A stretch of 64,000 nucleotides of DNA, from the NCBI RefSeq assembly GCF_007753265.1, contig NZ_CP036349.1:1955363-2019362 (forward strand), given 5' to 3'. Position 1 is the first letter of the stretch, and each line of letters opens with the position of its first letter. Positions 1-64,000 of this stretch are shown here, piece after piece. Both the position numbers and the translations under genes were made by a program. Under the pieces are notes generated by a model. That model did not search any database. It was not told the DNA's origin and saw only the letters and a program-made list of their open reading frames with translations. This DNA is from Botrimarina mediterranea. GTDB lineage: Bacteria; Planctomycetota; Planctomycetia; Pirellulales; Lacipirellulaceae.

Positions 1-112
1 GGGCGTCGGCGACGCGCTGCGACACTTCCGGCATCTTCACGTTCTCGAGATCGTCGAGTTCGGCCCGCAACTTGTCGTAACCGACGCGGGTCATGGGGAT
101 GATGTCGGACAT
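1..112 (-). CDS. greA: Transcription elongation factor GreA (5' part only)
   Basis: The first 37 codons of a minus-strand gene that runs off the left edge. They read MSDIIPMTRVGYDKL, then a charged helix. The P-M-T-x-x-G-Y-x-K-L signature is the start of the GreA coiled-coil domain, which enters the RNA polymerase secondary channel and stimulates transcript cleavage in stalled complexes. The ATG lies at 110-112. The C-terminal FKBP-like domain is outside the window, so GreA cannot be separated from GreB with full certainty. Confidence 0.85.
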   Translation of the reverse strand, partial: MSDIIPMTRVGYDKLRAELDDLENVKMPEVSQRVADA

Positions 113-173
113 GGAAGTGGGGACAGTCTAGGGGTTGAGGACGGTGGACGCGGGGATTTCCCGTTTCGCTATG

Positions 174-205
174 TAAAAGAAGCAGGGCCCGTGGGGGGCC
201 CTGCT
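174..205 (-). terminator. Rho-independent terminator after the zinc-ribbon gene
   Basis: A perfect 10-bp stem (181-190 with 196-205) with a 5-base loop. On the minus strand it is followed by a T-rich run (bases 174-178). It sits downstream of the minus-strand gene ending at 456 and upstream of greA, so it should separate the two. Confidence 0.75.
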
Positions 206-252
206 GTTGGGTCGGTATTGTTTCAGCTTTGAGAGGGGAAGTAAAGGCGCGT

Positions 253-350
253 GGCGAGCCGGGAGCGTGAGCGACCGGAGTTGCGGCGCGGAAAAGCGCG
301 GCGAACTGAAGTACCTGCAACCCTCCGGTCGCTCACGCTCCCGGCTCGCC
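253..350. repeat. Palindromic intergenic repeat, family A (copy 1)
   Basis: Two perfect 28-base inverted arms (253-280 and 323-350) around a 42-base centre. The arm core is GAGCCGGGAGCG followed by GACCGGAG. The same arm recurs near 5.4, 9.1, 9.6 and 19.2 kb. With the terminator at 174-205 it fills most of the 343-base gap between greA and the zinc-ribbon gene. I see no gene in this gap. Confidence 0.85.
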
Positions 351-455
351 ATCCACGGAGTGGTGAATGGCTTTCGCGGGGTGAACGCCATTTCCTGACG
401 GGCGTGGCTCAAACGCTGCTTTTCCCTTAGCCCCTGACCCCTCAACACTTCAAAC

Positions 456-1163
456 CTACTCCGGCAAATACAACAGCACACCGCAGGATTTGCAGAAGAC
501 GGGTTTTGACGCCCGGAGGTCGGCTTGCATTTGTAGCGTGGTCGATTGGCCGCAGCCTTGGCAGACGCCCTCTTCGCAGGGGGCGAGGCCCTCGGCGCCT
601 TTGCGATCGACGACGCGGCGGTAGTCGGCTTTGAAGTCATCCGGCAGTGCTTTCTCAGCGACAGCGAGGTCGGCTTCGAGACGAGCCACCTCTGCCTTGA
701 GGACTTCGGTGTTGGCGGCGACGTTCGTCTCGACTTTCTTGAGCTCGGCTTGGCCGGCGGCGAGGCGTTCCTCATGACGGTGGACTTCGGCGGCGGTCTC
801 GTCGATGCGGCCGAGGAGTTCAAGCGTCTCGTCCTCGAGGACGCTAGCCGCCATCCGCGCCGCGGCAATCTGTTCCTGAAAGGTGTGGTATTCCTTGTTG
901 CTCTTGGCGCTGTTGAGCTGGTTCTCCCAGTTGGCGATTTTGTCCTCCTGGGCCTTCACGTCCAGCTGCTTGCGGTCGGCGGCCTTGCGGGTGTCGAGCG
1001 ACAGCGCCTTCGCGGCGTCGAGGGCCGCTTCGAGTTGAGCGACGCTCCCCTTGTGGGCGGTGATCTGCTTCGGCCCACGGTCGAGCCGCCCCCGCAAGTC
1101 GGAGAGCTGGCTGTGCAGCCGGTGCAACTCGCGCAGGGCGGCGGCGGTGACGGACGATGACAT
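456..1163 (-). CDS. Coiled-coil C4 zinc-ribbon protein (DUF164/CdsZ-like)
   Basis: 235 residues from the ATG at 1161-1163. An upstream in-frame extension to 1343 only translates a palindromic repeat and is rejected. About 170 residues of charged heptad-rich coiled coil are followed by a C-terminal C4 zinc ribbon: CEEGVCQGCG, then CKSCG near the end, followed by LLYLPE. This is the layout of the DUF164 family, named after chlamydial CdsZ, which binds nucleic acid or acts as an adaptor. Its biochemical role in planctomycetes is not established. It is a single gene between two hairpins. Confidence 0.75.
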   Translation of the reverse strand: MSSSVTAAALRELHRLHSQLSDLRGRLDRGPKQITAHKGSVAQLEAALDAAKALSLDTRKAADRKQLDVKAQEDKIANWENQLNSAKSNKEYHTFQEQIAAARMAASVLEDETLELLGRIDETAAEVHRHEERLAAGQAELKKVETNVAANTEVLKAEVARLEADLAVAEKALPDDFKADYRRVVDRKGAEGLAPCEEGVCQGCGQSTTLQMQADLRASKPVFCKSCGVLLYLPE

Positions 1164-1273
1164 ATTGGAAAAGGTCGGGTAGCGGAAGCGGGTGCAGGGC
1201 TCTTTAGGGTTATGCGGCGCTGGCGGCGGGGTGGCAAGCCCCGGGGACGGGGTTGGTCCCGCGTTTGACAGCA

Positions 1274-1340
1274 AGCCCACGACGCGAGTCGTGGGAGGGA
1301 AGCGGGCGCCAGGGCACTCCCACGACTCGCGTCGTGGGCT
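1274..1340. repeat. Double palindrome, family D
   Basis: Arms of 24 bases (1274-1297 and 1317-1340) are perfect inverted copies. Each arm is itself a hairpin, CCCACGAC-GCGA-GTCGTGGG and its complement, so the element can fold as a cruciform or as two hairpins. It lies upstream of the zinc-ribbon gene and extends that reading frame artificially. Confidence 0.8.
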
Positions 1341-1384
1341 CACGGACTATCGGTACAGTGTGTCTGTCGCGCCACTAGAAAGCA

Positions 1385-1422
1385 CCCGGGGCCGGCGACG
1401 CGATCGCGTCGCCGGCCCCGGG
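1385..1422. terminator. 38-bp perfect palindrome downstream of rpoD
   Basis: Bases 1385-1403 are the exact reverse complement of 1404-1422, with centre GATC. It lies 30 bases beyond the rpoD stop. On the minus strand it is followed only by a weak TGCTTTCT stretch, so it may terminate rpoD transcription or stabilise its 3' end. Confidence 0.55.
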
Positions 1423-1451
1423 GTTGTTGGTCAACAGCAACGTTCAAGCAC

Positions 1452-3332
1452 TCACGCCGCTTCTTGCAGCGTGTCGGCCTCGTCGTCGATCGGATCAATC
1501 ACGAAGCCTTCGACCTCCGGCGCCTCGGGGACGAAGCTTGCGAGCATCCCGCTACGGACTGGGTGCTGGAGTTTTGCAACGGCCTTGGCCTCGATCTGGC
1601 GGACACGCTCGCGCGTCACCTTGAAGATCCTACCGACCTCTTCCAGCGTGTAGCTGTAGCCGTCGGCGAGGCCGTAACGCAGGCGGATGATCTCACGCTC
1701 GCGGAAGGTGAGCGTCTTGAGCAGCTCTTCGATGCGCTCACGTAAGAGGCCGTTGTTGGCGAGCTTCGACGGGTTGTCGGTGCCATGGTCTTCGACGAAG
1801 TCGCCGAAGGAGCAGTCGTCGCCGTCGCCGACGGGGCGGTCGAGGCTCACCGGATGACGGCCGATGTCGAGCACGCGTTCGGTCTCTTCGATCGACACCT
1901 CTGCGGCGATCGAAATCTCCTCGTAGCTAGGCTCTCGGCCCAACTCCTGCTGGAGCTTCTTCGCCGTATTGCGCAGCTTGGTGAGCACGTCGATCATGTG
2001 CACCGGGATGCGGATCGTCCGGGCCTGATCGGCGATAGCGCGGGTGATCGCTTGGCGGATCCACCAAGTGGCGTACGTGCTGAACTTGAACCCGCGGCGG
2101 TACTCGTACTTATCCACCGCCCGCATTAGGCCGGTGTTCCCTTCCTGGATCAGGTCGAGGAACGAGAGGCCGCGGTTGCGGTACTTCTTGGCGATCGAGA
2201 CGACCAACCGCAGGTTGCCGCTCGAGAGCTCACGCTTGGTGTTCTCGAACTCGCGGTACTGCCGGGCGACCATGTCGGCGCGGCGGCGGAGGCTCGCCGG
2301 GCTTTCGCAGACACGCTTGGTGATCTGCAAGAGTTCGGCCCGCACCGAGTGCACCTTGTCCTCCGGCGCGCCCGAGGCCTTCAGCTCGGCCAGCTCGCGG
2401 CGGACTTCGTCGATGCGGTCGGCGTAGTCACGCAGCTCCTTGATCAGCGGGCTGACGCGCTTCGTGCGGAGGCTCAGCTCTTCGACCAGCGAGAGCATCT
2501 TCTCGCGACGGCGGACGTAACGCTGGCGGGCCTCGCTCTTCGCCGAGGGCTCGGTGACGCGACGGTCCACCATCAAGGCGTAGTCGGCCCGTTGCTGCTC
2601 GATCAGCGCCCGCAGCGTCCGCAGGTTGTGCGGCAGGCGGGCAGAGACCTGCTCCTTGGTGAGCCGTTCGGTGAGCGACACCTTGATGGTGCGGTCAAAG
2701 GGCAGCTCGCCGGCCTGGACCTTCTCGAGCACCTTGACGGTTGCCTCGAGGGCGTAGAACGAGCGGAGCAGATTTCGGCGGAACCGCTTGCGGGTGAGCT
2801 CAATCTTCTTGGCGAGGTTAATCTCTTCCTCACGCGTTAGCAGCGGGATCTCCGCCATCTGCGAGAGGTACATGCGGATTGGGTCGCTCGACGATGTCGG
2901 CAATCCGTCACGCAGTAGCGACGAGCGATCGCCCTCGACGTAGACCTGCGTCTCTTCGAAGCGGGGCTTGGTCCCGGGCGGCTCACGCAGTTCGACACCG
3001 AGGCCTTCGACGGCCGACAGCAGGGCGTTGATCTGGTCGGTGCCGTAGGTCTCGTCCGGCAGGTAGTTGTAGACCTGGTGGTAGTACAGGCAGCCCTGGC
3101 GACGGGCGAGGGCGACGATGCGACGCAGCGCGGCGTCAACGCCACCGGGGATGCCCGCGGGCGGTCCGGTGGGCGTATCCATCCGAGAGGGACGGCCGTC
3201 GGGCGTAAATTCGGCGGCGGGCGCCGGGGCGTCGAGCAAGTCGGGCGCGTCAGCGGCGACTTCGACGACGTCTTCTTCCGGACCGGTGTAGAGCGAAAGC
3301 TGCGGCTCGGTGGTGGTTGCAACTGGAGGCAT
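1452..3332 (-). CDS. rpoD: Primary sigma factor RpoD (sigma-70, group 1)
   Basis: 626 residues, ATG at 3330-3332. Region 1.1 is recognisable near residues 60-110. Region 1.2 contains [10 protein letters not shown] and LLTREEE. A long non-conserved insert follows. Region 2 has [31 protein letters not shown] and [13 protein letters not shown] (regions 2.1-2.4, -10 recognition). Region 3 follows, then region 4 with [11 protein letters not shown] and [10 protein letters not shown] (-35 recognition). The presence of region 1.1 and the full length mark it as the housekeeping sigma factor. It lies 116 bases downstream of dnaG in the same orientation, the core of the classical macromolecular synthesis operon; I do not see rpsU. 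A 38-bp palindrome follows the stop. Confidence 0.97.
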
Positions 3333-3448
3333 GGGTCAACACTCCCTGGCGCGCGTCGTGCGCACATTCGAGGTGACAACGGGCGGCGCGATCGCGGTGT
3401 GCGGTGCGGGGGCGTGCACAACGCGGCGGGCCTCACCGACGAGACACC

Positions 3449-5332
3449 CTATCCTTCCGTGGACGGGGAACCTGTCTCGTGGCGTTTTCGCGAAGCAAAC
3501 AAGGCGGCGACCGCCTGGTCCGCTTCGCTCTCGCAGAGCTCTCCACTGCGGAGAGCCGATATCTGCTCGCCGCGAGCGGCGCCCTCATGGCGACGCTGGC
3601 GGATGAGCAGAAGGTCGTTTAGTCGCTTGACCGGGTCGCTGGTGGTGCGTCCCGAACCAAGCTCATCGATCTCGATGAGCAGCATCTTTAGCGGCTCGTC
3701 CTCGATGATTGACATCAGGTGTTCGTATGTGGCCTCGCCGGCGAGGGCCGCGTCGCGGAAGGCGACAAACAGCTCGCGGGCAGCGCCGTGGAAGTCGACC
3801 TCGTCGAGGTCCTGCGTGAGCTTCTGAGCGAAGTCGTCGCCGAGCAGCATCAGCTCAATCGCTTCTCGCTCCCAAGAGGGAAGCTCCGTGGCGCGGACGC
3901 GGCGGGGGGCGGCGTCTTCGATCGCTTCGACGCGGGCGGCGACCAGCGGCTTGGAGTCAGCCGACTGACGCAGTTCGCTGAGCCGCTTGCGGAGGCTTTC
4001 TTCGGGGAGACGGAGGCGCCGTGATAATCGGCCGACGATCGACTGCTCACGCAAGAAGAACGCGCTGGGCGCTTCGCCGAGCAGCGGGCGGGTGCGCGCG
4101 AGCGTCGCGAGCATTTGCTCGGCGGCGCGCGTCGCGGCGTGCGTGTTGTCAGCTGAGAGGACCATTCCGTTGGTCACGCTCTGCAGTTTGTGTTCGAGGG
4201 CGTCCGGGGCCTGGGCGACCAGGTCCGCGAACTTGTCACTTCCATGTGACGCTACAAAATCACACGGATCGAGCCTTCCAGGCAAGGTCAGAATCCGAAG
4301 ATCGATCGGACTAGCGATAAAAAGTTCCAGCAGCTCGCTAGCACGGCGCCGGCCGGCCTCGTCCCCGTCGAGCACGAGCACGAGGCGGTCGGTAAAGCGG
4401 CGGACGAGCTTCAGGTGGCCCTCGCCCATCGCGGTGCCGCAACAGGCGACGACATTCGTGACGCCCGCCTGATGGCAGGCGATGACGTCGGTGTAGCCCT
4501 CGACAACGACCAGCTCGCTAAGCTGCGACGAGCCCTCTTTCGCCAAGTCGAGGGCGTAGAGCGTGTGGCTCTTGGAGTAGATGGGCGTTTCCGACGAGTT
4601 GACGTACTTGGCCGGTTTGTAATCGGGGCGCGCCTCAGCCTCTGCTAGCTGCGGAATGATCCGCCCGCCAATCGCGACGGGCCGGCCGCGCACGTCACGG
4701 ATCGGGAAGAGCACGCGGCCGCGGAACTGGTCGTAGTAGCCGTCGCCCGAGCTGCGCGACGCGATCAAGTTGACGCGTTCCAGCACGGCGGGCGAGTAGC
4801 CGGCGCCGGGGCCCTGCTTGAGAAGCCAATCCCAGCCCTGCGGCGCGAAGCCGATGCGGAAACGCTGGATGGCCTCAGCCGAGACGCCGCGCTCGGCGAG
4901 GTAGGCCCGCGCGGGCTCGGCTTGTTGGGCTTCGAGTAGGCAGTGGTGGTACCGCTCGACGGCCCAGGCCATCGCGGCTAGCAACGTCTTCTTGTCGCCG
5001 GGCGAGCCGGGCTCGATGCGCTGCCCTGGCTGGGCGGGACGTAGCTCGATGCCGGCGCGGTCGGCGAGTTGCTCCAGCGCCTCGCGGAACTCGAGGCCGT
5101 CCATCTTCATCAGGAACGAGAAGACGTCGCCACCGATATCGCAGACCCAGCACTTGAACGACTGCCGGTCGGGATTCACCTGGAAGCTGGGCTTCGAGTC
5201 GTCGTGCCAGGGGCAGAGGCCGACGTAGCCGCGTCCCTGCCTGCGCAGCTGCAAGTAGCTGCCGACCAGATCGACTATGTCGGTGGCTTGGCGGACCCGT
5301 TCCTTGGCGTCGTCAGCCCCGGCGAAGCTCAC
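3449..5332 (-). CDS. dnaG: DNA primase DnaG
   Basis: 627 residues from a GTG at 5330-5332, with GGAAG upstream. The N-terminal CHC2 zinc finger has C40, H43, C61 and C64 (CPWH and CWVC). The catalytic core carries the Toprim signatures VEGYTD and VLDGDEAGRRR around residues 265-345. A C-terminal helicase-interaction region follows. The protein makes RNA primers for replication and binds DnaB. Length is normal for bacterial DnaG. It is transcribed towards rpoD, as in many bacteria. Confidence 0.97.
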   Translation of the reverse strand: MSFAGADDAKERVRQATDIVDLVGSYLQLRRQGRGYVGLCPWHDDSKPSFQVNPDRQSFKCWVCDIGGDVFSFLMKMDGLEFREALEQLADRAGIELRPAQPGQRIEPGSPGDKKTLLAAMAWAVERYHHCLLEAQQAEPARAYLAERGVSAEAIQRFRIGFAPQGWDWLLKQGPGAGYSPAVLERVNLIASRSSGDGYYDQFRGRVLFPIRDVRGRPVAIGGRIIPQLAEAEARPDYKPAKYVNSSETPIYSKSHTLYALDLAKEGSSQLSELVVVEGYTDVIACHQAGVTNVVACCGTAMGEGHLKLVRRFTDRLVLVLDGDEAGRRRASELLELFIASPIDLRILTLPGRLDPCDFVASHGSDKFADLVAQAPDALEHKLQSVTNGMVLSADNTHAATRAAEQMLATLARTRPLLGEAPSAFFLREQSIVGRLSRRLRLPEESLRKRLSELRQSADSKPLVAARVEAIEDAAPRRVRATELPSWEREAIELMLLGDDFAQKLTQDLDEVDFHGAARELFVAFRDAALAGEATYEHLMSIIEDEPLKMLLIEIDELGSGRTTSDPVKRLNDLLLIRQRRHEGAARGEQISALRSGELCESEADQAVAALFASRKRHETGSPSTEG

Positions 5333-5445
5333 AGGTGATTCTTCCTTGGCATTGCGTTTTCAAAAGGAGACAGGGGGATGTTGGTGATCGGGGTGATCGC
5401 AGGCGATACGTGCGGTTCGAATGTGAGAACGCTATCCTACCAAAT

Positions 5446-5541
5446 GGCGAGCCGGGAGCGTCAGCGACCGGAGTGAAGCGCTTTCCCGCACACGAATGCG
5501 TGTACCTACTTCACTCCGGTCGCTGACGCTCCCGGCTCGCC
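5446..5541. repeat. Palindromic intergenic repeat, family A (copy 2)
   Basis: Perfect 33-base inverted arms (5446-5478 and 5509-5541) around a 30-base centre. The core GAGCCGGGAGCG and GACCGGAG match the copy at 253-350, with one difference (GTCAGC for GTGAGC). It sits between the HtrA stop and the dnaG start. Confidence 0.85.
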
Positions 5542-5559
5542 TGTTATTTGGGGGTCGCC

Positions 5560-6819
5560 TCAGCGTCCCACATCGGTTCGGCGGCCGACGCGGACGGTCA
5601 GTTCTTTGTCCACGGGAGCGCCGTTCTCCAACCGGCGGACGACGACCTTTGCTTCGGAGCCGACCTCGGTGGCGGCGATACGTTGGCTGAGGAGGCTCGG
5701 ATCGACCGCCTTGTGGTCATTCCACTGGAGGATGACATCGTTGTTGCGGAGGCCAGCGTCGGCGGCAGGAGTGTTGGTGCGGAGGTTGTTGATGGCGACG
5801 CCCTCGCCACGCTCCAGGCCGAGCTTCTGACGCAGCGTCGTGGTGGGCGCCGAGGGGTCGATGCCGAGGAAGCCGCGTTCGACGAAGCCCTTCTCGCGGA
5901 TCTGCTCGTAGTGGTCGCGCGCTACGCGGCTGGGGATCGACAGCGAGACGCCGGCGTACGACTCACCGACGATCATCGTGTTGACGCCAACGACCTTGCC
6001 GGCGAGGTTGACCATCGGGCCGCCCGAGTTACCCGGGTTGATGGCGACGTCGGATTGGAAGAACTCTTGGTAGATATCTTCGGTGATGCCGCTGTCACGA
6101 CGGCGCGACGTTGAGCTGACGATGCCGAACGTGATGCTGTTTTCCAGGCCGAAGGGGCTGCCGACGGCCCAGACGAGGTCGCCCATCTGGAGCTGGTCGC
6201 TGTCGGCCCACTCGAGCGCTGGGAGATTGCCGCCGTCGATCTTCAGCACCGCGAGGTCGGTGCGCTGGTCGCCGCCAACGATCGATGCATCGGAGCTCTC
6301 GCCGTTGCTGAAGCGGACAATGAGCCGTTCGGCTTGGTTGATGACGTGATAGTTGGTGATGACGTAGCCCTCAGGATCGACGATGAAGCCCGAGCCGATC
6401 CCTTGGAACATCGTCCGGCCGCCGCGAGAGAGGGTCAGGCGGTTGATGCTGACGACGCTGGGGCCGACCTTGCGGGCAATCGACCGCGAGGCCTCTTCGA
6501 AGGCCTTGAGCTGCGGCGCCATTTCGCCCAGCGCCTTCGTCGCCGTTTCGTACTCGGCCTGCATCTGGCCCCGACGGACCTGGTAGGCAAAGACCCGAGA
6601 GAAGAAGGGCGCGGCCGCCAAGCACGCCAGCAGGCTCGCGATCACCACGAGCTTGCGGATGCGGTTGGCGAAGGCGTAGGGGTCGGGGTCGTGGAGCTGG
6701 AGGTTCGGTTTGTCGAACATCCGCCGCTCTGTAGACGACTCGCTGGGGACAGCCGGCGTCGAGACTTCCGGCGCAGTGGCGGTGGGGTCGTCCGCCGCCG
6801 AGTGCAGGTCGTTCTCCAT
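5560..6819 (-). CDS. Membrane-anchored HtrA/Do-like serine protease with PDZ domain
   Basis: 419 residues from the ATG at 6817-6819; the frame extends upstream to 6936, but MENDLHSAADD looks like the natural start. A cytoplasmic Pro/Ser-rich tail is followed by one membrane segment (about 57-73), a short coiled coil and the trypsin-like domain. All three catalytic residues are present: H158 (TNYHVI), D188 (RTDLAVLKI) and S265 (GNSGGPMV). One C-terminal PDZ domain (about 306-400) contains VAINNL and DAGLRNNDVIL. This architecture fits a DegS/HhoA-type envelope protease that trims or signals misfolded exported proteins. It is single in its context, and the degenerate relative at 42995-44641 makes a useful comparison. 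Confidence 0.9.
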   Translation of the reverse strand: MENDLHSAADDPTATAPEVSTPAVPSESSTERRMFDKPNLQLHDPDPYAFANRIRKLVVIASLLACLAAAPFFSRVFAYQVRRGQMQAEYETATKALGEMAPQLKAFEEASRSIARKVGPSVVSINRLTLSRGGRTMFQGIGSGFIVDPEGYVITNYHVINQAERLIVRFSNGESSDASIVGGDQRTDLAVLKIDGGNLPALEWADSDQLQMGDLVWAVGSPFGLENSITFGIVSSTSRRRDSGITEDIYQEFFQSDVAINPGNSGGPMVNLAGKVVGVNTMIVGESYAGVSLSIPSRVARDHYEQIREKGFVERGFLGIDPSAPTTTLRQKLGLERGEGVAINNLRTNTPAADAGLRNNDVILQWNDHKAVDPSLLSQRIAATEVGSEAKVVVRRLENGAPVDKELTVRVGRRTDVGR

Positions 6820-7072
6820 TCCGTGGGGCCTAGAGGGGACGCGGTAGAGATTGTGGGACTTGGCGCCGCCGACCCGACCGGGAGCGAGAACCGCCGCACT
6901 ACTTGTCAGTATAGCGAGGGGCCCCAGTCGGGGCACGCACCTGGAGCGACCGGTACGACCGGTCTTATCCGCGCACCGAGCGGGGCGTGGTTCCCCCCAG
7001 AGTGAGCTACGTTTCCCAGACGCCCCGGTTCGCGCCGAACTCGCGGGACACCCGCCTCACTAAACGCCCGCT

Positions 7073-8233
7073 GTGGAGCCCGCCGCCGTGTCCCAAGCGA
7101 CCCTCGACGAGCAGCCGATTGAACCCTCCCTGGCCCCAGAGACCGCGTTTCCGGCCGCCCTCGGGCCCGCCTGCGAGAAATGCGGGCGACCGAACACCGC
7201 CGCCGCCTGTCAGCACTGTGGCTGGTACCCGGTGCTGGGGATCCATGTCGAAATCGACGACGCCTACGAGGCGGTCATGCTCGGCCCCCAGGCGGCAGTC
7301 GCGGAGGGCGCTGCGGCGCCGAAGCAGCCCGGTTGGGAGAAGCACCTTGCGGTCTGGGCGAGCCTGATCCCGTGGTGGGGCTGGCTGATGGTCGGCACGA
7401 CGCTCGCTTGCGTCGCCGCCGGCGTGGCGGCGCGCCTTGCGACGCTAGGAAACCCGACGCTGCAAACCTGGTGCGGCGTTGGTGGATTGGTCGGCGGTCT
7501 GTCGATCGCCGCGGTCTGCCACGTCGTGGCCTTTGTGCTCTGCTCGTTCGAAGACGCCAACTTCGGCGTCGCTGATCTCATCATCAAGCCGCTGAAGACT
7601 TGGAAGCAGATTGCTAGCGGGCTTCCCAAGTACATCGCCATCGCCAACGGCGGCAACTTCGGCGTCTCGCTGGCCCTGTCGGCGGCGTTGATCGTGGGCG
7701 GCGTGCCGTACGAGCGGCTGCTCGACTGGGGCTTCAAGGCGCCGCCAAAGCAATCGCTCGTGGGCGCCATCGCTAGCGCCGCCTCTCAGGCTAAGGGAGA
7801 CGACAACAAGAGCCTCGAAGAAGCGGTCAACGAATTCGCCGGCGATGCCGGCGTGGATCAACTGAGCGGCGACGCCGCCGGCAAGCCTCCAGCGGCGGTC
7901 AAGCCTCGCGAGAAGCTTGAGTGCCTGATCATCGGCTACCACGCCGGCAAGTCGGGCGGCATCCAGTCTCTATTGCTCGCGACAGATTCCGGCGGCAAGT
8001 TGCAGTACGTCGGCCAGGTCACTCCCGCGATCGAAGCCGCCGAGGCCATCGAGCTTCTGAAGAAGTTTGAGCGTAGCCTCGCAACGCGGCCGTTCGTAAA
8101 GACATCCGAGTCCGCCGTGTGGCTCCGCCCGCGATTCACGTGCCGTGTGACGTATCGTGAGTGGCCCAATGGAGCCCGCCCGAAGGACTTGCAGTGGGAT
8201 CAAATGCTCGACGAGGTGAAGCTGCCGTGGTGA
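7073..8233 (+). CDS. Membrane protein: zinc ribbon, TM helices, C-terminal DNA-ligase-type OB domain
   Basis: 386 residues from GTG 7073; a second GTG at 7088 is also possible. An N-terminal C4 zinc ribbon (C34, C37, C46, C49) is followed by three hydrophobic segments (about 95-122, 135-158, 196-213) and an acidic linker. Residues about 281-382 resemble the C-terminal OB domain of ATP-dependent DNA ligases: ECLIIGYHAGK, then LLLAT, GKLQYVGQV, and VTYREWPNG. There is no ligase adenylation domain or KxDG motif in the protein or beside it, so it is not a ligase. Its function is unknown; binding of nucleic acid or of another ligand at the membrane is only a guess. The ligase-domain assignment is from motif memory and needs a profile search. 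Confidence 0.65.
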   Translation: MEPAAVSQATLDEQPIEPSLAPETAFPAALGPACEKCGRPNTAAACQHCGWYPVLGIHVEIDDAYEAVMLGPQAAVAEGAAAPKQPGWEKHLAVWASLIPWWGWLMVGTTLACVAAGVAARLATLGNPTLQTWCGVGGLVGGLSIAAVCHVVAFVLCSFEDANFGVADLIIKPLKTWKQIASGLPKYIAIANGGNFGVSLALSAALIVGGVPYERLLDWGFKAPPKQSLVGAIASAASQAKGDDNKSLEEAVNEFAGDAGVDQLSGDAAGKPPAAVKPREKLECLIIGYHAGKSGGIQSLLLATDSGGKLQYVGQVTPAIEAAEAIELLKKFERSLATRPFVKTSESAVWLRPRFTCRVTYREWPNGARPKDLQWDQMLDEVKLPW

Positions 8234-8343
8234 TGGGAGAGGGGCGTAGGGGCCCCAGGGAAAGGGCCATCAGCCGCGAGGCCTAATCCCCTGCGCGACC
8301 GATTCCTAATGCCAATGCTCTTCGCCTCGCGTACACTAGCCGC

Positions 8344-9027
8344 ATGGCAGCGTCGCGCTCAAAAGCGAAACCCGGCTCGCGGTTTCCGGACCCTCGACTA
8401 GCCGATCCTGAGGGGTTGGTGGCGGTCGGCGGGCGCATGGAGCCGGAGTGGCTGCTCGACGCCTACCGGCACGGCGTGTTCCCGTGGCCAACCGGCGAGG
8501 ACGACCCGCTCTTGTGGTGGTCGCCCGACCCTCGCTGCATCTTGCCCCTCGATGGGTTTAAGGCTTCATCGCGGTTGCGGCGGCGGATGCGGAGCGGACG
8601 CTTCGCGGTCACTTTCGATCAGGACTTCGCCGGCGTCATGCACGGCTGTGCAACGGGCCCCGGTCGAGAGGGGGGCACGTGGATTACCAAGGCGATCCGC
8701 ACCGCGTATGCACGGCTGCACAGGCTCGGTCACGCTCACAGCGTTGAGACGTGGATCATGGAGGGCGACTCGCGCCGGCTCGTCGGCGGCGTTTACGGCG
8801 TCGCAGTGGGAGGCCTGTTCGCGGCCGAATCGATGTTCCACCGCGAGACCGACGCGTCGAAGGTGGCGCTAGCGTCTCTCGTACAGCATCTCAACGAGCG
8901 GGGCTTCCGTCTGCTCGACATCCAGCAGTGGACCGCCCACACCGGAAGTCTCGGCGCGGCGGAGGTGTCGCGGGACGATTACCTGGACCGGCTGGCGCGG
9001 GTGGTGGATTTGCCAGTCGCGTTTTGA
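8344..9027 (+). CDS. aat: Leucyl/phenylalanyl-tRNA--protein transferase
   Basis: 227 residues, a normal length for Aat. Family signatures are FPDPRLADPEGLVAVGG at the N terminus, YRHGVFPWP, LLWWSPDPRCILP, then GGVYGVAVGGLFAAESMFH, and DIQQWTAHTGSLGA near the end. The enzyme transfers Leu or Phe from charged tRNA to N-terminal Arg/Lys of proteins, creating an N-degron for ClpS/ClpAP in the cytoplasm. It stands alone, flanked downstream by family A repeats. Confidence 0.95.
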   Translation: MAASRSKAKPGSRFPDPRLADPEGLVAVGGRMEPEWLLDAYRHGVFPWPTGEDDPLLWWSPDPRCILPLDGFKASSRLRRRMRSGRFAVTFDQDFAGVMHGCATGPGREGGTWITKAIRTAYARLHRLGHAHSVETWIMEGDSRRLVGGVYGVAVGGLFAAESMFHRETDASKVALASLVQHLNERGFRLLDIQQWTAHTGSLGAAEVSRDDYLDRLARVVDLPVAF

Positions 9028-9064
9028 AGAGATGACAGTCGATAGACGGCAGAGGATAGAGAGG

Positions 9065-9212
9065 GGCGAGCCGTAAGCGTCAGCGCCCGGAGCAGCGCCG
9101 GGTTATCCGTGTACCCACCACAACTCCGGGCGCTGACGCTTACGGCTCCGCGTCTATCGTGATGGTGACGTGGACGGTGATTCGCTCCGGTCGCTGACGC
9201 TTACGGCTCGCC
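9065..9212. repeat. Family A repeats: one inverted pair plus a third arm
   Basis: Arm 1 (9065-9092) and the inverted arm 2 (9124-9148) form a hairpin. A third arm (9185-9212) in the same orientation as arm 2 follows. The core here is GAGCCGTAAGCGTCAGCG, a variant of the GGGAGCG form seen at 253 and 5446. It fills the gap between aat and the convergent HIT gene. Confidence 0.75.
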
Positions 9213-9255
9213 GTCATCTCAATCGTCCGTCATCTGCCATCGATCATCTCCCCGC

Positions 9256-9600
9256 TCAGCCCGGCGGCCACTTCAGCGACTTACCGCCTAGGACGTGGAA
9301 GTGCAGGTGATCGACCGACTGTCCGCCGTCCTTGCCGTTGTTGATGACGACGCGGTAGCCGGCCGACAAGCCTTCCGCCGCTGCGACCTTCTTGCAGACG
9401 AGCATCATGTGGCCCGCCAGCTCTTGGTGGTCGGCCGTGAGTGAGTCGATAGACTCGACGGGTTCTTTTGGAACTACGAGCACATGCGTCGGCGCTTGCG
9501 GCGCGATATCGCGGAAAGCGAGGCAGAGGTCGTCCTCGTAGACAATGTCGGCCGGGATCTCACGGGCGACGATCTTAGTAAAGAGCGTTTCGCGGGGCAT
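9256..9600 (-). CDS. HIT family protein (HinT-like purine nucleoside phosphoramidase)
   Basis: 114 residues, the usual length for HinT. The histidine-triad motif reads VDHLHFHVLGG near the C terminus. Other conserved blocks are FTKIVAREIPADIVYED, LAFRDI, PTHVLVVPK and YRVVINNGKDGGQSV. Family members hydrolyse AMP-N-linked substrates such as lysyl-adenylate. The cellular role here is not shown by context. Confidence 0.92.
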   Translation of the reverse strand: MPRETLFTKIVAREIPADIVYEDDLCLAFRDIAPQAPTHVLVVPKEPVESIDSLTADHQELAGHMMLVCKKVAAAEGLSAGYRVVINNGKDGGQSVDHLHFHVLGGKSLKWPPG

Positions 9601-9640
9601 GGGGAGTGGGCCGTGGGCAGAAGGCAGTGGGCAGGATGAA

Positions 9641-9668
9641 GGCTAGCCGTAAGCGTCAGCGACCGGAG
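9641..9668. repeat. Single arm of the family A repeat
   Basis: A solitary copy of the arm, with core AGCCGTAAGCGTCAGCGACC. It lies 40 bases upstream of the HIT start and lacks an opposing arm, so it cannot form the long hairpin seen elsewhere. Confidence 0.7.
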
Positions 9669-9734
9669 TGAACCACGTTGGATACACCTACCGGCCTCCC
9701 GACGAACGCGCTGCGTATTCACCTCCCATCAAAG

Positions 9735-9771
9735 CAAAAAAGGGCGTCGCCGACGAGTCGGCGACGCCCTT
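9735..9771 (-). terminator. Strong rho-independent terminator
   Basis: A 15-bp stem (9740-9754 with 9757-9771) of sequence GGGCGTCGCCGAC and its complement, followed on the minus strand by six T. It lies directly downstream of the small secreted protein gene ending at 9803. Confidence 0.85.
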
Positions 9772-9802
9772 GATGGGAATTAACTTCAGAGTTCGTAACG
9801 CG

Positions 9803-10267
9803 TCAGATCGTCCGCGACGTGGCCGATACGTAGGGGTTGATGATCATCAGCGGGCCGGTTGGCAGCTGTTTGACCGCTCCGCGTTGGCCATCTTCACCGT
9901 GGCTGATCGTGCGGTTGCGGATCGTTTTGCTAGTGGTCTTGCTCTTAGGCGCCGACTCTTCTGTCGAGCTCGGCACGTAGGGGTTGATGATCTCAACCGG
10001 TTGGACGCAGCCGCCGGCGACTTCCGGCGTGCGGGTGTCCGGCGTGTACGCGAACGGGCTGTAGCCGTAGGTCCGCGGCACGGGCGTGCTGTAGTAGACA
10101 GGTGGGTGGGCGGCGAAGTACGGGACGCGGCGTTCGATCGGGTAGTCGAGCGAGCGGTACAGTTGGCCGATGCCGATGCCGGCGCCAGTCCACCAGTAGG
10201 CGTTGGCGGCGGATGACGAGAAGATGCCGCAAGAGGCGAGGGCGGCGAGCAGGAGGGGGTAACGCAT
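9803..10267 (-). CDS. Small secreted protein with repeated INPYV motif
   Basis: 154 residues. A clear signal peptide is present (MRYPLLLAALASCGIFSSSAANA, cleavage after ANA). The mature part is rich in Tyr and Pro and carries the motif INPYV twice, the second close to the C terminus. I do not recognise the family, but short Tyr/Pro-rich exported proteins like this are common in planctomycetes and may be envelope or surface components. A strong terminator follows, so it is a monocistronic unit. Predicted only from the reading frame, signal peptide and terminator. Confidence 0.7.
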   Translation of the reverse strand: MRYPLLLAALASCGIFSSSAANAYWWTGAGIGIGQLYRSLDYPIERRVPYFAAHPPVYYSTPVPRTYGYSPFAYTPDTRTPEVAGGCVQPVEIINPYVPSSTEESAPKSKTTSKTIRNRTISHGEDGQRGAVKQLPTGPLMIINPYVSATSRTI

Positions 10268-10459
10268 GGCGGGCGGTCTCGTAAGCTGAGGAGGGCTCGT
10301 GAGCGGTGAGGTGGGGAGCCGGTTAGCTCACTCCACGCTAATTGCGGCCGCGGCCGGGTCCAAATAATTTTGGCGCCGGGGTCCGATTACGCGGCCTAGA
10401 CCCGCCAATTCCGGTTGTAAGCCCTCCAAACGGCCCGCGTCGCCCTCTTACGAAGCCCG

Positions 10460-11599
10460 ATGAACGACGCCGAGTTGACCCGACGCGTGAAGGCCCTGGC
10501 GGGGGAGGCTGGCTTTTCAATGGCTGGCGTGGCCCCCGCGGTGACGCCGACGGGATTCGCTCGGCTCGGCGAGTGGCTCGCGGCGGGCTACGTGGGTGAG
10601 ATGCATTACATCGCCGAACGTCTGGAAGACTATGCGCACCCCGAGCGGCTGCTCGACGGCGCTCGGAGCGTGCTGATGTTTGCGCTCGATTACCGAACCG
10701 CCGAGCCGCAAGCTCCGCAGCTGGGTGAGGGACGCGTCTCGCGCTACGCATGGGGCGCCCGTGATTACCACGACATCGTGCGCAAGAAGCTCTACAGGAT
10801 CGCCGACGCGATCAAAGAGTGGCGGCCGGGATCGAACACGCGCTGTATCATCGACACAGCGCCGCTACTCGAACGCGAATTTGCGGTTCTTGCCGGCCTC
10901 GGCTGGGTCGGCAAGAACACGCTGGTGCTCAACAAGAGCCGGGGTAGCTACTTCTTCTTGGCGTCGGTGCTAACCGACACGCCGCTCGATTACGACACGC
11001 CGCACGAGACCGACCACTGCGGCACGTGCACGGCGTGCCTCGACGCTTGCCCCACGCAGGCGTTTGTCGCGCCGCGGCTGCTGGACGCGTCACGCTGCAT
11101 CAGCTACTTGACGATCGAGCATCCCGACCTGCCATCGCCCGATCTGCGTGAAGGTCTCGGCGAATGGCTCTTTGGTTGCGACGTTTGCCAAGACGTTTGC
11201 CCTTGGAACCGGCATTCGCAACCGGCGACCGAACAGGCACTCTGGCCACTTGAAAAGAGCAATCCCCTTGAGCTGGCGCCGCTGTTTGAGCTCGATGACG
11301 ACGCGTTCCGCCGACGCTTCTTGAAGACGCCGCTCTGGCGTCCGAAGCGACGGGGCCTCTTACGCAACGCCGCCCTGGTGCTCGGCGCCACCCGCGCGGC
11401 GGGTTCTGAGGCGGCCCTCGCCCGCGGTTTACGCGACAGCGAGCCGCTGGTTAGGGCGGCGGCGGCCTGGGCGCTGGGACGATTGGGTACCGAAGCGGCG
11501 ATCTCGGCGCTGAATCGACATTCACTGCTCGAAGGAGACGATTCCGTCCGCGACGAGATTTCCGCAGCGCTCGACGTCAACAAGACCCCCCGGCGGTAG
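10460..11599 (+). CDS. queG: Epoxyqueuosine reductase QueG with HEAT-like tail
   Basis: 379 residues. The N-terminal cobalamin-binding region includes FALDYRT. The two 4Fe-4S clusters are seen in HCGTCTACLDACPTQAF and in LFGCDVCQDVCPWNR. The tail (about 300-360) has HEAT-type helices (EPLVRAAAAWALGRLG). QueG makes the last step of queuosine synthesis, reducing epoxyqueuosine in tRNA, and requires cobalamin. QueD and FolE, which act early in the same pathway, are encoded 42 kb away at 52.2-53.6 kb. The gene stands alone and is followed by a tRNA-modifying dihydrouridine synthase in the same orientation. Confidence 0.95.
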   Translation: MNDAELTRRVKALAGEAGFSMAGVAPAVTPTGFARLGEWLAAGYVGEMHYIAERLEDYAHPERLLDGARSVLMFALDYRTAEPQAPQLGEGRVSRYAWGARDYHDIVRKKLYRIADAIKEWRPGSNTRCIIDTAPLLEREFAVLAGLGWVGKNTLVLNKSRGSYFFLASVLTDTPLDYDTPHETDHCGTCTACLDACPTQAFVAPRLLDASRCISYLTIEHPDLPSPDLREGLGEWLFGCDVCQDVCPWNRHSQPATEQALWPLEKSNPLELAPLFELDDDAFRRRFLKTPLWRPKRRGLLRNAALVLGATRAAGSEAALARGLRDSEPLVRAAAAWALGRLGTEAAISALNRHSLLEGDDSVRDEISAALDVNKTPRR

Positions 11600-11713
11600 G
11601 CGGCAGCCAACGGCGCAGCGGGCCCAGTTCAGCTACCGCCGTGGGCTTCCGCCCTCGGCTAAGACTTTTCTTTACGGGTTGACGCTTTCGAGACGGCAAA
11701 AACAATCGCTGGT

Positions 11714-12805
11714 ATGACGACCCTCGCGCCCACCCCCCTGAAGCCGCTAAGAATCGGCAACCTCGAAATCGGCTTCCCAATCGTCCAGGCGGCGCTGTCG
11801 GGCTACAGCGACTCGCCGATGCGGACGCTCGCCCGGCGGCACGGGGCGTCGTACTCGCTGTGCGAGGTGATGCTGGACCAGTTCCTCGTTCACATCAAGA
11901 TCCGCAACAAGACGCGACATCTGCTGCACATCTCGCCCGAAGAGCACCCCGTTGGCGGGCAGCTCATGGGCGCCGAGCCGGAGGACTTCGGGCCCGCCGC
12001 CCAGCGACTGTCGGACGCGGGTTTCGATGTGATCGACATCAACTTCGGATGCCCCGTGAAGAAAGTGCTCGGGCGCTGCCGCGGCGGGTTCCATCTCAGT
12101 CAGCCCGACGTGGCGATCGAGATCATCCAGCGCGTCCGCGATGCGGTTCCGGCGGAGAAGCCCGTCACTGTGAAGATGCGTCGCGGCGTTGACGACACAC
12201 CCGAAAGCCGTGACAAGTTCTTCACGATCTTCGACCGTGCCTACGAGCTTGGGGTCGCAGCGGTCACGGTGCACGGCCGCACGGTGACGCAGCGCTACAT
12301 CGGCCCGTCGCGGTGGGACTTCTTGCGGGAGCTGAAGCAGCACGCCGGCGACCGAGTCGTGCTCGGCAGCGGCGACCTGTTTAGCGCGCAGGCGTGTCTC
12401 GACATGATCGCCTACACGGGCGTCGATGGTGTGACGGTTGCGCGCGGCGCGATCGGCAACCCGTGGGTCTTCCAGCAAGCCGCCGAACTCGCCGCCGGTC
12501 GGCCGCTCCCCGACCCGCCGTCGCTGCACGAGCAGCGCGACGTGATTGCCGAACACTACCGGTTGGCGGAAGAGCTCTACGGCGCTGAGCGTTGCGTGCC
12601 CGACATGCGGAAGTTCGCGATCAAGTACGCGCAGCTCCACCCGCAGCATCTCGAAGTGCGGGCCGACTTCGTGAAAGTCAAAGGCGCCGGCCAGTGGCGC
12701 ACCGTGCTCGACCGCTGGTACGCCGAGGACCTGCCGGGCGTGCATCCAGCGGTTGAAGAGCCGAACCCGCTGGCGACGACGCCTGAATTGGCGACAGTTG
12801 AATGA
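11714..12805 (+). CDS. tRNA-dihydrouridine synthase (DusB-like)
   Basis: 363 residues. FMN-binding TIM barrel with family motifs: IVQAALSGYSDSPMRTLAR, GGQLMG, DINFGCPVKKVL, KMRRG, VHGRT, and GVTVARGAIGNPWVFQQ. The catalytic Cys is in NFGCPVKK. The enzyme reduces uridines in the tRNA D-loop. It lies 114 bases after queG, so two tRNA-modification genes run together, although a shared transcript is not proven. Which uridine position is modified cannot be told from sequence alone. Confidence 0.9.
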   Translation: MTTLAPTPLKPLRIGNLEIGFPIVQAALSGYSDSPMRTLARRHGASYSLCEVMLDQFLVHIKIRNKTRHLLHISPEEHPVGGQLMGAEPEDFGPAAQRLSDAGFDVIDINFGCPVKKVLGRCRGGFHLSQPDVAIEIIQRVRDAVPAEKPVTVKMRRGVDDTPESRDKFFTIFDRAYELGVAAVTVHGRTVTQRYIGPSRWDFLRELKQHAGDRVVLGSGDLFSAQACLDMIAYTGVDGVTVARGAIGNPWVFQQAAELAAGRPLPDPPSLHEQRDVIAEHYRLAEELYGAERCVPDMRKFAIKYAQLHPQHLEVRADFVKVKGAGQWRTVLDRWYAEDLPGVHPAVEEPNPLATTPELATVE

Positions 12806-12875
12806 ACCTCGGATAGCACGGATGGAGTTGCCGCCGGCTCATCGTGGAATCTGTGGTTCGAAAGCGGGCAGGGCG

Positions 12876-14186
12876 TTATTTGGTCCACGTGATTCCCGGT
12901 TGCAAGCCGATGAGGTTGGCGGCATTGGCGATGGCGGGCGTTCCAGTGTGCTCCGCGACTCGCCGCTTGCGGCTTAGCGGTGACGCGGCCGACTCTTCGA
13001 TAACGCGGACCCGACCCGTAAGCGGATAGCGTTCCAACAGTCCCATGGCGATCGCAGCGACGATGCGGTTCTGTGGGTAGATCGGCGCGCCGGTCTCGGC
13101 GAGCGCCCACTCGTTGAGGCGGACGCGACGCCAAGGCCCCTCGCTCGACTCTTCGATGTGGGGCTTGAGTGACTTGGGCAGTCGCTCAACGGAGCCGGTA
13201 TGGATGAAGAGCGTCGCTCGTTCGCCGCGGGGGGCGTAGAGGGCCCAGCCGGGCCATTGGTCCCAGAGGCCCAGAGGGGTCAAGGCGGGGGCGAGCACCG
13301 CTAAGCCGCAAGCGGCTATTGCGAAGCGTGATGATCGGGTTACGCGCTCGCTACTCTCGTCGGCCCTTGGCCAGAAGAGGATCACGGTTTGCGCCGCGAA
13401 GCCGACATTCCAAAGCAGCACGCCGAGTGAATGTCCCAGCGCCCAAGGCCCGAGCACCGCGATCGTCGCCGTGTGCATGGCGATTACGGCGATGCAGGCA
13501 ACTTTGCGTAGTCGATCCACTCGGAGGGACGCAGCGAGCAACGCGGCAACGGCGAGCTCAACGCTTGGAACTAGTAGCGCGATCGCAACGCGACTGGCGC
13601 CCGACCAACTCGTCAGATCGAGGCCGGCGGCGGCGAGCATCTGTTGGCCGAGCGTCGAGGCAAACTCGACGTCGAGCTTCGCGATGGAAGAGTACGCATA
13701 AACGGCGATGGCGACGATCCGTAACAAGCGGAAGGCTTGCGTCGAGGCAGAGTTCGACAGGATGACTCCCACGATCACCGCGTTGTACGCCCAGGGCTGC
13801 CAACGCAGTTGGTCGAGGAGCATCAGAGCGGTTAGTGCGACCGTCGCGATGAGAACGCCCAAACGATTGATGGCGAACCCACGATATAGATCGTGGGTGT
13901 GAACTGGGTACTGAGTTTCCACCCCCGATTGACATCGGGGGCTCGCCTTAAGCTCGCTTGTGAATGCTGCACGGAGCGTCCGCAGCAAGCCGTAGGCGAG
14001 TAGCGCAAGTAGCGCGAAATCAATCGCCGGCGGGATCGCTTCAACAGCTTCCAGCGGCGCGAGGCGTGGCGTGCCGCGCAACGGCGTCCACAATCGCCAC
14101 GTGGCGGCGAGCAGCACCACGATCGTGCCGGACCAGGCGGATACCAGAGCGGTGATACGGTCGGCGGCGAGCTGTCGCTTGGTCAT
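12876..14186 (-). CDS. Polytopic membrane protein (HTTM/MauE-like) carrying an in-frame palindromic insert
   Basis: 436 residues with about eight to nine hydrophobic segments in the first 300 and a soluble C-terminal part. The charged YAYSSIAKLD segment and the overall layout recall HTTM/DoxX-like integral membrane proteins, some related to vitamin K-dependent carboxylases; this is a loose resemblance. Residues about 81-103 are encoded by two consecutive palindromes (13877-13898 and 13921-13943) of the intergenic type and lie in a loop between helices. The C-terminal region (about 325-430) has no family I know. It lies just upstream of, and in the same orientation as, the 1252-residue exported protein. 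Confidence 0.6.
   Translation of the reverse strand: MTKRQLAADRITALVSAWSGTIVVLLAATWRLWTPLRGTPRLAPLEAVEAIPPAIDFALLALLAYGLLRTLRAAFTSELKASPRCQSGVETQYPVHTHDLYRGFAINRLGVLIATVALTALMLLDQLRWQPWAYNAVIVGVILSNSASTQAFRLLRIVAIAVYAYSSIAKLDVEFASTLGQQMLAAAGLDLTSWSGASRVAIALLVPSVELAVAALLAASLRVDRLRKVACIAVIAMHTATIAVLGPWALGHSLGVLLWNVGFAAQTVILFWPRADESSERVTRSSRFAIAACGLAVLAPALTPLGLWDQWPGWALYAPRGERATLFIHTGSVERLPKSLKPHIEESSEGPWRRVRLNEWALAETGAPIYPQNRIVAAIAMGLLERYPLTGRVRVIEESAASPLSRKRRVAEHTGTPAIANAANLIGLQPGITWTK
13877..13943. repeat. Palindromic repeats inside a coding sequence
   Basis: ACCCACGATATAGATCGTGG (13877 onward, arms of 8-9 bases) and a second hairpin with CCCCCGAT / ATCGGGGG arms (13921-13943) lie within the membrane protein gene. 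They keep its frame open. Similar CCCACGA hairpins occur between genes at 1274-1340. Confidence 0.7.
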
Positions 14187-14215
14187 CCCGCTAGACTACC
14201 ACGACGAGCCTTGGC

Positions 14216-17200
14216 CTACCGCCACCAGCGTGGCATGTATCCCCTTAGGCGTTCGCTCAGCGTCGGCGTCGCTTCTTCCTCTGGGGTCGCATCCTGTGGC
14301 GGCTTCGTCGGCGCGGACTCATTGACGACTGTAGAGGACGCCTCGCGTCGGGGATAATTCTCGATGAGGAAGCGAGCCCAGTAGCTGTCGAGCTGCGTGC
14401 GGCATGCTTCGAGACGGCCCTCATCGAGAAGCGTCTGCGAGGTCTGTAGCAACCGGACGATCGCGAATCGCTCGGCGCGCATGTCGATGCCGCCTTGCCC
14501 GTCGAGCGGCAAGACGAGGTCTTCGGGCCGCAAGTCGTCGATGCTGAGCTCACCATCGCCTACCAGAGTGAACCGCAGCCGCATCTCGCCGGGAGTGCCG
14601 AGCGGCAAGTCATCCATCGGAAACACAATCGGCAACCACTTGGCGGAAGTGGATGCGTCTCCGGTTGGGGGCGAAAGGCGATCCGAAGCCGCCCGGGCGT
14701 GATTCCTATAGGGGCCATCGACTTGCTCGAGTTCGATCCGCAGCTCGCAGCCCGGTTGTAGCTCGTGGGGAAGCACCCGCAGCCCGAGGGCAAGTTGACC
14801 CGTGGAAGGCGCCGCGAACGTTTCGCTGCTCAAGGTCGCGGGCTGATTAGCTGTCGCCTGCATCCGCACCGAGGTGGCGCCATCGGCGGCGACGGTGGAG
14901 TCAACCGAAGCGCCCTCGCCAAGACGCCAACCGACGGGCTGGGATCCGTCATCGACGCCGGTCTGTCGCTCCTCGAACGACGGATTCAATACACGCGCGA
15001 ACGGACGTCGCTTCGTCGTATCTCGGCTCTGCAAATCGGCGAGCCCTTCGGCGAGTTCACGCAGCGCCGCTGGTTCGGGATCGACGCGTACGCCGGTGAC
15101 GCGCACCCCGCTTGCGGCGAAGCGCCACGCGGCGCTTTGGTAGGGCGCAAGCTCGAGGTCGAGCACATGCTCACCTGCGTCGAACCACTGGCCGGCCACT
15201 GCAAGTGGCGTGGCGAGACTCGTTGGATTAACCGCAAGCCCACGTAGGCGCTGCGGCGTCTGGATGGTGACTTGGGCGCGACGAGACCAAGCCGATTGGT
15301 TAGTAACGATCGCCAGGGAACCACTATCGCGGATATCGTATGCGTAAGCGTTGATGTCGCGGGACGTTGCGAGGTCGGCGGCTATCTGGCTTTCGGGCGC
15401 CGGGAGGGCGGGGATCGATGCATAGAGTTGCCGGCGTTCGATAGCGGCGTTGTCGAGCCAGCCGGCCGAGGCTTCGCCGTCGAGCGTTACAATTCGCACG
15501 CCGTCGTCGATTGCCGACGCGAGTAACGCGGGTTCCGCCGTTGGCGCTACGGCGATCGCGGGGAGCAGGATTTCGCCTAGGGTCGATCCGCCTGCCCCGC
15601 GGAGCCGTTTCTCCGATTCGATCAGCCGCAGAGGGAAGTTGCTCGTGCGGAGCGATCGGGCGACACGGCCAACCTCAGCTGGCAGGGATCGACGTAACCC
15701 CGTTAGCACGATGTCGGTCGCCAAGTCGCCGCGTTGTCGGGCCTCCGGCGCGACTGCGCCGAAGGGGGCCGAGACGATCGTCGCCGTTGAGTCGCTGGCG
15801 ACAGACGTCAATCCACTCTTAGCGATGTACGCGCTCGCTCCATCGGCTGAAGCCCCAAGCTTCGGGAGTAAATGTCGAGACACTTCGGGCGCAGTCGTCA
15901 ACTCACTGGAGAGAATCACGAGGGGCAGCGGCCTTCCCACCATGTCCGAGGCGGCGCGGGCCAGCTCGTCGTAAGCGGCGACAAGCGGATCGATCCCTTC
16001 GACGGAATCTGCTGCCGAGGGGTGACGAAGCGCCCAGCTGCCGGGCGTGAGGCGGATAGCGACGCCAGCGATGACATCGCGTTTGCCAACAGTGTCCAGT
16101 ACCTCTTCGACCGCGAGTCTCCGAGCGACCGCGGCGTCGCTCCCTGCGGCGTCGTACGAGCCATTCCGGTGCTCAATAATCGGAGTTGGAGCGTCGAATC
16201 TCAACACGGGCAATAGTTGTAAGCCACGGCGATCGAGTTCCAGCGCAATCAGGTGCAGGAGCTCACGCCGCGGAGTGTCGGCGGAGCCGTCGGACCAGAC
16301 GCCGAGGTCGTAGCGGGGCGTGGTCCACAATCGGCTTGGGTAAAGAGCCCCGCCGGACTGGTTGACGGGAACGGCGGCGGCGCTGGCGCCGGCGGCTTGG
16401 ACGCGGTCCGCCAACGCGGTCGCGGTCTCCCAGTAGGTGACGAGGTCGGGCTGTTCGAACGCGCCCAATTCACTCCGCACGTGGCTGGCGCCGAGGGCAT
16501 GCGACAAGTTGGCCTCTGGCCAGTCGAGCGCGATGATACGTCCGGTTGCAAGACGCTCAGTCGCAGGTGTTGGCGATTCGATACCCCGCGACTTCAGGAG
16601 CCGGACTCTGCCAAATCTAGCGACGGTCTCTTCACTCGGATTGCTGAGCACCAGCAGAGGCGAGTTCGTCCGTGGTCGGATGAGTAGTTTTGCCGGCGAG
16701 GAATCGCCATCGCGATTCCAGCGTGGCGTGACGTGCGTGACGACGCCGCTAACGGGCCGCAGGTCACCGAGGGCGTCGGGTTCGAGTACGGCGATGGTCA
16801 GCATGTCACCCGGCGCGCCGAGCGTCTCGACCTCGACGGCGTACGTCCCGCCCGGTTGGTCAACGGACAGTGGGTAAGCACGCCAATGGACGCGGCCGTC
16901 ACCCGGGCTGGGAGCGATCTCGATGGCGCCGTCGCGCGGCGCATCGACGCCCTCCTCGCTACTGCGTGGCCCCGCCGCGAACCATGGCAGCCGCCGCCAA
17001 CGCATCCGCTCGGGCAGCCGATCGGCCCAGCCGACGGACCGCGGGTCGAAGGCGTAGGCTTCTAGCCAGTCGCCTGGCCGCAACGGCCGACGCTGTGGGT
17101 CGAAGACGGCGAGTTGCACTGTCCGCTGCGCGAGCGGTGAGTCAGAGTTGTTGAGCAGTGGGGATGTAGGCAGGAACTTCGTGCGGAACCCGGCGGGCTT

Positions 17201-17974
17201 CTTAGCGGTCAGCGTCAATCGGTAAACGCCTTCGGTTGTTGGCAGCGTTAGTTCGACTAACGACTTCGCGACGCCCGTTGGTCCGACCGCAACGCGTGAC
17301 GGTTCGCTTCGCCACACCTCGGCGCCGCTGCGGCCGCGCGATAAAGCGGCGACGAACTCGAACTCATCGCCGGGCTGAAGCCCTTCGGGTTCGAGCGACA
17401 CGTCGCACGCAAATCGCTCGCTTGGTTGGAACACAAACGACTCGCGCGGCGCTTCCAGGCGGATGCGATCGGCTGGCAGTCGCGACAGCGTGACGGAGGC
17501 CCCGCTCTCGCCAAGCGGCACGGTGAGCCGTGTCGCGGGCGTGGCGATGCGGGCTTGGGTGAGAGGAATCGTTGCCGCCACGGAATCGCTGTCGGCGAGC
17601 TTGAGCTGGAGAGCGTCTTCGTCTGTCGCTCGGACCGTGACGTCGAAGACGTCGCGCGCCATGGCACTGCGGTGATGGAGCCTTACACGGCCCTTGTCGA
17701 GTGACGACCCGGCGGCGGCAGTGGGATCAAGGCTGAGCGGCTGTAGCTGTTCCAGCGATCCGCCGGTGACCGACAACTCGCCACGCCAAGCGACGGGTTT
17801 CGGGGAGTCGATCTCGACACGGAATCGGGCGACGAAAGGCTCGCCGGCCGAGGCGATCGAACACGCCAAGAGAAGGCATACCGCGACCCCACGCACGCCC
17901 CAGGGGGCGTGTCGGCGTTGGCGACGTCGCTTGCGCGACGCGGCGTTGCTGTCCGTGCGAGGTGCGGACCGCAT
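14216..17974 (-). CDS. Large exported protein, probable glycoside-hydrolase-like barrel with beta domains
   Basis: 1252 residues. An Arg-rich start and hydrophobic stretch (VRGVAVCLLLACSIASAGE) look like a signal peptide. Residues about 35-530 appear beta-rich. Residues about 530-850 show a TIM-barrel feel (LELDRRGLQLLPVLRF, VIAGVAIRLTPGSWAL), as in family-10-like glycosyl hydrolases of planctomycetes. Residues about 1030-1160 (RVLNPSFEE, GWRLGEG) look like a carbohydrate-binding jelly-roll module. I cannot assign catalytic acids. A sulfatase-like pseudoenzyme and polysaccharide genes lie beyond its start, suggesting work on surface or extracellular glycans. This is inference from layout only. 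Confidence 0.55.
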   Translation of the reverse strand: MRSAPRTDSNAASRKRRRQRRHAPWGVRGVAVCLLLACSIASAGEPFVARFRVEIDSPKPVAWRGELSVTGGSLEQLQPLSLDPTAAAGSSLDKGRVRLHHRSAMARDVFDVTVRATDEDALQLKLADSDSVAATIPLTQARIATPATRLTVPLGESGASVTLSRLPADRIRLEAPRESFVFQPSERFACDVSLEPEGLQPGDEFEFVAALSRGRSGAEVWRSEPSRVAVGPTGVAKSLVELTLPTTEGVYRLTLTAKKPAGFRTKFLPTSPLLNNSDSPLAQRTVQLAVFDPQRRPLRPGDWLEAYAFDPRSVGWADRLPERMRWRRLPWFAAGPRSSEEGVDAPRDGAIEIAPSPGDGRVHWRAYPLSVDQPGGTYAVEVETLGAPGDMLTIAVLEPDALGDLRPVSGVVTHVTPRWNRDGDSSPAKLLIRPRTNSPLLVLSNPSEETVARFGRVRLLKSRGIESPTPATERLATGRIIALDWPEANLSHALGASHVRSELGAFEQPDLVTYWETATALADRVQAAGASAAAVPVNQSGGALYPSRLWTTPRYDLGVWSDGSADTPRRELLHLIALELDRRGLQLLPVLRFDAPTPIIEHRNGSYDAAGSDAAVARRLAVEEVLDTVGKRDVIAGVAIRLTPGSWALRHPSAADSVEGIDPLVAAYDELARAASDMVGRPLPLVILSSELTTAPEVSRHLLPKLGASADGASAYIAKSGLTSVASDSTATIVSAPFGAVAPEARQRGDLATDIVLTGLRRSLPAEVGRVARSLRTSNFPLRLIESEKRLRGAGGSTLGEILLPAIAVAPTAEPALLASAIDDGVRIVTLDGEASAGWLDNAAIERRQLYASIPALPAPESQIAADLATSRDINAYAYDIRDSGSLAIVTNQSAWSRRAQVTIQTPQRLRGLAVNPTSLATPLAVAGQWFDAGEHVLDLELAPYQSAAWRFAASGVRVTGVRVDPEPAALRELAEGLADLQSRDTTKRRPFARVLNPSFEERQTGVDDGSQPVGWRLGEGASVDSTVAADGATSVRMQATANQPATLSSETFAAPSTGQLALGLRVLPHELQPGCELRIELEQVDGPYRNHARAASDRLSPPTGDASTSAKWLPIVFPMDDLPLGTPGEMRLRFTLVGDGELSIDDLRPEDLVLPLDGQGGIDMRAERFAIVRLLQTSQTLLDEGRLEACRTQLDSYWARFLIENYPRREASSTVVNESAPTKPPQDATPEEEATPTLSERLRGYMPRWWR

Positions 17975-18026
17975 CGGACTTCCTTGCCCAAGCGGTGAGG
18001 GGGTCAGTCGGCAATAGCCGCGGAGT

Positions 18027-19091
18027 TTAGGAGTCGCCGCCCGGCGGGGCCACGCCGGATTCGGCGGGATTTTTCTGCAACGCTAGCAACTCGGCGACGA
18101 CCTCTTCTTGCAGCGACGCCACGTCGTTCTGCTCCCAACGATCGTCGGGTTTGACATAGAGTTCAGCGGCTTCGGCGTTGTCAGCTGGCGCCCTCAGCAT
18201 CCACTCGCCAGCAAGCACAGCGCGCGAACCTGGCGAGTCTAGGATAACCACGCCGCTCGCCGGCTTAGCCCGTGCTAGCAGGGCGCCAACAGCCGCGTCG
18301 AGCGTCGTCGCCTTCGCCGAGCGAGCGAAGCGGGAGTTGAGGTCGGGCTCACGCACCAGGAGCGGCACGTGCTGCTGCTCGCTGTAGAGCCGCGTATCGA
18401 CGCCGCCGATGCGGCCGTGCTCGCCGAGCGGAAAACCACGCAGACCGAAGACAATGAGCCGATAGTCTTCGCCTTCGTAGAGGCCTTCGATCAGCTCGAG
18501 GCATCCACCAACGCTTGGGTCGAGAGTCATCACTTCCGCGGCGTAGCGACACGAAGCGGAGAAACGCTCGTCGTCGTCATCGGAATGCAAGTCGGGCCGT
18601 GTGACCGAGGGAACGACCTGCGGATCATCGTCATCGATCAGAGGCGCCATGAGTTCCGCAGGCGCCTCCCAGGGGCCGTAAAGCCCACGTGCATGCAGCC
18701 AGATGAGACGCGCGCCGGCTTCCTTGGCGTCGAAGATCGGCTCGATCATCGCCGCCCAACTCGCCGCCGTTTGGGTGTCTTCGATCCTTGCCGCTACTTC
18801 ACCAAAGTTGATCGGGTCGATCTCGACCACCTTTCCGAAACGCTGGCTGATCGGCGCCGTCGTTGATGCGTCGTTCGTGACGAGCACCGAACCCTCCGCC
18901 GTCACCTGCCGCGCCAACGCGGCGTAGAAATCGGCGGGGTCGGGCGTCCGCGCGTACACCCACTCGTAAGTGCACGCCTCGGCGGCGAGAGCGTCGAACG
19001 CCGGCGTCTCGTAGGCAGTTTGGCCGTACGCGCCGAGAGCCGACGCGCGGAGGCCGTCGATGGCGACGACGATAGTGGGGATCGCTTCCAT
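18027..19091 (-). CDS. Sulfatase-fold protein lacking catalytic residues
   Basis: 354 residues. The N terminus VVAIDGLRASALGAYG followed by TPAFDALAAE copies the sulfatase opening, and LGEHGRIGG, LLVREP and LYVKPDDRWEQNDVA copy the C-terminal half. Key residues are missing. The formylglycine motif C/S-x-P-x-R after the first helix is absent (RTPDPADFYAAL), the paired Asp (DD) is ID, and the usual DHG metal-ligand motif reads FGLRGF. It is therefore probably not a sulfatase; it may bind a sulfated or phosphorylated ligand or act as a partner. No signal peptide is seen. It sits between the large exported protein and the polysaccharide genes. Confidence 0.7.
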   Translation of the reverse strand: MEAIPTIVVAIDGLRASALGAYGQTAYETPAFDALAAEACTYEWVYARTPDPADFYAALARQVTAEGSVLVTNDASTTAPISQRFGKVVEIDPINFGEVAARIEDTQTAASWAAMIEPIFDAKEAGARLIWLHARGLYGPWEAPAELMAPLIDDDDPQVVPSVTRPDLHSDDDDERFSASCRYAAEVMTLDPSVGGCLELIEGLYEGEDYRLIVFGLRGFPLGEHGRIGGVDTRLYSEQQHVPLLVREPDLNSRFARSAKATTLDAAVGALLARAKPASGVVILDSPGSRAVLAGEWMLRAPADNAEAAELYVKPDDRWEQNDVASLQEEVVAELLALQKNPAESGVAPPGGDS

Positions 19092-19153
19092 GCGGGGGAG
19101 TCTAGCCGATCGGGGCGCAAGCGATCAGGCCGTGGGACGTTGATCCTGGCGCA

Positions 19154-19249
19154 CTCCGGGAGCTGACGCTTCCCGGCTCGCAGGCAGCTCAAACGATTTC
19201 GCCACACGGTACTCGCTTCATGCGAGCCGGGAAGCGTCAGCTCCCGGAG
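19154..19249. repeat. Family A palindrome overlapping the wecB-like stop codon
   Basis: Inverted arms 19154-19181 and 19221-19249 with core CGAGCCGGGAAGCGTCAGC. The right arm runs 13 bases into the gene ending at 19237 and supplies its last codons and stop. Confidence 0.75.
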
Positions 19250-20070
19250 CGACCCACCGAATAGCTCCGCCGGTACTCACCCCACACCAGACGGGGAAAC
19301 TCCCAAGCATCACGGGCGTAACGGCCGGCGAGGCGGCGCGGTTCGCTGGCGAGGCGGTGGGCCCATTCGAGACCGCAGCGTTGCATCCACCGCGGCGAGC
19401 GGCGTTTCTCGCCGGCAAGAAAATCGATCGTCGCGCCGACGCACAACGCCACTTTCGCTTCAATTCGCTGATGGAAGCGGCTGACCCACAGCTCTTGCTT
19501 CGGCGCGCCGAGCCCCACGAGCAATACGTCGGGCTTGGCTTCGGCGATCAGGGCGAGGATTCGTTCGCACTCGGCGTTGTCCTTCTCGAAGCCGAGCGGC
19601 GGACAGTACGTGCCAACGGGATCGACGCCCGGCCACTGCTGGCCGATGCGGAACGCCGCGCGGTCGGCGACGCCGGGGCCGGCGCCGAGCAGGAAGACGC
19701 GCACGCGACGCTCGCCTTCGTGCGAGGCGGCGTCGGCGGCGGCGATCAGGCCCGGCGCGAGGTCGCTGCCGGCGACGCGCTCGGGAAGCTTCTTGCCGAA
19801 CAGCCCCGATACCGCCACCAGCGGCGCGCCGTCGGCGACGACCATCGCGGCGTCACGGTACGCGTCGCGCAGCGCGGCGTCGTGCTGGTACATGACGGCG
19901 TGGTCGAGGTTCGGAGTTACGATGTAACGGCACGGACCGTCGAACGAATCATCGAGCGCCCAGTCGAGTACGCGCTGGGTCGCTTGATAAAGGTTCAGTC
20001 GATCGATCGTCATACCGAACAGCTTGACCCTATCCTTCGCGCCGTCATCGCTAGTTGCTTCGGAGATCAT
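19237..20070 (-). CDS. WecB/TagA/CpsF family glycosyltransferase
   Basis: 277 residues from the ATG at 20068-20070; the frame runs to 20190, but that part overlaps the upstream gene and is Ser/Pro low-complexity. Family signatures are VTPNLDHAVM, VVADGAPLVA, RVAGSDLAP, VFLLGAGPGVAD, and KPDVLLVGLGAPKQELWVSR. These enzymes add N-acetylmannosamine-type sugars to lipid-linked intermediates on the cytoplasmic face. It follows the O-antigen ligase gene by 52 bases in the same orientation, so they probably share a transcript. The last codons come from a family A palindrome. Confidence 0.9.
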   Translation of the reverse strand: MISEATSDDGAKDRVKLFGMTIDRLNLYQATQRVLDWALDDSFDGPCRYIVTPNLDHAVMYQHDAALRDAYRDAAMVVADGAPLVAVSGLFGKKLPERVAGSDLAPGLIAAADAASHEGERRVRVFLLGAGPGVADRAAFRIGQQWPGVDPVGTYCPPLGFEKDNAECERILALIAEAKPDVLLVGLGAPKQELWVSRFHQRIEAKVALCVGATIDFLAGEKRRSPRWMQRCGLEWAHRLASEPRRLAGRYARDAWEFPRLVWGEYRRSYSVGRSGS

Positions 20071-20122
20071 GGAGTTCACTGTTGAGAGAGAACTGAGCGG
20101 AGAGGAGGAGTGTGCCGCCGTG

Positions 20123-21535
20123 TTAGGCGACGGCTTGTTGGGGCGGGGCGTCGGCGACAGACGGGAAGGGGAGGGCGTCGTCGGATTCAATCGCCGAGCG
20201 GTCGGCGTTGAGCCAACACCCCGTAGCGGCGCCGGCGACGGTGAAGAGCAGCCATTGCTCGCTGTGGATCAGCGACAAGTCGTGGAACAATGCGGACGGC
20301 AGGTAATTCACCACCGCGCCGAGGCACAACAGGCCGAGACGGTTGCAGTCGGACGACAGCGTCATGTCGTGCGCGAGGCGCCAACCGACCCAAGCCATGC
20401 CGGCGAGCACCGCCAGGAAGGCGAAGAGGCCGAGCATGCCGGTCTCGACCAAGAGGCCGAGCAGCGTGTTGTGGTGGTGCAGCGGGCGGATCGATTCGAG
20501 CTCGAAAGACTGCCGGCGGTCGGTGAGGTACGGCAGCTTCTTGTCGTAGAAACGGCCGAAGCCCACCCCCCACAGCGGCGTGTCCTTAAACATCTGCGCA
20601 GAGACGTACGCGAACGCCTCACGCTGCTGGACCGAGTGGGCCGAGACAGCGCCGGAGTCTTCGCGTTTCAATTCGACGATGGCGTCTTTGCCGACGACGA
20701 GTAACAACACGCCGAGGACGCTCGCCGTGACGAACGCCGGCTTCCGCCACACCCGTGGCAGTTGCAAGCACGTCACCACGAGCACCGCGCCCATCAGCCC
20801 AAGCCACGTCGAGCGTGTGAACGTGAGTACGACTCCCAACGCCATCAACCCACAGGCTCCGAACCAGAAGAGCTGCATCGGGCGGCTGGCGCGAGGGATG
20901 AGCAGCCACGCCGCGGTGCAGCAGACGACGAGATGGACGCCGAGGCTCACCGAGTTGAGCGCCGGGCCGCGGGCGCGGCCGAAGTGGAGGCCGAGTTCGG
21001 GGTTGGCGATATACTTCGGGAAGACGAGTGACCAGACGCCGGCGGTTTCGAGCAACGCCGTGACGCCGAGATAAACGCCCAGGCACGCCAAAAGCGTCAT
21101 CAGCCACCGCGCGGCGGGGCCGTCGATCACCGAGGTCCGCAGCACCGCGTACAGCGCCGCCGGCGCCCAGAAGCTAACGACTAAGCGGAAGAGTGGTGAC
21201 GTGGGCAGCTCGACGCTATCACCGGGTTTGTTGAGCAGGCAGCTGATCGTCAGGTAGCCGCACAACAGGGCGATCGACCAGTCGAGGCCGATCGGCACGG
21301 GACGGGGCGCCTGGCCGACCCAGAGCCGCCACGCCGCCAGACCAACGACGGCGACGAGCGCCAGACGCTCGAGCGTCAGCGGGATCGGTCCGGCGTCGGC
21401 GTGCCAGAAGTCGTAGCCGAGCACGTAACCCACGAGGACAACGCCCACGACCTGAGTGACGACCGATAGCTTCGGCGCCCGCGCTGCCAACAGCAGAGCG
21501 ACCGCCAGGCCGGCGAGTAGCGCAGGGACGAGCAT
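20123..21535 (-). CDS. O-antigen ligase/polymerase family membrane protein (Wzy_C)
   Basis: 470 residues with about 11-12 hydrophobic segments. The large periplasmic loop and following helix contain the family hallmarks: FTRSTWLGL, then FKDTPLWGVGFGRFY, and RPLHHHNTLLGLLVETGMLG. Proteins of this family join or polymerise lipid-linked oligosaccharides at the outer face of the inner membrane. It sits between the Wzz-like gene (upstream) and the WecB-like transferase (downstream), all on the minus strand, consistent with a Wzx/Wzy-type exopolysaccharide pathway. Confidence 0.88.
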   Translation of the reverse strand: MLVPALLAGLAVALLLAARAPKLSVVTQVVGVVLVGYVLGYDFWHADAGPIPLTLERLALVAVVGLAAWRLWVGQAPRPVPIGLDWSIALLCGYLTISCLLNKPGDSVELPTSPLFRLVVSFWAPAALYAVLRTSVIDGPAARWLMTLLACLGVYLGVTALLETAGVWSLVFPKYIANPELGLHFGRARGPALNSVSLGVHLVVCCTAAWLLIPRASRPMQLFWFGACGLMALGVVLTFTRSTWLGLMGAVLVVTCLQLPRVWRKPAFVTASVLGVLLLVVGKDAIVELKREDSGAVSAHSVQQREAFAYVSAQMFKDTPLWGVGFGRFYDKKLPYLTDRRQSFELESIRPLHHHNTLLGLLVETGMLGLFAFLAVLAGMAWVGWRLAHDMTLSSDCNRLGLLCLGAVVNYLPSALFHDLSLIHSEQWLLFTVAGAATGCWLNADRSAIESDDALPFPSVADAPPQQAVA

Positions 21536-21668
21536 CGAACGAGTAGTGAGACGAGTAGTCGCCCGACGATCGCCGAGCGTTTTTCAAACCTAAGTCGGGC
21601 GCCCTCCCTCGGCCTCAATCGCGGGCGGAAGCCGCGGCGAAACGGGGACCACCTCTGCCGATGTTGCT

Positions 21669-23189
21669 TCAAGCGCCGAGGCTGCGGACCTGCGGGGTCA
21701 CGATGGTCGAGACGGTCGTGAGGGGAAGCGCTTCGCGACGCGTCCGCGGATCGGGGGCCGGGGCGGCGGCGGGGGTGACACGGCCGTTGGTCGTGGACGT
21801 GGGGTTCGGTCTCGCGGCAGCCGCGGGGGATGTCGCCGCCGTGCGGTTGACGGTGGCCGGCGCTGGCTCGGGGCGCGGGGCGTAGAGGACGAAGACCAGC
21901 GTGGCGCCGAGCAGCAGCCCCGCTAAGCCGCCGGCGGCTGTTACCGTGGTGCGGCCGGCGCCGACGGGGTGAGCGCCCGTATCGACGCTATCGATCGGCG
22001 CGAGCAGACTCGACGAGTTGGCGCCGGCGAGGGCGGCTTTGGCGTCGGCGAGTTGCTTGAGCGACTTCTCGAGCACCGCGGTTTGGCCCTCGACGGTGGC
22101 GACGAGCTCGGCGTACTGCGAGCGTTGCGACGCCAGGCTTGCCGAACGGGCGCGGAGCGTTTCGATCTGCGAGGCGAGCTCCGCCTCGCGGCGCTCGGCG
22201 ACTTCGAGCTCGAGTTCAACGCCGGCGATCGCCGTGGGCAGTTCAAGGACGAGCTCGCGCTGCACGGCCTCTTGGGCGTGACGGGCCGAGACCACCAGCG
22301 GGTGGTCCATCGTCCGCGTGCCGGCGGTGCGGGCGACGGCGAGCTGGGCGTCCACCAGGCCGTTCTTCAGCCGCCGCAGCGCGGGTTGGCTGTTGAGTAA
22401 CGCGTCGGGCGTGGCGAGCAACCGTTTCGGGTCGTTCTTGGCCTCTTGTAGTTCGGCGAGCAACGCTTCGTTCTGCGAGCGGCGCTCGGCGTACCGGCGG
22501 CGGTCGGCGTCGATCGCCAGGACCTTCTGGCTGAGTTCGCTCTGCCCACCGCCGGGACTGGTGAGGTGACGCAATTCGATGAGGTCGGCGCCGATGCCCC
22601 CCTCGTACGCCGCCAGCCTTTCGGCCTGGAGGTGCAGCTGCTGGCGGGCGATGTCGACCGAGCGTTCGACTTCGGCGACCATGCTGCCGGCGCGTTCGTC
22701 ACGCAGTTCGTTGAGTCGCAGATCGAGTTGCCGCGTCAGCGCCTTCACCAGGGCGATGGCGAGGTCGCGGTTGGGGTTGAGCACGCCGATATAGAAGACC
22801 TCGGTCTTGCCGAACTCGGCGCCGCCGGGGGGCGTGAGGCGCAGCTTGTCGCGGAAGTCGGCGATGTCTTGGCGCGAGGGCTCTTGGCCGAGCACCTCGG
22901 TCAGCACCGCCGTAACGACGCTCTGGCTGCGGGCCAGCTCGAGCAGCGTCTCTTGGACGGTCTTCATCTCCGACAAGTCGGTGAACTTGCCGAGGCGTTG
23001 CTCGGTGTAGCCGGCGGCGTCGCTGCGGATGACGAGGCCTTGAACGGCCTTCCAATCGCGCGGCAGGACGAACGTGCTCAGCGCGGCGAGCACGGCGCCC
23101 GCGATCGCCGGGGCGACGAGCAGCGTGCGGTGCGTTTGGAACAACTGCACCAGTCGGGCGGGCGTCAGGGTTGCGTTGTCGGTAGGCAT
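21669..23189 (-). CDS. Wzz/chain-length-determinant-like polysaccharide transport protein
   Basis: 506 residues. Two membrane segments (about 25-47 and 415-437) flank a long periplasmic coiled coil (about 180-400), the typical PCP (polysaccharide co-polymerase) topology. No Walker A/B or Tyr-rich tail follows the second helix, only a Pro/Ala/Thr-rich cytoplasmic tail, so this is not a BY-kinase fusion. The role is to set chain length or form part of the export complex. It is the first gene of the minus-strand arm, divergent from the polysaccharide deacetylase. Confidence 0.85.
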   Translation of the reverse strand: MPTDNATLTPARLVQLFQTHRTLLVAPAIAGAVLAALSTFVLPRDWKAVQGLVIRSDAAGYTEQRLGKFTDLSEMKTVQETLLELARSQSVVTAVLTEVLGQEPSRQDIADFRDKLRLTPPGGAEFGKTEVFYIGVLNPNRDLAIALVKALTRQLDLRLNELRDERAGSMVAEVERSVDIARQQLHLQAERLAAYEGGIGADLIELRHLTSPGGGQSELSQKVLAIDADRRRYAERRSQNEALLAELQEAKNDPKRLLATPDALLNSQPALRRLKNGLVDAQLAVARTAGTRTMDHPLVVSARHAQEAVQRELVLELPTAIAGVELELEVAERREAELASQIETLRARSASLASQRSQYAELVATVEGQTAVLEKSLKQLADAKAALAGANSSSLLAPIDSVDTGAHPVGAGRTTVTAAGGLAGLLLGATLVFVLYAPRPEPAPATVNRTAATSPAAAARPNPTSTTNGRVTPAAAPAPDPRTRREALPLTTVSTIVTPQVRSLGA

Positions 23190-23505
23190 GGGCGTCTAGC
23201 AAGTGGGGCGCACGGGAGATCGCGCGGACCTATTGAGCAACCTTAGTGCCGGACGGCGCGCCCGCTGCGGGGAAACGCCGAGAACCCCGGGTTCTGGCGT
23301 CGTCTGGCCGGGTAACGAGGGCTCGACGGGATGTAGCGCGGCGTAGGCGCGCGTTGCCAAAACGCAACACAAGGGGTGGCGGGGCAACGCCTTGGACTTT
23401 CCACGGGGCTCGCTTGCTAATCGCGCCCCGCAAGGCAGAGTTGCGGACGCTCGCCCCGGTTGCCGGGCGACCGGAAAACCTGCGCCGAAGCGAGGAGCCC
23501 CCCCG
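23190..23505. other. Intergenic region between divergent polysaccharide operons
   Basis: 316 bases without a convincing gene. It must hold both promoters; I could not pick a confident -35/-10 pair. It contains a perfect palindrome AGAACCC-C-GGGTTCT (23281-23295) that could be an operator for a dimeric regulator. A purine-rich GAGGAG lies 8-13 bases before the start at 23506. Confidence 0.5.
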
Positions 23506-24420
23506 ATGCCTATGAACATGCTTCGCCGCTCGCTGCTGAGTCTCTACCAGGGCGCCACCGCGTCGCTGCGGATGCGCTCGGTTCGGCAGTTGGCAGAAGC
23601 AGGACGGGCGCCGGTGGGCGTGTTGTTCTACCACCGTATCGCGGACACTTACCCCAACGAGTGGACGCTGCCGGTTGCGGAGTTCCGTCGGCAGTTGAAC
23701 TGGCTCGCGAAGCGGTTCGATTTCGTGTCGCTCAGCGAGGCGCAGCGCCGCCTCGCCGACGGCAAGAGCCGCCGCCCCGCCGTGGCGATCACGTTCGACG
23801 ACGGTTACGGCGAGAACTGCGAAGCCGCGATCCCGCTGCTCTTGAAGCGCCGGATACCGTTCACCTACTTCGTCTCGACGCGGATCATCCGCGACCAAAC
23901 AGCGTTCCCGCACGACCTCGAAGCGGGCCAGCGTTTGCGGCCGAACACGATCACCGAGCTCCGCGCGATGGCCGACGCCGGCGTTGATGTTGGCGCGCAT
24001 ACGCGGACTCACGCCGACCTCGGCAAGTGCACCGATCCCGAATGGCTTCGCGACGAGATCGTCGGATCGATCGAAGACATCGAGCAGTGGACCGGCCGCC
24101 GGCCGCAATCGTTCGCGTTCCCCTATGGCCAGACCGACAACCTCACTCCCGAAGCGATGCGGGTCGCCCGTGAGGCGGGCGTCCGTGTCGTCTGCTCGGC
24201 TTACGGCGCCTACAATCTGCCGGAGCAAGTCTCGAAGGAGTGGGGACCGTTCCATCTGCGACGCATCCATGCCGATGCCGAATGGGTGCGGTTCGCGAAC
24301 TGGATGACGTTCGACCCGCGGAAGCTGCTGGCTATCGATCCGATCAACGACGACGCCTACCTCTCGAGCGACAACGCCGATCAGGAAGCGACGCTGCCGA
24401 TGGAGGCCTGTCGTGGCTGA
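23506..24420 (+). CDS. Polysaccharide deacetylase (NodB/CE4-like)
   Basis: 304 residues from the ATG at 23506, preceded by GAGGAG; earlier in-frame starts translate intergenic sequence. CE4 motifs are visible: FYHRIAD at the start, TFDDGYGENCEAAIPLL (motif 1, catalytic Asp and metal Asp), GAHTRTHADL (motif 2 metal histidines), and FAFPYGQTDNLT (motif 3). It would remove N-acetyl groups from polysaccharide or its precursor. No signal peptide is obvious, so it may act in the cytoplasm on a lipid-linked intermediate. It overlaps the next gene by 8 bases. Confidence 0.9.
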   Translation: MPMNMLRRSLLSLYQGATASLRMRSVRQLAEAGRAPVGVLFYHRIADTYPNEWTLPVAEFRRQLNWLAKRFDFVSLSEAQRRLADGKSRRPAVAITFDDGYGENCEAAIPLLLKRRIPFTYFVSTRIIRDQTAFPHDLEAGQRLRPNTITELRAMADAGVDVGAHTRTHADLGKCTDPEWLRDEIVGSIEDIEQWTGRRPQSFAFPYGQTDNLTPEAMRVAREAGVRVVCSAYGAYNLPEQVSKEWGPFHLRRIHADAEWVRFANWMTFDPRKLLAIDPINDDAYLSSDNADQEATLPMEACRG

Positions 24421-25945
24421 GTCGGTCGTCAAAGAGCGGCAGCGGCGACAACGCATCGGGCTCAGCCCCGAGACGCTCTTGTCGAGCATCGTCCTGGTGC
24501 TTGTCGTTAACCTGGTGCAGCGCAGCGTTGGCTTTGGCCGGGCCGTGCTGTTCTGTCGCTGGATGGACCCGGAAGAGCTGGGCCACTGGGAGATGGCGTA
24601 CAGCTTCCTGCTGCTCGCGGCGCCGCTGGCGGTGCTCGGGCTGCCGGGGTCGTTTGGTCGTTATCTCGAACGCTACCGCCAACGCGGGCAGCTGTGGCTG
24701 TTCCTGCGCAGAACGACATTCTGGACGTTCACACTCGCCGGCGCGACGATCGCCGTCATGGCGTGGCGTCGCGCCGACATGGCGCAGCTGGTCTTTGGCG
24801 GCGCCGACCGCGCTGGCTTGATGCTCGGCGTGCTCTGCTGCTTGGCGACGGTGATCTTGCACCACTTCCTCGAAGCGGTGTTCGCGGGGCTGCGGATGTT
24901 CCGCGTAGTCTCGGCGATGCACTTCACGCAGAGCATGTCGTTCGCCCTCGTCTCGCTATCGCTATTAGCGTTCTGGCGCGACGTGACGGCGAGCGTCGTG
25001 CTCGGCTACGGCATTGCCTGCCTGCTGTCGATCGTCGGCGTGCTGACGTGGGCGGCGCTGCGCGTGGACCGTTCGGACGACGCCGGCGACCCTGTCGCCC
25101 ATAGCGAGTTCTGGCCGCCGCTGATGCGGTTCGCGGTGTGGGTGTGGGTCACCAACCTGCTGACGAACGTCTACGGCGTGATCGACCGCTACATGATCAT
25201 CCACTTCGCCGGCTTCGACACCGACGAGGCCCTCGCCCAAGTCGGCAACTACCACACCAGCAACATCGTGCCGGTGCTGCTGATCTCGTTCGCGAACCTC
25301 TTGGTGGGGGCGATGACGCCGCACCTGAGCCACGACTGGGAGGCCGGCCGCCGCGACGCGGTGTCGGGCCGACTGAATCTGATCCTCAAGTTAGCGACCA
25401 TGACGATGCTCGCCGCCGGCGTCGTACTGCTGACGGTCTGCCCGGTGCTGTTCCGTTTGGCGTTCGGCGACAAGTACGATACGGGCCTCGCCGTGCTGCC
25501 GTGGACGATGGCCAACTGCGTGTGGTTCTCGTTGCTACTAGTCGCGCAGCAGTACGTGTGGTGTGCGGAGAAGTCGCACCGCGCGACGCCGCCGCTTGTC
25601 GCCGGCCTCGTGGTCAACGTGATCCTCAACCTGATCCTGCTGCCGCCCCTGGGGCTGCTCGGCGCCGTCATCGCCACCGCAGCCGCGACGCTGCTGACTC
25701 TGCTCGGCCAGCTCTACGTCAATCACCGCACGGGGATGCAACTGCACCGTGGCACTATCCTGGCGATGTTAACCCCCGCATTGCTGATCCTCGGACCAGT
25801 TCCTGCCGCCATCGGCGCCCTAGCGATCCTCGTGCTCGCGATCGCCCGCGGCTGGCTCTTAACGCCGCACGAACGCCAACAAATCACCGCGACAGCGCTA
25901 GAACGCCTGAGCCGCTTCACCACAAGACTTGGGACGAGCCCCTAA
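24413..25945 (+). CDS. Wzx-type oligosaccharide flippase (MOP superfamily)
   Basis: 510 residues with about 12-14 hydrophobic helices. Features fit the polysaccharide-transporter branch of the MOP superfamily: an N-terminal VNLVQRSVGFGRAVLF helix, the mid-protein MRFAVWVWVTNLLTNVYGVIDRYMI segment, and late paired helices AGLVVNVILNLILLPPLGLLGA. It should flip lipid-linked repeat units across the inner membrane for the O-antigen-ligase-like enzyme. It starts inside the deacetylase gene, showing translational coupling. Confidence 0.88.
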   Translation: MAESVVKERQRRQRIGLSPETLLSSIVLVLVVNLVQRSVGFGRAVLFCRWMDPEELGHWEMAYSFLLLAAPLAVLGLPGSFGRYLERYRQRGQLWLFLRRTTFWTFTLAGATIAVMAWRRADMAQLVFGGADRAGLMLGVLCCLATVILHHFLEAVFAGLRMFRVVSAMHFTQSMSFALVSLSLLAFWRDVTASVVLGYGIACLLSIVGVLTWAALRVDRSDDAGDPVAHSEFWPPLMRFAVWVWVTNLLTNVYGVIDRYMIIHFAGFDTDEALAQVGNYHTSNIVPVLLISFANLLVGAMTPHLSHDWEAGRRDAVSGRLNLILKLATMTMLAAGVVLLTVCPVLFRLAFGDKYDTGLAVLPWTMANCVWFSLLLVAQQYVWCAEKSHRATPPLVAGLVVNVILNLILLPPLGLLGAVIATAAATLLTLLGQLYVNHRTGMQLHRGTILAMLTPALLILGPVPAAIGALAILVLAIARGWLLTPHERQQITATALERLSRFTTRLGTSP

Positions 25946-25995
25946 TCGGCCGCCCACGGATTCTCCCGTTTCCGCCTTCCGCCTTCCCCTTTCGC

Positions 25996-27204
25996 ATGCT
26001 CCGCGTCGCCTCCCCGCTGCCCGTCCTCTTCGTCCAGACCAGCATGCCGGTCGGGGGCGCCGAGACGCTGCTGGTGAATCTGGTGCGGCGGATGGACCGC
26101 GAAGCGTTCGCGCCGGAGCTGGTCTGCCTCAAGCAGCGCGGACCGCTTGGCGACCGGCTCGCCGAAGAGGGGGTGCCGGTTCATTACAACCTGCTGTCCG
26201 GCAAGTTCGACCTGCGGGTCTTGCCGCGGCTGACGGCGCTGATGCGTCACCGCAGCATTGGCGCGGTCGTCACCGTCGGCGCGGGCGACAAGATGTTCTG
26301 GGGACGGCTTGCCGCGCGGGCGGCCGGCGTGCCGGTCGTCGCCGCGGCGCTGCACAGCACGGGCTGGCCCGATGGCGTTGGTCGCCTCAACCGGATGCTC
26401 ACCTCGATCACCGACGCCTTCATCGCCGTCGCCGAGCCGCACGGCCGGTTCCTGGTGGACTTTGAGAAGTTCCCCGCGTCGAAGGTCCGCGTCATCCCCA
26501 ACGGCGTCGATACCGAGCGCTTCACCCCCACGCCGCACGCCATGGCGATCCGCGACGAACTGGGCGTAGGACCAACCACACCGCTGGTGGGAATCCTTGC
26601 GGCGCTGCGCCCGGAGAAGAACCACGACCTGTTCCTCGCCGCCGCGAGCCGCGTCCTCCACGCCGTGCCCGAGGCGAAGTTCATCGTCATTGGCGACGGC
26701 CCCGAGCGGCGCCATATCGAAGAGACGGCGACGATGCTCGGTCTCTACGACCCGCTCGACCCCGAAGCGTCGCCGCTGCGGATGCTCGGCAATCGCGACG
26801 ACGTGCCGGCCGTGTTGGCGGCGCTCGACGTGCTGACGCTCACGTCGCACAACGAGGCGAACCCGGTCTCAATTCTCGAAGCGATGAGTTGCGGCCTGCC
26901 GGTGGTGGCGACCAACGTCGGCTCGGTTGGCGAGTCGGTTATCGAAGGCCAGACGGGCTACCTCGTCCCGGCCGGCGACAAGCGGCTGCTGGCTGACCGT
27001 GTTATTGAGTTGCTCAACGAGCCGCTGCTCGCGCAAGAGCTGGGCGAAGCGGGCCGCGTACGTGTGGTCGAACGCTCGTCGCTCGACGTTATGGTCGGCG
27101 GTTACGAGCGATTGATCGCCGAGCTGTACCGCCAGAAGACGGGGCGCGAGGTGCAAGTCACGGAACGAACGGCGCCGGCCGAGAAGGTCGCGCTCGCCGT
27201 GTGA
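25996..27204 (+). CDS. GT4-family glycosyltransferase
   Basis: 402 residues from the ATG at 25996; the longer frame upstream is the flippase gene read in another phase. GT-B fold motifs: PVGGAETLLVNLVRRM (N-terminal acceptor domain), VRVIPNGVDTERF, then AALRPEKNHDLFLAAA, VIGDGPERRHIEE, and the C-terminal EANPVSILEAMSCGLPVVATNVGSVGE with the EX7E motif. It would transfer a sugar from an NDP-sugar to the growing repeat unit. It lies 50 bases after the flippase, in the same operon. A pyrimidine-rich stretch precedes the start. Confidence 0.92.
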   Translation: MLRVASPLPVLFVQTSMPVGGAETLLVNLVRRMDREAFAPELVCLKQRGPLGDRLAEEGVPVHYNLLSGKFDLRVLPRLTALMRHRSIGAVVTVGAGDKMFWGRLAARAAGVPVVAAALHSTGWPDGVGRLNRMLTSITDAFIAVAEPHGRFLVDFEKFPASKVRVIPNGVDTERFTPTPHAMAIRDELGVGPTTPLVGILAALRPEKNHDLFLAAASRVLHAVPEAKFIVIGDGPERRHIEETATMLGLYDPLDPEASPLRMLGNRDDVPAVLAALDVLTLTSHNEANPVSILEAMSCGLPVVATNVGSVGESVIEGQTGYLVPAGDKRLLADRVIELLNEPLLAQELGEAGRVRVVERSSLDVMVGGYERLIAELYRQKTGREVQVTERTAPAEKVALAV

Positions 27205-27510
27205 GGGCCTTCGGCGCCGCTTGCGAATCGAGCCGCGGAGGACATCTCGCCACGGTCGCGCGACCCGTCCATTTCCGGTGAAACAGCGCGGCCAAAAGCA
27301 AGCGTAAAGCCCCGAAACCTTGGGGGAAATAGTGTGCTCTGTGAGGCTCATAGAGGCCCCTAGGCGGCTCTGCAGCGTTGACCCGACGGAGATCCAAAGG
27401 GGAGGCTGGGAGCCGCTAAATGGGCCCGCTAGGGCCCTTAGGATCGATGCCTGGGGGTCCCTTCCCGAGGGCCGTCCGAGAGGTTGCGGGAACCGGCGCG
27501 TTTCGGCTCG
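27205..27510. other. Gene-free gap between convergent genes
   Basis: 306 bases between the glycosyltransferase stop and the nhaD stop. The only structure I see is a short hairpin GGGCCC-GCTA-GGGCCC (27422-27437), a weak shared terminator candidate without a clear T-run. No reading frame here looks coding. Confidence 0.45.
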
Positions 27511-28830
27511 CTACGGAGCGGCGACGCCCCAGAAGCCGTGCATGATTACGTAAACCGAGATGCCGCTGAGGTAGCTCACCAGAGCAAGGGCGGAGACGTT
27601 CCGCAGGTACCAGAGGAACGGGATCTTCTCGAGGCCCATCACAGCGACGCCCGCCGCGGAGCCGACGATCAGGATGCTGCCGCCGGTGCCGGCACAGTAA
27701 GCGAGGTACTCCCAGAAGAGCCCGTCCTGGGCGAAGAAGCCGGCCTCGTCGATTGGGTACATGCCCATCGCGGCGGCCACCAGCGGCACGTTGTCGACGA
27801 TCGACGAGAGGGCCCCGATCAGACCGCCGATGATGAGGACGCCCGTCTCGGTCTCGGTGCCGACCGACTGGTCGAGCAGGGTCGCCAGGTCGCTTAGCTG
27901 GCCGCCCGTCTGTAGCGCGGCGACCGCCAACAGAATGCCGAGGAAGAACAGCACGCTCGGCACGTCCACCCGACGGAGCACATGGGCGATGGCGAGGTTC
28001 TTACGGAGATCGCTGGTCTTGCGGCGGTGGAGCGTATCGACCAACAGCCAAAGCACGCCGAGGCTGAGCATCATGCCCATGAATGGCGGCAAGTGCGTGA
28101 TGGTCTTGAAGACCGGCACGAATAGCAGGCCACCGACGCCGGCGATGAGCACCATCAGGGTGTCGGTCTTCGAGAGGGGGGGCGTGTGTTCGGTGTTGTC
28201 GGCGCGTTTTGGCCGTTGGAGCTCGCCTTTCATGACCATCGACAGTCCCACGAGCGGCACGACGAGCGACACCACCGAGGGGAAGAAGACCTTCGAGATG
28301 ATCGCGCCGGTGGTGATCTGATTGCCGATCCAGAGCATCGTCGTGGTGACGTCGCCGATCGGTGACCAGGCGCCGCCGGCGTTGGCGGCGATGATCACGA
28401 CGCCCGCGAATAGCCACCGCTGCTCTTTATCGGCGATGAGCTTCCGTAGCAACGAGATCATGACGATCGAGGTCGTCATGTTGTCGAGCACCGCCGAGAG
28501 AAAGAACGACAACCAAGCGACGATCCACAGCAGCGTGCGGAGGCTCTTGGTCTGGATGCGGTCGGTGATCGCGTTGAAGCCGCCGTGGACGTCGACGACC
28601 TCGACGATCGTCATCGCCCCCAGCAGGAAGAACAGGATGGAGGAGATCTCCGAGAAGTTCTCTAGCAGGGCGTGGTGGCCGTCCTCGGGCGTGACGCCGC
28701 TGAACATGTACAGCGTCCAGCAGAGGACGCCCGTCACTAGGGCCGCGGCCGCCTTGTCGATGCCGAGCTGGTGCTCGAAGACAATGGCGAAGTATCCCAG
28801 GATGAAGATTGCCGCAACGAGGAAGTACAT
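27511..28830 (-). CDS. nhaD: Na+/H+ antiporter NhaD
   Basis: 439 residues with about 12 transmembrane helices. NhaD/ion-transporter superfamily signatures: LGAMTIVEVVDVHGGF, SFFLSAVLDNMTTSIVM, IIAANAGGAWSPIGDVTTTMLW and in the second half ALSSIVDNVPLVAAAMGMY, AGTGGSILIVGSAAGVAVMG. The two DN motifs are the expected ion-binding Asp-Asn pairs. It exchanges cytoplasmic Na+ (or Li+) for protons, which suits a marine or brackish lifestyle. Single gene. Confidence 0.93.
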   Translation of the reverse strand: MYFLVAAIFILGYFAIVFEHQLGIDKAAAALVTGVLCWTLYMFSGVTPEDGHHALLENFSEISSILFFLLGAMTIVEVVDVHGGFNAITDRIQTKSLRTLLWIVAWLSFFLSAVLDNMTTSIVMISLLRKLIADKEQRWLFAGVVIIAANAGGAWSPIGDVTTTMLWIGNQITTGAIISKVFFPSVVSLVVPLVGLSMVMKGELQRPKRADNTEHTPPLSKTDTLMVLIAGVGGLLFVPVFKTITHLPPFMGMMLSLGVLWLLVDTLHRRKTSDLRKNLAIAHVLRRVDVPSVLFFLGILLAVAALQTGGQLSDLATLLDQSVGTETETGVLIIGGLIGALSSIVDNVPLVAAAMGMYPIDEAGFFAQDGLFWEYLAYCAGTGGSILIVGSAAGVAVMGLEKIPFLWYLRNVSALALVSYLSGISVYVIMHGFWGVAAP

Positions 28831-29119
28831 AGTTTCAGCGGGGAGGGGCCGGTCTCAGTCAGTTGCCAAGGAGTCGATTTAGGCAACGATTAACCCCTGC
28901 CCGGATTGGCGCGTCAATGGGTTGCGCTCGCGTCGTCGTCGAACGCCCTAAGAACGGCCGCAGAATTGCGGTCGAAATGTTTCGGGAAGGCCGTTTTTGC
29001 CCCCTGCCGCGGTTTCCCGACCCCTACGGGGCGACCCCGGCCGCTCGAAGTCCCCCTGTCTGCGCGTCATACTAGCGGGTCTGGCCCCACCGGGGCCGCC
29101 GCCCGCCGATCCGCCGCCG

Positions 29120-29746
29120 ATGTCCCTCGCCCTCACGCTCACCGACTGGTTCCTCACGGGCCTCGCGCGCTTGCTCAGCGGGCCGCAGGTGCGTTGGATC
29201 GACTGCCAGCCGGACACGTGCCAACGCGTCTACTTCGCCAATCACACCAGCCACGTGGACATGGTGCTGGTGCGGACGGCGTTGCCGCCGGAGTGCCGGG
29301 CCGTCACCAAGCCCGTCGCCGCACACGACTACTGGAGCCAGGGCTGGCTCAGGCCGCATTTGGCGAAGGCGTTCAACGCGATGCTGATCGACCGCAAGAG
29401 CGTTAAAGTCCACCAGAGCCCGATCGACCTGATGCTCAAGGAGATGGGCGACAAGTACTCGGTCGTGATCTTCCCCGAAGGGGGCCGCTCCGACGGCCAG
29501 CGCGTCGGCGAGTTCAAGAGCGGGCTCTACTACCTGGGCAAGAAACGGCCCGACATCGAGTTGGTCCCGGTCCACCTCCACAACATGCACCGCGTCTTGC
29601 CGCGCGACGAGTACCTGCCGATCCCGCTGTTGGCGACGGTGACCTTCGGCCCGCCGATCTGGCTCGAACAAGACGAATCCAAAACCGACTTCCTGGCCCG
29701 AGCAAGACAAGCCGTCTTGCGACTCGCGCCGGGGGATGACGAATGA
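29120..29746 (+). CDS. 1-acyl-glycerol-3-phosphate acyltransferase-like (PlsC family)
   Basis: 208 residues from the ATG at 29120; the upstream frame is Pro-rich intergenic sequence. PlsC motifs: NHTSHVDMV (HX4D catalytic box), then FNAMLIDRKSV, and VIFPEGGRSDG (acyl-acceptor binding). Acylates lysophosphatidate or a related lipid at the inner membrane. A CdsA-like enzyme is encoded 89 bases downstream in the same orientation, and it would use the phosphatidate made here, so the pair forms a short phospholipid unit. Confidence 0.88.
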   Translation: MSLALTLTDWFLTGLARLLSGPQVRWIDCQPDTCQRVYFANHTSHVDMVLVRTALPPECRAVTKPVAAHDYWSQGWLRPHLAKAFNAMLIDRKSVKVHQSPIDLMLKEMGDKYSVVIFPEGGRSDGQRVGEFKSGLYYLGKKRPDIELVPVHLHNMHRVLPRDEYLPIPLLATVTFGPPIWLEQDESKTDFLARARQAVLRLAPGDDE

Positions 29747-29835
29747 GATTGGAGGGGTGAGGGACCAGGGGCCAGAGGACAGGGCCACTAACGCAATCCC
29801 TGACCCCTCGCCCCTAACCCCTATCCCCTCCCCCG

Positions 29836-30783
29836 ATGCCTCACCTCACCAACTGGGCGTTCGCCGCGGTCGTCGTCGTCCTGTTGGGGATGGCGACCTT
29901 CGTGGGTTGGGGCCTCGGGCGCCAACCGCAGTGGGGGCTCAACCCCGCGGCCATCGAAGCCTTCAACCGCCGCGTGCGCAGCTGGTGGGTGATCTGTACC
30001 CTGCTGGCGATCGCGCTGTTGAGCCCGACCATCACCGTCGTGTTGTTCGGGCTGATCAGCTTCGCCAGCCTGCGCGAGTTCATCACGCTGACCCCTACCC
30101 GGCACTCGGACCACCGTGCGTTGTTTTGGGTCTTCTTCTTCTTCCTGCCGCTGCAGTACGTGCTGGTCGCCTACAACGCGTATGACGCGTTCGCGGTGAT
30201 GATTCCGGTTTTTGCGTTGGTGTTCATCCCAACGCGGATCGCGATTGCCGGCGACCCGAAGCGATTCCTCGAACGAGTCGCCAAGATCCAGGTCGGCCTG
30301 TTGATCTGCGTCTACAACCTGAGCTATGCGCCGGCGCTGTTGTTCCTCGAAGCCGAGGGATTGACGTACAGCAAGAACGCCCGGCTGCTATTCCTACTCG
30401 TGCTGCTGTCGCTGCTCTCCGAGGCGGTGCAGTTCGCCTGGAGCCGGCTCTACGGCCGGCACGTGATCGCACCGGCGATCAACCAGAGCCGCACCTGGGA
30501 GGGTTTCCTAGGGTCGTCGGCGACGATCGCCTTGGTGGGGGCGGCGCTGCACTCGGTGGGCGCCACGCCCTTCGAGACACTGTGGCAAGCCGCGGTGGCG
30601 TCGCTCTTGGTGGCGGTGATGGGCTTCGCCGGCGCCATGACCCTGTCGGCCGTCAAACGCGACCGCCGCGTCCAGGACTACGGCGCCCTCACCGAGGGCC
30701 AACCCGGCGTGCTCGACCGAGCCGACGCGCTCTGCTTCGCGGCCCCGGTCTTCTATCACGTCACCAAGTGGTTCCTCTCGTGA
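29836..30783 (+). CDS. Phosphatidate cytidylyltransferase (CdsA-like)
   Basis: 315 residues with about 8 hydrophobic helices. The C-terminal signature SAVKRDRRVQDYG...GVLDRADALCF matches the CdsA motif S-x8-K-R-x3-K-D-x5-P-G-H-G-G-x2-D-R-x-D, in a variant form (QPGVLDRAD). It converts phosphatidate and CTP to CDP-diacylglycerol. Some family members with this variant motif are of unproven activity. Together with the PlsC-like gene just upstream it makes a phospholipid module. Confidence 0.85.
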   Translation: MPHLTNWAFAAVVVVLLGMATFVGWGLGRQPQWGLNPAAIEAFNRRVRSWWVICTLLAIALLSPTITVVLFGLISFASLREFITLTPTRHSDHRALFWVFFFFLPLQYVLVAYNAYDAFAVMIPVFALVFIPTRIAIAGDPKRFLERVAKIQVGLLICVYNLSYAPALLFLEAEGLTYSKNARLLFLLVLLSLLSEAVQFAWSRLYGRHVIAPAINQSRTWEGFLGSSATIALVGAALHSVGATPFETLWQAAVASLLVAVMGFAGAMTLSAVKRDRRVQDYGALTEGQPGVLDRADALCFAAPVFYHVTKWFLS

Positions 30784-30901
30784 CGACAGGGGTCGGGAGT
30801 CTGGAGATTGGTCGTCGCAGAGGACCTTCGTCGGGGGCGGTAGCCCACGGTGCGCCACTAACAACCCACCATCCCACGACGCCCCTTTACTCGACCGGTC
30901 T

Positions 30902-31897
30902 TCACTCCGCCGGCTTACGCATCACCGTCGAGCTCCCATAAACACTCGCCGTCCGCGCGGGCTTCACCCCTTCGAGCTGCTGGGCGTAAATCGACGAACG
31001 GCTGGGCAATTGTTGTTCGGACAAGTCACGGGTCCGCGTCACCGGTTCGCTAGCCGACGCCAGCGTGACGGGCGGCTGTGTGTCGATACCCGGATTGCTC
31101 AGCACGGGCCGGCCCGCCTTCACCCAGCCGAGCCAGTCGTTCTGCAGGGCGTAGAGGTTCTCGTGGCCGTAGTGCTGCTGCACGGCGCGGCGCCAGTTGT
31201 CGTCGCTCATGCCGTCGGTGAGGAAAGCCATGAACGCCTGCTTGCCGTGCTTCTCGATCAGGTACTGCGTCAGCGAGTGCCCCTGGGCGTACAGCGGCAG
31301 GATGTCTTGGGGGTACTCCTTCATCGCGAACATTGCGCTGAAGGGGATCCCTTGCCGGTTGTGCAAGAAGTCGATCAGCATGCTCTCTTGTTTGGCGATC
31401 TCGCTGCGGTGCTCGACCGTCGTGCAAGCGCCCTCGTCCGCCCACCGCGGCAACGGCTTGCGGAAGTGGCTCGCGAACACCGTGTGCGTGACCTCGTGCG
31501 GCAAGACCGAGTCGAGCACGCGTTCACGGCTCCCTTGGACCTCCATCTCCCAGCTGTGGACCTCACCGCGGTCGAAGACGAACGTCGTCGCCCCGCCGGC
31601 GCCGAGCCGCGGCGAGACCTGCGCCTTGATCGGGCAGGGCTGCGACCAGTTGGGCATCGGCTTGCCGACCCATTCGATCGCTAGGCTTTCGCGGCACGCC
31701 TCGGCCGTCTCGCCGATCTCGCGGGCCAGCTGCGCCGTCGGCGCCTGGACGATGAAGTTCTTCGTGCGGTAGCCGGCCGCGCGTTGGAACGAGACGTTCT
31801 GCATCGGCGGCGCCGCGTTGGCGGCAGCGACGATCGTGGTTGCGACAAGCAGAGCCACAGCCGTGGCGCCGCGGCGCCGTGTCACAAGAGCTTCCAT
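30902..31897 (-). CDS. Exported HExxH metallopeptidase-like protein
   Basis: 331 residues from the ATG at 31895-31897; the frame could begin at a TTG two codons earlier. A signal peptide is present (VALLVATTIVAAANAA). A gluzincin-type zinc site is visible: PHEVTHTVFASHF, then WADEGACTTVEH, where the Glu of the second motif is the likely third ligand. This matches the peptidase-MA-like (DUF1570-type) exported proteins frequent in planctomycetes. The last 70 residues are Ser/Thr/Pro-rich and look disordered. Substrate unknown; the active-site spacing is what supports the call. Confidence 0.75.
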   Translation of the reverse strand: MEALVTRRRGATAVALLVATTIVAAANAAPPMQNVSFQRAAGYRTKNFIVQAPTAQLAREIGETAEACRESLAIEWVGKPMPNWSQPCPIKAQVSPRLGAGGATTFVFDRGEVHSWEMEVQGSRERVLDSVLPHEVTHTVFASHFRKPLPRWADEGACTTVEHRSEIAKQESMLIDFLHNRQGIPFSAMFAMKEYPQDILPLYAQGHSLTQYLIEKHGKQAFMAFLTDGMSDDNWRRAVQQHYGHENLYALQNDWLGWVKAGRPVLSNPGIDTQPPVTLASASEPVTRTRDLSEQQLPSRSSIYAQQLEGVKPARTASVYGSSTVMRKPAE

Positions 31898-32115
31898 GCT
31901 CAAGAACCCTCAGATGGGTCGGGTGGGATTATTGCGGGGCAACCACGTCCTGCGGTCGCTTCCGCCAGTGCGGGTACGTCGAACCTAACACGATCGGTTC
32001 GCGCCGACCCAGAGGAATGTCGCCAGAATCAGGAAAAATCCGGCCGGCCGCGGAGTGCTGGCGCCCCGCTCCCCTGGGGGAGGGCTCGCTGGTTTGATCG
32101 CCTGCGATCCAGCCT

Positions 32116-33060
32116 TCACTCGCTGTACTGAAAGCCGCCCAGCCGTTCGTACACCGTCGCCAGGGCCTGCGTCCCCTCACGCCCCGCACCCGCCGCGGCG
32201 GCGGATTGGTAGAGCGTCTCGACGAGCTTGGTCATCGGCAGCGGCAAGTCGTGCGTCCCCGCGGCGCCGGCCACCAGCCGCAGGTCCTTGAGCAACAGGT
32301 CGATCATAAAGCCGGGGGCGTGATCACCGCTGGCGATCTTCGGGCCCAAGTTCGCCAGTTGCCACGATCCTCCGGCGCCCGCCGAAACGACCTCAACAAC
32401 CTGCTGCAAGTCGAGCCCGCTCGCCTTCGCGAGCGCCAGTGCCTCGCACACGCCCGACAGCACGCCGATGACCGCCACTTGGTTGCACGCCTTGCACGCC
32501 TGACCGCTGCCGGCGGGGCCGAGGTGCGTGATCCGTTTGCCGACGTGCTCGAGCAGCGGCCGCACCGCGTCGAACGCCGCCCGATCGCCGCCGCACATGA
32601 TCGACAGCGTCCCTTCGCACGCGCCCACGTCGCCCCCCGAGACCGGCGCGTCGATCAGCGTGGCGCCATGCTCGGCCAGCCGTTCGGCGAACCCCTTGGT
32701 CGCGACCGGGCAGATCGTCGAATGATCGACAACCACAAGGCCCTTCACCAGCGAAGCGTCGGCCGCCGTGACGCCGGTCTCGCCGAACAGAACCGCCTCG
32801 ACGTCGGGCGTGTCGGGCACGTTGACGAACACCACCCGGCAACCGGCAGCGATCGCCTCGGCGGCCGAATCGACGACTTTCGCGCCGTCACCAACGAGGG
32901 CTTCGGCTTTCGCTCGGGTGCGGTTCGCGGCGTAGACGCTCACCCCCGCCTTGAGCAGGTTCCGCGCCATCCCGGCGCCCATGATGCCAACGCCGATGTA
33001 CGCGACAGGGCCAATGGACGCGTCTGGGCCGAGGTTCGCGATAGGGGAGGGGGGCGGCAT
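32116..33060 (-). CDS. NAD(P)-dependent beta-hydroxyacid dehydrogenase
   Basis: 314 residues. Rossmann motif GVGIMGAGMARNLLKAGV near residue 22, substrate-binding DAPVSGGDVGACEGTLSIM, and catalytic Lys in GQACKACNQ. This is the 3-hydroxyisobutyrate / tartronate-semialdehyde reductase family (GarR, MmsB). The exact substrate cannot be told. The stop of the MerR-like regulator gene lies 18 bases upstream in the same orientation, so the two may be co-transcribed. Confidence 0.88.
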   Translation of the reverse strand: MPPPSPIANLGPDASIGPVAYIGVGIMGAGMARNLLKAGVSVYAANRTRAKAEALVGDGAKVVDSAAEAIAAGCRVVFVNVPDTPDVEAVLFGETGVTAADASLVKGLVVVDHSTICPVATKGFAERLAEHGATLIDAPVSGGDVGACEGTLSIMCGGDRAAFDAVRPLLEHVGKRITHLGPAGSGQACKACNQVAVIGVLSGVCEALALAKASGLDLQQVVEVVSAGAGGSWQLANLGPKIASGDHAPGFMIDLLLKDLRLVAGAAGTHDLPLPMTKLVETLYQSAAAAGAGREGTQALATVYERLGGFQYSE

Positions 33061-33078
33061 GGATTCAGGTTCTCGTCG

Positions 33079-33954
33079 TTAATGGTTGGCGTGGAGTGAT
33101 TGCTGAAAGTCGATCAGCTCTTGCAGCGACGAACCGACTAAGCCGCAGCGCAGCCGTGATCGGACGTCGTCATCGATCGCCGTGCCGCCGACCGCGTACT
33201 GACAGCGTCGGCCGTCGATCATCGGCGCCGCTTCGGCCATGGCGTTGAGCTCGGCGACGAACGCGTCGGCGTCGCTCTCCAGGTGCGTGACGCTCAGGCA
33301 CGCCAGCAGCGGCTTGCGTTTGTCGACAATGTCGGCGATCTCGCTAAGCGGCAGGCCGCTGCCCGCCATCTCGACCAGCCAGCCCTCGGCCAGCAGCGCC
33401 AACTCGACCAGCCGCGGCGGCGCCTCGGAAAAATCCAGCGACGGCGTCGCCACTAGCGCGAGCGGCGCGTCGTCCGCCGGCGCTGCGAGCCAGCGACGCA
33501 GCTCGTGCAGCGTCGCCATCATGACCTCGCAGCTGCGCCGCTCTTGATGCACCGCGACCGTGCCCGCAGCCCAGCCGTCGCCGACGCGCCGAAACGCCGG
33601 GCCAATCAACCGGTCGCCGAGCGCAGCGATCGATTCGCCGCGCTGGTAGAACGACAGCACCAACTCACGGCACGCCGGCTCGTTGCCCACCACCATCGCC
33701 GCGAAAAGCTCGTCGACGGCCGACTCGAGCGCTGCCCCGCGCGAGGTCGCCACCATGCCGAGCACGGCGGGTTCGGCGAGCTGATGGCCCGTTTCGCGGA
33801 TGAACTTGGCGATGCTCGGTAGCGGCACCTTGCGATGCCCGCCCGCCGTCTTCGCCGCCGGCAGTCGGCCGCTATCGACCCACCGCTTCACCGACGACTC
33901 GCTGACGCCGAGCGCTTGGGCGATCTGCTTCGGGGTGAATACCGCCGTGGACAT
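33079..33954 (-). CDS. MerR-type regulator with degenerate B12-binding fold (paralogue 1)
   Basis: 291 residues from the ATG at 33952-33954. Residues 1-60 are a MerR/excisionase-type winged HTH (FTPKQIAQALGVSESSVKRW, then GGHRKV). A four-helix region follows, then a Rossmann-like domain resembling the cobalamin-binding half of LitR/CarH. The CarH motif W-x9-E-H appears as W128-x9-E138-R139, so the His is Arg. The usual D-x-H-x-x-G ligand motif is replaced by PSLDFSEAP and has no His. Cobalamin photochemistry is therefore unlikely unless another residue substitutes. A paralogue with the same change lies at 48369-49259. Target genes unknown. Confidence 0.75.
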   Translation of the reverse strand: MSTAVFTPKQIAQALGVSESSVKRWVDSGRLPAAKTAGGHRKVPLPSIAKFIRETGHQLAEPAVLGMVATSRGAALESAVDELFAAMVVGNEPACRELVLSFYQRGESIAALGDRLIGPAFRRVGDGWAAGTVAVHQERRSCEVMMATLHELRRWLAAPADDAPLALVATPSLDFSEAPPRLVELALLAEGWLVEMAGSGLPLSEIADIVDKRKPLLACLSVTHLESDADAFVAELNAMAEAAPMIDGRRCQYAVGGTAIDDDVRSRLRCGLVGSSLQELIDFQQSLHANH

Positions 33955-34132
33955 GGGGCGATGCGATCTGCGCGACGGGGGCGGCGAGTAGGCCCGGCGC
34001 CGTCCCCGGTTTGCCAAGCGAAGGACGGGCGGCGTTCCGCGGATTGTAGCATCCCCCAGCCCATCGCGAACGGAGCGTCGCGCCGTTCTAATGGTTGTCT
34101 AGGAAATCCACGAAACGACAGGAGCCATCGGC

Positions 34133-34498
34133 GTGGCGAAGTGCGACGAGGGATACCTTTGCGAGGTCTGCGGCGACGACGTCGGGGCGATCACCGACTC
34201 GGACCTCTACCTGCGCTACGTGATCGGGATGCTCGACCCCGAGGTCCTGCACACCACCCGCGAACGCCACCAGCGCTGCAATCCGTCGCTGGCGCAGTAC
34301 ATCGTGGACGAGAAGTTTGCGCCGGTCGTCTGCGAGGGCCCCTTCGACAAACGCGAACTCGACCCCGACTACGTCCGCCAGCGCGAAGAGCTCGTCACCC
34401 GCGGATGGCGGCGATTACGAGAGGTGGTGAAGTCGGGCCTGCCGATCGTCGAGTACCCGTTACCGGAGGTCCTAGCGCAGTTGCGCGATCAAGATTGA
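34133..34498 (+). CDS. Small conserved-looking cytoplasmic protein, unknown function
   Basis: 121 residues from GTG 34133, preceded by ACAGGAG. There is no signal peptide or membrane segment. N-terminal Cys pair CEVCG and a third Cys later; later residues are charged and helical (RQREELVTRGWRRLREVV). I do not recognise the family. Divergent from the MerR-like gene at 33954, with 178 bases between the starts, so both promoters lie there. It could be a partner or target of that regulator, but nothing in the sequence proves this. Confidence 0.6.
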   Translation: MAKCDEGYLCEVCGDDVGAITDSDLYLRYVIGMLDPEVLHTTRERHQRCNPSLAQYIVDEKFAPVVCEGPFDKRELDPDYVRQREELVTRGWRRLREVVKSGLPIVEYPLPEVLAQLRDQD

Positions 34499-34520
34499 AC
34501 CGTGAAGCCGATTAATATTC

Positions 34521-34654
34521 ACCACGACGGGCACGAAGGACACGACGGCCTGTCATTGGGACAAACATCGCCCCAGTAGCCGGCCGTCGTGTCCATTGTG
34601 TCCGTCGTGGTTATGTTATTTCCTGAACCACCGAGGGCTAGCGCCCGCGGCTCA
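34521..34654. repeat. Palindromic element, family B (copy 1)
   Basis: Inverted arms 34521-34550 and 34582-34611 (core CACGACGG) around a conserved centre TGTCATTGGGACAAAC, then a trailing half repeat 34628-34654 (CCACCGAGGGCT). The same composite is repeated at 35846-35977 in the same orientation. Confidence 0.85.
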
Positions 34655-34674
34655 AACGGATCCGTTGATAGACG

Positions 34675-35715
34675 TCACTTTTCGTAGAACTGGACGGCTG
34701 CAACTTCGTCGCCCTTCTGGCCGATGGCGCTGACCCGGTTTGGCGCCTGAATTTCGATCTGGAGCAGCTGGATCCGGCGTGTCAGCGATTTCTCGGTTTC
34801 CTTGAGCCATTCGAGTTCTTCTCGGCGTAGTTCCAGGTCAGTGCTCGGCGCCGGTGCGTTGGCCGCAGGCGACGCGAGCGTCTCTGCGAGTCGATCTTTC
34901 AACAGCTTCTCTTCGGCGGCAAACAGTTCGTCGATGGCCGTTGACTTCGCCTCGGTTTCTTTGGCTGAAGCGTCGTCTTCTTGGGCATCTGCATCGGTCC
35001 GCAGTCTCCGCAGCTTCTCCTCGAAGTGTTGGGTCTGTAGGTCTTCAATCCTTTTGCGAAGCAGCCGAGCCTCGTCCTTCAGCCATTGCCGCTTCGCTGA
35101 GCTAGCCGCGTCATAGCCTTGATCGACCTCGAGTTGATGCAAGGTCTCCGCTTTGTCCCGCACGCTCCCGCTGAGCCGTCGTAAAGAACTCTGCAGGATT
35201 TGCAGCGGCATCGTGCGTTGGCTTTGCTCGTAGAAGACGACCTCGTCGTAGTACGCCTTCGACACCGCGTTCGCCAAGGCGACGAGGTCTTCCTTCGGCG
35301 CCTTGTCGTCGGCGACTGTGATTTCCATGATGTCGCCATCGCCGGGGAACGTCACCAGCAGGCGCTCTTTGAGCCAGCCAACTTTGTCGGTTGAATTGCG
35401 GAAGACAGACAGCGCGGCGACACCAGGCTGAGCGAGGGCCGCATTGAGAACCAAAGGGGACTCGACATACGCTCGCTGCGTCTTGCGGAACCGCTCGGAC
35501 TCGTGGCGACTCGCGGGTGCGACCTCCGTGAGGCTCAGCGGTGTCGCCGAGACTTTGTACTGTGCCGCCGCGCGTCGTCCTGCCGGAAAATCGATTGCCG
35601 AAGGCGAAGGGGACTGGCCGAAGGCTGCCGACGTACCTGCGGCTGCGAATGCAATCCCCGCCAGTAGCGTTGGAACGCCGTAGAAAAGCAGCGAAGAGAA
35701 CGCTCTTGCGGTCAT
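34675..35715 (-). CDS. Secreted coiled-coil protein resembling a Wzz domain
   Basis: 346 residues. Signal peptide-like start (MTARAFSSLLFYGVPTLLAG, cleavage near AAFGQ). Residues about 55-155 resemble the N-terminal part of polysaccharide chain-length-determinant proteins: YKVSATPLS, RTQ-like RKTQRAYVESPLVLNAAL, and DGDIMEITVADD. Residues about 175-335 are Glu/Lys/Arg-rich coiled coil. No second membrane helix or kinase domain follows, so it is not a full Wzz. It stands outside the polysaccharide cluster and is bracketed by two direct copies of repeat B. Function unknown. Confidence 0.6.
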   Translation of the reverse strand: MTARAFSSLLFYGVPTLLAGIAFAAAGTSAAFGQSPSPSAIDFPAGRRAAAQYKVSATPLSLTEVAPASRHESERFRKTQRAYVESPLVLNAALAQPGVAALSVFRNSTDKVGWLKERLLVTFPGDGDIMEITVADDKAPKEDLVALANAVSKAYYDEVVFYEQSQRTMPLQILQSSLRRLSGSVRDKAETLHQLEVDQGYDAASSAKRQWLKDEARLLRKRIEDLQTQHFEEKLRRLRTDADAQEDDASAKETEAKSTAIDELFAAEEKLLKDRLAETLASPAANAPAPSTDLELRREELEWLKETEKSLTRRIQLLQIEIQAPNRVSAIGQKGDEVAAVQFYEK

Positions 35716-35845
35716 GGATCAGGAGTCCTTGCGGTTCTGTACTGACGGATGCCTCAAAGGACGCAGTAGCCCGCCACAGCGTTCCACCTCGCAAGCAAGA
35801 AAAATTGGAGCCATTTCAGGAGGGAAGACCGCTGAGAAATTCTCG

Positions 35846-35977
35846 CCACGACGGGCACGAAGGACACGACGGCCTGTCATTGGGACAAACGTCACCCCAG
35901 TAGCCGGCCGTTGTGTCCTTTGTGCCCGTCGTGGTTCAATCCTTTCCGGCGCCACCGAGGGCTACCCCCCACGGCTT
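35846..35977. repeat. Palindromic element, family B (copy 2)
   Basis: A near-identical direct copy of the element at 34521-34654: arms 35846-35874 and 35906-35936, the same conserved centre, and the same trailing CCACCGAGGGCT half repeat (35951 onward). It fills much of the 337-base gene-free gap between the Wzz-like and MFS genes. Confidence 0.85.
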
Positions 35978-36052
35978 AGACCGAATGTGGTGGTTCGTCG
36001 ATCGGGGGGACTCGTCTTCCGGCAAACGGCTTTCTCGCCGACAATCCGCCGC

Positions 36053-37411
36053 ATGACGCACCACGACCAGCCGCTGCCGCCCGCCGCCCCTTCCGAATCC
36101 GAGGCGCTGCCGACCTCGACCCGCGTAGCCGAGGCCCTGCCCCCGCTGATGCAGGACCGATCGTTCTGGGGCATGACCGCGACGCAGTTCCTCGGCGCCT
36201 TCAACGACAACCTCTTCAAGCAGCTGATGCTGCTCCTGGCGACGCCAACGGCCGTCGAGATCGCCGCCGCCGCCGCCCGCGGCGAGACGGAGCCCGATCG
36301 CCAGGCCGAGGCGATGATCGTCTTCGCCACCGCAATCCTGCTCTTCACCGGAATCGCGGGGTGGCTTGCTGACAAGACGAGCAAGCGGACGCTGATCATC
36401 GGCTCGAAGGTCGCCGAGATCGTCGTCATGGCGATCGGCATGATCGGCTTCCTGATGTACGGCTCGATAGGCTTCGGCGGGATGCTTGTCGTGCTCTTCT
36501 TGATGGGGATGCAGACGGCGTTCTTCGGCCCTCCCAAGTACGGCATCCTCCCCGAGACGATCCACGACCGCGACCTGCCGACCGCCAACGGCATCTTCTT
36601 GATGTTCACCTTCGTGGCGATCATCTTCGGCACCGTGCTCGCAGGAGCGCTGGGGTCGAACCCCGCCACGGTCTGGCGCGGGTCGGCTGTCTGTATCCTC
36701 ATCGCCGTACTCGGCACGGCGACAAGCCTGCTGACACGCCGTGTGCCGCCCGCGAACCCCGGCATGCAGATGCGTTGGTACGACTGGCTCGTGCCGCCCG
36801 AGTCGATCGCCTTGTTGCGTAAGGACCGGGAACTACTCATGGCGCTAATGGTCACGAGCAGCTTCTGGCTCTTGAGCAGCATTGTATCGCAGGCGGTGAA
36901 CTCGTTGGGCAAGTCGCAGTTGGGCCTCGACGATCTACACACCAGCATTCTCACGGCGACGCTCGGCGTGGGCATCCCGATCGGCTGCCTGATCGGCGGC
37001 AGGCTGTCCGCCGGCCGCATCAATCCGCGCGTCGTCGCGGTGGGCGCCATGGGCATCGTAATCAGCCTCGGGCTGATGAGCCTTCGCGGCGGAGAGAAGG
37101 ATCATCTCTTGGGCTTCTACGGCAGCATCCCGGTGCTGATCATCGCCGGCATCAGCACGGGCGTCTTCATCGTGCCGATCCAAGTGGCGGTGCAGGCCTT
37201 GCCGCCGGCCAACGAGAAGGGCCGGATCATCGCCCTGATGAACCAAGTGAACTGGATCGGCATCATCCTCGGCGCCGTGATCTTCAAGGCGTCGGTAACG
37301 TTCTGCGAGACCTGGAACCAACCCCGCAACACGGCGTTCGCCGTCGGCGCCCTGGTGATGCTGCCAATCGCGCTGTTCTACCGGCCGAAGGAGCGGAGTT
37401 TGGGTGATTGA
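36053..37411 (+). CDS. MFS transporter, LplT-like
   Basis: 452 residues from the ATG at 36053; the long frame further upstream translates repeat B and is rejected. About 12 transmembrane helices. MTATQFLGAFNDNLFKQLML at the start and the MQTAFFGPPKYGILPE segment are characteristic of the lysophospholipid-transporter (LplT)/Aas-linked MFS subfamily. These proteins move lysophospholipids into the cytoplasmic leaflet. The acyltransferase half of an Aas fusion is missing here. A PlsC-like enzyme is encoded 6 kb upstream. Substrate is inferred from family only. Confidence 0.78.
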   Translation: MTHHDQPLPPAAPSESEALPTSTRVAEALPPLMQDRSFWGMTATQFLGAFNDNLFKQLMLLLATPTAVEIAAAAARGETEPDRQAEAMIVFATAILLFTGIAGWLADKTSKRTLIIGSKVAEIVVMAIGMIGFLMYGSIGFGGMLVVLFLMGMQTAFFGPPKYGILPETIHDRDLPTANGIFLMFTFVAIIFGTVLAGALGSNPATVWRGSAVCILIAVLGTATSLLTRRVPPANPGMQMRWYDWLVPPESIALLRKDRELLMALMVTSSFWLLSSIVSQAVNSLGKSQLGLDDLHTSILTATLGVGIPIGCLIGGRLSAGRINPRVVAVGAMGIVISLGLMSLRGGEKDHLLGFYGSIPVLIIAGISTGVFIVPIQVAVQALPPANEKGRIIALMNQVNWIGIILGAVIFKASVTFCETWNQPRNTAFAVGALVMLPIALFYRPKERSLGD

Positions 37412-37421
37412 GAGTCTGCTT

Positions 37422-37451
37422 TTGGCCCCAGGTTAATGCCGGAGCTATAAT
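37422..37451 (+). promoter_or_regulatory. Sigma-70 promoter for the toxin-antitoxin pair
   Basis: TTGGCC (37422-37427), 18-base spacer, then TATAAT (37446-37451), a consensus -10, 35 bases before the antitoxin ATG. This is one of the clearest promoters in the window. Confidence 0.65.
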
Positions 37452-37486
37452 GCCAGCGGAAGGCTTCCCTAACGGATAGACGCGCG

Positions 37487-37717
37487 ATGAATCATCACGA
37501 GCGAATTACGCTAGACCCGGCTGTCATGGGCGGCAAGCCCTGCGTCCGCGGCCTCCGTGTCACCGTCGCCACGGTTCTCGGGCTGCTCGCTTCAGGACAC
37601 AGCCGCGAAGAAGTGCTGGCGGCTTACCCGTATCTGACGGCGGACGACCTCGACGCGTGCCTCTCGTACGCCGCGTGGCGCCTCGAAGAGCGTGAAGAAG
37701 TGCTCGTCGGCCCATGA
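37487..37717 (+). CDS. DUF433 antitoxin
   Basis: 76 residues. The family signature is ITLDPAVMGGKPCVRGLRV then VLGLLASGHSREEVLAAYPYLTADDL, as in the DUF433 HTH-like antitoxins. It overlaps the next gene by 4 bases (ATGA), the usual arrangement for a type II antitoxin-toxin pair. It would bind and neutralise the toxin and repress the promoter at 37422-37451. Confidence 0.88.
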   Translation: MNHHERITLDPAVMGGKPCVRGLRVTVATVLGLLASGHSREEVLAAYPYLTADDLDACLSYAAWRLEEREEVLVGP

Positions 37718-38088
37718 GCGTTCATGTCCTGGTTGATATGAATCTCACACCCAACTGGGTTGGGTACTTCGCCACGCATGGAATCGACTCCACTCACTGG
37801 AGCACCGTCGGCGATCCAGCGGCGCCCGACACCGAACTGATGGAATGGGCGCGGATCAATCACGCCGCCATCTTTACCTACGACCTCGACTTTGGAACTG
37901 CGCTCGCGCTGACCGGCGCCGCTGGTCCTAGCGTCATCCAGCTACGAGGCCGCGACGTTTTGCCGTCGCAAGCCGGTTCCACTGTCGTCAAGGTCTTGCA
38001 GAAGTACGCGGCTGAGATTGAGGCTGGCGCACTGGTTGTTATCGACGAGACACGGCTTCGTGTGCGGATCTTGCCGTTAGGCGACTGA
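37714..38088 (+). CDS. DUF5615 PIN-like toxin
   Basis: 124 residues. MSVHVLVDMNLTPNWVGYF has the first PIN-type Asp, then DTELMEWA, and FTYDLDFGTAL carries further acidic residues; this matches the DUF5615 family, a PIN-like fold found beside DUF433. The predicted activity is RNA cleavage, not shown. Translationally coupled to the antitoxin. Such pairs are typically carried horizontally, and this one sits in an accessory stretch. Confidence 0.85.
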   Translation: MSVHVLVDMNLTPNWVGYFATHGIDSTHWSTVGDPAAPDTELMEWARINHAAIFTYDLDFGTALALTGAAGPSVIQLRGRDVLPSQAGSTVVKVLQKYAAEIEAGALVVIDETRLRVRILPLGD

Positions 38089-38117
38089 CGCGGGAATTGC
38101 GATATCGGGACAGATCT

Positions 38118-38639
38118 ATGTCTATGCCAAGCAAATTTCGATTGTTGTCCGATTGGATTGAATCGAACGGCGGCCCGTTGGTTCTCACCTCGACGCAGAA
38201 CGCCAAAGCTTGGCGCGGAGGTTTCTGGGAAGACGAGTCGTCACATTACCGCGCGGCGTGTAACGTCAAGGGGTGGACCGGACTCATCCTCATTGAGGGC
38301 CACCAATTCGCTGTGCTGAATGACTTGCCCTTGCCAACGATCGCTGCGAATGTTGATGATTCAACCCTACTGATTCGCTGGTTGTATGCCGAGTCTGATG
38401 AAGAACTCTTGGGTGCGGCAGCAGATTGGGTGAGTCGTTTCGACTCTAAATCTGTGCCTGCGTGCGAGATCGAATTGGCTTGCCGACCTGGGTCGCTTGT
38501 TATTTTTGACTCAGCCTACGACGGGACAGCTGATCACGGCGGCGCGACATTCGAAATCGAGTACCCTGCCGAATCGATTCGCACCTACATGGTAGAAGCG
38601 GACGAACAAACGGCATTCCTGGTAGACCGGTTAGTCTGA
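38118..38639 (+). CDS. Imm21-like immunity protein
   Basis: 173 residues from the ATG at 38118 (a TTG at 38097 is possible). LSDWIESNGGPLVLTSTQNAKAWRG near the start, then HYRAACNVKGWTGLILIEGHQFAVLNDLP, resembles immunity proteins of the Imm21 family that neutralise polymorphic toxins. No toxin gene is adjacent, only the unrelated DUF433/PIN-like pair, so this looks like an orphan immunity gene. GC content appears lower than its neighbours, suggesting transfer. Confidence 0.6.
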   Translation: MSMPSKFRLLSDWIESNGGPLVLTSTQNAKAWRGGFWEDESSHYRAACNVKGWTGLILIEGHQFAVLNDLPLPTIAANVDDSTLLIRWLYAESDEELLGAAADWVSRFDSKSVPACEIELACRPGSLVIFDSAYDGTADHGGATFEIEYPAESIRTYMVEADEQTAFLVDRLV

Positions 38640-38675
38640 CCAACCGTTTAGTCGAAACGTGCGGTCTTGTAATTC

Positions 38676-38693
38676 GGTGGGTCATGACCCACC
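38676..38693. repeat. Palindrome, family H (copy 1)
   Basis: GGTGGGTC-AT-GACCCACC, flanked by ACCCTAC. A related sequence (GTAGG then TGACCCACCCTAC) lies at 39409-39434, so the two copies bracket the membrane protein gene between them. Confidence 0.7.
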
Positions 38694-38706
38694 CTACTTC
38701 CTTACC

Positions 38707-39369
38707 TCAAATATCTTTTCGCGATGGTGCGGCCCAGTATACGCCGAGCGAGCGACCGGCCATGCCGCCAGCAATCGCCGCCAGCAGGACGAGTAACGCA
38801 GGCGGTAGCGGAGAACTTTTCGCGAAAATAGCCAGCATTCCGAATACAGAAATCCACACCCCAATACCAGCTCCGAGTGCTGTGGATACGTAGGTCCTCC
38901 CTCCAAGGAACGGACGCGAAGTTAGCAAGGCGATGCGACTGCTCCGAATAGCGCCACCAGCAGCTACCCCTCCAAGAGACATTAGCGTCGCCACACAAAG
39001 CCCAATCGCTGTGAGCGTGCGAGAGTTGTCGAACGGTGATAAGGATGGCTCGTTGACGATTCCGTGGATCGCCAAGACGACGTCGTCGGGAAAAGGGAAA
39101 CCAAGAGGCCAAGCATTCGGTGAGCCGGCGATGCGGAAACTACCCCAAACTAGAAAGAGCCCCGGCATGATGCATCCGACAGCCAGGAGAGACGATGCAA
39201 CCCACACGTAGCGGTTGGAGAAGGCTCCAAAATGCCGCGACGACAGCGAGAAGCAAGTCACAAACAAGAGCGAGCCTGCTAATGCGATCAATCCTGCAGG
39301 ATGGCTAGCGATGGCAACAACGGCCAACAACGAAAGGGCTATCAGCCATTCCCATCGTCCCACATTCAT
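38707..39369 (-). CDS. Membrane protein, unknown function
   Basis: 220 residues with about five to six hydrophobic segments. I recognise no domain. It begins WEWLIALSLLAVVAIASHPAGLIALAGS and ends with Gly-rich paired helices and a short basic tail. It is convergent with the Imm21-like gene and bracketed by family H repeats. Base composition looks lower in GC than housekeeping genes nearby, which suits an accessory gene. Confidence 0.55.
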   Translation of the reverse strand: MNVGRWEWLIALSLLAVVAIASHPAGLIALAGSLLFVTCFSLSSRHFGAFSNRYVWVASSLLAVGCIMPGLFLVWGSFRIAGSPNAWPLGFPFPDDVVLAIHGIVNEPSLSPFDNSRTLTAIGLCVATLMSLGGVAAGGAIRSSRIALLTSRPFLGGRTYVSTALGAGIGVWISVFGMLAIFAKSSPLPPALLVLLAAIAGGMAGRSLGVYWAAPSRKDI

Positions 39370-39408
39370 CTCGGTCTAGCGGTAAGGTCCGATCTAACCT
39401 GAGCAGAC

Positions 39409-39434
39409 GTAGGTTGGGCCCTGACCCACCCTAC
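39409..39434. repeat. Palindrome, family H (copy 2)
   Basis: GTAGG-TTGGGCCC-TGACCCACC-CTAC, a less perfect copy of the repeat at 38676-38693. Confidence 0.6.
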
Positions 39435-39452
39435 GTACGGTGACATTTTTCG

Positions 39453-39773
39453 TCACCCCTCCAAGTACGAGCACACATAATCCGTCACCTCACTCGCCCG
39501 CACCTGGAACTTTGAATTCCCCGGCACGTTGAACGACTCGCCGCCGTTGTACTCCTTCCACTCCATCTCGCCCGCTAGTTGCACGCCGAGCTTGCCGGCG
39601 GTGATCTCCATCAACTCGGGCTTGTCCGTGCCGAACTCGTACTCGCCCGGCTGCATCAGGCCGAGGGTCTTCGTCGTGCCGTCGGCGAACTTGATCGTGC
39701 GGCTGGTGACCTTGCCGTCGAAGTAGACGTTGGCGGGGACGACGACGGTGACGCCGGAGAACTCTTGGGGCAT
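39453..39773 (-). CDS. ppnP: Pyrimidine/purine nucleoside phosphorylase PpnP
   Basis: 106 residues of cupin fold, normal for PpnP/YaiE (DUF1255). Family sequence: ANVYFDGKVTSRTIKFADGTTKTLGLMQPGEYEF, then MEITAGKLGVQLAGE, EWKEYNGGESFNVPGNSKFQVR. It phosphorolyses several nucleosides to free base and ribose-1-phosphate. Single gene. Confidence 0.93.
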   Translation of the reverse strand: MPQEFSGVTVVVPANVYFDGKVTSRTIKFADGTTKTLGLMQPGEYEFGTDKPELMEITAGKLGVQLAGEMEWKEYNGGESFNVPGNSKFQVRASEVTDYVCSYLEG

Positions 39774-39798
39774 TTGGGAGAGGCTAGGGGCTGGAGGT

Positions 39799-39817
39799 TA
39801 AAAAGAGCCGAAGGCTC
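39799..39817 (-). terminator. Short terminator after the HMA lipoprotein gene
   Basis: GAGCC-GAA-GGCTC hairpin (39805-39817) with a run of T on the minus strand (39799-39804). The stem is short (5 bp, extendable to 6), so efficiency is uncertain. Confidence 0.5.
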
Positions 39818-39819
39818 CT

Positions 39820-39904
39820 GTGGGAGGGGTCTCCAGACCCCGATTACGGTATCCATTCCGAAACGGTGTGGTGCGCGTAATCGGGGGCTGGAGACCCCTC
39901 CCAC
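39820..39904. repeat. Palindromic element, family C (copy 1)
   Basis: 29-base inverted arms 39820-39848 and 39876-39904 (core GTCTCCAGAC), with a conserved centre containing CCGAAACGG. The same element, inverted, lies at 61762-61846. Confidence 0.85.
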
Positions 39905-39932
39905 AACAGTTTCGTTGTTGGAGATTTCTTGA

Positions 39933-40319
39933 TCAGCCCGCGTTGTCCGACGGCTTCTCACCTTCAATCGGCGCGACCTCTTCGACCAGCGTCGCCTCGC
40001 CGTAGCCGGCGTCTTCGATCGCGGCGATCACCGTCTGCGGCTCGAAGGACGCTTCCTCGACCGCGACCGTGACGATTTTCGACTCGGGGTCCGCCTTGGC
40101 GTCGACGACGCCCGGCTTGTTCTTCAACGCTTCGACGATCGTCGCGGCGCAGGCCTCGCAGTGCATGACGGGCGCTTCGAACTCAACGACGGGCGCGTCC
40201 TCGGCGTTGAAGACCACGCTCGTGGTCATCTCCGAGGTGCCTGACGTCGTGACGCTCGACGACGGCGCGCCGCCGCAACCGATGGCCGCCATTACCAGCC
40301 AAACGAGATGGCGTTTCAT
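39933..40319 (-). CDS. HMA-domain lipoprotein (metal-binding)
   Basis: 128 residues from the ATG at 40317-40319. A lipobox-type start (VMAAIGCGG) suggests a lipoprotein. Residues about 50-115 form a heavy-metal-associated domain: VMHCEACAATIVEALKNK with the CxxC metal pair, then KIVTVAVEEASFEPQTVIAAIEDAGYG. It is likely a periplasmic copper-type chaperone or sensor. The thiC stop lies 29 bases upstream in the same orientation, so it may be co-transcribed with thiC. Confidence 0.8.
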   Translation of the reverse strand: MKRHLVWLVMAAIGCGGAPSSSVTTSGTSEMTTSVVFNAEDAPVVEFEAPVMHCEACAATIVEALKNKPGVVDAKADPESKIVTVAVEEASFEPQTVIAAIEDAGYGEATLVEEVAPIEGEKPSDNAG

Positions 40320-40348
40320 GTTCGACTCACTCTTGTAGGGAAGGGAGG

Positions 40349-42095
<1,747 letters not shown>

Positions 42096-42911
42096 ATGCC
42101 CCGACCCTACGCAGGCCTTTTCTTGAATTCCGCCAGATCGACCACCGGCTTCACCCGTGCCCGTCGCTCCGCGGCCTGTCTGGTGGCATGGCTTCTAGCC
42201 GCTTGTTCGCAAGCGGAGACGATCGAGTTCGTCGTCGATCGCGTCGATGGCGGGGTCTTTATCAAGAACTCCGGCGCCACGCCGTCGATCATCGACGGCT
42301 ACACCATCTTCTCGCCGTCGGACGCGTTGATTATCAGTGGCTGGACGCCGATCGCCGGCAACTACGACGCCTCGGGCGACCAGTCCGTGGACTCGACTTC
42401 CGATTGGTTTGTCATCGGCACGCCAACCGCCACGACGGTCAGCGAAGCTTCGCTAACCGAAGAGAGTGGTTCACTCGACCCCGGGCAGGTGGTGTCTCTG
42501 GGCCTGTTTTTCGACTTGGCGAAGCTCGAAGGCCTCGCCGTCACGGTCAGTGCCGGCAACCAGACGATCGTCGTTGCAGGCGATTACCGCAACCTCCAGG
42601 CTGACTACAACGGCGACCTCGTCGTCGATCATGGCGACTACGATGTCTTTCAGATGACCTACGGCTCGACCGGCGCCGGCCTTGCCGCCGACGGCAATGG
42701 GGATGGCGTCGTCGACGCCGCCGATTACACCGTGTGGCGAGATTCGCCCGAGCTGTCACTCGCGTCGATGCCGGCGATTACAGCCCCGGGGCTTTCGCTG
42801 CCGGGCTTCGTGGAAGCGGCGCCGGGCGGGGTCGTGACCATCCCGGAGCCTGCCGCGGTTCTACTGGCAGCACAGCTGCTCGCCTGCTGCCTACGACGCC
42901 GGGCTCGGTAG
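42096..42911 (+). CDS. Dockerin-bearing PEP-CTERM exported protein
   Basis: 271 residues from the ATG at 42096; an upstream extension is GC-rich noise. A signal peptide ends near AACSQAET. Two dockerin-type calcium loops occur near residues 170-210 (DYNGDLVVDHGDYDVF and DGNGDGVVDAADYTVW). The C terminus is a PEP-CTERM sorting tag: IPEPAAVLLAAQLLACCLRRRAR. Such proteins are exported and recognised by an exosortase/archaeosortase-like system; none is encoded in this window. The N-terminal half appears beta-rich, possibly a lamin-tail-like domain (FIKNSGATPSIIDGYTI). Confidence 0.8.
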   Translation: MPRPYAGLFLNSARSTTGFTRARRSAACLVAWLLAACSQAETIEFVVDRVDGGVFIKNSGATPSIIDGYTIFSPSDALIISGWTPIAGNYDASGDQSVDSTSDWFVIGTPTATTVSEASLTEESGSLDPGQVVSLGLFFDLAKLEGLAVTVSAGNQTIVVAGDYRNLQADYNGDLVVDHGDYDVFQMTYGSTGAGLAADGNGDGVVDAADYTVWRDSPELSLASMPAITAPGLSLPGFVEAAPGGVVTIPEPAAVLLAAQLLACCLRRRAR

Positions 42912-42936
42912 AGCTCGCGACGCCCTACGTCCAAGA

Positions 42937-42960
42937 GTACGCACGCCCTCGTGTGCGTAC
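42937..42960. terminator. Hairpin between convergent genes
   Basis: GTACGCAC and GTGCGTAC arms (42937-42944 and 42953-42960) around an 8-base loop, between the PEP-CTERM stop and the HtrA-like stop. There is no T-run, so it is only a candidate shared terminator. Confidence 0.4.
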
Positions 42961-42994
42961 GGGGCTGGTTAAACGCTAGACGCCAGTCAGAGGC

Positions 42995-44641
42995 CTATTC
43001 GGCGAAGGACGCCGGCGCTTTGGTGTTCAGCGGTCGGGTGAACTTCAGGTTCACATTGGCCGAAGCGTCACGCACCGCATCGAAGAACTCTTCTGGAGAG
43101 CGGACCCGCTTGCCGCCAACGTGGCTGATGAACGCGTAAGGCCGCACGCCGCTCTCCCACGAGACGCTCCCCTCTTCGACCTCGCTGACGACAACGCACC
43201 CCTCGGGATCGATTGCCCCTTCTGCCGTCTTGACGCGGAGCACCTCGGGCGGGACCGCCGTGGGGTAATCGACGCGGATGCCGCGCCACGAAGGCATCTC
43301 GGCGCTGATGATCTGGTCTCCCCCATCGAGGTAGGCCTTGCCGAGCACGACGCTCGTGTTGTGCAGTTGGCCCTGGCGTTCGTACACGATGTCTGTCGCG
43401 GCGCCGGGAGGGAGGCTGCCGACCGCCAGCTGCAGCGCGTCAGGCGACTTGATCGATTTGCCGTTGACCTCGAGCAAGAGGTCGCCCGGGAGCAGGCCCG
43501 CTACCTGGGCCGGGGCGCCGCGGTACGAGTCGCGGACGCCGATGCCCATGCGGCCCGTTTTCGCGTTTCGAGACGCCACCCGATCGAAGCTGACGCCCAG
43601 CAGGCCGTATTCCGGCGCCATGCCATCGCGCATCGTCTCGACCGCGCGACGCATCGCCGCGTTGAGCGGAATCGCGTAGCCGGCAGGCTGCTCGTGGCCG
43701 GCGATCGTCGAAGCGGTCGTGGTGATCCCTACTAGTTCACCGGCAAGGTTCACCAGGGCTCCACCGCTGGCGTTCCAGCCGAGCCGGGCGTCGGTCTGGA
43801 TCAGCGAGCCGAAGTGGTGCAGCGTCGTGCGGAACTGGCCGTCCGACTCCACCTCGCCCCCCAGGGGCTCGTTCTGCGGGACGCGGGCGGCAGTGTTGGT
43901 GATCGAGCCCCAACTGGCGGTCGGCTGCCCGTCCGACTCGATCGCGTAGGGATTGCCAATCGACACCACCAGCCGTCCCTTACGCAGGTCTTCTGCTTTT
44001 CCGATTGGGAGAGCGGGCAAGTCGATGGCCTCGGGCGCCGCCCCATCGTCGCCGGCCTGCCCCGCCTCGAGCCGCTTGCGGATCGCCAGCACCGCCAAGC
44101 CGCTCCGGCCGTCGGCGGCGCGGAGGTCGGCCAAGTAGCGGACGCCATCGGGCGTCGTAACGACATGGTGGTCATCGAGCCCAACGACCGCGAACTGTGT
44201 CAGCACGATTCCCGACGGATCGATTACCACACCGGCGCCGCTAGGGGGCGTAGCGGCGTCGGTGACCATCTGCAGATTGCCGAGCCTACCGGCGATCAGT
44301 GGCTGGCCCTGGATGAAGAACCGCGGTTGGCCCGCCTGTTGGCCGAACGGGAGACCGTTTCCTCGCACGACACCGCCACCAATCGCCACGCCGCCGGGTT
44401 GCTGGGCAGCGCCCGCGACGAGCTCGGGCGACTCGGTGTGACGGGTGATCGACACGACCGACCGCTCGCTGCGTTCGATGAGATCGACCAGCGACGACTC
44501 GAGAGCCAAAGCCGCAGCAGCTCCTTCGCCCACCGTCTGTGCCCACGCGGAAAGCGGGCAAACACTCACCACAACGCCAAGAAGCATCGCGGCGAGGCGG
44601 GCGTTCAGCCAACGGCGTTGAGTGATAGCGGCTAGCCCCAC
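42995..44641 (-). CDS. HtrA-like exported pseudoprotease with tandem PDZ domains
   Basis: 548 residues from a GTG at 44639-44641 with AAAGGA upstream; a longer frame to 44848 is Arg/Ser-rich noise and is rejected. A signal peptide ends near SAWAQ. The trypsin-like fold is intact, but the catalytic His and Asp are gone: LTQFAVVG (A151 where TNxHVV has His) and DGRSGLAVL (G181 where RTDLAVL has Asp). Ser292 in NASGGALVN remains. Two C-terminal PDZ-like regions follow (about 375-460 and 465-545). So it is likely a non-proteolytic binding protein or chaperone. Directly upstream, in the same orientation, is recA, 49 bases away. Confidence 0.8.
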   Translation of the reverse strand: MGLAAITQRRWLNARLAAMLLGVVVSVCPLSAWAQTVGEGAAAALALESSLVDLIERSERSVVSITRHTESPELVAGAAQQPGGVAIGGGVVRGNGLPFGQQAGQPRFFIQGQPLIAGRLGNLQMVTDAATPPSGAGVVIDPSGIVLTQFAVVGLDDHHVVTTPDGVRYLADLRAADGRSGLAVLAIRKRLEAGQAGDDGAAPEAIDLPALPIGKAEDLRKGRLVVSIGNPYAIESDGQPTASWGSITNTAARVPQNEPLGGEVESDGQFRTTLHHFGSLIQTDARLGWNASGGALVNLAGELVGITTTASTIAGHEQPAGYAIPLNAAMRRAVETMRDGMAPEYGLLGVSFDRVASRNAKTGRMGIGVRDSYRGAPAQVAGLLPGDLLLEVNGKSIKSPDALQLAVGSLPPGAATDIVYERQGQLHNTSVVLGKAYLDGGDQIISAEMPSWRGIRVDYPTAVPPEVLRVKTAEGAIDPEGCVVVSEVEEGSVSWESGVRPYAFISHVGGKRVRSPEEFFDAVRDASANVNLKFTRPLNTKAPASFAE

Positions 44642-44690
44642 GCGGAGGTCCTTTCGGTTGGCGTTACGCTGGCGCCGCGTCGGTGGCGGC

Positions 44691-45923
44691 TCAGAGCGAC
44701 TCGTCCAAGTCGTCGTCCGCTTCGGCCTCCTCGGCGGATGGCTTATCGACCCGCAGGAGGTCGTCGAAGCCGCCCGTGGCGAGGAGCTTTTCGCGGATCT
44801 CTTCGGCGATGTCCTTGTTTTCACGGAGGAACAACCGGGCCTTCTCACGCCCCTGACCGAGCTGCATCTCGCCGTACCGGATCCAGGCTCCGGTTTTGGT
44901 GATGACCTTCTTCTCGGTCCCCAGGTCGATCAGGTCGCCTTCGTAGCTGATCCCGTCCTTGTGCATCATATCGAACTCGGCGACCCGGAAAGGGGGCGCG
45001 ACCTTGTTCTTGACGATCTTGGCCCGGACCCGTTGGCCCACGACCTCTTCGCCTTCCTTCAGCTGGCCGATGCGGCGGACGTCGATCCGGCACGAGCAGT
45101 AGAACTTCAGGGCCCTACCGCCGGGGGTGGTTTCGGGGCTGCCGAACATGACGCCGATCTTCTCGCGGATCTGGTTGATAAAGATCACCGCGCACTTGCT
45201 CTTGGAGATGGCGCCGGTGAGCTTCCGCATCGACTGGCTCATGAGCCGGGCCTGGAGGCCGACGTGCGAGTCGCCGATCTCGCCGTCGAGTTCCTTCTTG
45301 GGCACCAGGGCCGCGACCGAGTCGATGACGATCACATCGACCGCGTTGCTCTTCACGAGCATCTCGGTGATGTGCATCGCCTCTTCGCCGTGGCTCGGCT
45401 GGCTGACCAACAGCGTCTCGAGGTCCACGCCGAGCTTCTTCGCCCAGCTGGGGTCGAGGGCGTGCTCGGCGTCGATGAACGCGGCGATACCGCCTTTCTT
45501 CTGGGCCTCGGCCACCACGTGCAGGGCGAGGGTCGTCTTGCCGCTCGATTCGGGGCCGAAAACCTCGATGATCCGGCCTTCGGGGATGCCTTGGCCGCCG
45601 AGGGCCATGTCCAGCGACAGGCTCTGCGTCGAGATGCCGTTGATCCGGCGGTCCGAATCGGCGCCGAGGGGCATGATGGCGCCCTCGCCGAACTGCTTCT
45701 CGATCGCGGCGACGGTGTGACGCAGGTCGTCGCTGTTCTCCAGGACAAGGTCCATGACCGACTTCTTGGCGTCGGCTTTCGGGCCTTTCTCTTTGGAATT
45801 GCCCTTCTTAGCGGCGGATTTTTTAGCCATCGAGGTGTTCTTCGAAGCGGGGGCGTTCTTGGTGGCGGCGGCGCTGTCGGTAGTCTTGGCAGCGGAACCG
45901 TTAAGCGTGGCGGTGGCGACCAT
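44691..45923 (-). CDS. recA: Recombinase RecA with a long basic N-terminal tail
   Basis: 410 residues. The core is canonical: [13 protein letters not shown] (Walker A), [10 protein letters not shown] (Walker B), [27 protein letters not shown] (L2). About 55 extra N-terminal residues rich in Ala, Lys and Ser precede the usual start helix. An acidic tail (DDDLDESL) is typical. It forms filaments on ssDNA for recombination and SOS induction. A likely SOS box and promoter lie 112-155 bases upstream. Downstream in the same orientation is the HtrA-like pseudoprotease. Confidence 0.97.
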
Positions 45924-46034
45924 CGGGCTTCGGCCCGGCGGCGACCGGGCCCCTTTATGCGGGGAGAGTTAGCGAATGGCAAGCGGACGCCGGACGAGCC
46001 GGCCTCAGGCAATCCGTCGGTGGATTACGGATAA

Positions 46035-46050
46035 CTGTACGCAGGAACAG
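46035..46050. promoter_or_regulatory. LexA/SOS-box-like site upstream of recA
   Basis: CTGT (46035-46038), eight bases, ACAG (46047-46050): the exact gammaproteobacterial SOS consensus CTGT-N8-ACAG, extended by AA and TG at the ends. It overlaps the predicted -10 of recA. Confidence 0.6.
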
Positions 46051-46077
46051 TGTATCGGTGTTCGGGTGTTCATGCAA
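46049..46077 (-). promoter_or_regulatory. Candidate recA promoter
   Basis: Minus-strand TTGCAT (46072-46077) as -35, 17-base spacer, TACACT (46049-46054) as -10. The SOS-like site begins inside the -10, a layout that would let LexA block polymerase. Confidence 0.5.
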
Positions 46078-46109
46078 CACTTTTTGGCCACTATCTCCGG
46101 GAATTTGCC

Positions 46110-46694
46110 TCAACCTCCTTCCATCCCCAGCGGACACGTCGCCAGGGGGTAGTACTCCGGACCACCCCGGTAGAGTTCGCTGGAATAGACAACGACTTGG
46201 TCCACCGCCAACTCGCCGGCGTCGTAATCGGCAAGGCCCTCCAGGACGCTCACCAGATGCGGAGAACCGCCACCCGCGCCGCGCGGCAGGCGGGCCAGCG
46301 TCCAGTGGGGGACAAACCCCCTATTCTCACCCCGCTGCGCCAAGTCACTCAGGGCGTCGTCCAGGTCCGCTTGCAGCCGGCAAACGGCCTCTCCGCCCTC
46401 CCGAGCTCCCAGCCAGACCGCTCGCGGGCGCTGGGCGTCGGGGAAGGCGCCAACACCCGCAACGCGGAGCGAGAAGGGCCCGTTCGCTCGGGCGACCCAC
46501 TCGGTCCGGCTGCAGACCTCGGTGATCTCGGTGTCCGACAGCTCGCCGAGAAACATGAGGGTTAGATGAAGATTCTCCTCGCTCACCCAGCGGGCGCCAC
46601 CGAGGTGCGGGCGGAGTCGGCCAATCAGCCCACTGGCGCGGCGGCGGAGGGCGTCATCGGCTTCGATCGCGACGAAGGTGCGGGTTTTACCCAT
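46110..46694 (-). CDS. thpR: RNA 2',3'-cyclic phosphodiesterase ThpR
   Basis: 194 residues. Two H-x-T-x motifs of the 2H phosphoesterase fold: LHLTLMFLG and PHWTLARLPRG. RTFVAIE at the N terminus and RAVWLG are also typical. It hydrolyses 2',3'-cyclic phosphates on RNA ends. Divergent from cheX. Confidence 0.9.
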   Translation of the reverse strand: MGKTRTFVAIEADDALRRRASGLIGRLRPHLGGARWVSEENLHLTLMFLGELSDTEITEVCSRTEWVARANGPFSLRVAGVGAFPDAQRPRAVWLGAREGGEAVCRLQADLDDALSDLAQRGENRGFVPHWTLARLPRGAGGGSPHLVSVLEGLADYDAGELAVDQVVVYSSELYRGGPEYYPLATCPLGMEGG

Positions 46695-46823
46695 CGAGTG
46701 ACGTGGTAAGGGGAAGGGGATCGCGGAAATCCGAAGCGGCGGGGATCAACTACGGGGGCTGGGCCCTAGATTTGAAGTGTACCCGACGCCGCCATCCCTT
46801 ATTTCCGCTACTGCCACGGCTTG

Positions 46824-47318
46824 ATGTCCGCCACCTTCGTCCAACCGACCTCTGACGTCATGGTGGCAGTCATCAACCCCTTGTTGGGTTCGGTGGTCGA
46901 GACCTTCAACACGATGCTGGGCAGCAAGGCTCGGCGGGGGGCGCTTGAACTACGCGGCATTGACGCCGAGCCCTACGAGATATCGGCGTTGATAGCGCTA
47001 TCGGGCGGGACCAAGGGCGTGATCTGCCTAAGCTTCGATCGGCTGACAGCGCTAGAGATCGGCGCGCGGTTGCTAGGCGGGTCGAACTGGAAGCTAACGC
47101 CCGCGGTGCTCGATGCGGTTGGCGAGATCGCGAACGTTGTCGCGGGCTCGGCGAAGAGCAAGCTCGAGATGGGGCTCAACATGGGACTTCCGGCGATCGT
47201 CCGCCGAGAGAACTTCTGCATCCGTTTCCCGAGCGGTTCGGACCCGATGCGGCTGCACTTCGACTCCGACATCGGACCGTTCTTCGTCGATTTCGGGTTC
47301 GTGGTCAGCGGCTTGTAA
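46824..47318 (+). CDS. CheX-like CheY-P phosphatase
   Basis: 164 residues from the ATG at 46824. CheC/CheX fold motif DAVGEIANVVAGSAKSKLE, with the E-x2-N catalytic pair (E and N of GEIAN). Other family blocks are MLGSKARRGALEL and GVICLSFDRLTALEIGARLLGG. Dephosphorylates CheY-P in chemotaxis. No other chemotaxis gene is nearby, so its partner lies elsewhere. Confidence 0.85.
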   Translation: MSATFVQPTSDVMVAVINPLLGSVVETFNTMLGSKARRGALELRGIDAEPYEISALIALSGGTKGVICLSFDRLTALEIGARLLGGSNWKLTPAVLDAVGEIANVVAGSAKSKLEMGLNMGLPAIVRRENFCIRFPSGSDPMRLHFDSDIGPFFVDFGFVVSGL

Positions 47319-47346
47319 GGGTTGTAAACCGGCCGCCCAATCAGTG

Positions 47347-48264
47347 TCAGAACGCCAGCATCCGCTTGTACGCTTCGAGGCGCTCATCGATCTGTTCGCG
47401 CGTCACCTCGGTCATGCGGTGGAGCCCGAAGCCCTCGACGTTGAAGCTGGCGACCACCGTGCCGTAGGCCATCGCCGTCTTGAGCGTGGCCGGATCGACG
47501 GCGTCTTGCTCGGCGAGGTAGCCCATCATGCCGCCCGCGAAACTGTCTCCGGCGCCGGTCGGATCGACGACGTTCTCGGTCGGGAAAGCCGGCAGGGTGA
47601 ACACCTCGATAGCGCCCACCAGGTCGCGTCCGATGAACATCGCGCCGTGCTCACCCTTTTTGACGATCACGAAGCGCGGGCCCATGTCGAGCACCGCATG
47701 GCCGGCGCTGACGAGGTTCTGTTGGCCGGTGAGCAGCTTGGCCTCGCTGTCGTTGAGCACCAGGCCGTCGAGCTCGCCGATCAACGCGTCGAGGTCCTTA
47801 CGGTGCTCGTTGATCCACAGGTCCATCGTGTCGGCGACAACGATCTTGCGATCGAGGGCCTGCGAGAGGACCTTCGCTTGCACCGCGGGGACGCCGTTGG
47901 CGAGGAACACGTAGCGTGCGTCGCGGTGCTCTTCGGGGACCACGGGGTCGAACTCGCCGAAGACGTTGAGCTGAACGTCGAGCGTCTCGCGGTCGTTCAT
48001 GTTGTCGAGGTAACGCCCCGTCCAGCGGAACGTCCGCCCGCCGGCCTTTCGTTCCAGGCCCTTGGTCGAGACGTTGCGCGACTCGAGCAGTTCGACGTGT
48101 TCGGCCGGGAAGTCATCGCCGACGACGCCCACCAGCCGCACCGGCGTAAAAAAGCTGGCCGCGTAGGAGAAGTGCGTCGCCGAGCCGCCGAGGAGGTCGT
48201 CGCGACGCTCCACTGGGGTTTCGACGTTATCGATCGCGACTGAGCCAACAACGAGCAGCGACAT
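47347..48264 (-). CDS. PfkB-family sugar/nucleoside kinase
   Basis: 305 residues from the ATG at 48262-48264; a longer frame is not needed. N-terminal GSVAIDNVETPVE and GGSATHFSYAAS, then C-terminal DPTGAGDSFAGGMMGYLA with the catalytic Asp and anion hole. The sequence recalls bacterial adenosine-kinase-like PfkB proteins, but the substrate is not proven. Confidence 0.88.
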   Translation of the reverse strand: MSLLVVGSVAIDNVETPVERRDDLLGGSATHFSYAASFFTPVRLVGVVGDDFPAEHVELLESRNVSTKGLERKAGGRTFRWTGRYLDNMNDRETLDVQLNVFGEFDPVVPEEHRDARYVFLANGVPAVQAKVLSQALDRKIVVADTMDLWINEHRKDLDALIGELDGLVLNDSEAKLLTGQQNLVSAGHAVLDMGPRFVIVKKGEHGAMFIGRDLVGAIEVFTLPAFPTENVVDPTGAGDSFAGGMMGYLAEQDAVDPATLKTAMAYGTVVASFNVEGFGLHRMTEVTREQIDERLEAYKRMLAF

Positions 48265-48368
48265 CCGGACAAGCCTCAAGCGGTGAGCGTTTGGGAAGCG
48301 ACCGGGCCACATGCAAGCGGCGCCGGCGGCTGAAGAGCCCTGATCGTCCCGTACGCGCCGCCGATTGG

Positions 48369-49259
48369 CTAGTGCCCGCGCGGCGGAGTCGCCTTCGCGA
48401 TCGGATGCACGCCGCGAGCGATCTCGAGGAGCGACGTCAGGTTGGCGCCGATATGAACCCGCGGATTCAGTGAAGCCCCGACCACGGCCCGAGCTTCGCG
48501 GCCGCCGACCACCACCGGCATCGTGGGCGTGGTCGTTTCGAGAAACTCGTTGAAGCCGCCGCGGAGTTCCTCGATGTCATGGACGTGAGACACGCTCAGC
48601 CAGAAGAGCTGGGGCTGGTGCCGCACCGCGGCCGTGGCCATCGTCGCGAAGGGGAGCGAACTACCCAGAGACGTGGCGTCCCAGCCCTCTTCGGCGAGCA
48701 CCACCTCAACCATCAGCGTCGCCAGCCGGTAGTGATCACCGGTCGGAGAGCCCCCCATCGCTGCCGGGGCGTCGGGGCTGGGAGCGGGGAGGTACGACCG
48801 CAGCTCGAACAGCACCCGGTTGATCGACTCGCAGGCTCGGCGTTCCTGGTAGACCTCGGTCGCACCGCACACCCAGCGGTCGCCGATGGTGTGCAGTGTC
48901 GGGGCTAGAAGCCGCTCACAGAGCCCCAGGACGCCCTCTCCGGCCAAGTAATGGTCCAGGACGACCCGACGTGTGGCGGCGTGATCTCCGGCCTCCAACG
49001 AGGCCAGGAGGGCCTCACGGGACGACTCTAAGGTCGCGACGCGCCGCCCGGCCCCGACGGGCAGGCCGAGCGCTTCGGGGCTCACCAGCGGGTGGCTCTG
49101 CTCCCGTAGAAACCGCACGACTTCGCGGATTCGGATTCGCCGGTGGCCGCCCGGGGTCTTCTCCGTAGTGATGACGCCCTGGTCGCACCAACGCTTCAAC
49201 GACGATTCGCTGACCCCGATCGAGGCCGCAACTTGTTTCGGGCTAAGGAGTTCCTGCAT
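48369..49259 (-). CDS. MerR-type regulator with degenerate B12-binding fold (paralogue 2)
   Basis: 296 residues from the ATG at 49257-49259. HTH SPKQVAASIGVSESSLKRW then GGHRRIRI, a helical middle part, and a Rossmann-like tail ending NPRVHIGANLTSLLEIARG. As in paralogue 1 (33079-33954) the CarH W-x9-E-H motif is W129-x9-E139-R140. The region that should hold the D-x-H-x-x-G ligand reads PTGDHYRLATL, with the Gly lost. So cobalamin binding is doubtful. It is divergent from a sigma factor; its own predicted promoter overlaps a direct repeat (49388-49408), which suggests self-regulation. This arrangement resembles LitR/LitS pairs. Confidence 0.8.
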   Translation of the reverse strand: MQELLSPKQVAASIGVSESSLKRWCDQGVITTEKTPGGHRRIRIREVVRFLREQSHPLVSPEALGLPVGAGRRVATLESSREALLASLEAGDHAATRRVVLDHYLAGEGVLGLCERLLAPTLHTIGDRWVCGATEVYQERRACESINRVLFELRSYLPAPSPDAPAAMGGSPTGDHYRLATLMVEVVLAEEGWDATSLGSSLPFATMATAAVRHQPQLFWLSVSHVHDIEELRGGFNEFLETTTPTMPVVVGGREARAVVGASLNPRVHIGANLTSLLEIARGVHPIAKATPPRGH

Positions 49260-49363
49260 GTGGTAACCGCGGGTAGTCGACCGTCGAAGCAGGTCTGGAA
49301 AGACTCTAGCGCCCCGGCCAAGCACGGGTAGCTGTCCAGGTCGGCAGGAATTCACTGCACCTC

Positions 49364-49392
49364 AGTTTAGCCTAGCTGATCCAGGCAGTGAA
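49364..49392 (-). promoter_or_regulatory. Candidate promoter of the MerR/B12-fold regulator
   Basis: Minus-strand TTCACT (49387-49392), 17-base spacer, TAAACT (49364-49369), about 105 bases before the ATG. The -35 lies within the first CGATTT repeat unit. Confidence 0.45.
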
Positions 49393-49467
49393 CGATTTGG
49401 CCGATTTTGTGCTTGATCTGGGGCTGGAGTGGCGATAGGGTTTCAGGTGAACGATTTGGACGATTTA
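49388..49467. promoter_or_regulatory. Twice-repeated direct-repeat operator (CGATTT pairs)
   Basis: GTGAACGATTTGGCCGATTT (49388-49407) recurs as GTGAACGATTTGGACGATTT (49447-49466), starts 59 bases apart. Each copy holds two CGATTT units spaced by 9 bases. A weak plus-strand promoter (TTGATC 49413-49418, TAGGGT 49436-49441) lies between the copies. They are likely binding sites of the divergent MerR-like regulator. Confidence 0.6.
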
Positions 49468-49525
49468 TTAAGGCCCGCAAGACAGCGGGCGAACCGCCAA
49501 GCTCTCTTCCGCCAGGAAATCCCCG

Positions 49526-50524
49526 ATGGCAACGCTCAACCCTCCCGTCCGCCGCGCCCCGTCTGCCACCGTCACCAAGGCGAAGTCCGCCAAAGCGGCC
49601 ACCAAACCGAAAGGCCCTTCAAGCAAGCGTCCCAACCGCCCGACGGCTTTGGATCGCCGGGTCGAAGAGCTCCGGCGTGTTGAGATCGATTACATCCCCA
49701 ACGACAGCTTTTGCTTGGCCAACGACGAGCCGACTGGCCTAGCCGCCGAAGTCGAGCGTGGCGACGCTCCTGCCGAAGCCCTCGCCGCGGGTCTGCCAGC
49801 GCATCTCGGCCGCATGTCTGCGACGCGACTGCTCACCCCAGAGGAGGAACGTGACCTCTTCCGCCGGATGAACTATTGCAAGTTCCGGGCGCAGGCGTTG
49901 CGATCGAAGCTCGGCCGCACGGCGCCCTCGGCGGCTCGGGTCGCCGAGATCGAGGATTGCTTGCGGCGTGTGACGCGGCTGCGGAACCACCTGATCCAGG
50001 CGAACACCCGACTCGTGATGTCGATCGCCCGGCGGTTCGCCAACAGCTCGAACTCCTTCGACGACCTCCTGAGCCACGGCATCGTTTCGCTGATGCACGC
50101 CATCGAAAAGTTCGACTACGACCGCGGCTATCGATTCAGCACCTACGCGACGTGCGCCGTGCGGCGCGACCTCTGCCGTCACGTGATGACGCAGCGGCGA
50201 GACTCACAGCGGTTCAGCACCGGCGCGGACCTGCTGCTCAACGACGTCGGCGCCGAGCCCGGCGACGCCCAGCACCTCAGCGAACCCGAGTGGGGCGTAC
50301 TCAACTCGTCTCTCGTGCAGATGATTCAGCGCCTCGACGAGCGCGAGCGGTTCATCGTCACCCACCGCTTTGGCCTCGGCGACGGCGCCAAGCGGGCCTC
50401 CTACAACCGGCTCGGACAGCGGATGGGCATCTCGAAGGAACGCGTTCGGCAGCTCGCCAACCGGGCGATGGAGAAGCTGCGCGAATGGGCGCCCGATTAT
50501 CGACTCGAGGCTTTGGTAAGCTGA
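49526..50524 (+). CDS. Sigma-70-family RNA polymerase sigma factor
   Basis: 332 residues. After a basic Ala/Lys/Pro-rich tail and a linker, region 1.2-like RLLTPEEERDLFRRMNYCKF; region 2 NHLIQANTRLVMSIARRF, DDLLSHGIVSLMHAIEKFDYDRGYRFSTYATCAVRRDL; region 4 RERFIVTHRFGLGDG and ISKERVRQLANRAMEKLRE. It has no region 1.1 and a short region 3, so it is an alternative factor. Divergent from the MerR/B12-fold regulator, with operator-like repeats between them. Function inferred as a light or stress response. Confidence 0.9.
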   Translation: MATLNPPVRRAPSATVTKAKSAKAATKPKGPSSKRPNRPTALDRRVEELRRVEIDYIPNDSFCLANDEPTGLAAEVERGDAPAEALAAGLPAHLGRMSATRLLTPEEERDLFRRMNYCKFRAQALRSKLGRTAPSAARVAEIEDCLRRVTRLRNHLIQANTRLVMSIARRFANSSNSFDDLLSHGIVSLMHAIEKFDYDRGYRFSTYATCAVRRDLCRHVMTQRRDSQRFSTGADLLLNDVGAEPGDAQHLSEPEWGVLNSSLVQMIQRLDERERFIVTHRFGLGDGAKRASYNRLGQRMGISKERVRQLANRAMEKLREWAPDYRLEALVS

Positions 50525-50558
50525 CGTAGGTCAGTCCTTTCCACGGGGAAATAAGCCG

Positions 50559-51095
50559 ATGTCCGAGCCATCTTCGTCTGCAATCGCCTCGCTCCCCACC
50601 TCGACCGAAGGGGCAACGCTCGCCGAGCTGTCCCAAGAGCGGCCGGTGTTTGTCGTGCTGCTCCGCCACGCCGGTTGCACTTTCCACCGCGAAGCCCTGG
50701 CGGACCTCAGAGCGGTCGAGCCCGAGATCGACGCCGTCGGCGCGCGGTTGGCGATCGTCCACATGGGGGCCGGTGACAACTCGATCGAGTCCGCCGAGCG
50801 CTACGACCTCCGCAGCGCAACGCACGTCGCCGACCCCGACCAGCAGCTCTACAAAGAGCTGGGCATCTCCCGCGGCCGCCTCAGTCAGTTGCTCGGTTGG
50901 CAAGAGTTCTCAAGAGGCGCAAGTGCTTGCCTGCTCAAAGGCCACGGTGTCGGCGTCCTGAAAGGCGACGGCTTGCAGCTCGGCGGGCTGGCGCTGATCA
51001 ACAAGGGACAAGTTGTCTGGAAACGTCCGCTCGAGCGCGCGTCCGAGAGGCCCGACTATGTCGTGGAAGTTCGGGACGCTCTTAAGGCTCTTTAG
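50559..51095 (+). CDS. PRXL2/SelL-like thioredoxin-fold protein
   Basis: 178 residues. FVVLLRHAGCTFHREALADL is the active-site region of the AhpC/TSA-like PRXL2 family, which normally has C-x-x-C (or Sec) there. Here it is C40-T-F-H43, so the second Cys is His. Later blocks VAIVHMG and YKELGISRG are typical. The redox role is probable but altered. It starts 34 bases after the sigma factor stop, so it is likely in the same transcript and under the same switch. A bidirectional terminator follows. Confidence 0.8.
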   Translation: MSEPSSSAIASLPTSTEGATLAELSQERPVFVVLLRHAGCTFHREALADLRAVEPEIDAVGARLAIVHMGAGDNSIESAERYDLRSATHVADPDQQLYKELGISRGRLSQLLGWQEFSRGASACLLKGHGVGVLKGDGLQLGGLALINKGQVVWKRPLERASERPDYVVEVRDALKAL

Positions 51096-51216
51096 AAAGC
51101 GTTGGTACGCCGGTTCTACGCACTGTACATCTTCGACTGCTTCAGGGTGGGAGCGCGGCAGACTTGTGCCGCTCTGACCTGTTGATTCGCCGCTTCGGCA
51201 AGCGGACGCAAAAGAG

Positions 51217-51245
51217 AAAGCCGTCTAGAGAATCTAGACGGCTTT
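51217..51245. terminator. Bidirectional terminator
   Basis: A 13-bp stem (51217-51229 with 51233-51245) and 3-base loop. T-rich sequence follows on both strands (GCTTTCGCATTTTC on plus, GCTTTCTCTTTTGC on minus). It serves the convergent genes ending at 51095 and 51297. Confidence 0.8.
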
Positions 51246-51296
51246 CGCATTTTCAGATGGCCAAGTTCTCGGTTAACAGCAGCTGTCGCATGCCGA

Positions 51297-52040
51297 TCAA
51301 GCGTTTCGAGCCGGCCGTAGACCGAGCACTCCGCCGAGGCTGAGGAGCGACCAAGCCACTAGCGAAGTCGCCTCGGGGACGACGCCCGCGCCGGTAGCGA
51401 CAAGCACTCGGACTTGGTCAACGCCGGAGCTGTTGGCCAGCAAGATGTCAAAGTCGAGCGTCCGTTGATCGTTGCCAACGGATGCAATGAGCCGATCGAT
51501 ATTGGCGCCACTCAACTCCAATCCCCGCGATGCACTTCCGGTTGCGGGAGTGTTGGGATACGTCGTCGTCGGCGACAAGCCCAAGGTCGCATCGGTAGCT
51601 GTTAAGTCCGCGCTAAGAAAAATCAGACCGAGAATGTTTTGAGTGAATGTAATCGAGCCCGTCGCGCTTCGGACGGGATTACCATCCCCAGTCGCGCTGA
51701 CGGGATCAAAGTGGAAGAACCAGGAGTCGAAAGTCGCCGTCACGATCCCAGGCGATTGGCCACCAGGAATGTTGGTTTGCGTGCCACTCACCAAGTGATT
51801 AACGGCTTGGTCGGTGAGGATGCCGGTCTGCTCTTGGAAGCCAAAAATTGTGGTGTCCGATTCGCCAGTGCCGCTGGCTCCGTTCAGAACGTCGGTCGGG
51901 GCGCTGATGATTTGCACCGAAGCCTGCGCGACGCCAACGCAACCCAGGAGTGCAATCAGCGAGCACAGGGCGAAGCGAGCTCGGACGAGACCCTTCAAGG
52001 AGTCTTGAACCACTGAACAAAGAGTACCGAAAGCCATCAA
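51297..52040 (-). CDS. PEP-CTERM-like exported protein
   Basis: 247 residues. Signal peptide (LCSLIALLGCVGVAQAS). The mature part is beta-rich with many Gly/Thr/Ser. The C terminus VVPEATSLVAWSLLSLGGVLGLRPARNA has the PEP-CTERM layout, but the motif reads VPEA rather than PEP, so sorting could be altered. I cannot name a function. It stands alone, with a strong bidirectional terminator downstream. Confidence 0.7.
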   Translation of the reverse strand: MMAFGTLCSVVQDSLKGLVRARFALCSLIALLGCVGVAQASVQIISAPTDVLNGASGTGESDTTIFGFQEQTGILTDQAVNHLVSGTQTNIPGGQSPGIVTATFDSWFFHFDPVSATGDGNPVRSATGSITFTQNILGLIFLSADLTATDATLGLSPTTTYPNTPATGSASRGLELSGANIDRLIASVGNDQRTLDFDILLANSSGVDQVRVLVATGAGVVPEATSLVAWSLLSLGGVLGLRPARNA

Positions 52041-52227
52041 GAACTCCGGGAAGTACGACTTATCTGATGCACGTCGAAGAATCGCTTTATTCGCGCAGGT
52101 TTGCCCAGTTTACCGACCTTGCTGGCCATGGCAACTGATTTTGCCGGGGAAGCTTGCGATTAACCTCATGTCACATGCGGCTCGCCGCATCTGTCGGGCG
52201 TCGTGCCAAGTCGTTGTTCGCACTTGG

Positions 52228-52707
52228 TTACTCGGTGACAGCCGACTTCTTCCCGCCGGTCAGGCGTGATGCATCCCGGTTGTCGGCGATCCAGTCTTCG
52301 CGCGTGTAGGTGATGACTGACGAGTCGGTCTCGCGCACTTCGAGTTGCGCCAATCGGAAGCCCATCTCGGTGATCTCACTGAACAGGGTGAACGCCAGGT
52401 TCTCGACTGTCGTCGGGGCGTCGAACACCTTGAAGCGGAACCGCTCGCCCGTGCGGCGCTCATGGTCTTGCAGCGTTTCGTAGAGCGGGTCGGTGCGGTT
52501 GATGAGCATGCCGTGGTCGTAATGCTCCTTGAGGTACGGCTCGATCTTCGCGTCGAAGTCGCCGAACAGCGTCGACAGCGCCCCGGTGCGCTCGACCTCA
52601 AAGTGACACACCAACCCGTACCGGTGCCCGTGCAAGTTGCGGCACTTGTCCTTGAGCTGCTCGTTGCGATGCGCGGCGTAGAACTTGTATTGCTTTTGGA
52701 TAATCAC
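52228..52707 (-). CDS. queD: 6-carboxy-5,6,7,8-tetrahydropterin synthase / PTPS family (QueD-like)
   Basis: 159 residues from a GTG at 52705-52707. Zinc ligands H13 (YAAH), H26 and H28 (LHGH), catalytic Cys C22 (DKCRNLHGH), then DFDAKIEPYLKEHYDHGMLIN and APTTVENLA. The PTPS fold makes pterin intermediates from the FolE product dihydroneopterin triphosphate. It lies 154 bases after folE in the same orientation. It may feed queuosine synthesis (QueG, 10.4 kb) or another pterin cofactor. Confidence 0.9.
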   Translation of the reverse strand: MIIQKQYKFYAAHRNEQLKDKCRNLHGHRYGLVCHFEVERTGALSTLFGDFDAKIEPYLKEHYDHGMLINRTDPLYETLQDHERRTGERFRFKVFDAPTTVENLAFTLFSEITEMGFRLAQLEVRETDSSVITYTREDWIADNRDASRLTGGKKSAVTE

Positions 52708-52861
52708 GGGGGGCTTCGTACGGTGAGCGGCTTCGGATGTTCGCTGTTAGTTGTGATGCAAAAGGGGAAAGGGGAAACGTATTGAGTATTGATGCCGGCT
52801 GAGAGGCCATGGGAAGACTAATTCTTTTCCCCTTTCGCCTTTCCACTTTCCCCTTTCGGCG

Positions 52862-53590
52862 TCAGCCTTTCGTGATCAGCGTCATCACCTCGGCGCGGCT
52901 CGCTTGGTTGGTCTTGAAGACGCCGCGGAGGGCGCTGGTGACGGTGCTTGCGCCGTGCTTCTTGATCCCGCGGATCGACATGCAGGAGTGCTCGGCCTGG
53001 ACGACGACGGCGACGCCCTTCGAGTTGAGCTTGGATTCGATCAGGTCGGCGATCGTCTGCGTCATCCGCTCTTGCACCTGCGGGCGGCGCGAGACCTCTT
53101 CGACGACGCGAGCCAGCTTGCTCAGGCCCGTGACGCGGCCGTTGGGCAAGTAGGCCACGTGCGCGACGCCGCTGAACGGCAGCAGGTGATGCTCGCACAT
53201 GCTGGTGAAGCGGATGTCGCGCACCAGGACGATCTCGTCATACGACTCGGGGAACGTGACGTCGAGGTGCCGGCCCGGGTCGAGCGTCAGGCCCTCGAAC
53301 ATCTCGGCGTACATCTTCGCAACACGCCGCGGCGTTTCGAGCAGGCCCTCGCGGTCGGGGTCTTCGCCGACCGCCTGCAAAATTGCTCGCACGGCGCCCT
53401 TGATCGCTTCAAGATCCACCGGAGGCTTGTCTTCGGATGCGGACAGACCTTCAGCCGCGGATAGTTCGTTGCTCACGCTGGTGGGGTGTTTGGACGCATC
53501 GAGATCGGCGGGCCCCGCGGGCTTGTCGTGTCGATTGCCCGCCGCGGTGTGACCGTTCTTGATCGCGCCGATTTCCAATGCCACCGACAT
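52862..53590 (-). CDS. folE: GTP cyclohydrolase I FolE
   Basis: 242 residues from the ATG at 53588-53590 (GGAG upstream; a TTG start at 53644 is possible). N-terminal tail of about 55 residues before the domain. Motifs: [41 protein letters not shown] with zinc Cys and catalytic His, [17 protein letters not shown], and the zinc Cys of [15 protein letters not shown]. It turns GTP into dihydroneopterin triphosphate for folate, queuosine and pterin cofactors. Folate-type cofactors also serve photolyase antennae, and two photolyase genes lie 1.3 kb and more upstream, but this link is inference. Confidence 0.95.
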
Positions 53591-53808
53591 GCCGGGGACT
53601 CCGTGTGTTAGAGGGACCGTTGGCCGCCTGGCCGTCCCTTTCAATTAGGCCCGGTCCGCCGGAGGGGCAGAGTCGGAGGTGTGTGGCGCCGCGGCGGGAG
53701 GCGACCGAAGTTCGCCCAAAGTGAACCGCCGGCGTCCAGGTAACTGTAGAGAAACGGCCCCCGGTGACAACTGGCGCCCTGGGGACAAAGGCGGGAGCCC
53801 GCGGCCCC

Positions 53809-53853
53809 AAAAAACCACGAGCCCGTCCGGCGGTGGTCCGTCGGACGGGCTCG
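53809..53853 (-). terminator. Terminator downstream of the peroxiredoxin gene
   Basis: A 12-bp stem CGAGCCCGTCCG (53818-53829 with 53842-53853), followed on the minus strand by six T (53809-53814). It lies between ahpC-like and folE and separates their transcription. It is part of the 333-base gap that otherwise holds only a family E half repeat. Confidence 0.8.
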
Positions 53854-53887
53854 GGCAATCTGTAGGGGCCGTGGGGGCCTCTCACGC

Positions 53888-53913
53888 TAACCGGGGGCTA
53901 AGGCCCCGCGGCT
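53888..53913. repeat. Half repeat of family E type
   Basis: AACCGGGGGCTAAGGCCCCG then CGGCTAA, a diverged single arm of the repeat seen at 34628-34654 and 60044-60116. Confidence 0.5.
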
Positions 53914-53923
53914 AACGGACAGG

Positions 53924-54562
53924 TCACGCCGTCGTCGAGTACTCGCTCTCGAAGAAGGTTTTCGACGCGTCGACGGTTGGCTTGATCGTGGCGGCGCCTT
54001 CCTTCCAGTTGGCGGGGCAAACCTCGCCGTTCTTCTCGAAGTACTGCAACGCCTTCACCATCCGCAGGGCCTCGTCCACGCTGCGGCCCAGCGGCAGGTC
54101 GTTCACCACCTGGTGGCGGACGACGCCCTTCTGGTCGATCAGGAACAAGCCACGCAGGGCGATGCCGCCCGGCAGCAGCACGCCATACGACTCGGCGATG
54201 CCCTTGGTGAGGTCGGCGACGAGCGGGTAGGCCGTCTTGCCGATGCCGCCCTGCGAACGCGGGACCTGGGTCCACGCGTGGTGCGTGAAGTGGCTGTCGA
54301 CCGACACACCGAGGATCTGCACGCCGAGCTTCTCGAACTCGCAGGCGGCGTCCGAGAAGGCGATGATTTCCGTCGGGCAGACGAACGTAAAGTCGAGCGG
54401 CCAGAAGAACAGCAGCACGTACTTGTCGTCGTAATCCGACAGCTTCACTTCCTTGAACGACCCGTCCGGCATCACGGCCTGAGCGGCGAAGTCGGGCGCC
54501 TGCTTCTGAACGAGCGTGGCGGGGGGAAGCTGGTAGTCCTCAAAACAATCGTGATCGCTCAT
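53924..54562 (-). CDS. Typical 2-Cys peroxiredoxin (AhpC/Prx1 family)
   Basis: 212 residues. Peroxidatic Cys62 in [12 protein letters not shown] and resolving Cys182 in [11 protein letters not shown]; other blocks [14 protein letters not shown] and [30 protein letters not shown]. Reduces H2O2 and organic peroxides. It lies upstream of folE in the same direction, but a terminator separates them. It is part of the stress-related cluster at 48-60 kb. Confidence 0.95.
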
Positions 54563-54856
54563 TACGTGCTCCAGAGATTCCGTTGTGCGGGCAGGAGCCG
54601 CCCCATCCGGGCGGCCATGGTTGGGGTGGGCCAGTTGGGGTGGGCCAATAGCACACAGTTATAGACGGCTTGGGGGCGTGAGCAAGACGCTAAAGCCATG
54701 CGGAAATAGCATAGGTTCTATGCGGGGCATGCAATGTGGGAATGACCAAGGTCCAAGCCCCAATGACCAATAGCGTGCTACTGCACGGACCTTCCCTTAG
54801 CCTCTCAGCCCCTCGAATCCTCAGCCCCTAGCCCCTCGAGGGTCATAAGGGCTTGG

Positions 54857-56428
54857 TTATTGATCATTCGCTGCGGCGAGCTGTTCGCGCAGCTTCGCTG
54901 CTTGTTGCCGGATGGCCGATAGCTCGTCGGCCGGCTTCCGCTCGAGATTCTTCAACTGCATCGCCATGCGGTTGTTGCCGGCGAGGCGGTCGCGGTGGCG
55001 GGCGAGGAAGTCCCAGTAGAGCGTTGTGAACGGGCACGCGTCGTCGCCGGTGGCTTTTGCTGGATCGTACCGGCAACCCGCGCAGTAATTGCTCATCCGC
55101 TGGAGGTACTTGCCGGTCGCGCAGTACGGCTTGCTCGCCATCAGGCCGCCATCGGCGTGCTGGGACATACCCAGCGTGTTCGGGAGCTCGACCCACTCGA
55201 CCGCGTCGATATAGACGGCGAGGTACCACTCGTGCACCTGCTGTGGATCGACCCCCAGCATCATCGCGAACAATCCCGTCACCATCAGCCGCTGGATGTG
55301 GTGGGCATAGCCGTATTGCAGGGTCTGACCGATCGCGTCGCGGAGACACGCGTAGTCCGTCTCGCCGGTCCAATAGAAGTTGGGTAGCGGTTCGTTCGCG
55401 CGGAGCGCGTTGCGTTCCAGGTACTTTGGCATTTGCGTCCAGTAGATCCCGCGCACGTACTCACGCCAACCGAGGATCTGCCGAACAAATCCCTCCACCG
55501 CTTCGAGCGGCGCGGCGCCCGACTCGTACGCGGCGACGGCGGCGTCCACCACTTCGCGCGGATCGAGCAGCTTGACATTCATCGCCGCCGACAGCCGCGA
55601 ATGGTACAGCCACGGCTCGGCCGTCCACATCGCGTCTTGATACTCCCCGAAGCTCGGCAAGCGATGGCGAATGAAGTCCTTCAGCGCAAGCCGCGCGTCC
55701 GCGACCGAGACGGGCCAGTCGAAGTCGTCGAGCGTGCCCGGGTGTTCTGCGAAACGCTCGTTGACGAGGTCGATGACGGCTTGCGTCGTTGTGTCCGGCT
55801 TGAAACGCCGCGCGGCGGGGACCTTGCCCGGTCCCTTCTTGCCGAAGGCGCCGCGGTTCTCCTTGTCGTAGTTCCACTCTCCGCCAACCGGCGCGCCGTC
55901 TTCCATCAGGATGTCGAGACGCTTCCGCAGTTCACGGTAGAAGAACTCGAGCCGAAGTTGCTTGCGACCGTTGGCGTGACGAGCGAAGTCGTCGGGCGTC
56001 GTGTAGAAGTGCGTGTCGTCGAGTTCAACGAGCTCCAGCCCCGCCTCGTCGGCGATCAGCCGCAACTCCTCGCGCACCCGCCACTCACCGGGATGAACGA
56101 CGACAAGCCGTAGCGGCTTCAGCCGATCGATCGCATCGCGCAACGCGGCTGCAAGAGTCTCTTCGCCGCCGACGCGAGTGCGACCTTCCGACTTCACGGG
56201 CAACTCGCGGTAATCAACACGAATGCCTTCCGCCTTCAGCTCGTCACGAAAGTGCCGCATCGCCGTGAGAAAGAACACGGTGCGGACCTTATGCGACCAG
56301 ACGTGCGTCGATTCACCAGCGACCTCGGCCATCCAAACGACGTCACGCTTGGGATCGAAACCCTCGAAGATTGGCGACTGCCGGTCGAGTTGATCGCCGA
56401 GGATGAGGGCGAGCGTACTTAATACCAT
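54857..56428 (-). CDS. FeS-containing cryptochrome/photolyase (FeS-BCP, (6-4) type)
   Basis: 523 residues from the ATG at 56426-56428. TLALILGDQLDRQSPIF opens the FeS-BCP family (PhrB of Agrobacterium, CryB). Cysteines for the 4Fe-4S cluster are visible in DYACLRD, KPYCATGKY and NYCAGCRYDP; FAD-binding region W-E-x-W-type residues lie in the preceding helices (GWREYVRGIYWTQ). It would repair (6-4) photoproducts with blue light or act as a light sensor. These enzymes bind a lumazine antenna. Class II photolyase is encoded just upstream in the same orientation, with a palindromic repeat between. Confidence 0.9.
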   Translation of the reverse strand: MVLSTLALILGDQLDRQSPIFEGFDPKRDVVWMAEVAGESTHVWSHKVRTVFFLTAMRHFRDELKAEGIRVDYRELPVKSEGRTRVGGEETLAAALRDAIDRLKPLRLVVVHPGEWRVREELRLIADEAGLELVELDDTHFYTTPDDFARHANGRKQLRLEFFYRELRKRLDILMEDGAPVGGEWNYDKENRGAFGKKGPGKVPAARRFKPDTTTQAVIDLVNERFAEHPGTLDDFDWPVSVADARLALKDFIRHRLPSFGEYQDAMWTAEPWLYHSRLSAAMNVKLLDPREVVDAAVAAYESGAAPLEAVEGFVRQILGWREYVRGIYWTQMPKYLERNALRANEPLPNFYWTGETDYACLRDAIGQTLQYGYAHHIQRLMVTGLFAMMLGVDPQQVHEWYLAVYIDAVEWVELPNTLGMSQHADGGLMASKPYCATGKYLQRMSNYCAGCRYDPAKATGDDACPFTTLYWDFLARHRDRLAGNNRMAMQLKNLERKPADELSAIRQQAAKLREQLAAANDQ

Positions 56429-56477
56429 GGAGATTTGCCGCGGAGTTCGCGGAGGTCGCGGACAGAGGCCGTGTGGA

Positions 56478-56563
56478 AATGACGAATGACGAAGCACGAA
56501 TGACGAACCTGACGGGGCGGCTAGAGCCCTCCGGCAGGTTCGTCATTCGTCATTCGTCATTCG
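56478..56563. repeat. Inverted repeat between the two photolyase genes
   Basis: Left arm 56478-56512 and right arm 56535-56563 built from ATGACGA units and their complement (CGTCATT). The stem is nearly perfect and lies in the 158-base gap. It may end the upstream photolyase transcript or protect RNA. Confidence 0.6.
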
Positions 56564-56586
56564 AGCTTCGAGTTTCGTCATTTGGC

Positions 56587-58104
56587 TCAATCAAACAACG
56601 ACCGCTCGGCGTCCGCCGCATATCGCCTCACATAGTCCTTCACCCGCACCTTCCGCGCCGTGTTCTCGCTCGTCATGTAGCGGATTTTGCCGTAGATGGG
56701 GCGCTCGGGACCCCAGGCGCGGTCGTAACGACCGAGCACCCAGAAGATGCCCGAGTAGCTGTTGGGGTTGCGGCCGTCGAGGGCGTACTTGTTGTTCAGC
56801 TCGATCATCACGTCGAGCGCCGCTCGGGGCGATTCGCTCCATTCAAGAATCTTCTTGCCCCACAGCATCCGCAGGTAGTTGTGGATGCGGCCCTCGCGCA
56901 CCAGTTGCCGCTGCGAGGCGTTCCAGAGCTCGTCGTACGTGCGGGCGCCTTCCAACTCTTCGAGCGTGTAGAGCGGGTCGCGCTGGTCGCCGGCGTGTTC
57001 GGCAAGCGTTGCTTGGGCCCAGTCGGGCAGCGACTCGTAACGGTCGTAGTCGCGTCGCTTGCTCGTCATGTTGAAACCGACTTCGCGCCACGTGACGAGC
57101 TCGTCGAGGAATGCCTCGGCGGTCGGGCTCATGTTCCACCAGCCCTCCCGCGCGCCAGTAGGCTTCTTAGCGGCTTTGCTGGGGTTCCAATTCTCATGCT
57201 CGGCGACGGCGGCGAAGACCTCGTGCGCCGACAGATGCCCCCAGTGCAAGTAGCCCGACAGCTCACTGGCGGCGTCTTCTTCGGGCTGGTTGCGGCGCTC
57301 GCCGTAGACCTCGAATCGCTTTCCCATGAAGCGATCGAGCGCCTTACCCGCTGCGATGTAACCGCCGGGCTCTTTCTCCACCGGCTTTACCGAGTGATCG
57401 ATCGGCAACGACGCAATCAACTTCGCGGGCGCTTCGAGGTCGGCGTCTTGGACAGGACGCCACTTCTTCTGAATCGCATCGACGACTCCCTGCGCCGAGG
57501 GCAGACGCGTCCCTTGCAGCGGCGCGGGCTTGGGAAGCTCGCTCAAATGCGGCAGCAAGTCCTTGTGCAACTGCCGACGGAAATCGAACGCCCTCGAAAA
57601 GACATTGTCGGTGGCGCGGAGCGGGTAGAGGCCGTTGGAGTCGACGAGTTCATAACGGCAACCAATCGCCCGCCGCGCCGCTCGGGCCTGCGCCGGCAGG
57701 AAGAAACTCGGAAAGTCATCGCCAACGACAACACACGCCCGCTCCGCAAACGCCGCAAGCAAGCCGCTGGCGGCGCCGGGCTCTGGTTCGAGGTAAGGGT
57801 AGTAGCAAACGCCATCGATGTCGGCGAACGCCTCGCGGTTGTCGCGCATCCCCTCGGCGACGACCGTGTGAAATCGGTCGCAAGCCCACCGGTAGTCCAC
57901 CCTTAACGCTTCGAAGACCACCAGCGGCTTTTCAAGCCCCCGCGCCCAATCGACCGCACGCTCCAGCGCAAGGTTCCACCGCGGCCGGCGAAACGCGGTC
58001 ATCCAGTAAAGGATGTAGTCGCCGTCAGCCTTCACATCGACCAACCGCTCGCCGTGGCCAGAGCTGAGGCGGATCTTCGGGACCGCGGATTCGATCGTAG
58101 GCAT
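56587..58104 (-). CDS. Class II CPD photolyase
   Basis: 505 residues. The class II signature block is complete: GRIHNYLRMLWGKKILEW, then NNKYALDGRNPNSYSGIFWVLGRYDRAWGPERPI, and YGKIRYMTSENTARKV. The N-terminal Rossmann region begins YILYWMTAFRRPRWNLAL. It repairs cyclobutane pyrimidine dimers in DNA with FADH- and light. Upstream is only a palindromic repeat (58118-58184), so its own promoter must lie close to or within that repeat. Confidence 0.95.
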   Translation of the reverse strand: MPTIESAVPKIRLSSGHGERLVDVKADGDYILYWMTAFRRPRWNLALERAVDWARGLEKPLVVFEALRVDYRWACDRFHTVVAEGMRDNREAFADIDGVCYYPYLEPEPGAASGLLAAFAERACVVVGDDFPSFFLPAQARAARRAIGCRYELVDSNGLYPLRATDNVFSRAFDFRRQLHKDLLPHLSELPKPAPLQGTRLPSAQGVVDAIQKKWRPVQDADLEAPAKLIASLPIDHSVKPVEKEPGGYIAAGKALDRFMGKRFEVYGERRNQPEEDAASELSGYLHWGHLSAHEVFAAVAEHENWNPSKAAKKPTGAREGWWNMSPTAEAFLDELVTWREVGFNMTSKRRDYDRYESLPDWAQATLAEHAGDQRDPLYTLEELEGARTYDELWNASQRQLVREGRIHNYLRMLWGKKILEWSESPRAALDVMIELNNKYALDGRNPNSYSGIFWVLGRYDRAWGPERPIYGKIRYMTSENTARKVRVKDYVRRYAADAERSLFD

Positions 58105-58117
58105 AGTTCAGTAGATT

Positions 58118-58184
58118 TGAACCACGAAGGAACGAAGGCCTTGGTTCGAGCCTTTACTTTGTTCCTTCGTTCCTTCGTGGTTCA
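58118..58184. repeat. Palindrome, family F
   Basis: Perfect 21-base arms: TGAACCACGAAGGAACGAAGG (58118-58138) pairs with 58164-58184. It lies 14 bases before the class II photolyase start, where its promoter should be. Confidence 0.85.
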
Positions 58185-58186
58185 TA

Positions 58187-58229
58187 AAGAAAAAGAGCCG
58201 GCCCTCGGCGACGATCGCCAAGGGCCGGC
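58187..58229 (-). terminator. Terminator after the fasciclin gene
   Basis: Stem 58197-58211 with 58215-58229 (core GCCGGCCCT, one mismatch), followed on the minus strand by a T-rich run (58187-58194). Confidence 0.75.
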
Positions 58230-58255
58230 AGCTTAACAAATTAACTCCGCAACGC

Positions 58256-58813
58256 TTACGGCATCATCACGGTGTCGATCACATGGATCACGCCGTTGGT
58301 GCACTCGATGTCGGTAGCGATGATCTTCGAGCCAGCGATGGTGACGACGTCGCCGTTTACTTCGATCTTGGCCTTCTTACCGTTGACGGTCTCGGCCTCT
58401 TTGCCGGCGAGCTTCACCGCGTCGGCGGCCATCACTTTGCCGGGGATGACGTGGTAGGTGAGGATCGCGGTCAACTTCTCTTTGTTCTCGGGCTTCAGCA
58501 GCGACTCGAGCGTCGCCTTATCGACCTTGGCGAACGCCTTGTCGGTCGGGGCGAAGACGGTGAACGGGCCTTCGCCCTTGAGCGTCTCGACGAGGCCGGC
58601 GGCCTTCACCGCGGCGACGAGCGTCGTGAAGTCCTCGGCGCCAACGGCGGTGTCGACGATGTCCTTCTTCGCGGCGACCGCGGCGACGGGGTGGAGCGTC
58701 TCTTGGGCGTTGGCGGCCGTAGCGGCGGCGGCCTGCATCGGGCACGTCTCGCCGGCCTGAGCCAGCGGGGCGGTGGTCAAAACAGCGGCGGCAATCAGCA
58801 ACTGGGTTTTCAT
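58256..58813 (-). CDS. Secreted fasciclin-domain protein
   Basis: 185 residues with a signal peptide ([21 protein letters not shown]). A single FAS1 domain spans about 48-184: [42 protein letters not shown] and [26 protein letters not shown], then [17 protein letters not shown]. Single-domain fasciclins are cell-surface adhesion or matrix proteins. A terminator separates it from the photolyases. Confidence 0.92.
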
Positions 58814-58943
58814 CTTTTGTTCCTCGGAAAGACTATGGCGGTCGTGCCGGCGCGGCCGTCAATGAAACTGACAACGCCGGTCTGAACAGAAGTCGCGTCT
58901 ACCTGTGTCTCTAGGAGGTCCAAGAAATCCGACAACCGCCGAA

Positions 58944-58961
58944 CGGTGAAAAGCTTCACCG
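58944..58961. promoter_or_regulatory. Palindrome in the leader of the ferritin-like gene
   Basis: CGGTGAA-AAGC-TTCACCG, perfect 7-base arms, 145 bases before the ferritin-like start. It is a possible operator or leader hairpin. I found no matching known box. Confidence 0.4.
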
Positions 58962-59105
58962 AACCGCCGAGTCGCCGCCAAACGACGGGGGTAGTTGCCG
59001 CTGCCGCTCGGAAAGCGGAGAATCCTCTCGGAGCGCGTGGCGGCCGGAGGCCCCCGCGTCCCTCAAACCGCCTCAGCCACCCTTCACCATAGGGAAGCCA
59101 AGATC

Positions 59106-59558
59106 ATGGCCGCCTCGAAAGAAGAAATCGTTCAGCTGCTGACGACCGCCTACAGCATGGAGCTCGAAACGGTCATTAACTATTTGGCGAACAGCACCAA
59201 CCTCGACGGCGTCCGCGCCGAAGAGATCAAGAAGTCGCTCTCAGCCGACATCACCGAAGAACTTGGCCACGCCCAGATGCTCGCCAAACGGATCAAGCAG
59301 CTCGGCGGCGTCGCGCCCGGCTCGAAGAGCGTCAAGCTCGGCAACCAGATCCAGCCGCCCGACGACACGACCGACGTGGTTGGCGTCATCAAATCGGTGA
59401 TCGCCGCTGAAGAGGCCGCCATTGCCCACTACCGCAAGATCGCCCAGGCGACCGACGGCGACGATTACATCACGCAGGACCTCTCGATCCAGCTAATGGC
59501 GGACGAAGAAGAGCATCTCGTACTGTTTCGCGGTTTCCTCAAGGAGTACGACCGCTAA
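59106..59558 (+). CDS. Ferritin-like four-helix protein
   Basis: 150 residues from the ATG at 59106 with GGGAAG upstream. Four-helix bundle with the di-iron ligand pattern E-x6-Y and E-x2-H: YSMELETVINYL, ITEELGHAQML, AAEEAAIAHYRKI, and ADEEEHLVLFRGFLKEYD. The arrangement is that of bacterioferritin/rubrerythrin-like storage or detoxification proteins. Iron storage would limit Fenton chemistry, fitting neighbouring peroxiredoxin and photolyase genes. Confidence 0.85.
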   Translation: MAASKEEIVQLLTTAYSMELETVINYLANSTNLDGVRAEEIKKSLSADITEELGHAQMLAKRIKQLGGVAPGSKSVKLGNQIQPPDDTTDVVGVIKSVIAAEEAAIAHYRKIAQATDGDDYITQDLSIQLMADEEEHLVLFRGFLKEYDR

Positions 59559-59728
59559 ACCCAGCGGCAGGGCGTCTGTGGCGAAAAAGCAACAACCCGC
59601 GTGCGCGCTTGCGAGTGATTCGCGTTGTAAGTTTGAGCTGGTTCTCTGACGCCTGAGCGCGGCGGGGGACCCGTTGTGTCTGCGGCCCGTTCCACTCTGA
59701 CCGTTGCCTTCCCGTTAAGGACCCTCCG

Positions 59729-60022
59729 ATGCGACCCGTCCTGTTCGCTGCTGTTGCCACCGCCGCCCTCGGCCTCACTAACGAGGCGTCGGCGCAGTTC
59801 GTCCACGTCACCAATTTTGCCCCGGCCCCGGTGGTCGTGTCGCAACCGATGGTGGTGCACCGCCCGGTGACGACGTTCTCTCCGGTGGTCGTCGGCTCGC
59901 CGGTCGTTGTTGGCAGCCCCGTGGTGACGACCACCACGCGCTATCGGCCGCTGCTCGGCCGGCGCGTGACGCGAGTCCACTACGGCTTCGCCCCCGCGCC
60001 GGTCTTCGTGCCCGCCTGGTAG
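59729..60022 (+). CDS. Small secreted Val/Pro-rich protein
   Basis: 97 residues. Signal peptide MRPVLFAAVATAALGLTNEASA. The mature part has a tandem VVVGSPVVVGSP and a C-terminal YGFAPAPVFVP. I know no family. Similar short exported proteins (see 9803-10267) are frequent in this group. A family E palindrome follows. Confidence 0.6.
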   Translation: MRPVLFAAVATAALGLTNEASAQFVHVTNFAPAPVVVSQPMVVHRPVTTFSPVVVGSPVVVGSPVVTTTTRYRPLLGRRVTRVHYGFAPAPVFVPAW

Positions 60023-60043
60023 ATCGAACCACTCGTTGACGTC

Positions 60044-60116
60044 TGAGCCGCGGGCGCGAGCCCTCGGTGTGCGCCTGGTACAAGGGTTCACACCGAGGGC
60101 TCGCGCCCGCGGCTCA
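60044..60116. repeat. Palindromic repeat, family E
   Basis: 26-base perfect arms (60044-60069 and 60091-60116), core GCCGCGGGCGCGAGCCCTCG. Lies between convergent genes. Diverged half copies occur at 34628-34654, 35951-35977 and 53888-53913. Confidence 0.8.
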
Positions 60117-60138
60117 GGCTTCTTCTAGTCGTCAGCTT

Positions 60139-61728
60139 CTAATCGTCAGCGAGTCCGCACCACTCGACCTCGAAGCGGCAGCCGCATTGCGGGCACTTTA
60201 CCGCGGCGCCGAGGACGCCGGCGTCCGCCGTCTTGGTGAGCCCGCAGGAGGGGCACGCGACGCGAACGCTCGCCTGAGCCACCGGCTCACCCAGCCCCGC
60301 GTCCCACGGGATGTCGTCGGCTTCGAAGGTGACGAGACCCTCGTCGGATAGCTCGGCGATGGTCGCCAAGCGGTTCGCCATCCTTAGGATCGCTTTCTCG
60401 AAGAGGTTCCGAACGGCTCGGCCATTGCCGAACTGGCGGTCGCGCTGGCAGTGCATCCCGTGGACCGCTTCAACGACCCGGCGGCGGGCGTCGCGCGTCA
60501 GGCGGTAGTGGTGCACATCCATCAGCCGGCCGAAGATCTGGCACAGCTCGACCGGGTCGTAGTCGTCGAAGTGCAGCGTGCGTGAGAACCGCGACGCCAG
60601 CCCCGGGTTGGTCTCTAGCAGCCGCGTCATCTCGTCGGGGTAACCGGCGAGGACGACCGAAAGCCGCGCGCGGTCGTCCTCGGCCCGCTTGAGCAGCGTT
60701 TGCAGCGCCTCGCGGCCGTAGGCGTCGGGCGAATCGGCGTCGGCGAGGCTGTAGGCTTCGTCGATGAACAAGACGCCGCCGAGGGCTTCGTCGATCTTGC
60801 GGTTGGTCTTCGGGCCCGTTTGACCGGCGAACTCGGCGACAAGACCCGAGCGGTCGGTTTCAATCAGCTGCCCTGCCGGCAAGACGCCCATCGCCCGCAT
60901 CGCCTCGCCGAAGAGCCGGGCGACCGTCGTCTTTCCGGTGCCGGGATTGCCGGTGAACACCAGGTGCAGGCTGATCTCGGTCGCGGGAAGTCCCGCCGCC
61001 GAGCGGCGCTGCTGCAAGGCGATGTAGTTGGCCAGCGATCGCAGCTCGTGCTTCGCCGAACGCAACCCCACCAGCGAATCGATCTCCGCCATCACGTCGT
61101 CGAGCGACCGGTCGCTAGGCGGCTTTGCGGTCGTCGTCGCGGTCGGTGATGGCCCCGGCAGCGGGCTTGGCGTCTCAATCCGTGTCAGCGATTCCGGACT
61201 TTCTTTCGAAGTATGCTGAGATGTCGCCAAGCACTTCTCGAGCTGCTTGGTGATCGTCTTGATCGCCGCCAGCTCGCTTGCCGCGACGACGCCGTCGATT
61301 CGGGCGACGATGTTCGACTGCCGGACGACGAGCGTCTCGAGGTCCGCCGCGCGGTCGCGTAACGGGGTGAGCTTCGCGAACGGCCGGACGAGCGTCTCCC
61401 ACGGCAGCTCTTCGACCTTCTTGGCGGCGTGGGAAAGCATGCCGTTGAGTTCGGCGCCGCGCAGGCGGCGGCCCCAGAGGTGCTCCGCCAGTTCGACGCC
61501 GAGCTGGGTCTCGCCCGCGGTCCAGTGGTGGTCCGCTTTGCAGACCATCAGGTAGACCCGCATCACGAGGCCGCGGTGCAGGTCGTCGAGCAGCTCGACA
61601 TAATCACCGCCAGCCGGAACCAGCTCGGGATGCTCGCGTACGATCTGCTGAGCGCTGGAGACGTACAGCTCGCGCGTCTGCTGCAAGAGCTCGCGGTACG
61701 ATTCGACGCTCGCAACGGTGTCGGGCAA
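60139..61728 (-). CDS. TerB-like, CbbX/SpoVK-type AAA ATPase and Zn-ribbon fusion
   Basis: 529 residues from a TTG at 61726-61728 (no other start is possible before the palindrome at 61762). Residues about 40-160 resemble the TerB-like fold (VMRVYLMVCKADHHWTAGE). Residues about 215-470 are a CbbX/SpoVK AAA domain: FTGNPGTGKTTVARLFGE (Walker A), GGVLFIDEAYSLAD (Walker B), GLASRFSRTLHFDDY (arginine finger region). A C-terminal zinc ribbon: ACPSCGLTKTADAGVLG then KCPQCGCRFEVEWC. CbbX remodels Rubisco, but this architecture has an unknown target. Upstream is a family C palindrome. Confidence 0.8.
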   Translation of the reverse strand: MPDTVASVESYRELLQQTRELYVSSAQQIVREHPELVPAGGDYVELLDDLHRGLVMRVYLMVCKADHHWTAGETQLGVELAEHLWGRRLRGAELNGMLSHAAKKVEELPWETLVRPFAKLTPLRDRAADLETLVVRQSNIVARIDGVVAASELAAIKTITKQLEKCLATSQHTSKESPESLTRIETPSPLPGPSPTATTTAKPPSDRSLDDVMAEIDSLVGLRSAKHELRSLANYIALQQRRSAAGLPATEISLHLVFTGNPGTGKTTVARLFGEAMRAMGVLPAGQLIETDRSGLVAEFAGQTGPKTNRKIDEALGGVLFIDEAYSLADADSPDAYGREALQTLLKRAEDDRARLSVVLAGYPDEMTRLLETNPGLASRFSRTLHFDDYDPVELCQIFGRLMDVHHYRLTRDARRRVVEAVHGMHCQRDRQFGNGRAVRNLFEKAILRMANRLATIAELSDEGLVTFEADDIPWDAGLGEPVAQASVRVACPSCGLTKTADAGVLGAAVKCPQCGCRFEVEWCGLADD

Positions 61729-61761
61729 CGGTGCTCGTCGGCTAAAGGGGCAGGGCGGTCC

Positions 61762-61846
61762 GCGGGAGTCGTCTCCAGACGGCGATTACGCGCACCATAC
61801 CGTTTCGGCTATGAGACCGTAATCGGCGTCTGGAGACGCCTCCCGC
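61762..61846. repeat. Palindromic element, family C (copy 2)
   Basis: 29-base arms (61762-61790, 61818-61846), core GTCTCCAGAC, and a centre containing ACCGTTTCGG. It is in the inverted orientation relative to 39820-39904, with compensated arm changes. Confidence 0.85.
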
Positions 61847-61898
61847 AGAAAGACTCAGCCTCCCACCAACAGGAGATTCTAGCGACATGCCGTAGCGC

Positions 61899-62531
61899 CT
61901 AAGCCAAGCCCTGCCGCACCGCCCAAACAGCGGCTTGGGTGCGGTCGGCGACGTTCAGCTTCCGCAAGATGTGCTGGACGTGCTCCTTGACCGTCTCATA
62001 GCTGATCCCCAGCGCCTGTGCGATCTCTTTGTTGCTGAGGCCGAAGGCGAGCTGCTTGAGCACCTCATCCTCGCGGGCCGTGAGCGGAGAGGCCACGCCG
62101 TTGAGCGACTGCGACGTCGCCGCCGGGCCGCTGAGCCGGCGCGCCAGGTCGCTGGGCCAACTCGTGCCGCCTGAGGCGATCGTCGTAATGGCGGCCGTTA
62201 GCTCCTCGCGGCTTGTCGACTTCGGCAAGAACCCGGCGGCGCCGAGGGCGGAGGCCCTGGCCGCGTACGTTGGATTCGTGTGGGCGGTGTAATACAGGAC
62301 CGGGGTCTCGATCCCCGCGTCACGCAACCTGGCGAGGCACTGCAACCCATCGACACCGGGCAGCAGCACCTCGAGGAGCAGCACTTGAGGACGCAGCTCT
62401 TCAACGAGCTGTTGCGCTTGCGCGCCATTCTCGGCCTCGCCGACGATTTCGATCGGCGAGTCGGCGAACCAGGCGCGCAACCCGGCGCGCAGCGCCGGGT
62501 GGTCGTCCGCCAGCAGGACGGTAGTAGGCAT
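61899..62531 (-). CDS. LuxR/NarL-type response regulator with Glu at the phospho-acceptor site
   Basis: 210 residues from the ATG at 62529-62531. Receiver domain (1-120) has the acidic pair D9/D10 and the conserved Lys in GFLPKS. The phospho-acceptor position reads LLLEVLLPG, E54 instead of Asp. A LuxR-type HTH follows (about 148-205): PLTAREDEVLKQLAFGLSNKEIAQALGISYETVKEHV. So the protein may be permanently on or regulated by other means. No sensor kinase is adjacent. Confidence 0.88.
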   Translation of the reverse strand: MPTTVLLADDHPALRAGLRAWFADSPIEIVGEAENGAQAQQLVEELRPQVLLLEVLLPGVDGLQCLARLRDAGIETPVLYYTAHTNPTYAARASALGAAGFLPKSTSREELTAAITTIASGGTSWPSDLARRLSGPAATSQSLNGVASPLTAREDEVLKQLAFGLSNKEIAQALGISYETVKEHVQHILRKLNVADRTQAAVWAVRQGLA

Positions 62532-62822
62532 AGGTTTTGGGGCGGGGCGGGGCGGGACGCGCTCGGCAAGCCGTTCCAGGCGCCCCCCGCGAGGGGCTTC
62601 TCGTTCCAATCGCGATTATGCCCACCTTCGGCCCGGGGTAAAGCAACATACTGGGAAGGAACTTCCACTCGGGCCGCCGCGTCCGCTCTGGACCCCGGTC
62701 GCAAGTCGCCAAAAACCTTGACGCTAGCAAGGTTTACTTAAATCGCCGACTTCGGCCATACTCCCTCCCCTCACGACTCGCCGCACGGCGACGGCATCGA
62801 CACCCACGGCTACGGAGCGGCT

Positions 62823-63710
62823 ATGGCGAGGTTGTCCATGAACCAGTTGACCACCTACCGGTGGTCGTTCGAGGAAGACCTTCACCACTGCCGCCATGCC
62901 GGCTACGACGGGATTGCGGTCTGGGTCCGCAAGCTCCGCGACTTCGGCGAGGAGCGGGCCGCCGAGCTCATCTCTGACAGCGGGCTGGCCGTCTCGAACG
63001 TTTCTTGGGAGGGCGGTTTCACGGGCGCCGACGCCGTGACCTCCCGCGAGAATCTCGCCGCCGCCCGGGACACCTTGGCCCTCTGCGGGGCGCTCGGGGC
63101 CGGTTGCCTGACCATCTACAGCGGCGGCCGCAACGGCCACACGAGCCGCCACGCCAACCGCCTGTTGCGGGCCGCCCTCGACCGGCTGCTGCCGTTCGCC
63201 GAAGAGGCGGGCGTCCCGCTGGCGATCGAGCCGATGCACCCCGCTTGTGCCGACGACTGGACGATTGTCACGAGCCTGCCGGACGCCCTCGAACTGGTAC
63301 GCGAGTACGACACGCCCGCGCTACGGCTCGCACTGGACACCTACCACTTCCCGCTCGCGGAAGAGGCTTGGCCGATTCTGCGCGAACTTGCCGGCTACTT
63401 GGCGGTCGTGCATCTCGGCGATGTCCAGACGCCGCACAGCGTCGATCACAGCCGTGCGGCCCTCGGCGAGGGCGCCGCTCCGCTGGCGGGGATCGTCCAG
63501 ACGCTCGCCGAGGCCGGTTACGCGGGCTTCTTCGATGTGAAGCTTTTGGGCCCCGCGTTCGACGAAGCCGACTATGATCGGCTGTTGCGGCAGTCGCGCG
63601 AGGCGTTCGTCGCGTTCGGCGCGGACGAGATCGCCGCCGTCGAGGTCGCCCCTCGAGACGCCGCCGCCCCCACACCGTCCCCCATCGATTCGTGCAAACT
63701 GATCTGGTGA
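62823..63710 (+). CDS. Sugar phosphate isomerase/epimerase-like TIM barrel
   Basis: 295 residues. MNQLTTYRWSFEEDLHHCRHAGYDGIAVW opens the AP-endonuclease-2-like xylose-isomerase-type barrel. Metal ligand candidates: LAIEPMHP (Glu, His), ALDTYHFPL (Asp, His), VVHLGDVQ (His, Asp), and FDVKLLGP (position usually Glu is Lys here). It is a likely isomerase or epimerase of unknown sugar. It overlaps the next gene. Confidence 0.8.
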   Translation: MARLSMNQLTTYRWSFEEDLHHCRHAGYDGIAVWVRKLRDFGEERAAELISDSGLAVSNVSWEGGFTGADAVTSRENLAAARDTLALCGALGAGCLTIYSGGRNGHTSRHANRLLRAALDRLLPFAEEAGVPLAIEPMHPACADDWTIVTSLPDALELVREYDTPALRLALDTYHFPLAEEAWPILRELAGYLAVVHLGDVQTPHSVDHSRAALGEGAAPLAGIVQTLAEAGYAGFFDVKLLGPAFDEADYDRLLRQSREAFVAFGADEIAAVEVAPRDAAAPTPSPIDSCKLIW

Positions 63711-64000
63711 TCAACGACCGGCTCGCGATCCCGCGGAGCGAGCTCCAATTCTCGTTCGCCCGCAGCGCCGGCCCCGGCGGGCAGAACGTCAACAAGCTCA
63801 ACACCAAGGCCGTGCTGCGTTGGAAGCCCGCTGAGTCGGCCGCCCTTTCGCCGGCCGTGTTGGAACGCTTCTTGGCTCGCAATGGCGGGCGGCTGACCCG
63901 TGAGGGCGAGCTGGTGATCGCCTCCGACACGCACCGCGAACAGGGCCGCAATGTCGGCGACTGTCTGCAGCGGCTGCGGGCCCTGGTAGCCGCCGCCGCG
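63692..64000 (+). CDS. ArfB/YaeJ-like peptidyl-tRNA hydrolase (3' end cut)
   Basis: 103 codons from a GTG at 63692; a GTG at 63707 that overlaps the upstream TGA by three bases is an alternative. The RF-1 GGQ domain is clear: LAIPRSELQFSFARSAGPGGQNVNKLNTKAVLRW, with catalytic GGQ, then RLTREGELVIASDTHREQGRN. Rescues stalled ribosomes. The basic C-terminal tail lies outside the window. Confidence 0.85.
   Translation, partial: MQTDLVINDRLAIPRSELQFSFARSAGPGGQNVNKLNTKAVLRWKPAESAALSPAVLERFLARNGGRLTREGELVIASDTHREQGRNVGDCLQRLRALVAAAA

Follow-up and report, generated by a model that had tools for sequence, protein, structure and literature searches.

The locus lies in a window of 64,000 nucleotides from Botrimarina mediterranea (contig NZ_CP036349.1), in which a sequence-only reading had described a photo-oxidative-stress island at positions 48369-59558. 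It was found that the genes named in that reading (the regulator, sigma factor, PRXL2-like protein, queD, folE, peroxiredoxin, photolyases, fasciclin and ferritin-like protein) are present there as intact open reading frames.

Gene content and conservation of the island

The regulator gene, here called regA (48369..49259, minus strand), encodes a MerR/BldC-type helix-turn-helix (HTH), a four-helix bundle and a B12-type Rossmann domain, as judged from profiles, a structure model and an alignment, and its most likely start is the ATG at 49259 rather than 49355. The divergent gene (49526..50524, plus strand) encodes a sigma-70-family factor of 332 amino acids with regions 2 and 4 (PF04542/PF04545), which scored best with RpoD/SigB-type models, with only the generic sigma-70 model over its cut-off among those shown. 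Downstream of the sigma gene is a PRXL2/SelL-like redox protein gene (50559..51095, plus strand), the product of which was over the cut-off for PF13911 and, at 106.9 bits, under the cut-off of 120 for NF040769. An additional open frame that was missing from the earlier list (51297-52040, minus strand) gave no Pfam or NCBIfam matches at E 0.01 and no tblastn matches in 34 stretches around relatives.

On the minus strand there follows a QueD/6-pyruvoyl-tetrahydropterin-synthase family protein (52228..52707) containing CxxxHGH, which was over the cut-off for PF01242 and scored 48.3 bits against the QueD equivalog TIGR03367 (cut-off 89.25). FolE, GTP cyclohydrolase I (52862..53644, minus strand, likely start 53590; PF01227), is the sole protein over the FolE family cut-off genome-wide, and is followed by a 2-Cys peroxiredoxin, prx (53924..54562, minus strand; PF00578). 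The DPRP/FeS-type photolyase, dprp (54857..56497, minus strand, likely start 56428; PF04244), contains readable cysteines in its C-terminal half, which we take to be the ligands of the FeS cluster. The class II CPD photolyase-like protein, phr2 (56587..58104, minus strand), scored 333.7 bits against TIGR00591 (cut-off 550) and had no Pfam matches. The last genes encode a fasciclin-domain protein, fas (58256..58813, minus strand; PF02469), with a start that by eye resembles a signal peptide, and a ferritin/Dps-like protein (58995..59558, plus strand), which was scored against NCBIfam only and gave weak Dps matches there (63 bits, cut-off 158). The gaps between genes of the queD-to-fasciclin block are about 150-335 bp, which argues against a single operon.

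The order of the eight genes regA-sigma-queD-folE-prx-dprp-phr2-fas was the same in 3/3 same-genus genomes, as the earlier reading had expected of related genomes. The island is therefore real and conserved, with a gene order beyond chance within the genus. The PRXL2/SelL-like gene lies 3′ of the sigma gene in loci L044 and L046, and the ferritin/Dps-like gene is in the same place in both; locus L048 has no detectable copy of either.

Among distant Planctomycetota, regA relatives often adjoin a gene for the same sigma factor, a furan-fatty-acid-type operon, folE-queD, or fasciclin or photolyase genes. Genes for CMAS, DUF2867 proteins, photolyases and fasciclin are met repeatedly near regA across the phylum, as raw adjacencies among relatives that are not independent. 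In a second sample of 80 loci, chosen for closeness to the query and including 21 duplicates of loci in the first sample, folE was near regA in 8 of the 59 new loci; these eight come from distant genomes with otherwise rearranged neighbourhoods, and some of them are near-copies of each other. It was on the divergent side of regA in seven (L215, L225, L227, L228, L233, L240 and L247) and downstream in one (L207), mostly with queD, and locus L111 also has folE near regA. A short sigma homologue, counted by eye with an open frame limit of 470 aa that was set after viewing the list, was present in 36/41 genomes with the regulator versus 6/33 without it (p 1e-9).

Fold and cobalamin-pocket residues of regA

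The regA protein was over the Pfam cut-offs for PF12728 and PF02607 (B12-binding_2), reached 28.4 bits for PF02310 (cut-off 32.1) and scored 51 bits against the CarH model NF052513 (cut-off 400). Its AlphaFold2 model had a pLDDT of 95 and best matched CtMerR in the PDB (8jbs, TM 0.84 over the target), with TtCarH also among the best matches. The model thus predicts that regA has the CarH fold, comprising a MerR-type HTH, a four-helix bundle and a Rossmann B12 domain. The HTH also resembles that of BldC (40.7 bits against NF033787, cut-off 77), and the PDB matches included 6ama and 6amk, which we take to be BldC structures; BldC binds direct repeats head-to-tail and, to our knowledge, has no sensor domain.

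The fold is that expected if regA sensed light in the canonical class I LitR/CarH manner, with adenosylcobalamin bound in the dark and repression lost on exposure to green or blue light. In keeping with such a function, the B12-type pocket residues Gly126, Trp129, Glu139, Gly199, Pro203 and Gly252-Gly253 were invariant in 74/74 relatives. However, the cobalt-ligand position, 177, is Tyr in the window's regA and in 71/74 relatives (the remaining three having Ser, His and Thr, respectively), and it was Tyr in 80/80 loci of the second sample. Furthermore, the Wx9EH motif of CarH reads W129-x9-E139-R140 in regA, with ER in place of EH. The residue after Glu139 is Arg in 51/55 inner loci (the window's class and L101) and His in 16/19 outer loci, and Cys131, two residues past Trp129, is kept in 51/55 inner-group loci.

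The published adenosylcobalamin-photoreceptor signature is GxxW, EH, GxxH and GxxxP in the available excerpt of PMC11796333, and regA departs from it because the cobalt-ligand His is Tyr and EH is ER. The same excerpt describes a protein whose B12 domain has Arg where the ligand would be and which bound neither adenosylcobalamin nor methylcobalamin; this source aside, there was nothing relevant to Tyr-ligated cobalamin domains among the literature matches listed. With the ligand His lost, we rejected canonical CarH as a description of regA and think such a photoreceptor quite unlikely here, and the earlier proposal of a LitR/CarH light switch is not supported in its B12 sense.

Candidate operator and predicted sigma promoter

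In the regA/sigma intergenic region we found two sites built on a 9-bp direct repeat, a new finding and, from its sequence, a candidate operator. Putative site 1, ACGATTTGGCCGATTT (49392..49407, plus strand), has two mismatches to the family form GAACGWTTTGAACGWWTT, and putative site 2, ACGATTTGGACGATTT (49451..49466, plus strand), has one, at a spacing of 59 bp. Between them lies a predicted core promoter of the sigma gene, TTGATC-N17-TAGGGT (49413..49441, plus strand), with site 1 just upstream of the -35 element and site 2 expected over the transcription start. The window's version of the site, ACGATTTNNNCGATTT, has exactly two genome copies, both flanking this promoter.

Allowing one mismatch, the family form was found in 37/41 genomes with the regulator versus 5/33 without it (Fisher p 2.8e-11), and a reversed-pattern control matched once across the 74 genomes. 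The pattern CGWWTTNNNCGWWTT (≤1 mismatch, 350 bp) was present in divergent orientation in 48/74 regA upstreams and in the other orientation in 2/74, compared to a mean of 2.6 and a maximum of 6 in 20 shuffles; the 26/74 upstreams with no match within one mismatch include some class-level relatives. In the second sample (400-bp upstreams, ≤1 mismatch) the values were 31/58 versus 13/58, the opposite-orientation control being higher there. A search for an alternative in 27 upstreams without the operator gave no clear 9-bp repeat. Site pairs 55-68 bp apart (≤2 mismatches per site, spacing of 50-70 allowed) were found in 26/74 regA upstreams, and TTGnnn-N17-TAnnnn lay between the paired sites in 18/26 spacers (shuffles: mean 0.9, maximum 6). 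Sixteen site loci away from regA in regulator-bearing genomes comprised 7 that front a sigma gene, 2 that front a fasciclin gene and 7 that are ambiguous or front nothing relevant.

Many MerR proteins are activators, and with one site immediately upstream of the -35 element regA could be imagined to recruit RNA polymerase to the sigma promoter. MerR-activated promoters have a stretched spacer, in contrast to the ordinary 17 bp here, and the second site is over the expected start region. Moreover, a similar two-site layout is found with PmlR2 of P. mendocina at a light-inducible sigma-70-type promoter (PMC9758184, available excerpt). An activating role is thus hard to credit, and the layout is better read as that of a repressor.

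The earlier reading had proposed that a CGATTT repeat be sought upstream of the island genes: two tandem pairs are present in the regulator/sigma intergenic region, and the repeat precedes no other island gene. Likewise, with ≤2 mismatches, no window site was found upstream of the photolyase genes or of folE, prx, fasciclin or dps, which counts against the explanation that we favor below. The window's genome contains 11 site matches within one mismatch, versus 2 for the backwards control. The 9 that are not exact all overlap predicted open reading frames, several of them doubtful, and because of this location they were set aside as further regulon members and taken to be codon-driven chance, an assumption rather than a proven point. 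With no sites before the other genes, we rejected the idea that regA acts directly on the whole island. Because the operator-like sites are only at the regulator/sigma promoter and exact copies of the window's version are nowhere else in the genome, the rest of the island could be controlled, if at all, only through the sigma factor.

These results could also mean that the neighbors have no common light program, with regA and the sigma factor serving general redox or stationary-phase stress and with queD, folE and prx being housekeeping genes held nearby by slow rearrangement. The confinement of the operator to the regA/sigma promoter and the intergenic gaps of the block fit this explanation, as do the ordinary-looking, conserved promoters that folE and prx appear by eye to have of their own. 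A common sigma-dependent motif was looked for by eye before folE, prx and fasciclin, and only ordinary TTG...N16...TAnnnT-like elements were seen. Because folE is the sole clear copy in the genome, it must also be a housekeeping gene that is on without light, and the idea that the pterin genes are light-specific was rejected. Against the explanation stand the recurrence of photolyase, fasciclin, CMAS and DUF2867 genes near regA across the phylum and the proximity of folE, mostly with queD, to regA in distant, rearranged genomes. We regard the absence of a common program as possible, with the balance of this evidence against it.

Discussion

We think it fairly probable that a B12-fold repressor without the His ligand gates a sigma factor that heads a photo-oxidative-stress program. 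From the genes, their synteny, the conservation and position of the sites, the predicted fold and the residue replacement, we infer DNA binding, repression, a signal and sigma targets as follows. The regA protein would be a DNA-binding repressor of CarH/LitR fold without the cobalt-ligating His, and would bind head-to-tail on two copies of the 9-bp direct repeat (ACGATTTGA-type), one on either side of the sigma core promoter. Bound regA would silence the divergent sigma gene and probably also regA itself, until a photo-oxidative signal of some kind releases it. The sigma factor would then be made and would transcribe the photolyases, peroxiredoxins, fasciclin and possibly the pterin genes, and where a genome lacks this sigma gene, the operator would be directly before effector genes, for example the fasciclin gene or the amine-oxidase operon.

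One close parallel is class II LitR of Pseudomonas (PplR1-3 and PmlR2, with a short LOV partner), the properties of which are given here as in the available excerpt of PMC9758184. These proteins are of the LitR family, are thought to be B12-free and occur as several paralogues per genome, and their regulon (phrB, the furan-fatty-acid enzyme gene ufaM, folE and cryB) overlaps the cohort found here, so that the link of folE to LitR regulons, which the earlier reading had named, is borne out. They use two sites on a sigma-70-type promoter, one overlapping the -35 element and one past the start, and such bracketing is seen in the sequence layout of the paired sites described above. In contrast, class II LitR is reported to have only the four-helix bundle at the C-terminus, whereas the Rossmann domain of regA is intact in the model and below the Pfam cut-off; furthermore, the target here is a sigma gene. 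The class II operator is TGTACA-N12-TGTACA rather than a 9-bp repeat, and with ≤3 mismatches it gave 5 matches in the window versus 4.2 expected and none in the island, which is not an enrichment. One back-translated motif of the short LOV partner, NCRFLQ, was absent in 5/5 genomes in a search that had no positive control.

With CarH/class I LitR and CtMerR (PDB 5c8d, 8jbs), regA shares the domain layout, the fold and most B12-pocket residues, and differs in the His-to-Tyr and EH-to-ER replacements. The TtCarH and BmCarH operators are 11-bp repeats in the excerpt of PMC9304148, compared to the 9-bp direct repeat here. CarA of Myxococcus xanthus is likewise a CarH paralogue and works without B12. 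In the same excerpt, the classic B12 motif and EH are still present in CarA, which is without the Trp of Wx9EH, whereas regA keeps the Trp and has lost the His residues.

The sigma-headed arrangement resembles RpoE-ChrR of Rhodobacter, in which the sigma factor heads photolyase, cyclopropane-type fatty-acid, SDR, fasciclin and GTP cyclohydrolase genes. The R. sphaeroides RpoE regulon includes phrA, cfaS, an SDR, fasciclin and folE2 and overlaps the cohort here (both from the available excerpt of PMC7074977). RpoE is an ECF factor gated by the zinc anti-sigma factor ChrR, whereas the sigma factor here appears RpoD/SigB-like and its gate is apparently a transcriptional repressor; there is no ChrR-like gene among the identified genes of the island. 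Synteny and overlap with published light and singlet-oxygen regulons (PMC9758184 and PMC7074977, available excerpts) uphold the original view that a LitR/CarH-fold regulator and its divergent sigma factor stand at the head of a photo-oxidative-stress cohort.

The biology is known and the variant is new: a CarH-fold regulator without the His ligand and with a traceable DNA site. No paper describing a planctomycete LitR/CarH was found by title among the matches listed, in a search with most subscription papers and preprints outside its scope. More tentatively, and with considerable doubt, we suggest a Planctomycetota-wide LitR/CarH-fold class with a re-purposed B12 pocket, which seems to belong to none of the five published classes. 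Tyr177 below and the inner-group Cys131 above could hold another tetrapyrrole, for instance heme or a bilin, or else an unusually ligated cobalamin in what would be a different photo-oxidative sensor gating a sigma cascade. If our interpretation is right, the Planctomycetota gain a concrete photo-oxidative regulon with a regulator, operator, promoter and target, and a CarH-fold sensor was retained in evolution after its metal ligand switched between His and Tyr. Our interpretation further suggests that largely the same protective set of photolyase, fatty-acid, fasciclin and pterin genes is under at least three different bacterial master switches.

The window contains a second regulator of the regA fold family, regB (33079-33954, minus strand), about 14 kb upstream of the island. 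The pattern CGWWTTNNNCGWWTT (≤1 mismatch, 350 bp) was found in 0/8 regB upstreams. The regB protein is 38% identical to regA and belongs to a separate clade, which has Ala or Ser at position 177.

A putative operator between regA and its divergent sigma gene

Family searches and ORF reading confirmed that each gene named in the sequence-only reading of the putative photo-oxidative-stress island (48369–59558) is an intact ORF at its assigned position; the genome is a single 5.87 Mb contig. The island is headed by regA, a LitR/CarH-fold regulator with a most likely start at 49259, which is divergent from a sigma-70-family gene. The regA/sigma intergenic region contains two copies of CGATTTNNNCGATTT, at 49393 and 49452, and these were the only exact matches to ACGATTTNNNCGATTT genome-wide. 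Allowing one mismatch yielded 9 further places (2 for the backwards control), all overlapping predicted ORFs, some of them doubtful; one, in locus L012, differs from ACGATTTNNNCGATTT at the first base only.

Similar sites were found upstream of regA relatives, nearly always oriented towards the divergent gene. In 74 upstream regions (the window's, 26 from the first set of loci and the 47 best-scoring from the class and phylum loci, with the fragment L077 left out), CGWWTTNNNCGWWTT was present exactly in 35 and with ≤1 mismatch in 48; facing the other way it was present in 1 and 2, and shuffles averaged 0.05 and 2.6. Because the relatives share ancestry, these shuffle values and the Fisher values below overstate independence. 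In a new sample of 400-bp upstream regions, the site was found exactly in 23/58 and with ≤1 mismatch in 31/58, as against 4/58 and 13/58 when facing the other way, so the contrast is less marked than in the 74 upstream regions.

Paired sites (≤2 mismatches each, 50–70 bp allowed) occurred in 26 of the 74 upstream regions, at a spacing of 55–68 bp, most commonly 58. Between them, a TTGnnn-N17-TAnnnn promoter was present in 18 of 26 (shuffled spacers: mean 0.9, maximum 6), and in 14 of these 18 the TTG begins five bases past site 1. The predicted sigma-gene promoter of the window, TTGATC-N17-TAGGGT (49413–49441), lies between its two sites, and two other paired-site promoters have TTGACA or TTGACG with TATAAA. 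This layout, read from sequence, would be expected for a repressor bracketing a housekeeping-type promoter, and it is similar to the Pseudomonas PmlR2 footprint, in which one site overlaps the −35 and the other lies downstream of the start (PMC9758184).

Co-occurrence of the putative operator, the regulator and a short sigma factor

The presence of the putative operator was compared in 74 hand-chosen genomes, of which 41 have the regulator and 33 lack it, several fragmentary genomes and the window's own being excluded. A GAACGWTTTGAACGWWTT site (≤1 mismatch) was found in 37/41 regulator genomes versus 5/33 regulator-free genomes (Fisher p 2.8e-11, kinship ignored), and GAACGWTTTGAACGWWTT backwards gave 1 match across all 74. 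The window's own two sites differ from GAACGWTTTGAACGWWTT by 2 and 1 mismatches. Four regulator genomes had no site: G003, G036, G119 and G150. In G003, which belongs to the window's genus, two diverged sites are present. In the regulator-free genomes, four of the five sites lie inside open frames of >400 codons, and the fifth (G106) is possibly intergenic because its frame has 98 codons.

Regulator-bearing genomes also had 16 site loci away from regA. Seven of these front a sigma gene of the family (G038, G015, G023, G034, G025, G037, G108), two front a fasciclin gene (G256, and G040, which has two sites, one of them well placed), and seven have something ambiguous or nothing relevant behind them (G013 has three of these, G065 two, and G056 and G095 one each). 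At locus L168 of G025, a second regA-like gene is in two pieces; its neighbours are a sigma gene, a DPRP photolyase gene and two fasciclin genes, and two putative operator sites are retained.

A short homologue of the window's sigma factor (open frame <470 codons, a limit set after viewing the list and counted by eye; long RpoD-type homologues mostly have 550–850 codons) was present in 36/41 regulator genomes versus 6/33 regulator-free genomes (p 1e-9, with the post hoc limit and kinship ignored). It was absent from the regulator genomes G017, G028, G036, G047 and G051. A fasciclin gene faces regA in G028, G047 and G051, and an amine-oxidase operon does so in G017, as if the putative operator controlled effectors directly in most of these genomes.

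Gene order and the putative photo-oxidative cohort

In 34 stretches fetched around relatives of regA or regB (a further member of regA's fold family), the clustering noted in the sequence-only reading held at genus level: the order regA-sigma-queD-folE-prx-dprp-phr2-fas was present in 3/3 same-genus genomes (L044, L046, L048), with the PRXL2-like gene in 2/3 and the Dps-like gene in 2/3. The same-family genome G007 retains sigma, queD, folE and the peroxiredoxin gene prx, and had no photolyase match inside the 18 kb taken.

In more distant relatives the block has come apart, and its pieces recur beside regA. They include sigma or fasciclin genes in the divergent position, an amine-oxidase/DUF1365/CMAS/DUF1295 operon, photolyase genes, and genes for DUF2867 and SDR proteins (recurring clusters were named by Pfam on the genes of one locus per cluster). 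Raw tallies in 59 further loci (80 fetched minus 21 duplicating earlier loci; flanks ≤4 kb) were amine oxidase 24, DUF1365 22, sigma 21, CMAS 20, SRPBCC-like 16, fasciclin 12, class II photolyase (phr2) 9, folE 8 and queD 7; SRPBCC, SOUL, renalase, TspO and DUF393 are names assigned by eye from sequence. The regulator family is common, in 183/297 genomes of the class sample and 34/199 of the phylum sample (24 of the 34 outside the class), and loci were read for part of these regulator-bearing genomes.

The island is called photo-oxidative because its genes overlap two regulons: the R. sphaeroides RpoE table, which includes phrA, cfaS, two putative cyclopropane-fatty-acid genes, an SDR gene, fasciclin and folE2 (PMC7074977), and the Pseudomonas LitR regulon of phrB, ufaM, folE and cryB (PMC9758184). 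The island folE is the genome's only copy above the family cut-off and therefore must also supply ordinary pterin needs.

In several distant planctomycetes (L225, L227, L228, L240, L247), folE-queD lies on the divergent side of regA, in some with a csrA-looking gene (by eye) in between; the upstream search found no 9-bp operator at these loci. Within the island, the ORF at 51297–52040 (minus strand) has a signal-peptide-like start and a PEP-CTERM-like tail, both read by eye, with no family match in Pfam and NCBIfam searches and no counterpart in the fetched same-genus islands, in which a different conserved gene (DUF429-like by eye, cluster c23) lies in that part of the block.

The sensor domain of regA

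The AlphaFold2 model of regA (mean pLDDT 95, pTM 0.91) had CtMerR (8jbs) as its best structural match, followed by TtCarH. By sequence alignment, Tyr177 of regA occupies the cobalt-ligating His position of CtMerR. This residue is Tyr in 71/74 relatives (Ser, His and Thr in the other three) and in 80/80 loci of a second sample, selected for closeness, 21 of them duplicates. Gly126, Trp129, Glu139, Gly199, Pro203 and Gly252-Gly253 are invariant (74/74). At the position following the Glu, where CarH has His, 51/55 inner loci (those of the window's class and L101) have Arg and 16/19 outer loci have His. Set against the AdoCbl light signature of GxxW, EH, GxxH and GxxxP (PMC11796333), the regA sequence therefore has two of the four elements. 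M. xanthus CarA shows that light responses can remain under the control of a B12-independent CarH paralogue acting through another factor (PMC9304148). The phylum-level relative at L109 (G433) keeps His at 177 plus GxxW, EH and GxxxP, and may therefore be a genuine B12 photoreceptor on the margin of the family.

The second regulator, regB

A homologue search placed regB at 33079–33954 (minus strand), outside the island. It groups with seven others in a single clade (support 100/100 in a tree whose bootstrap is not quite settled), and the clade has Ala or Ser at position 177 of the alignment. None of the eight regB-clade upstream regions contained CGWWTTNNNCGWWTT at ≤1 mismatch. In G015 and G023, the site-fronted sigma gene is grouped with phr2 and fasciclin genes, and in G015 also with a Dps-like gene; since the sole regulator matched in both genomes belongs to the regB clade, proteins of this type may use the putative operator of regA. 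After regB lies a 3-hydroxyisobutyrate-dehydrogenase-like gene (32116–33060, named by eye from sequence), and relatives of regB in G005, G015, G018 and G023 adjoin an aldehyde dehydrogenase gene (PF00171, run on one cluster member).
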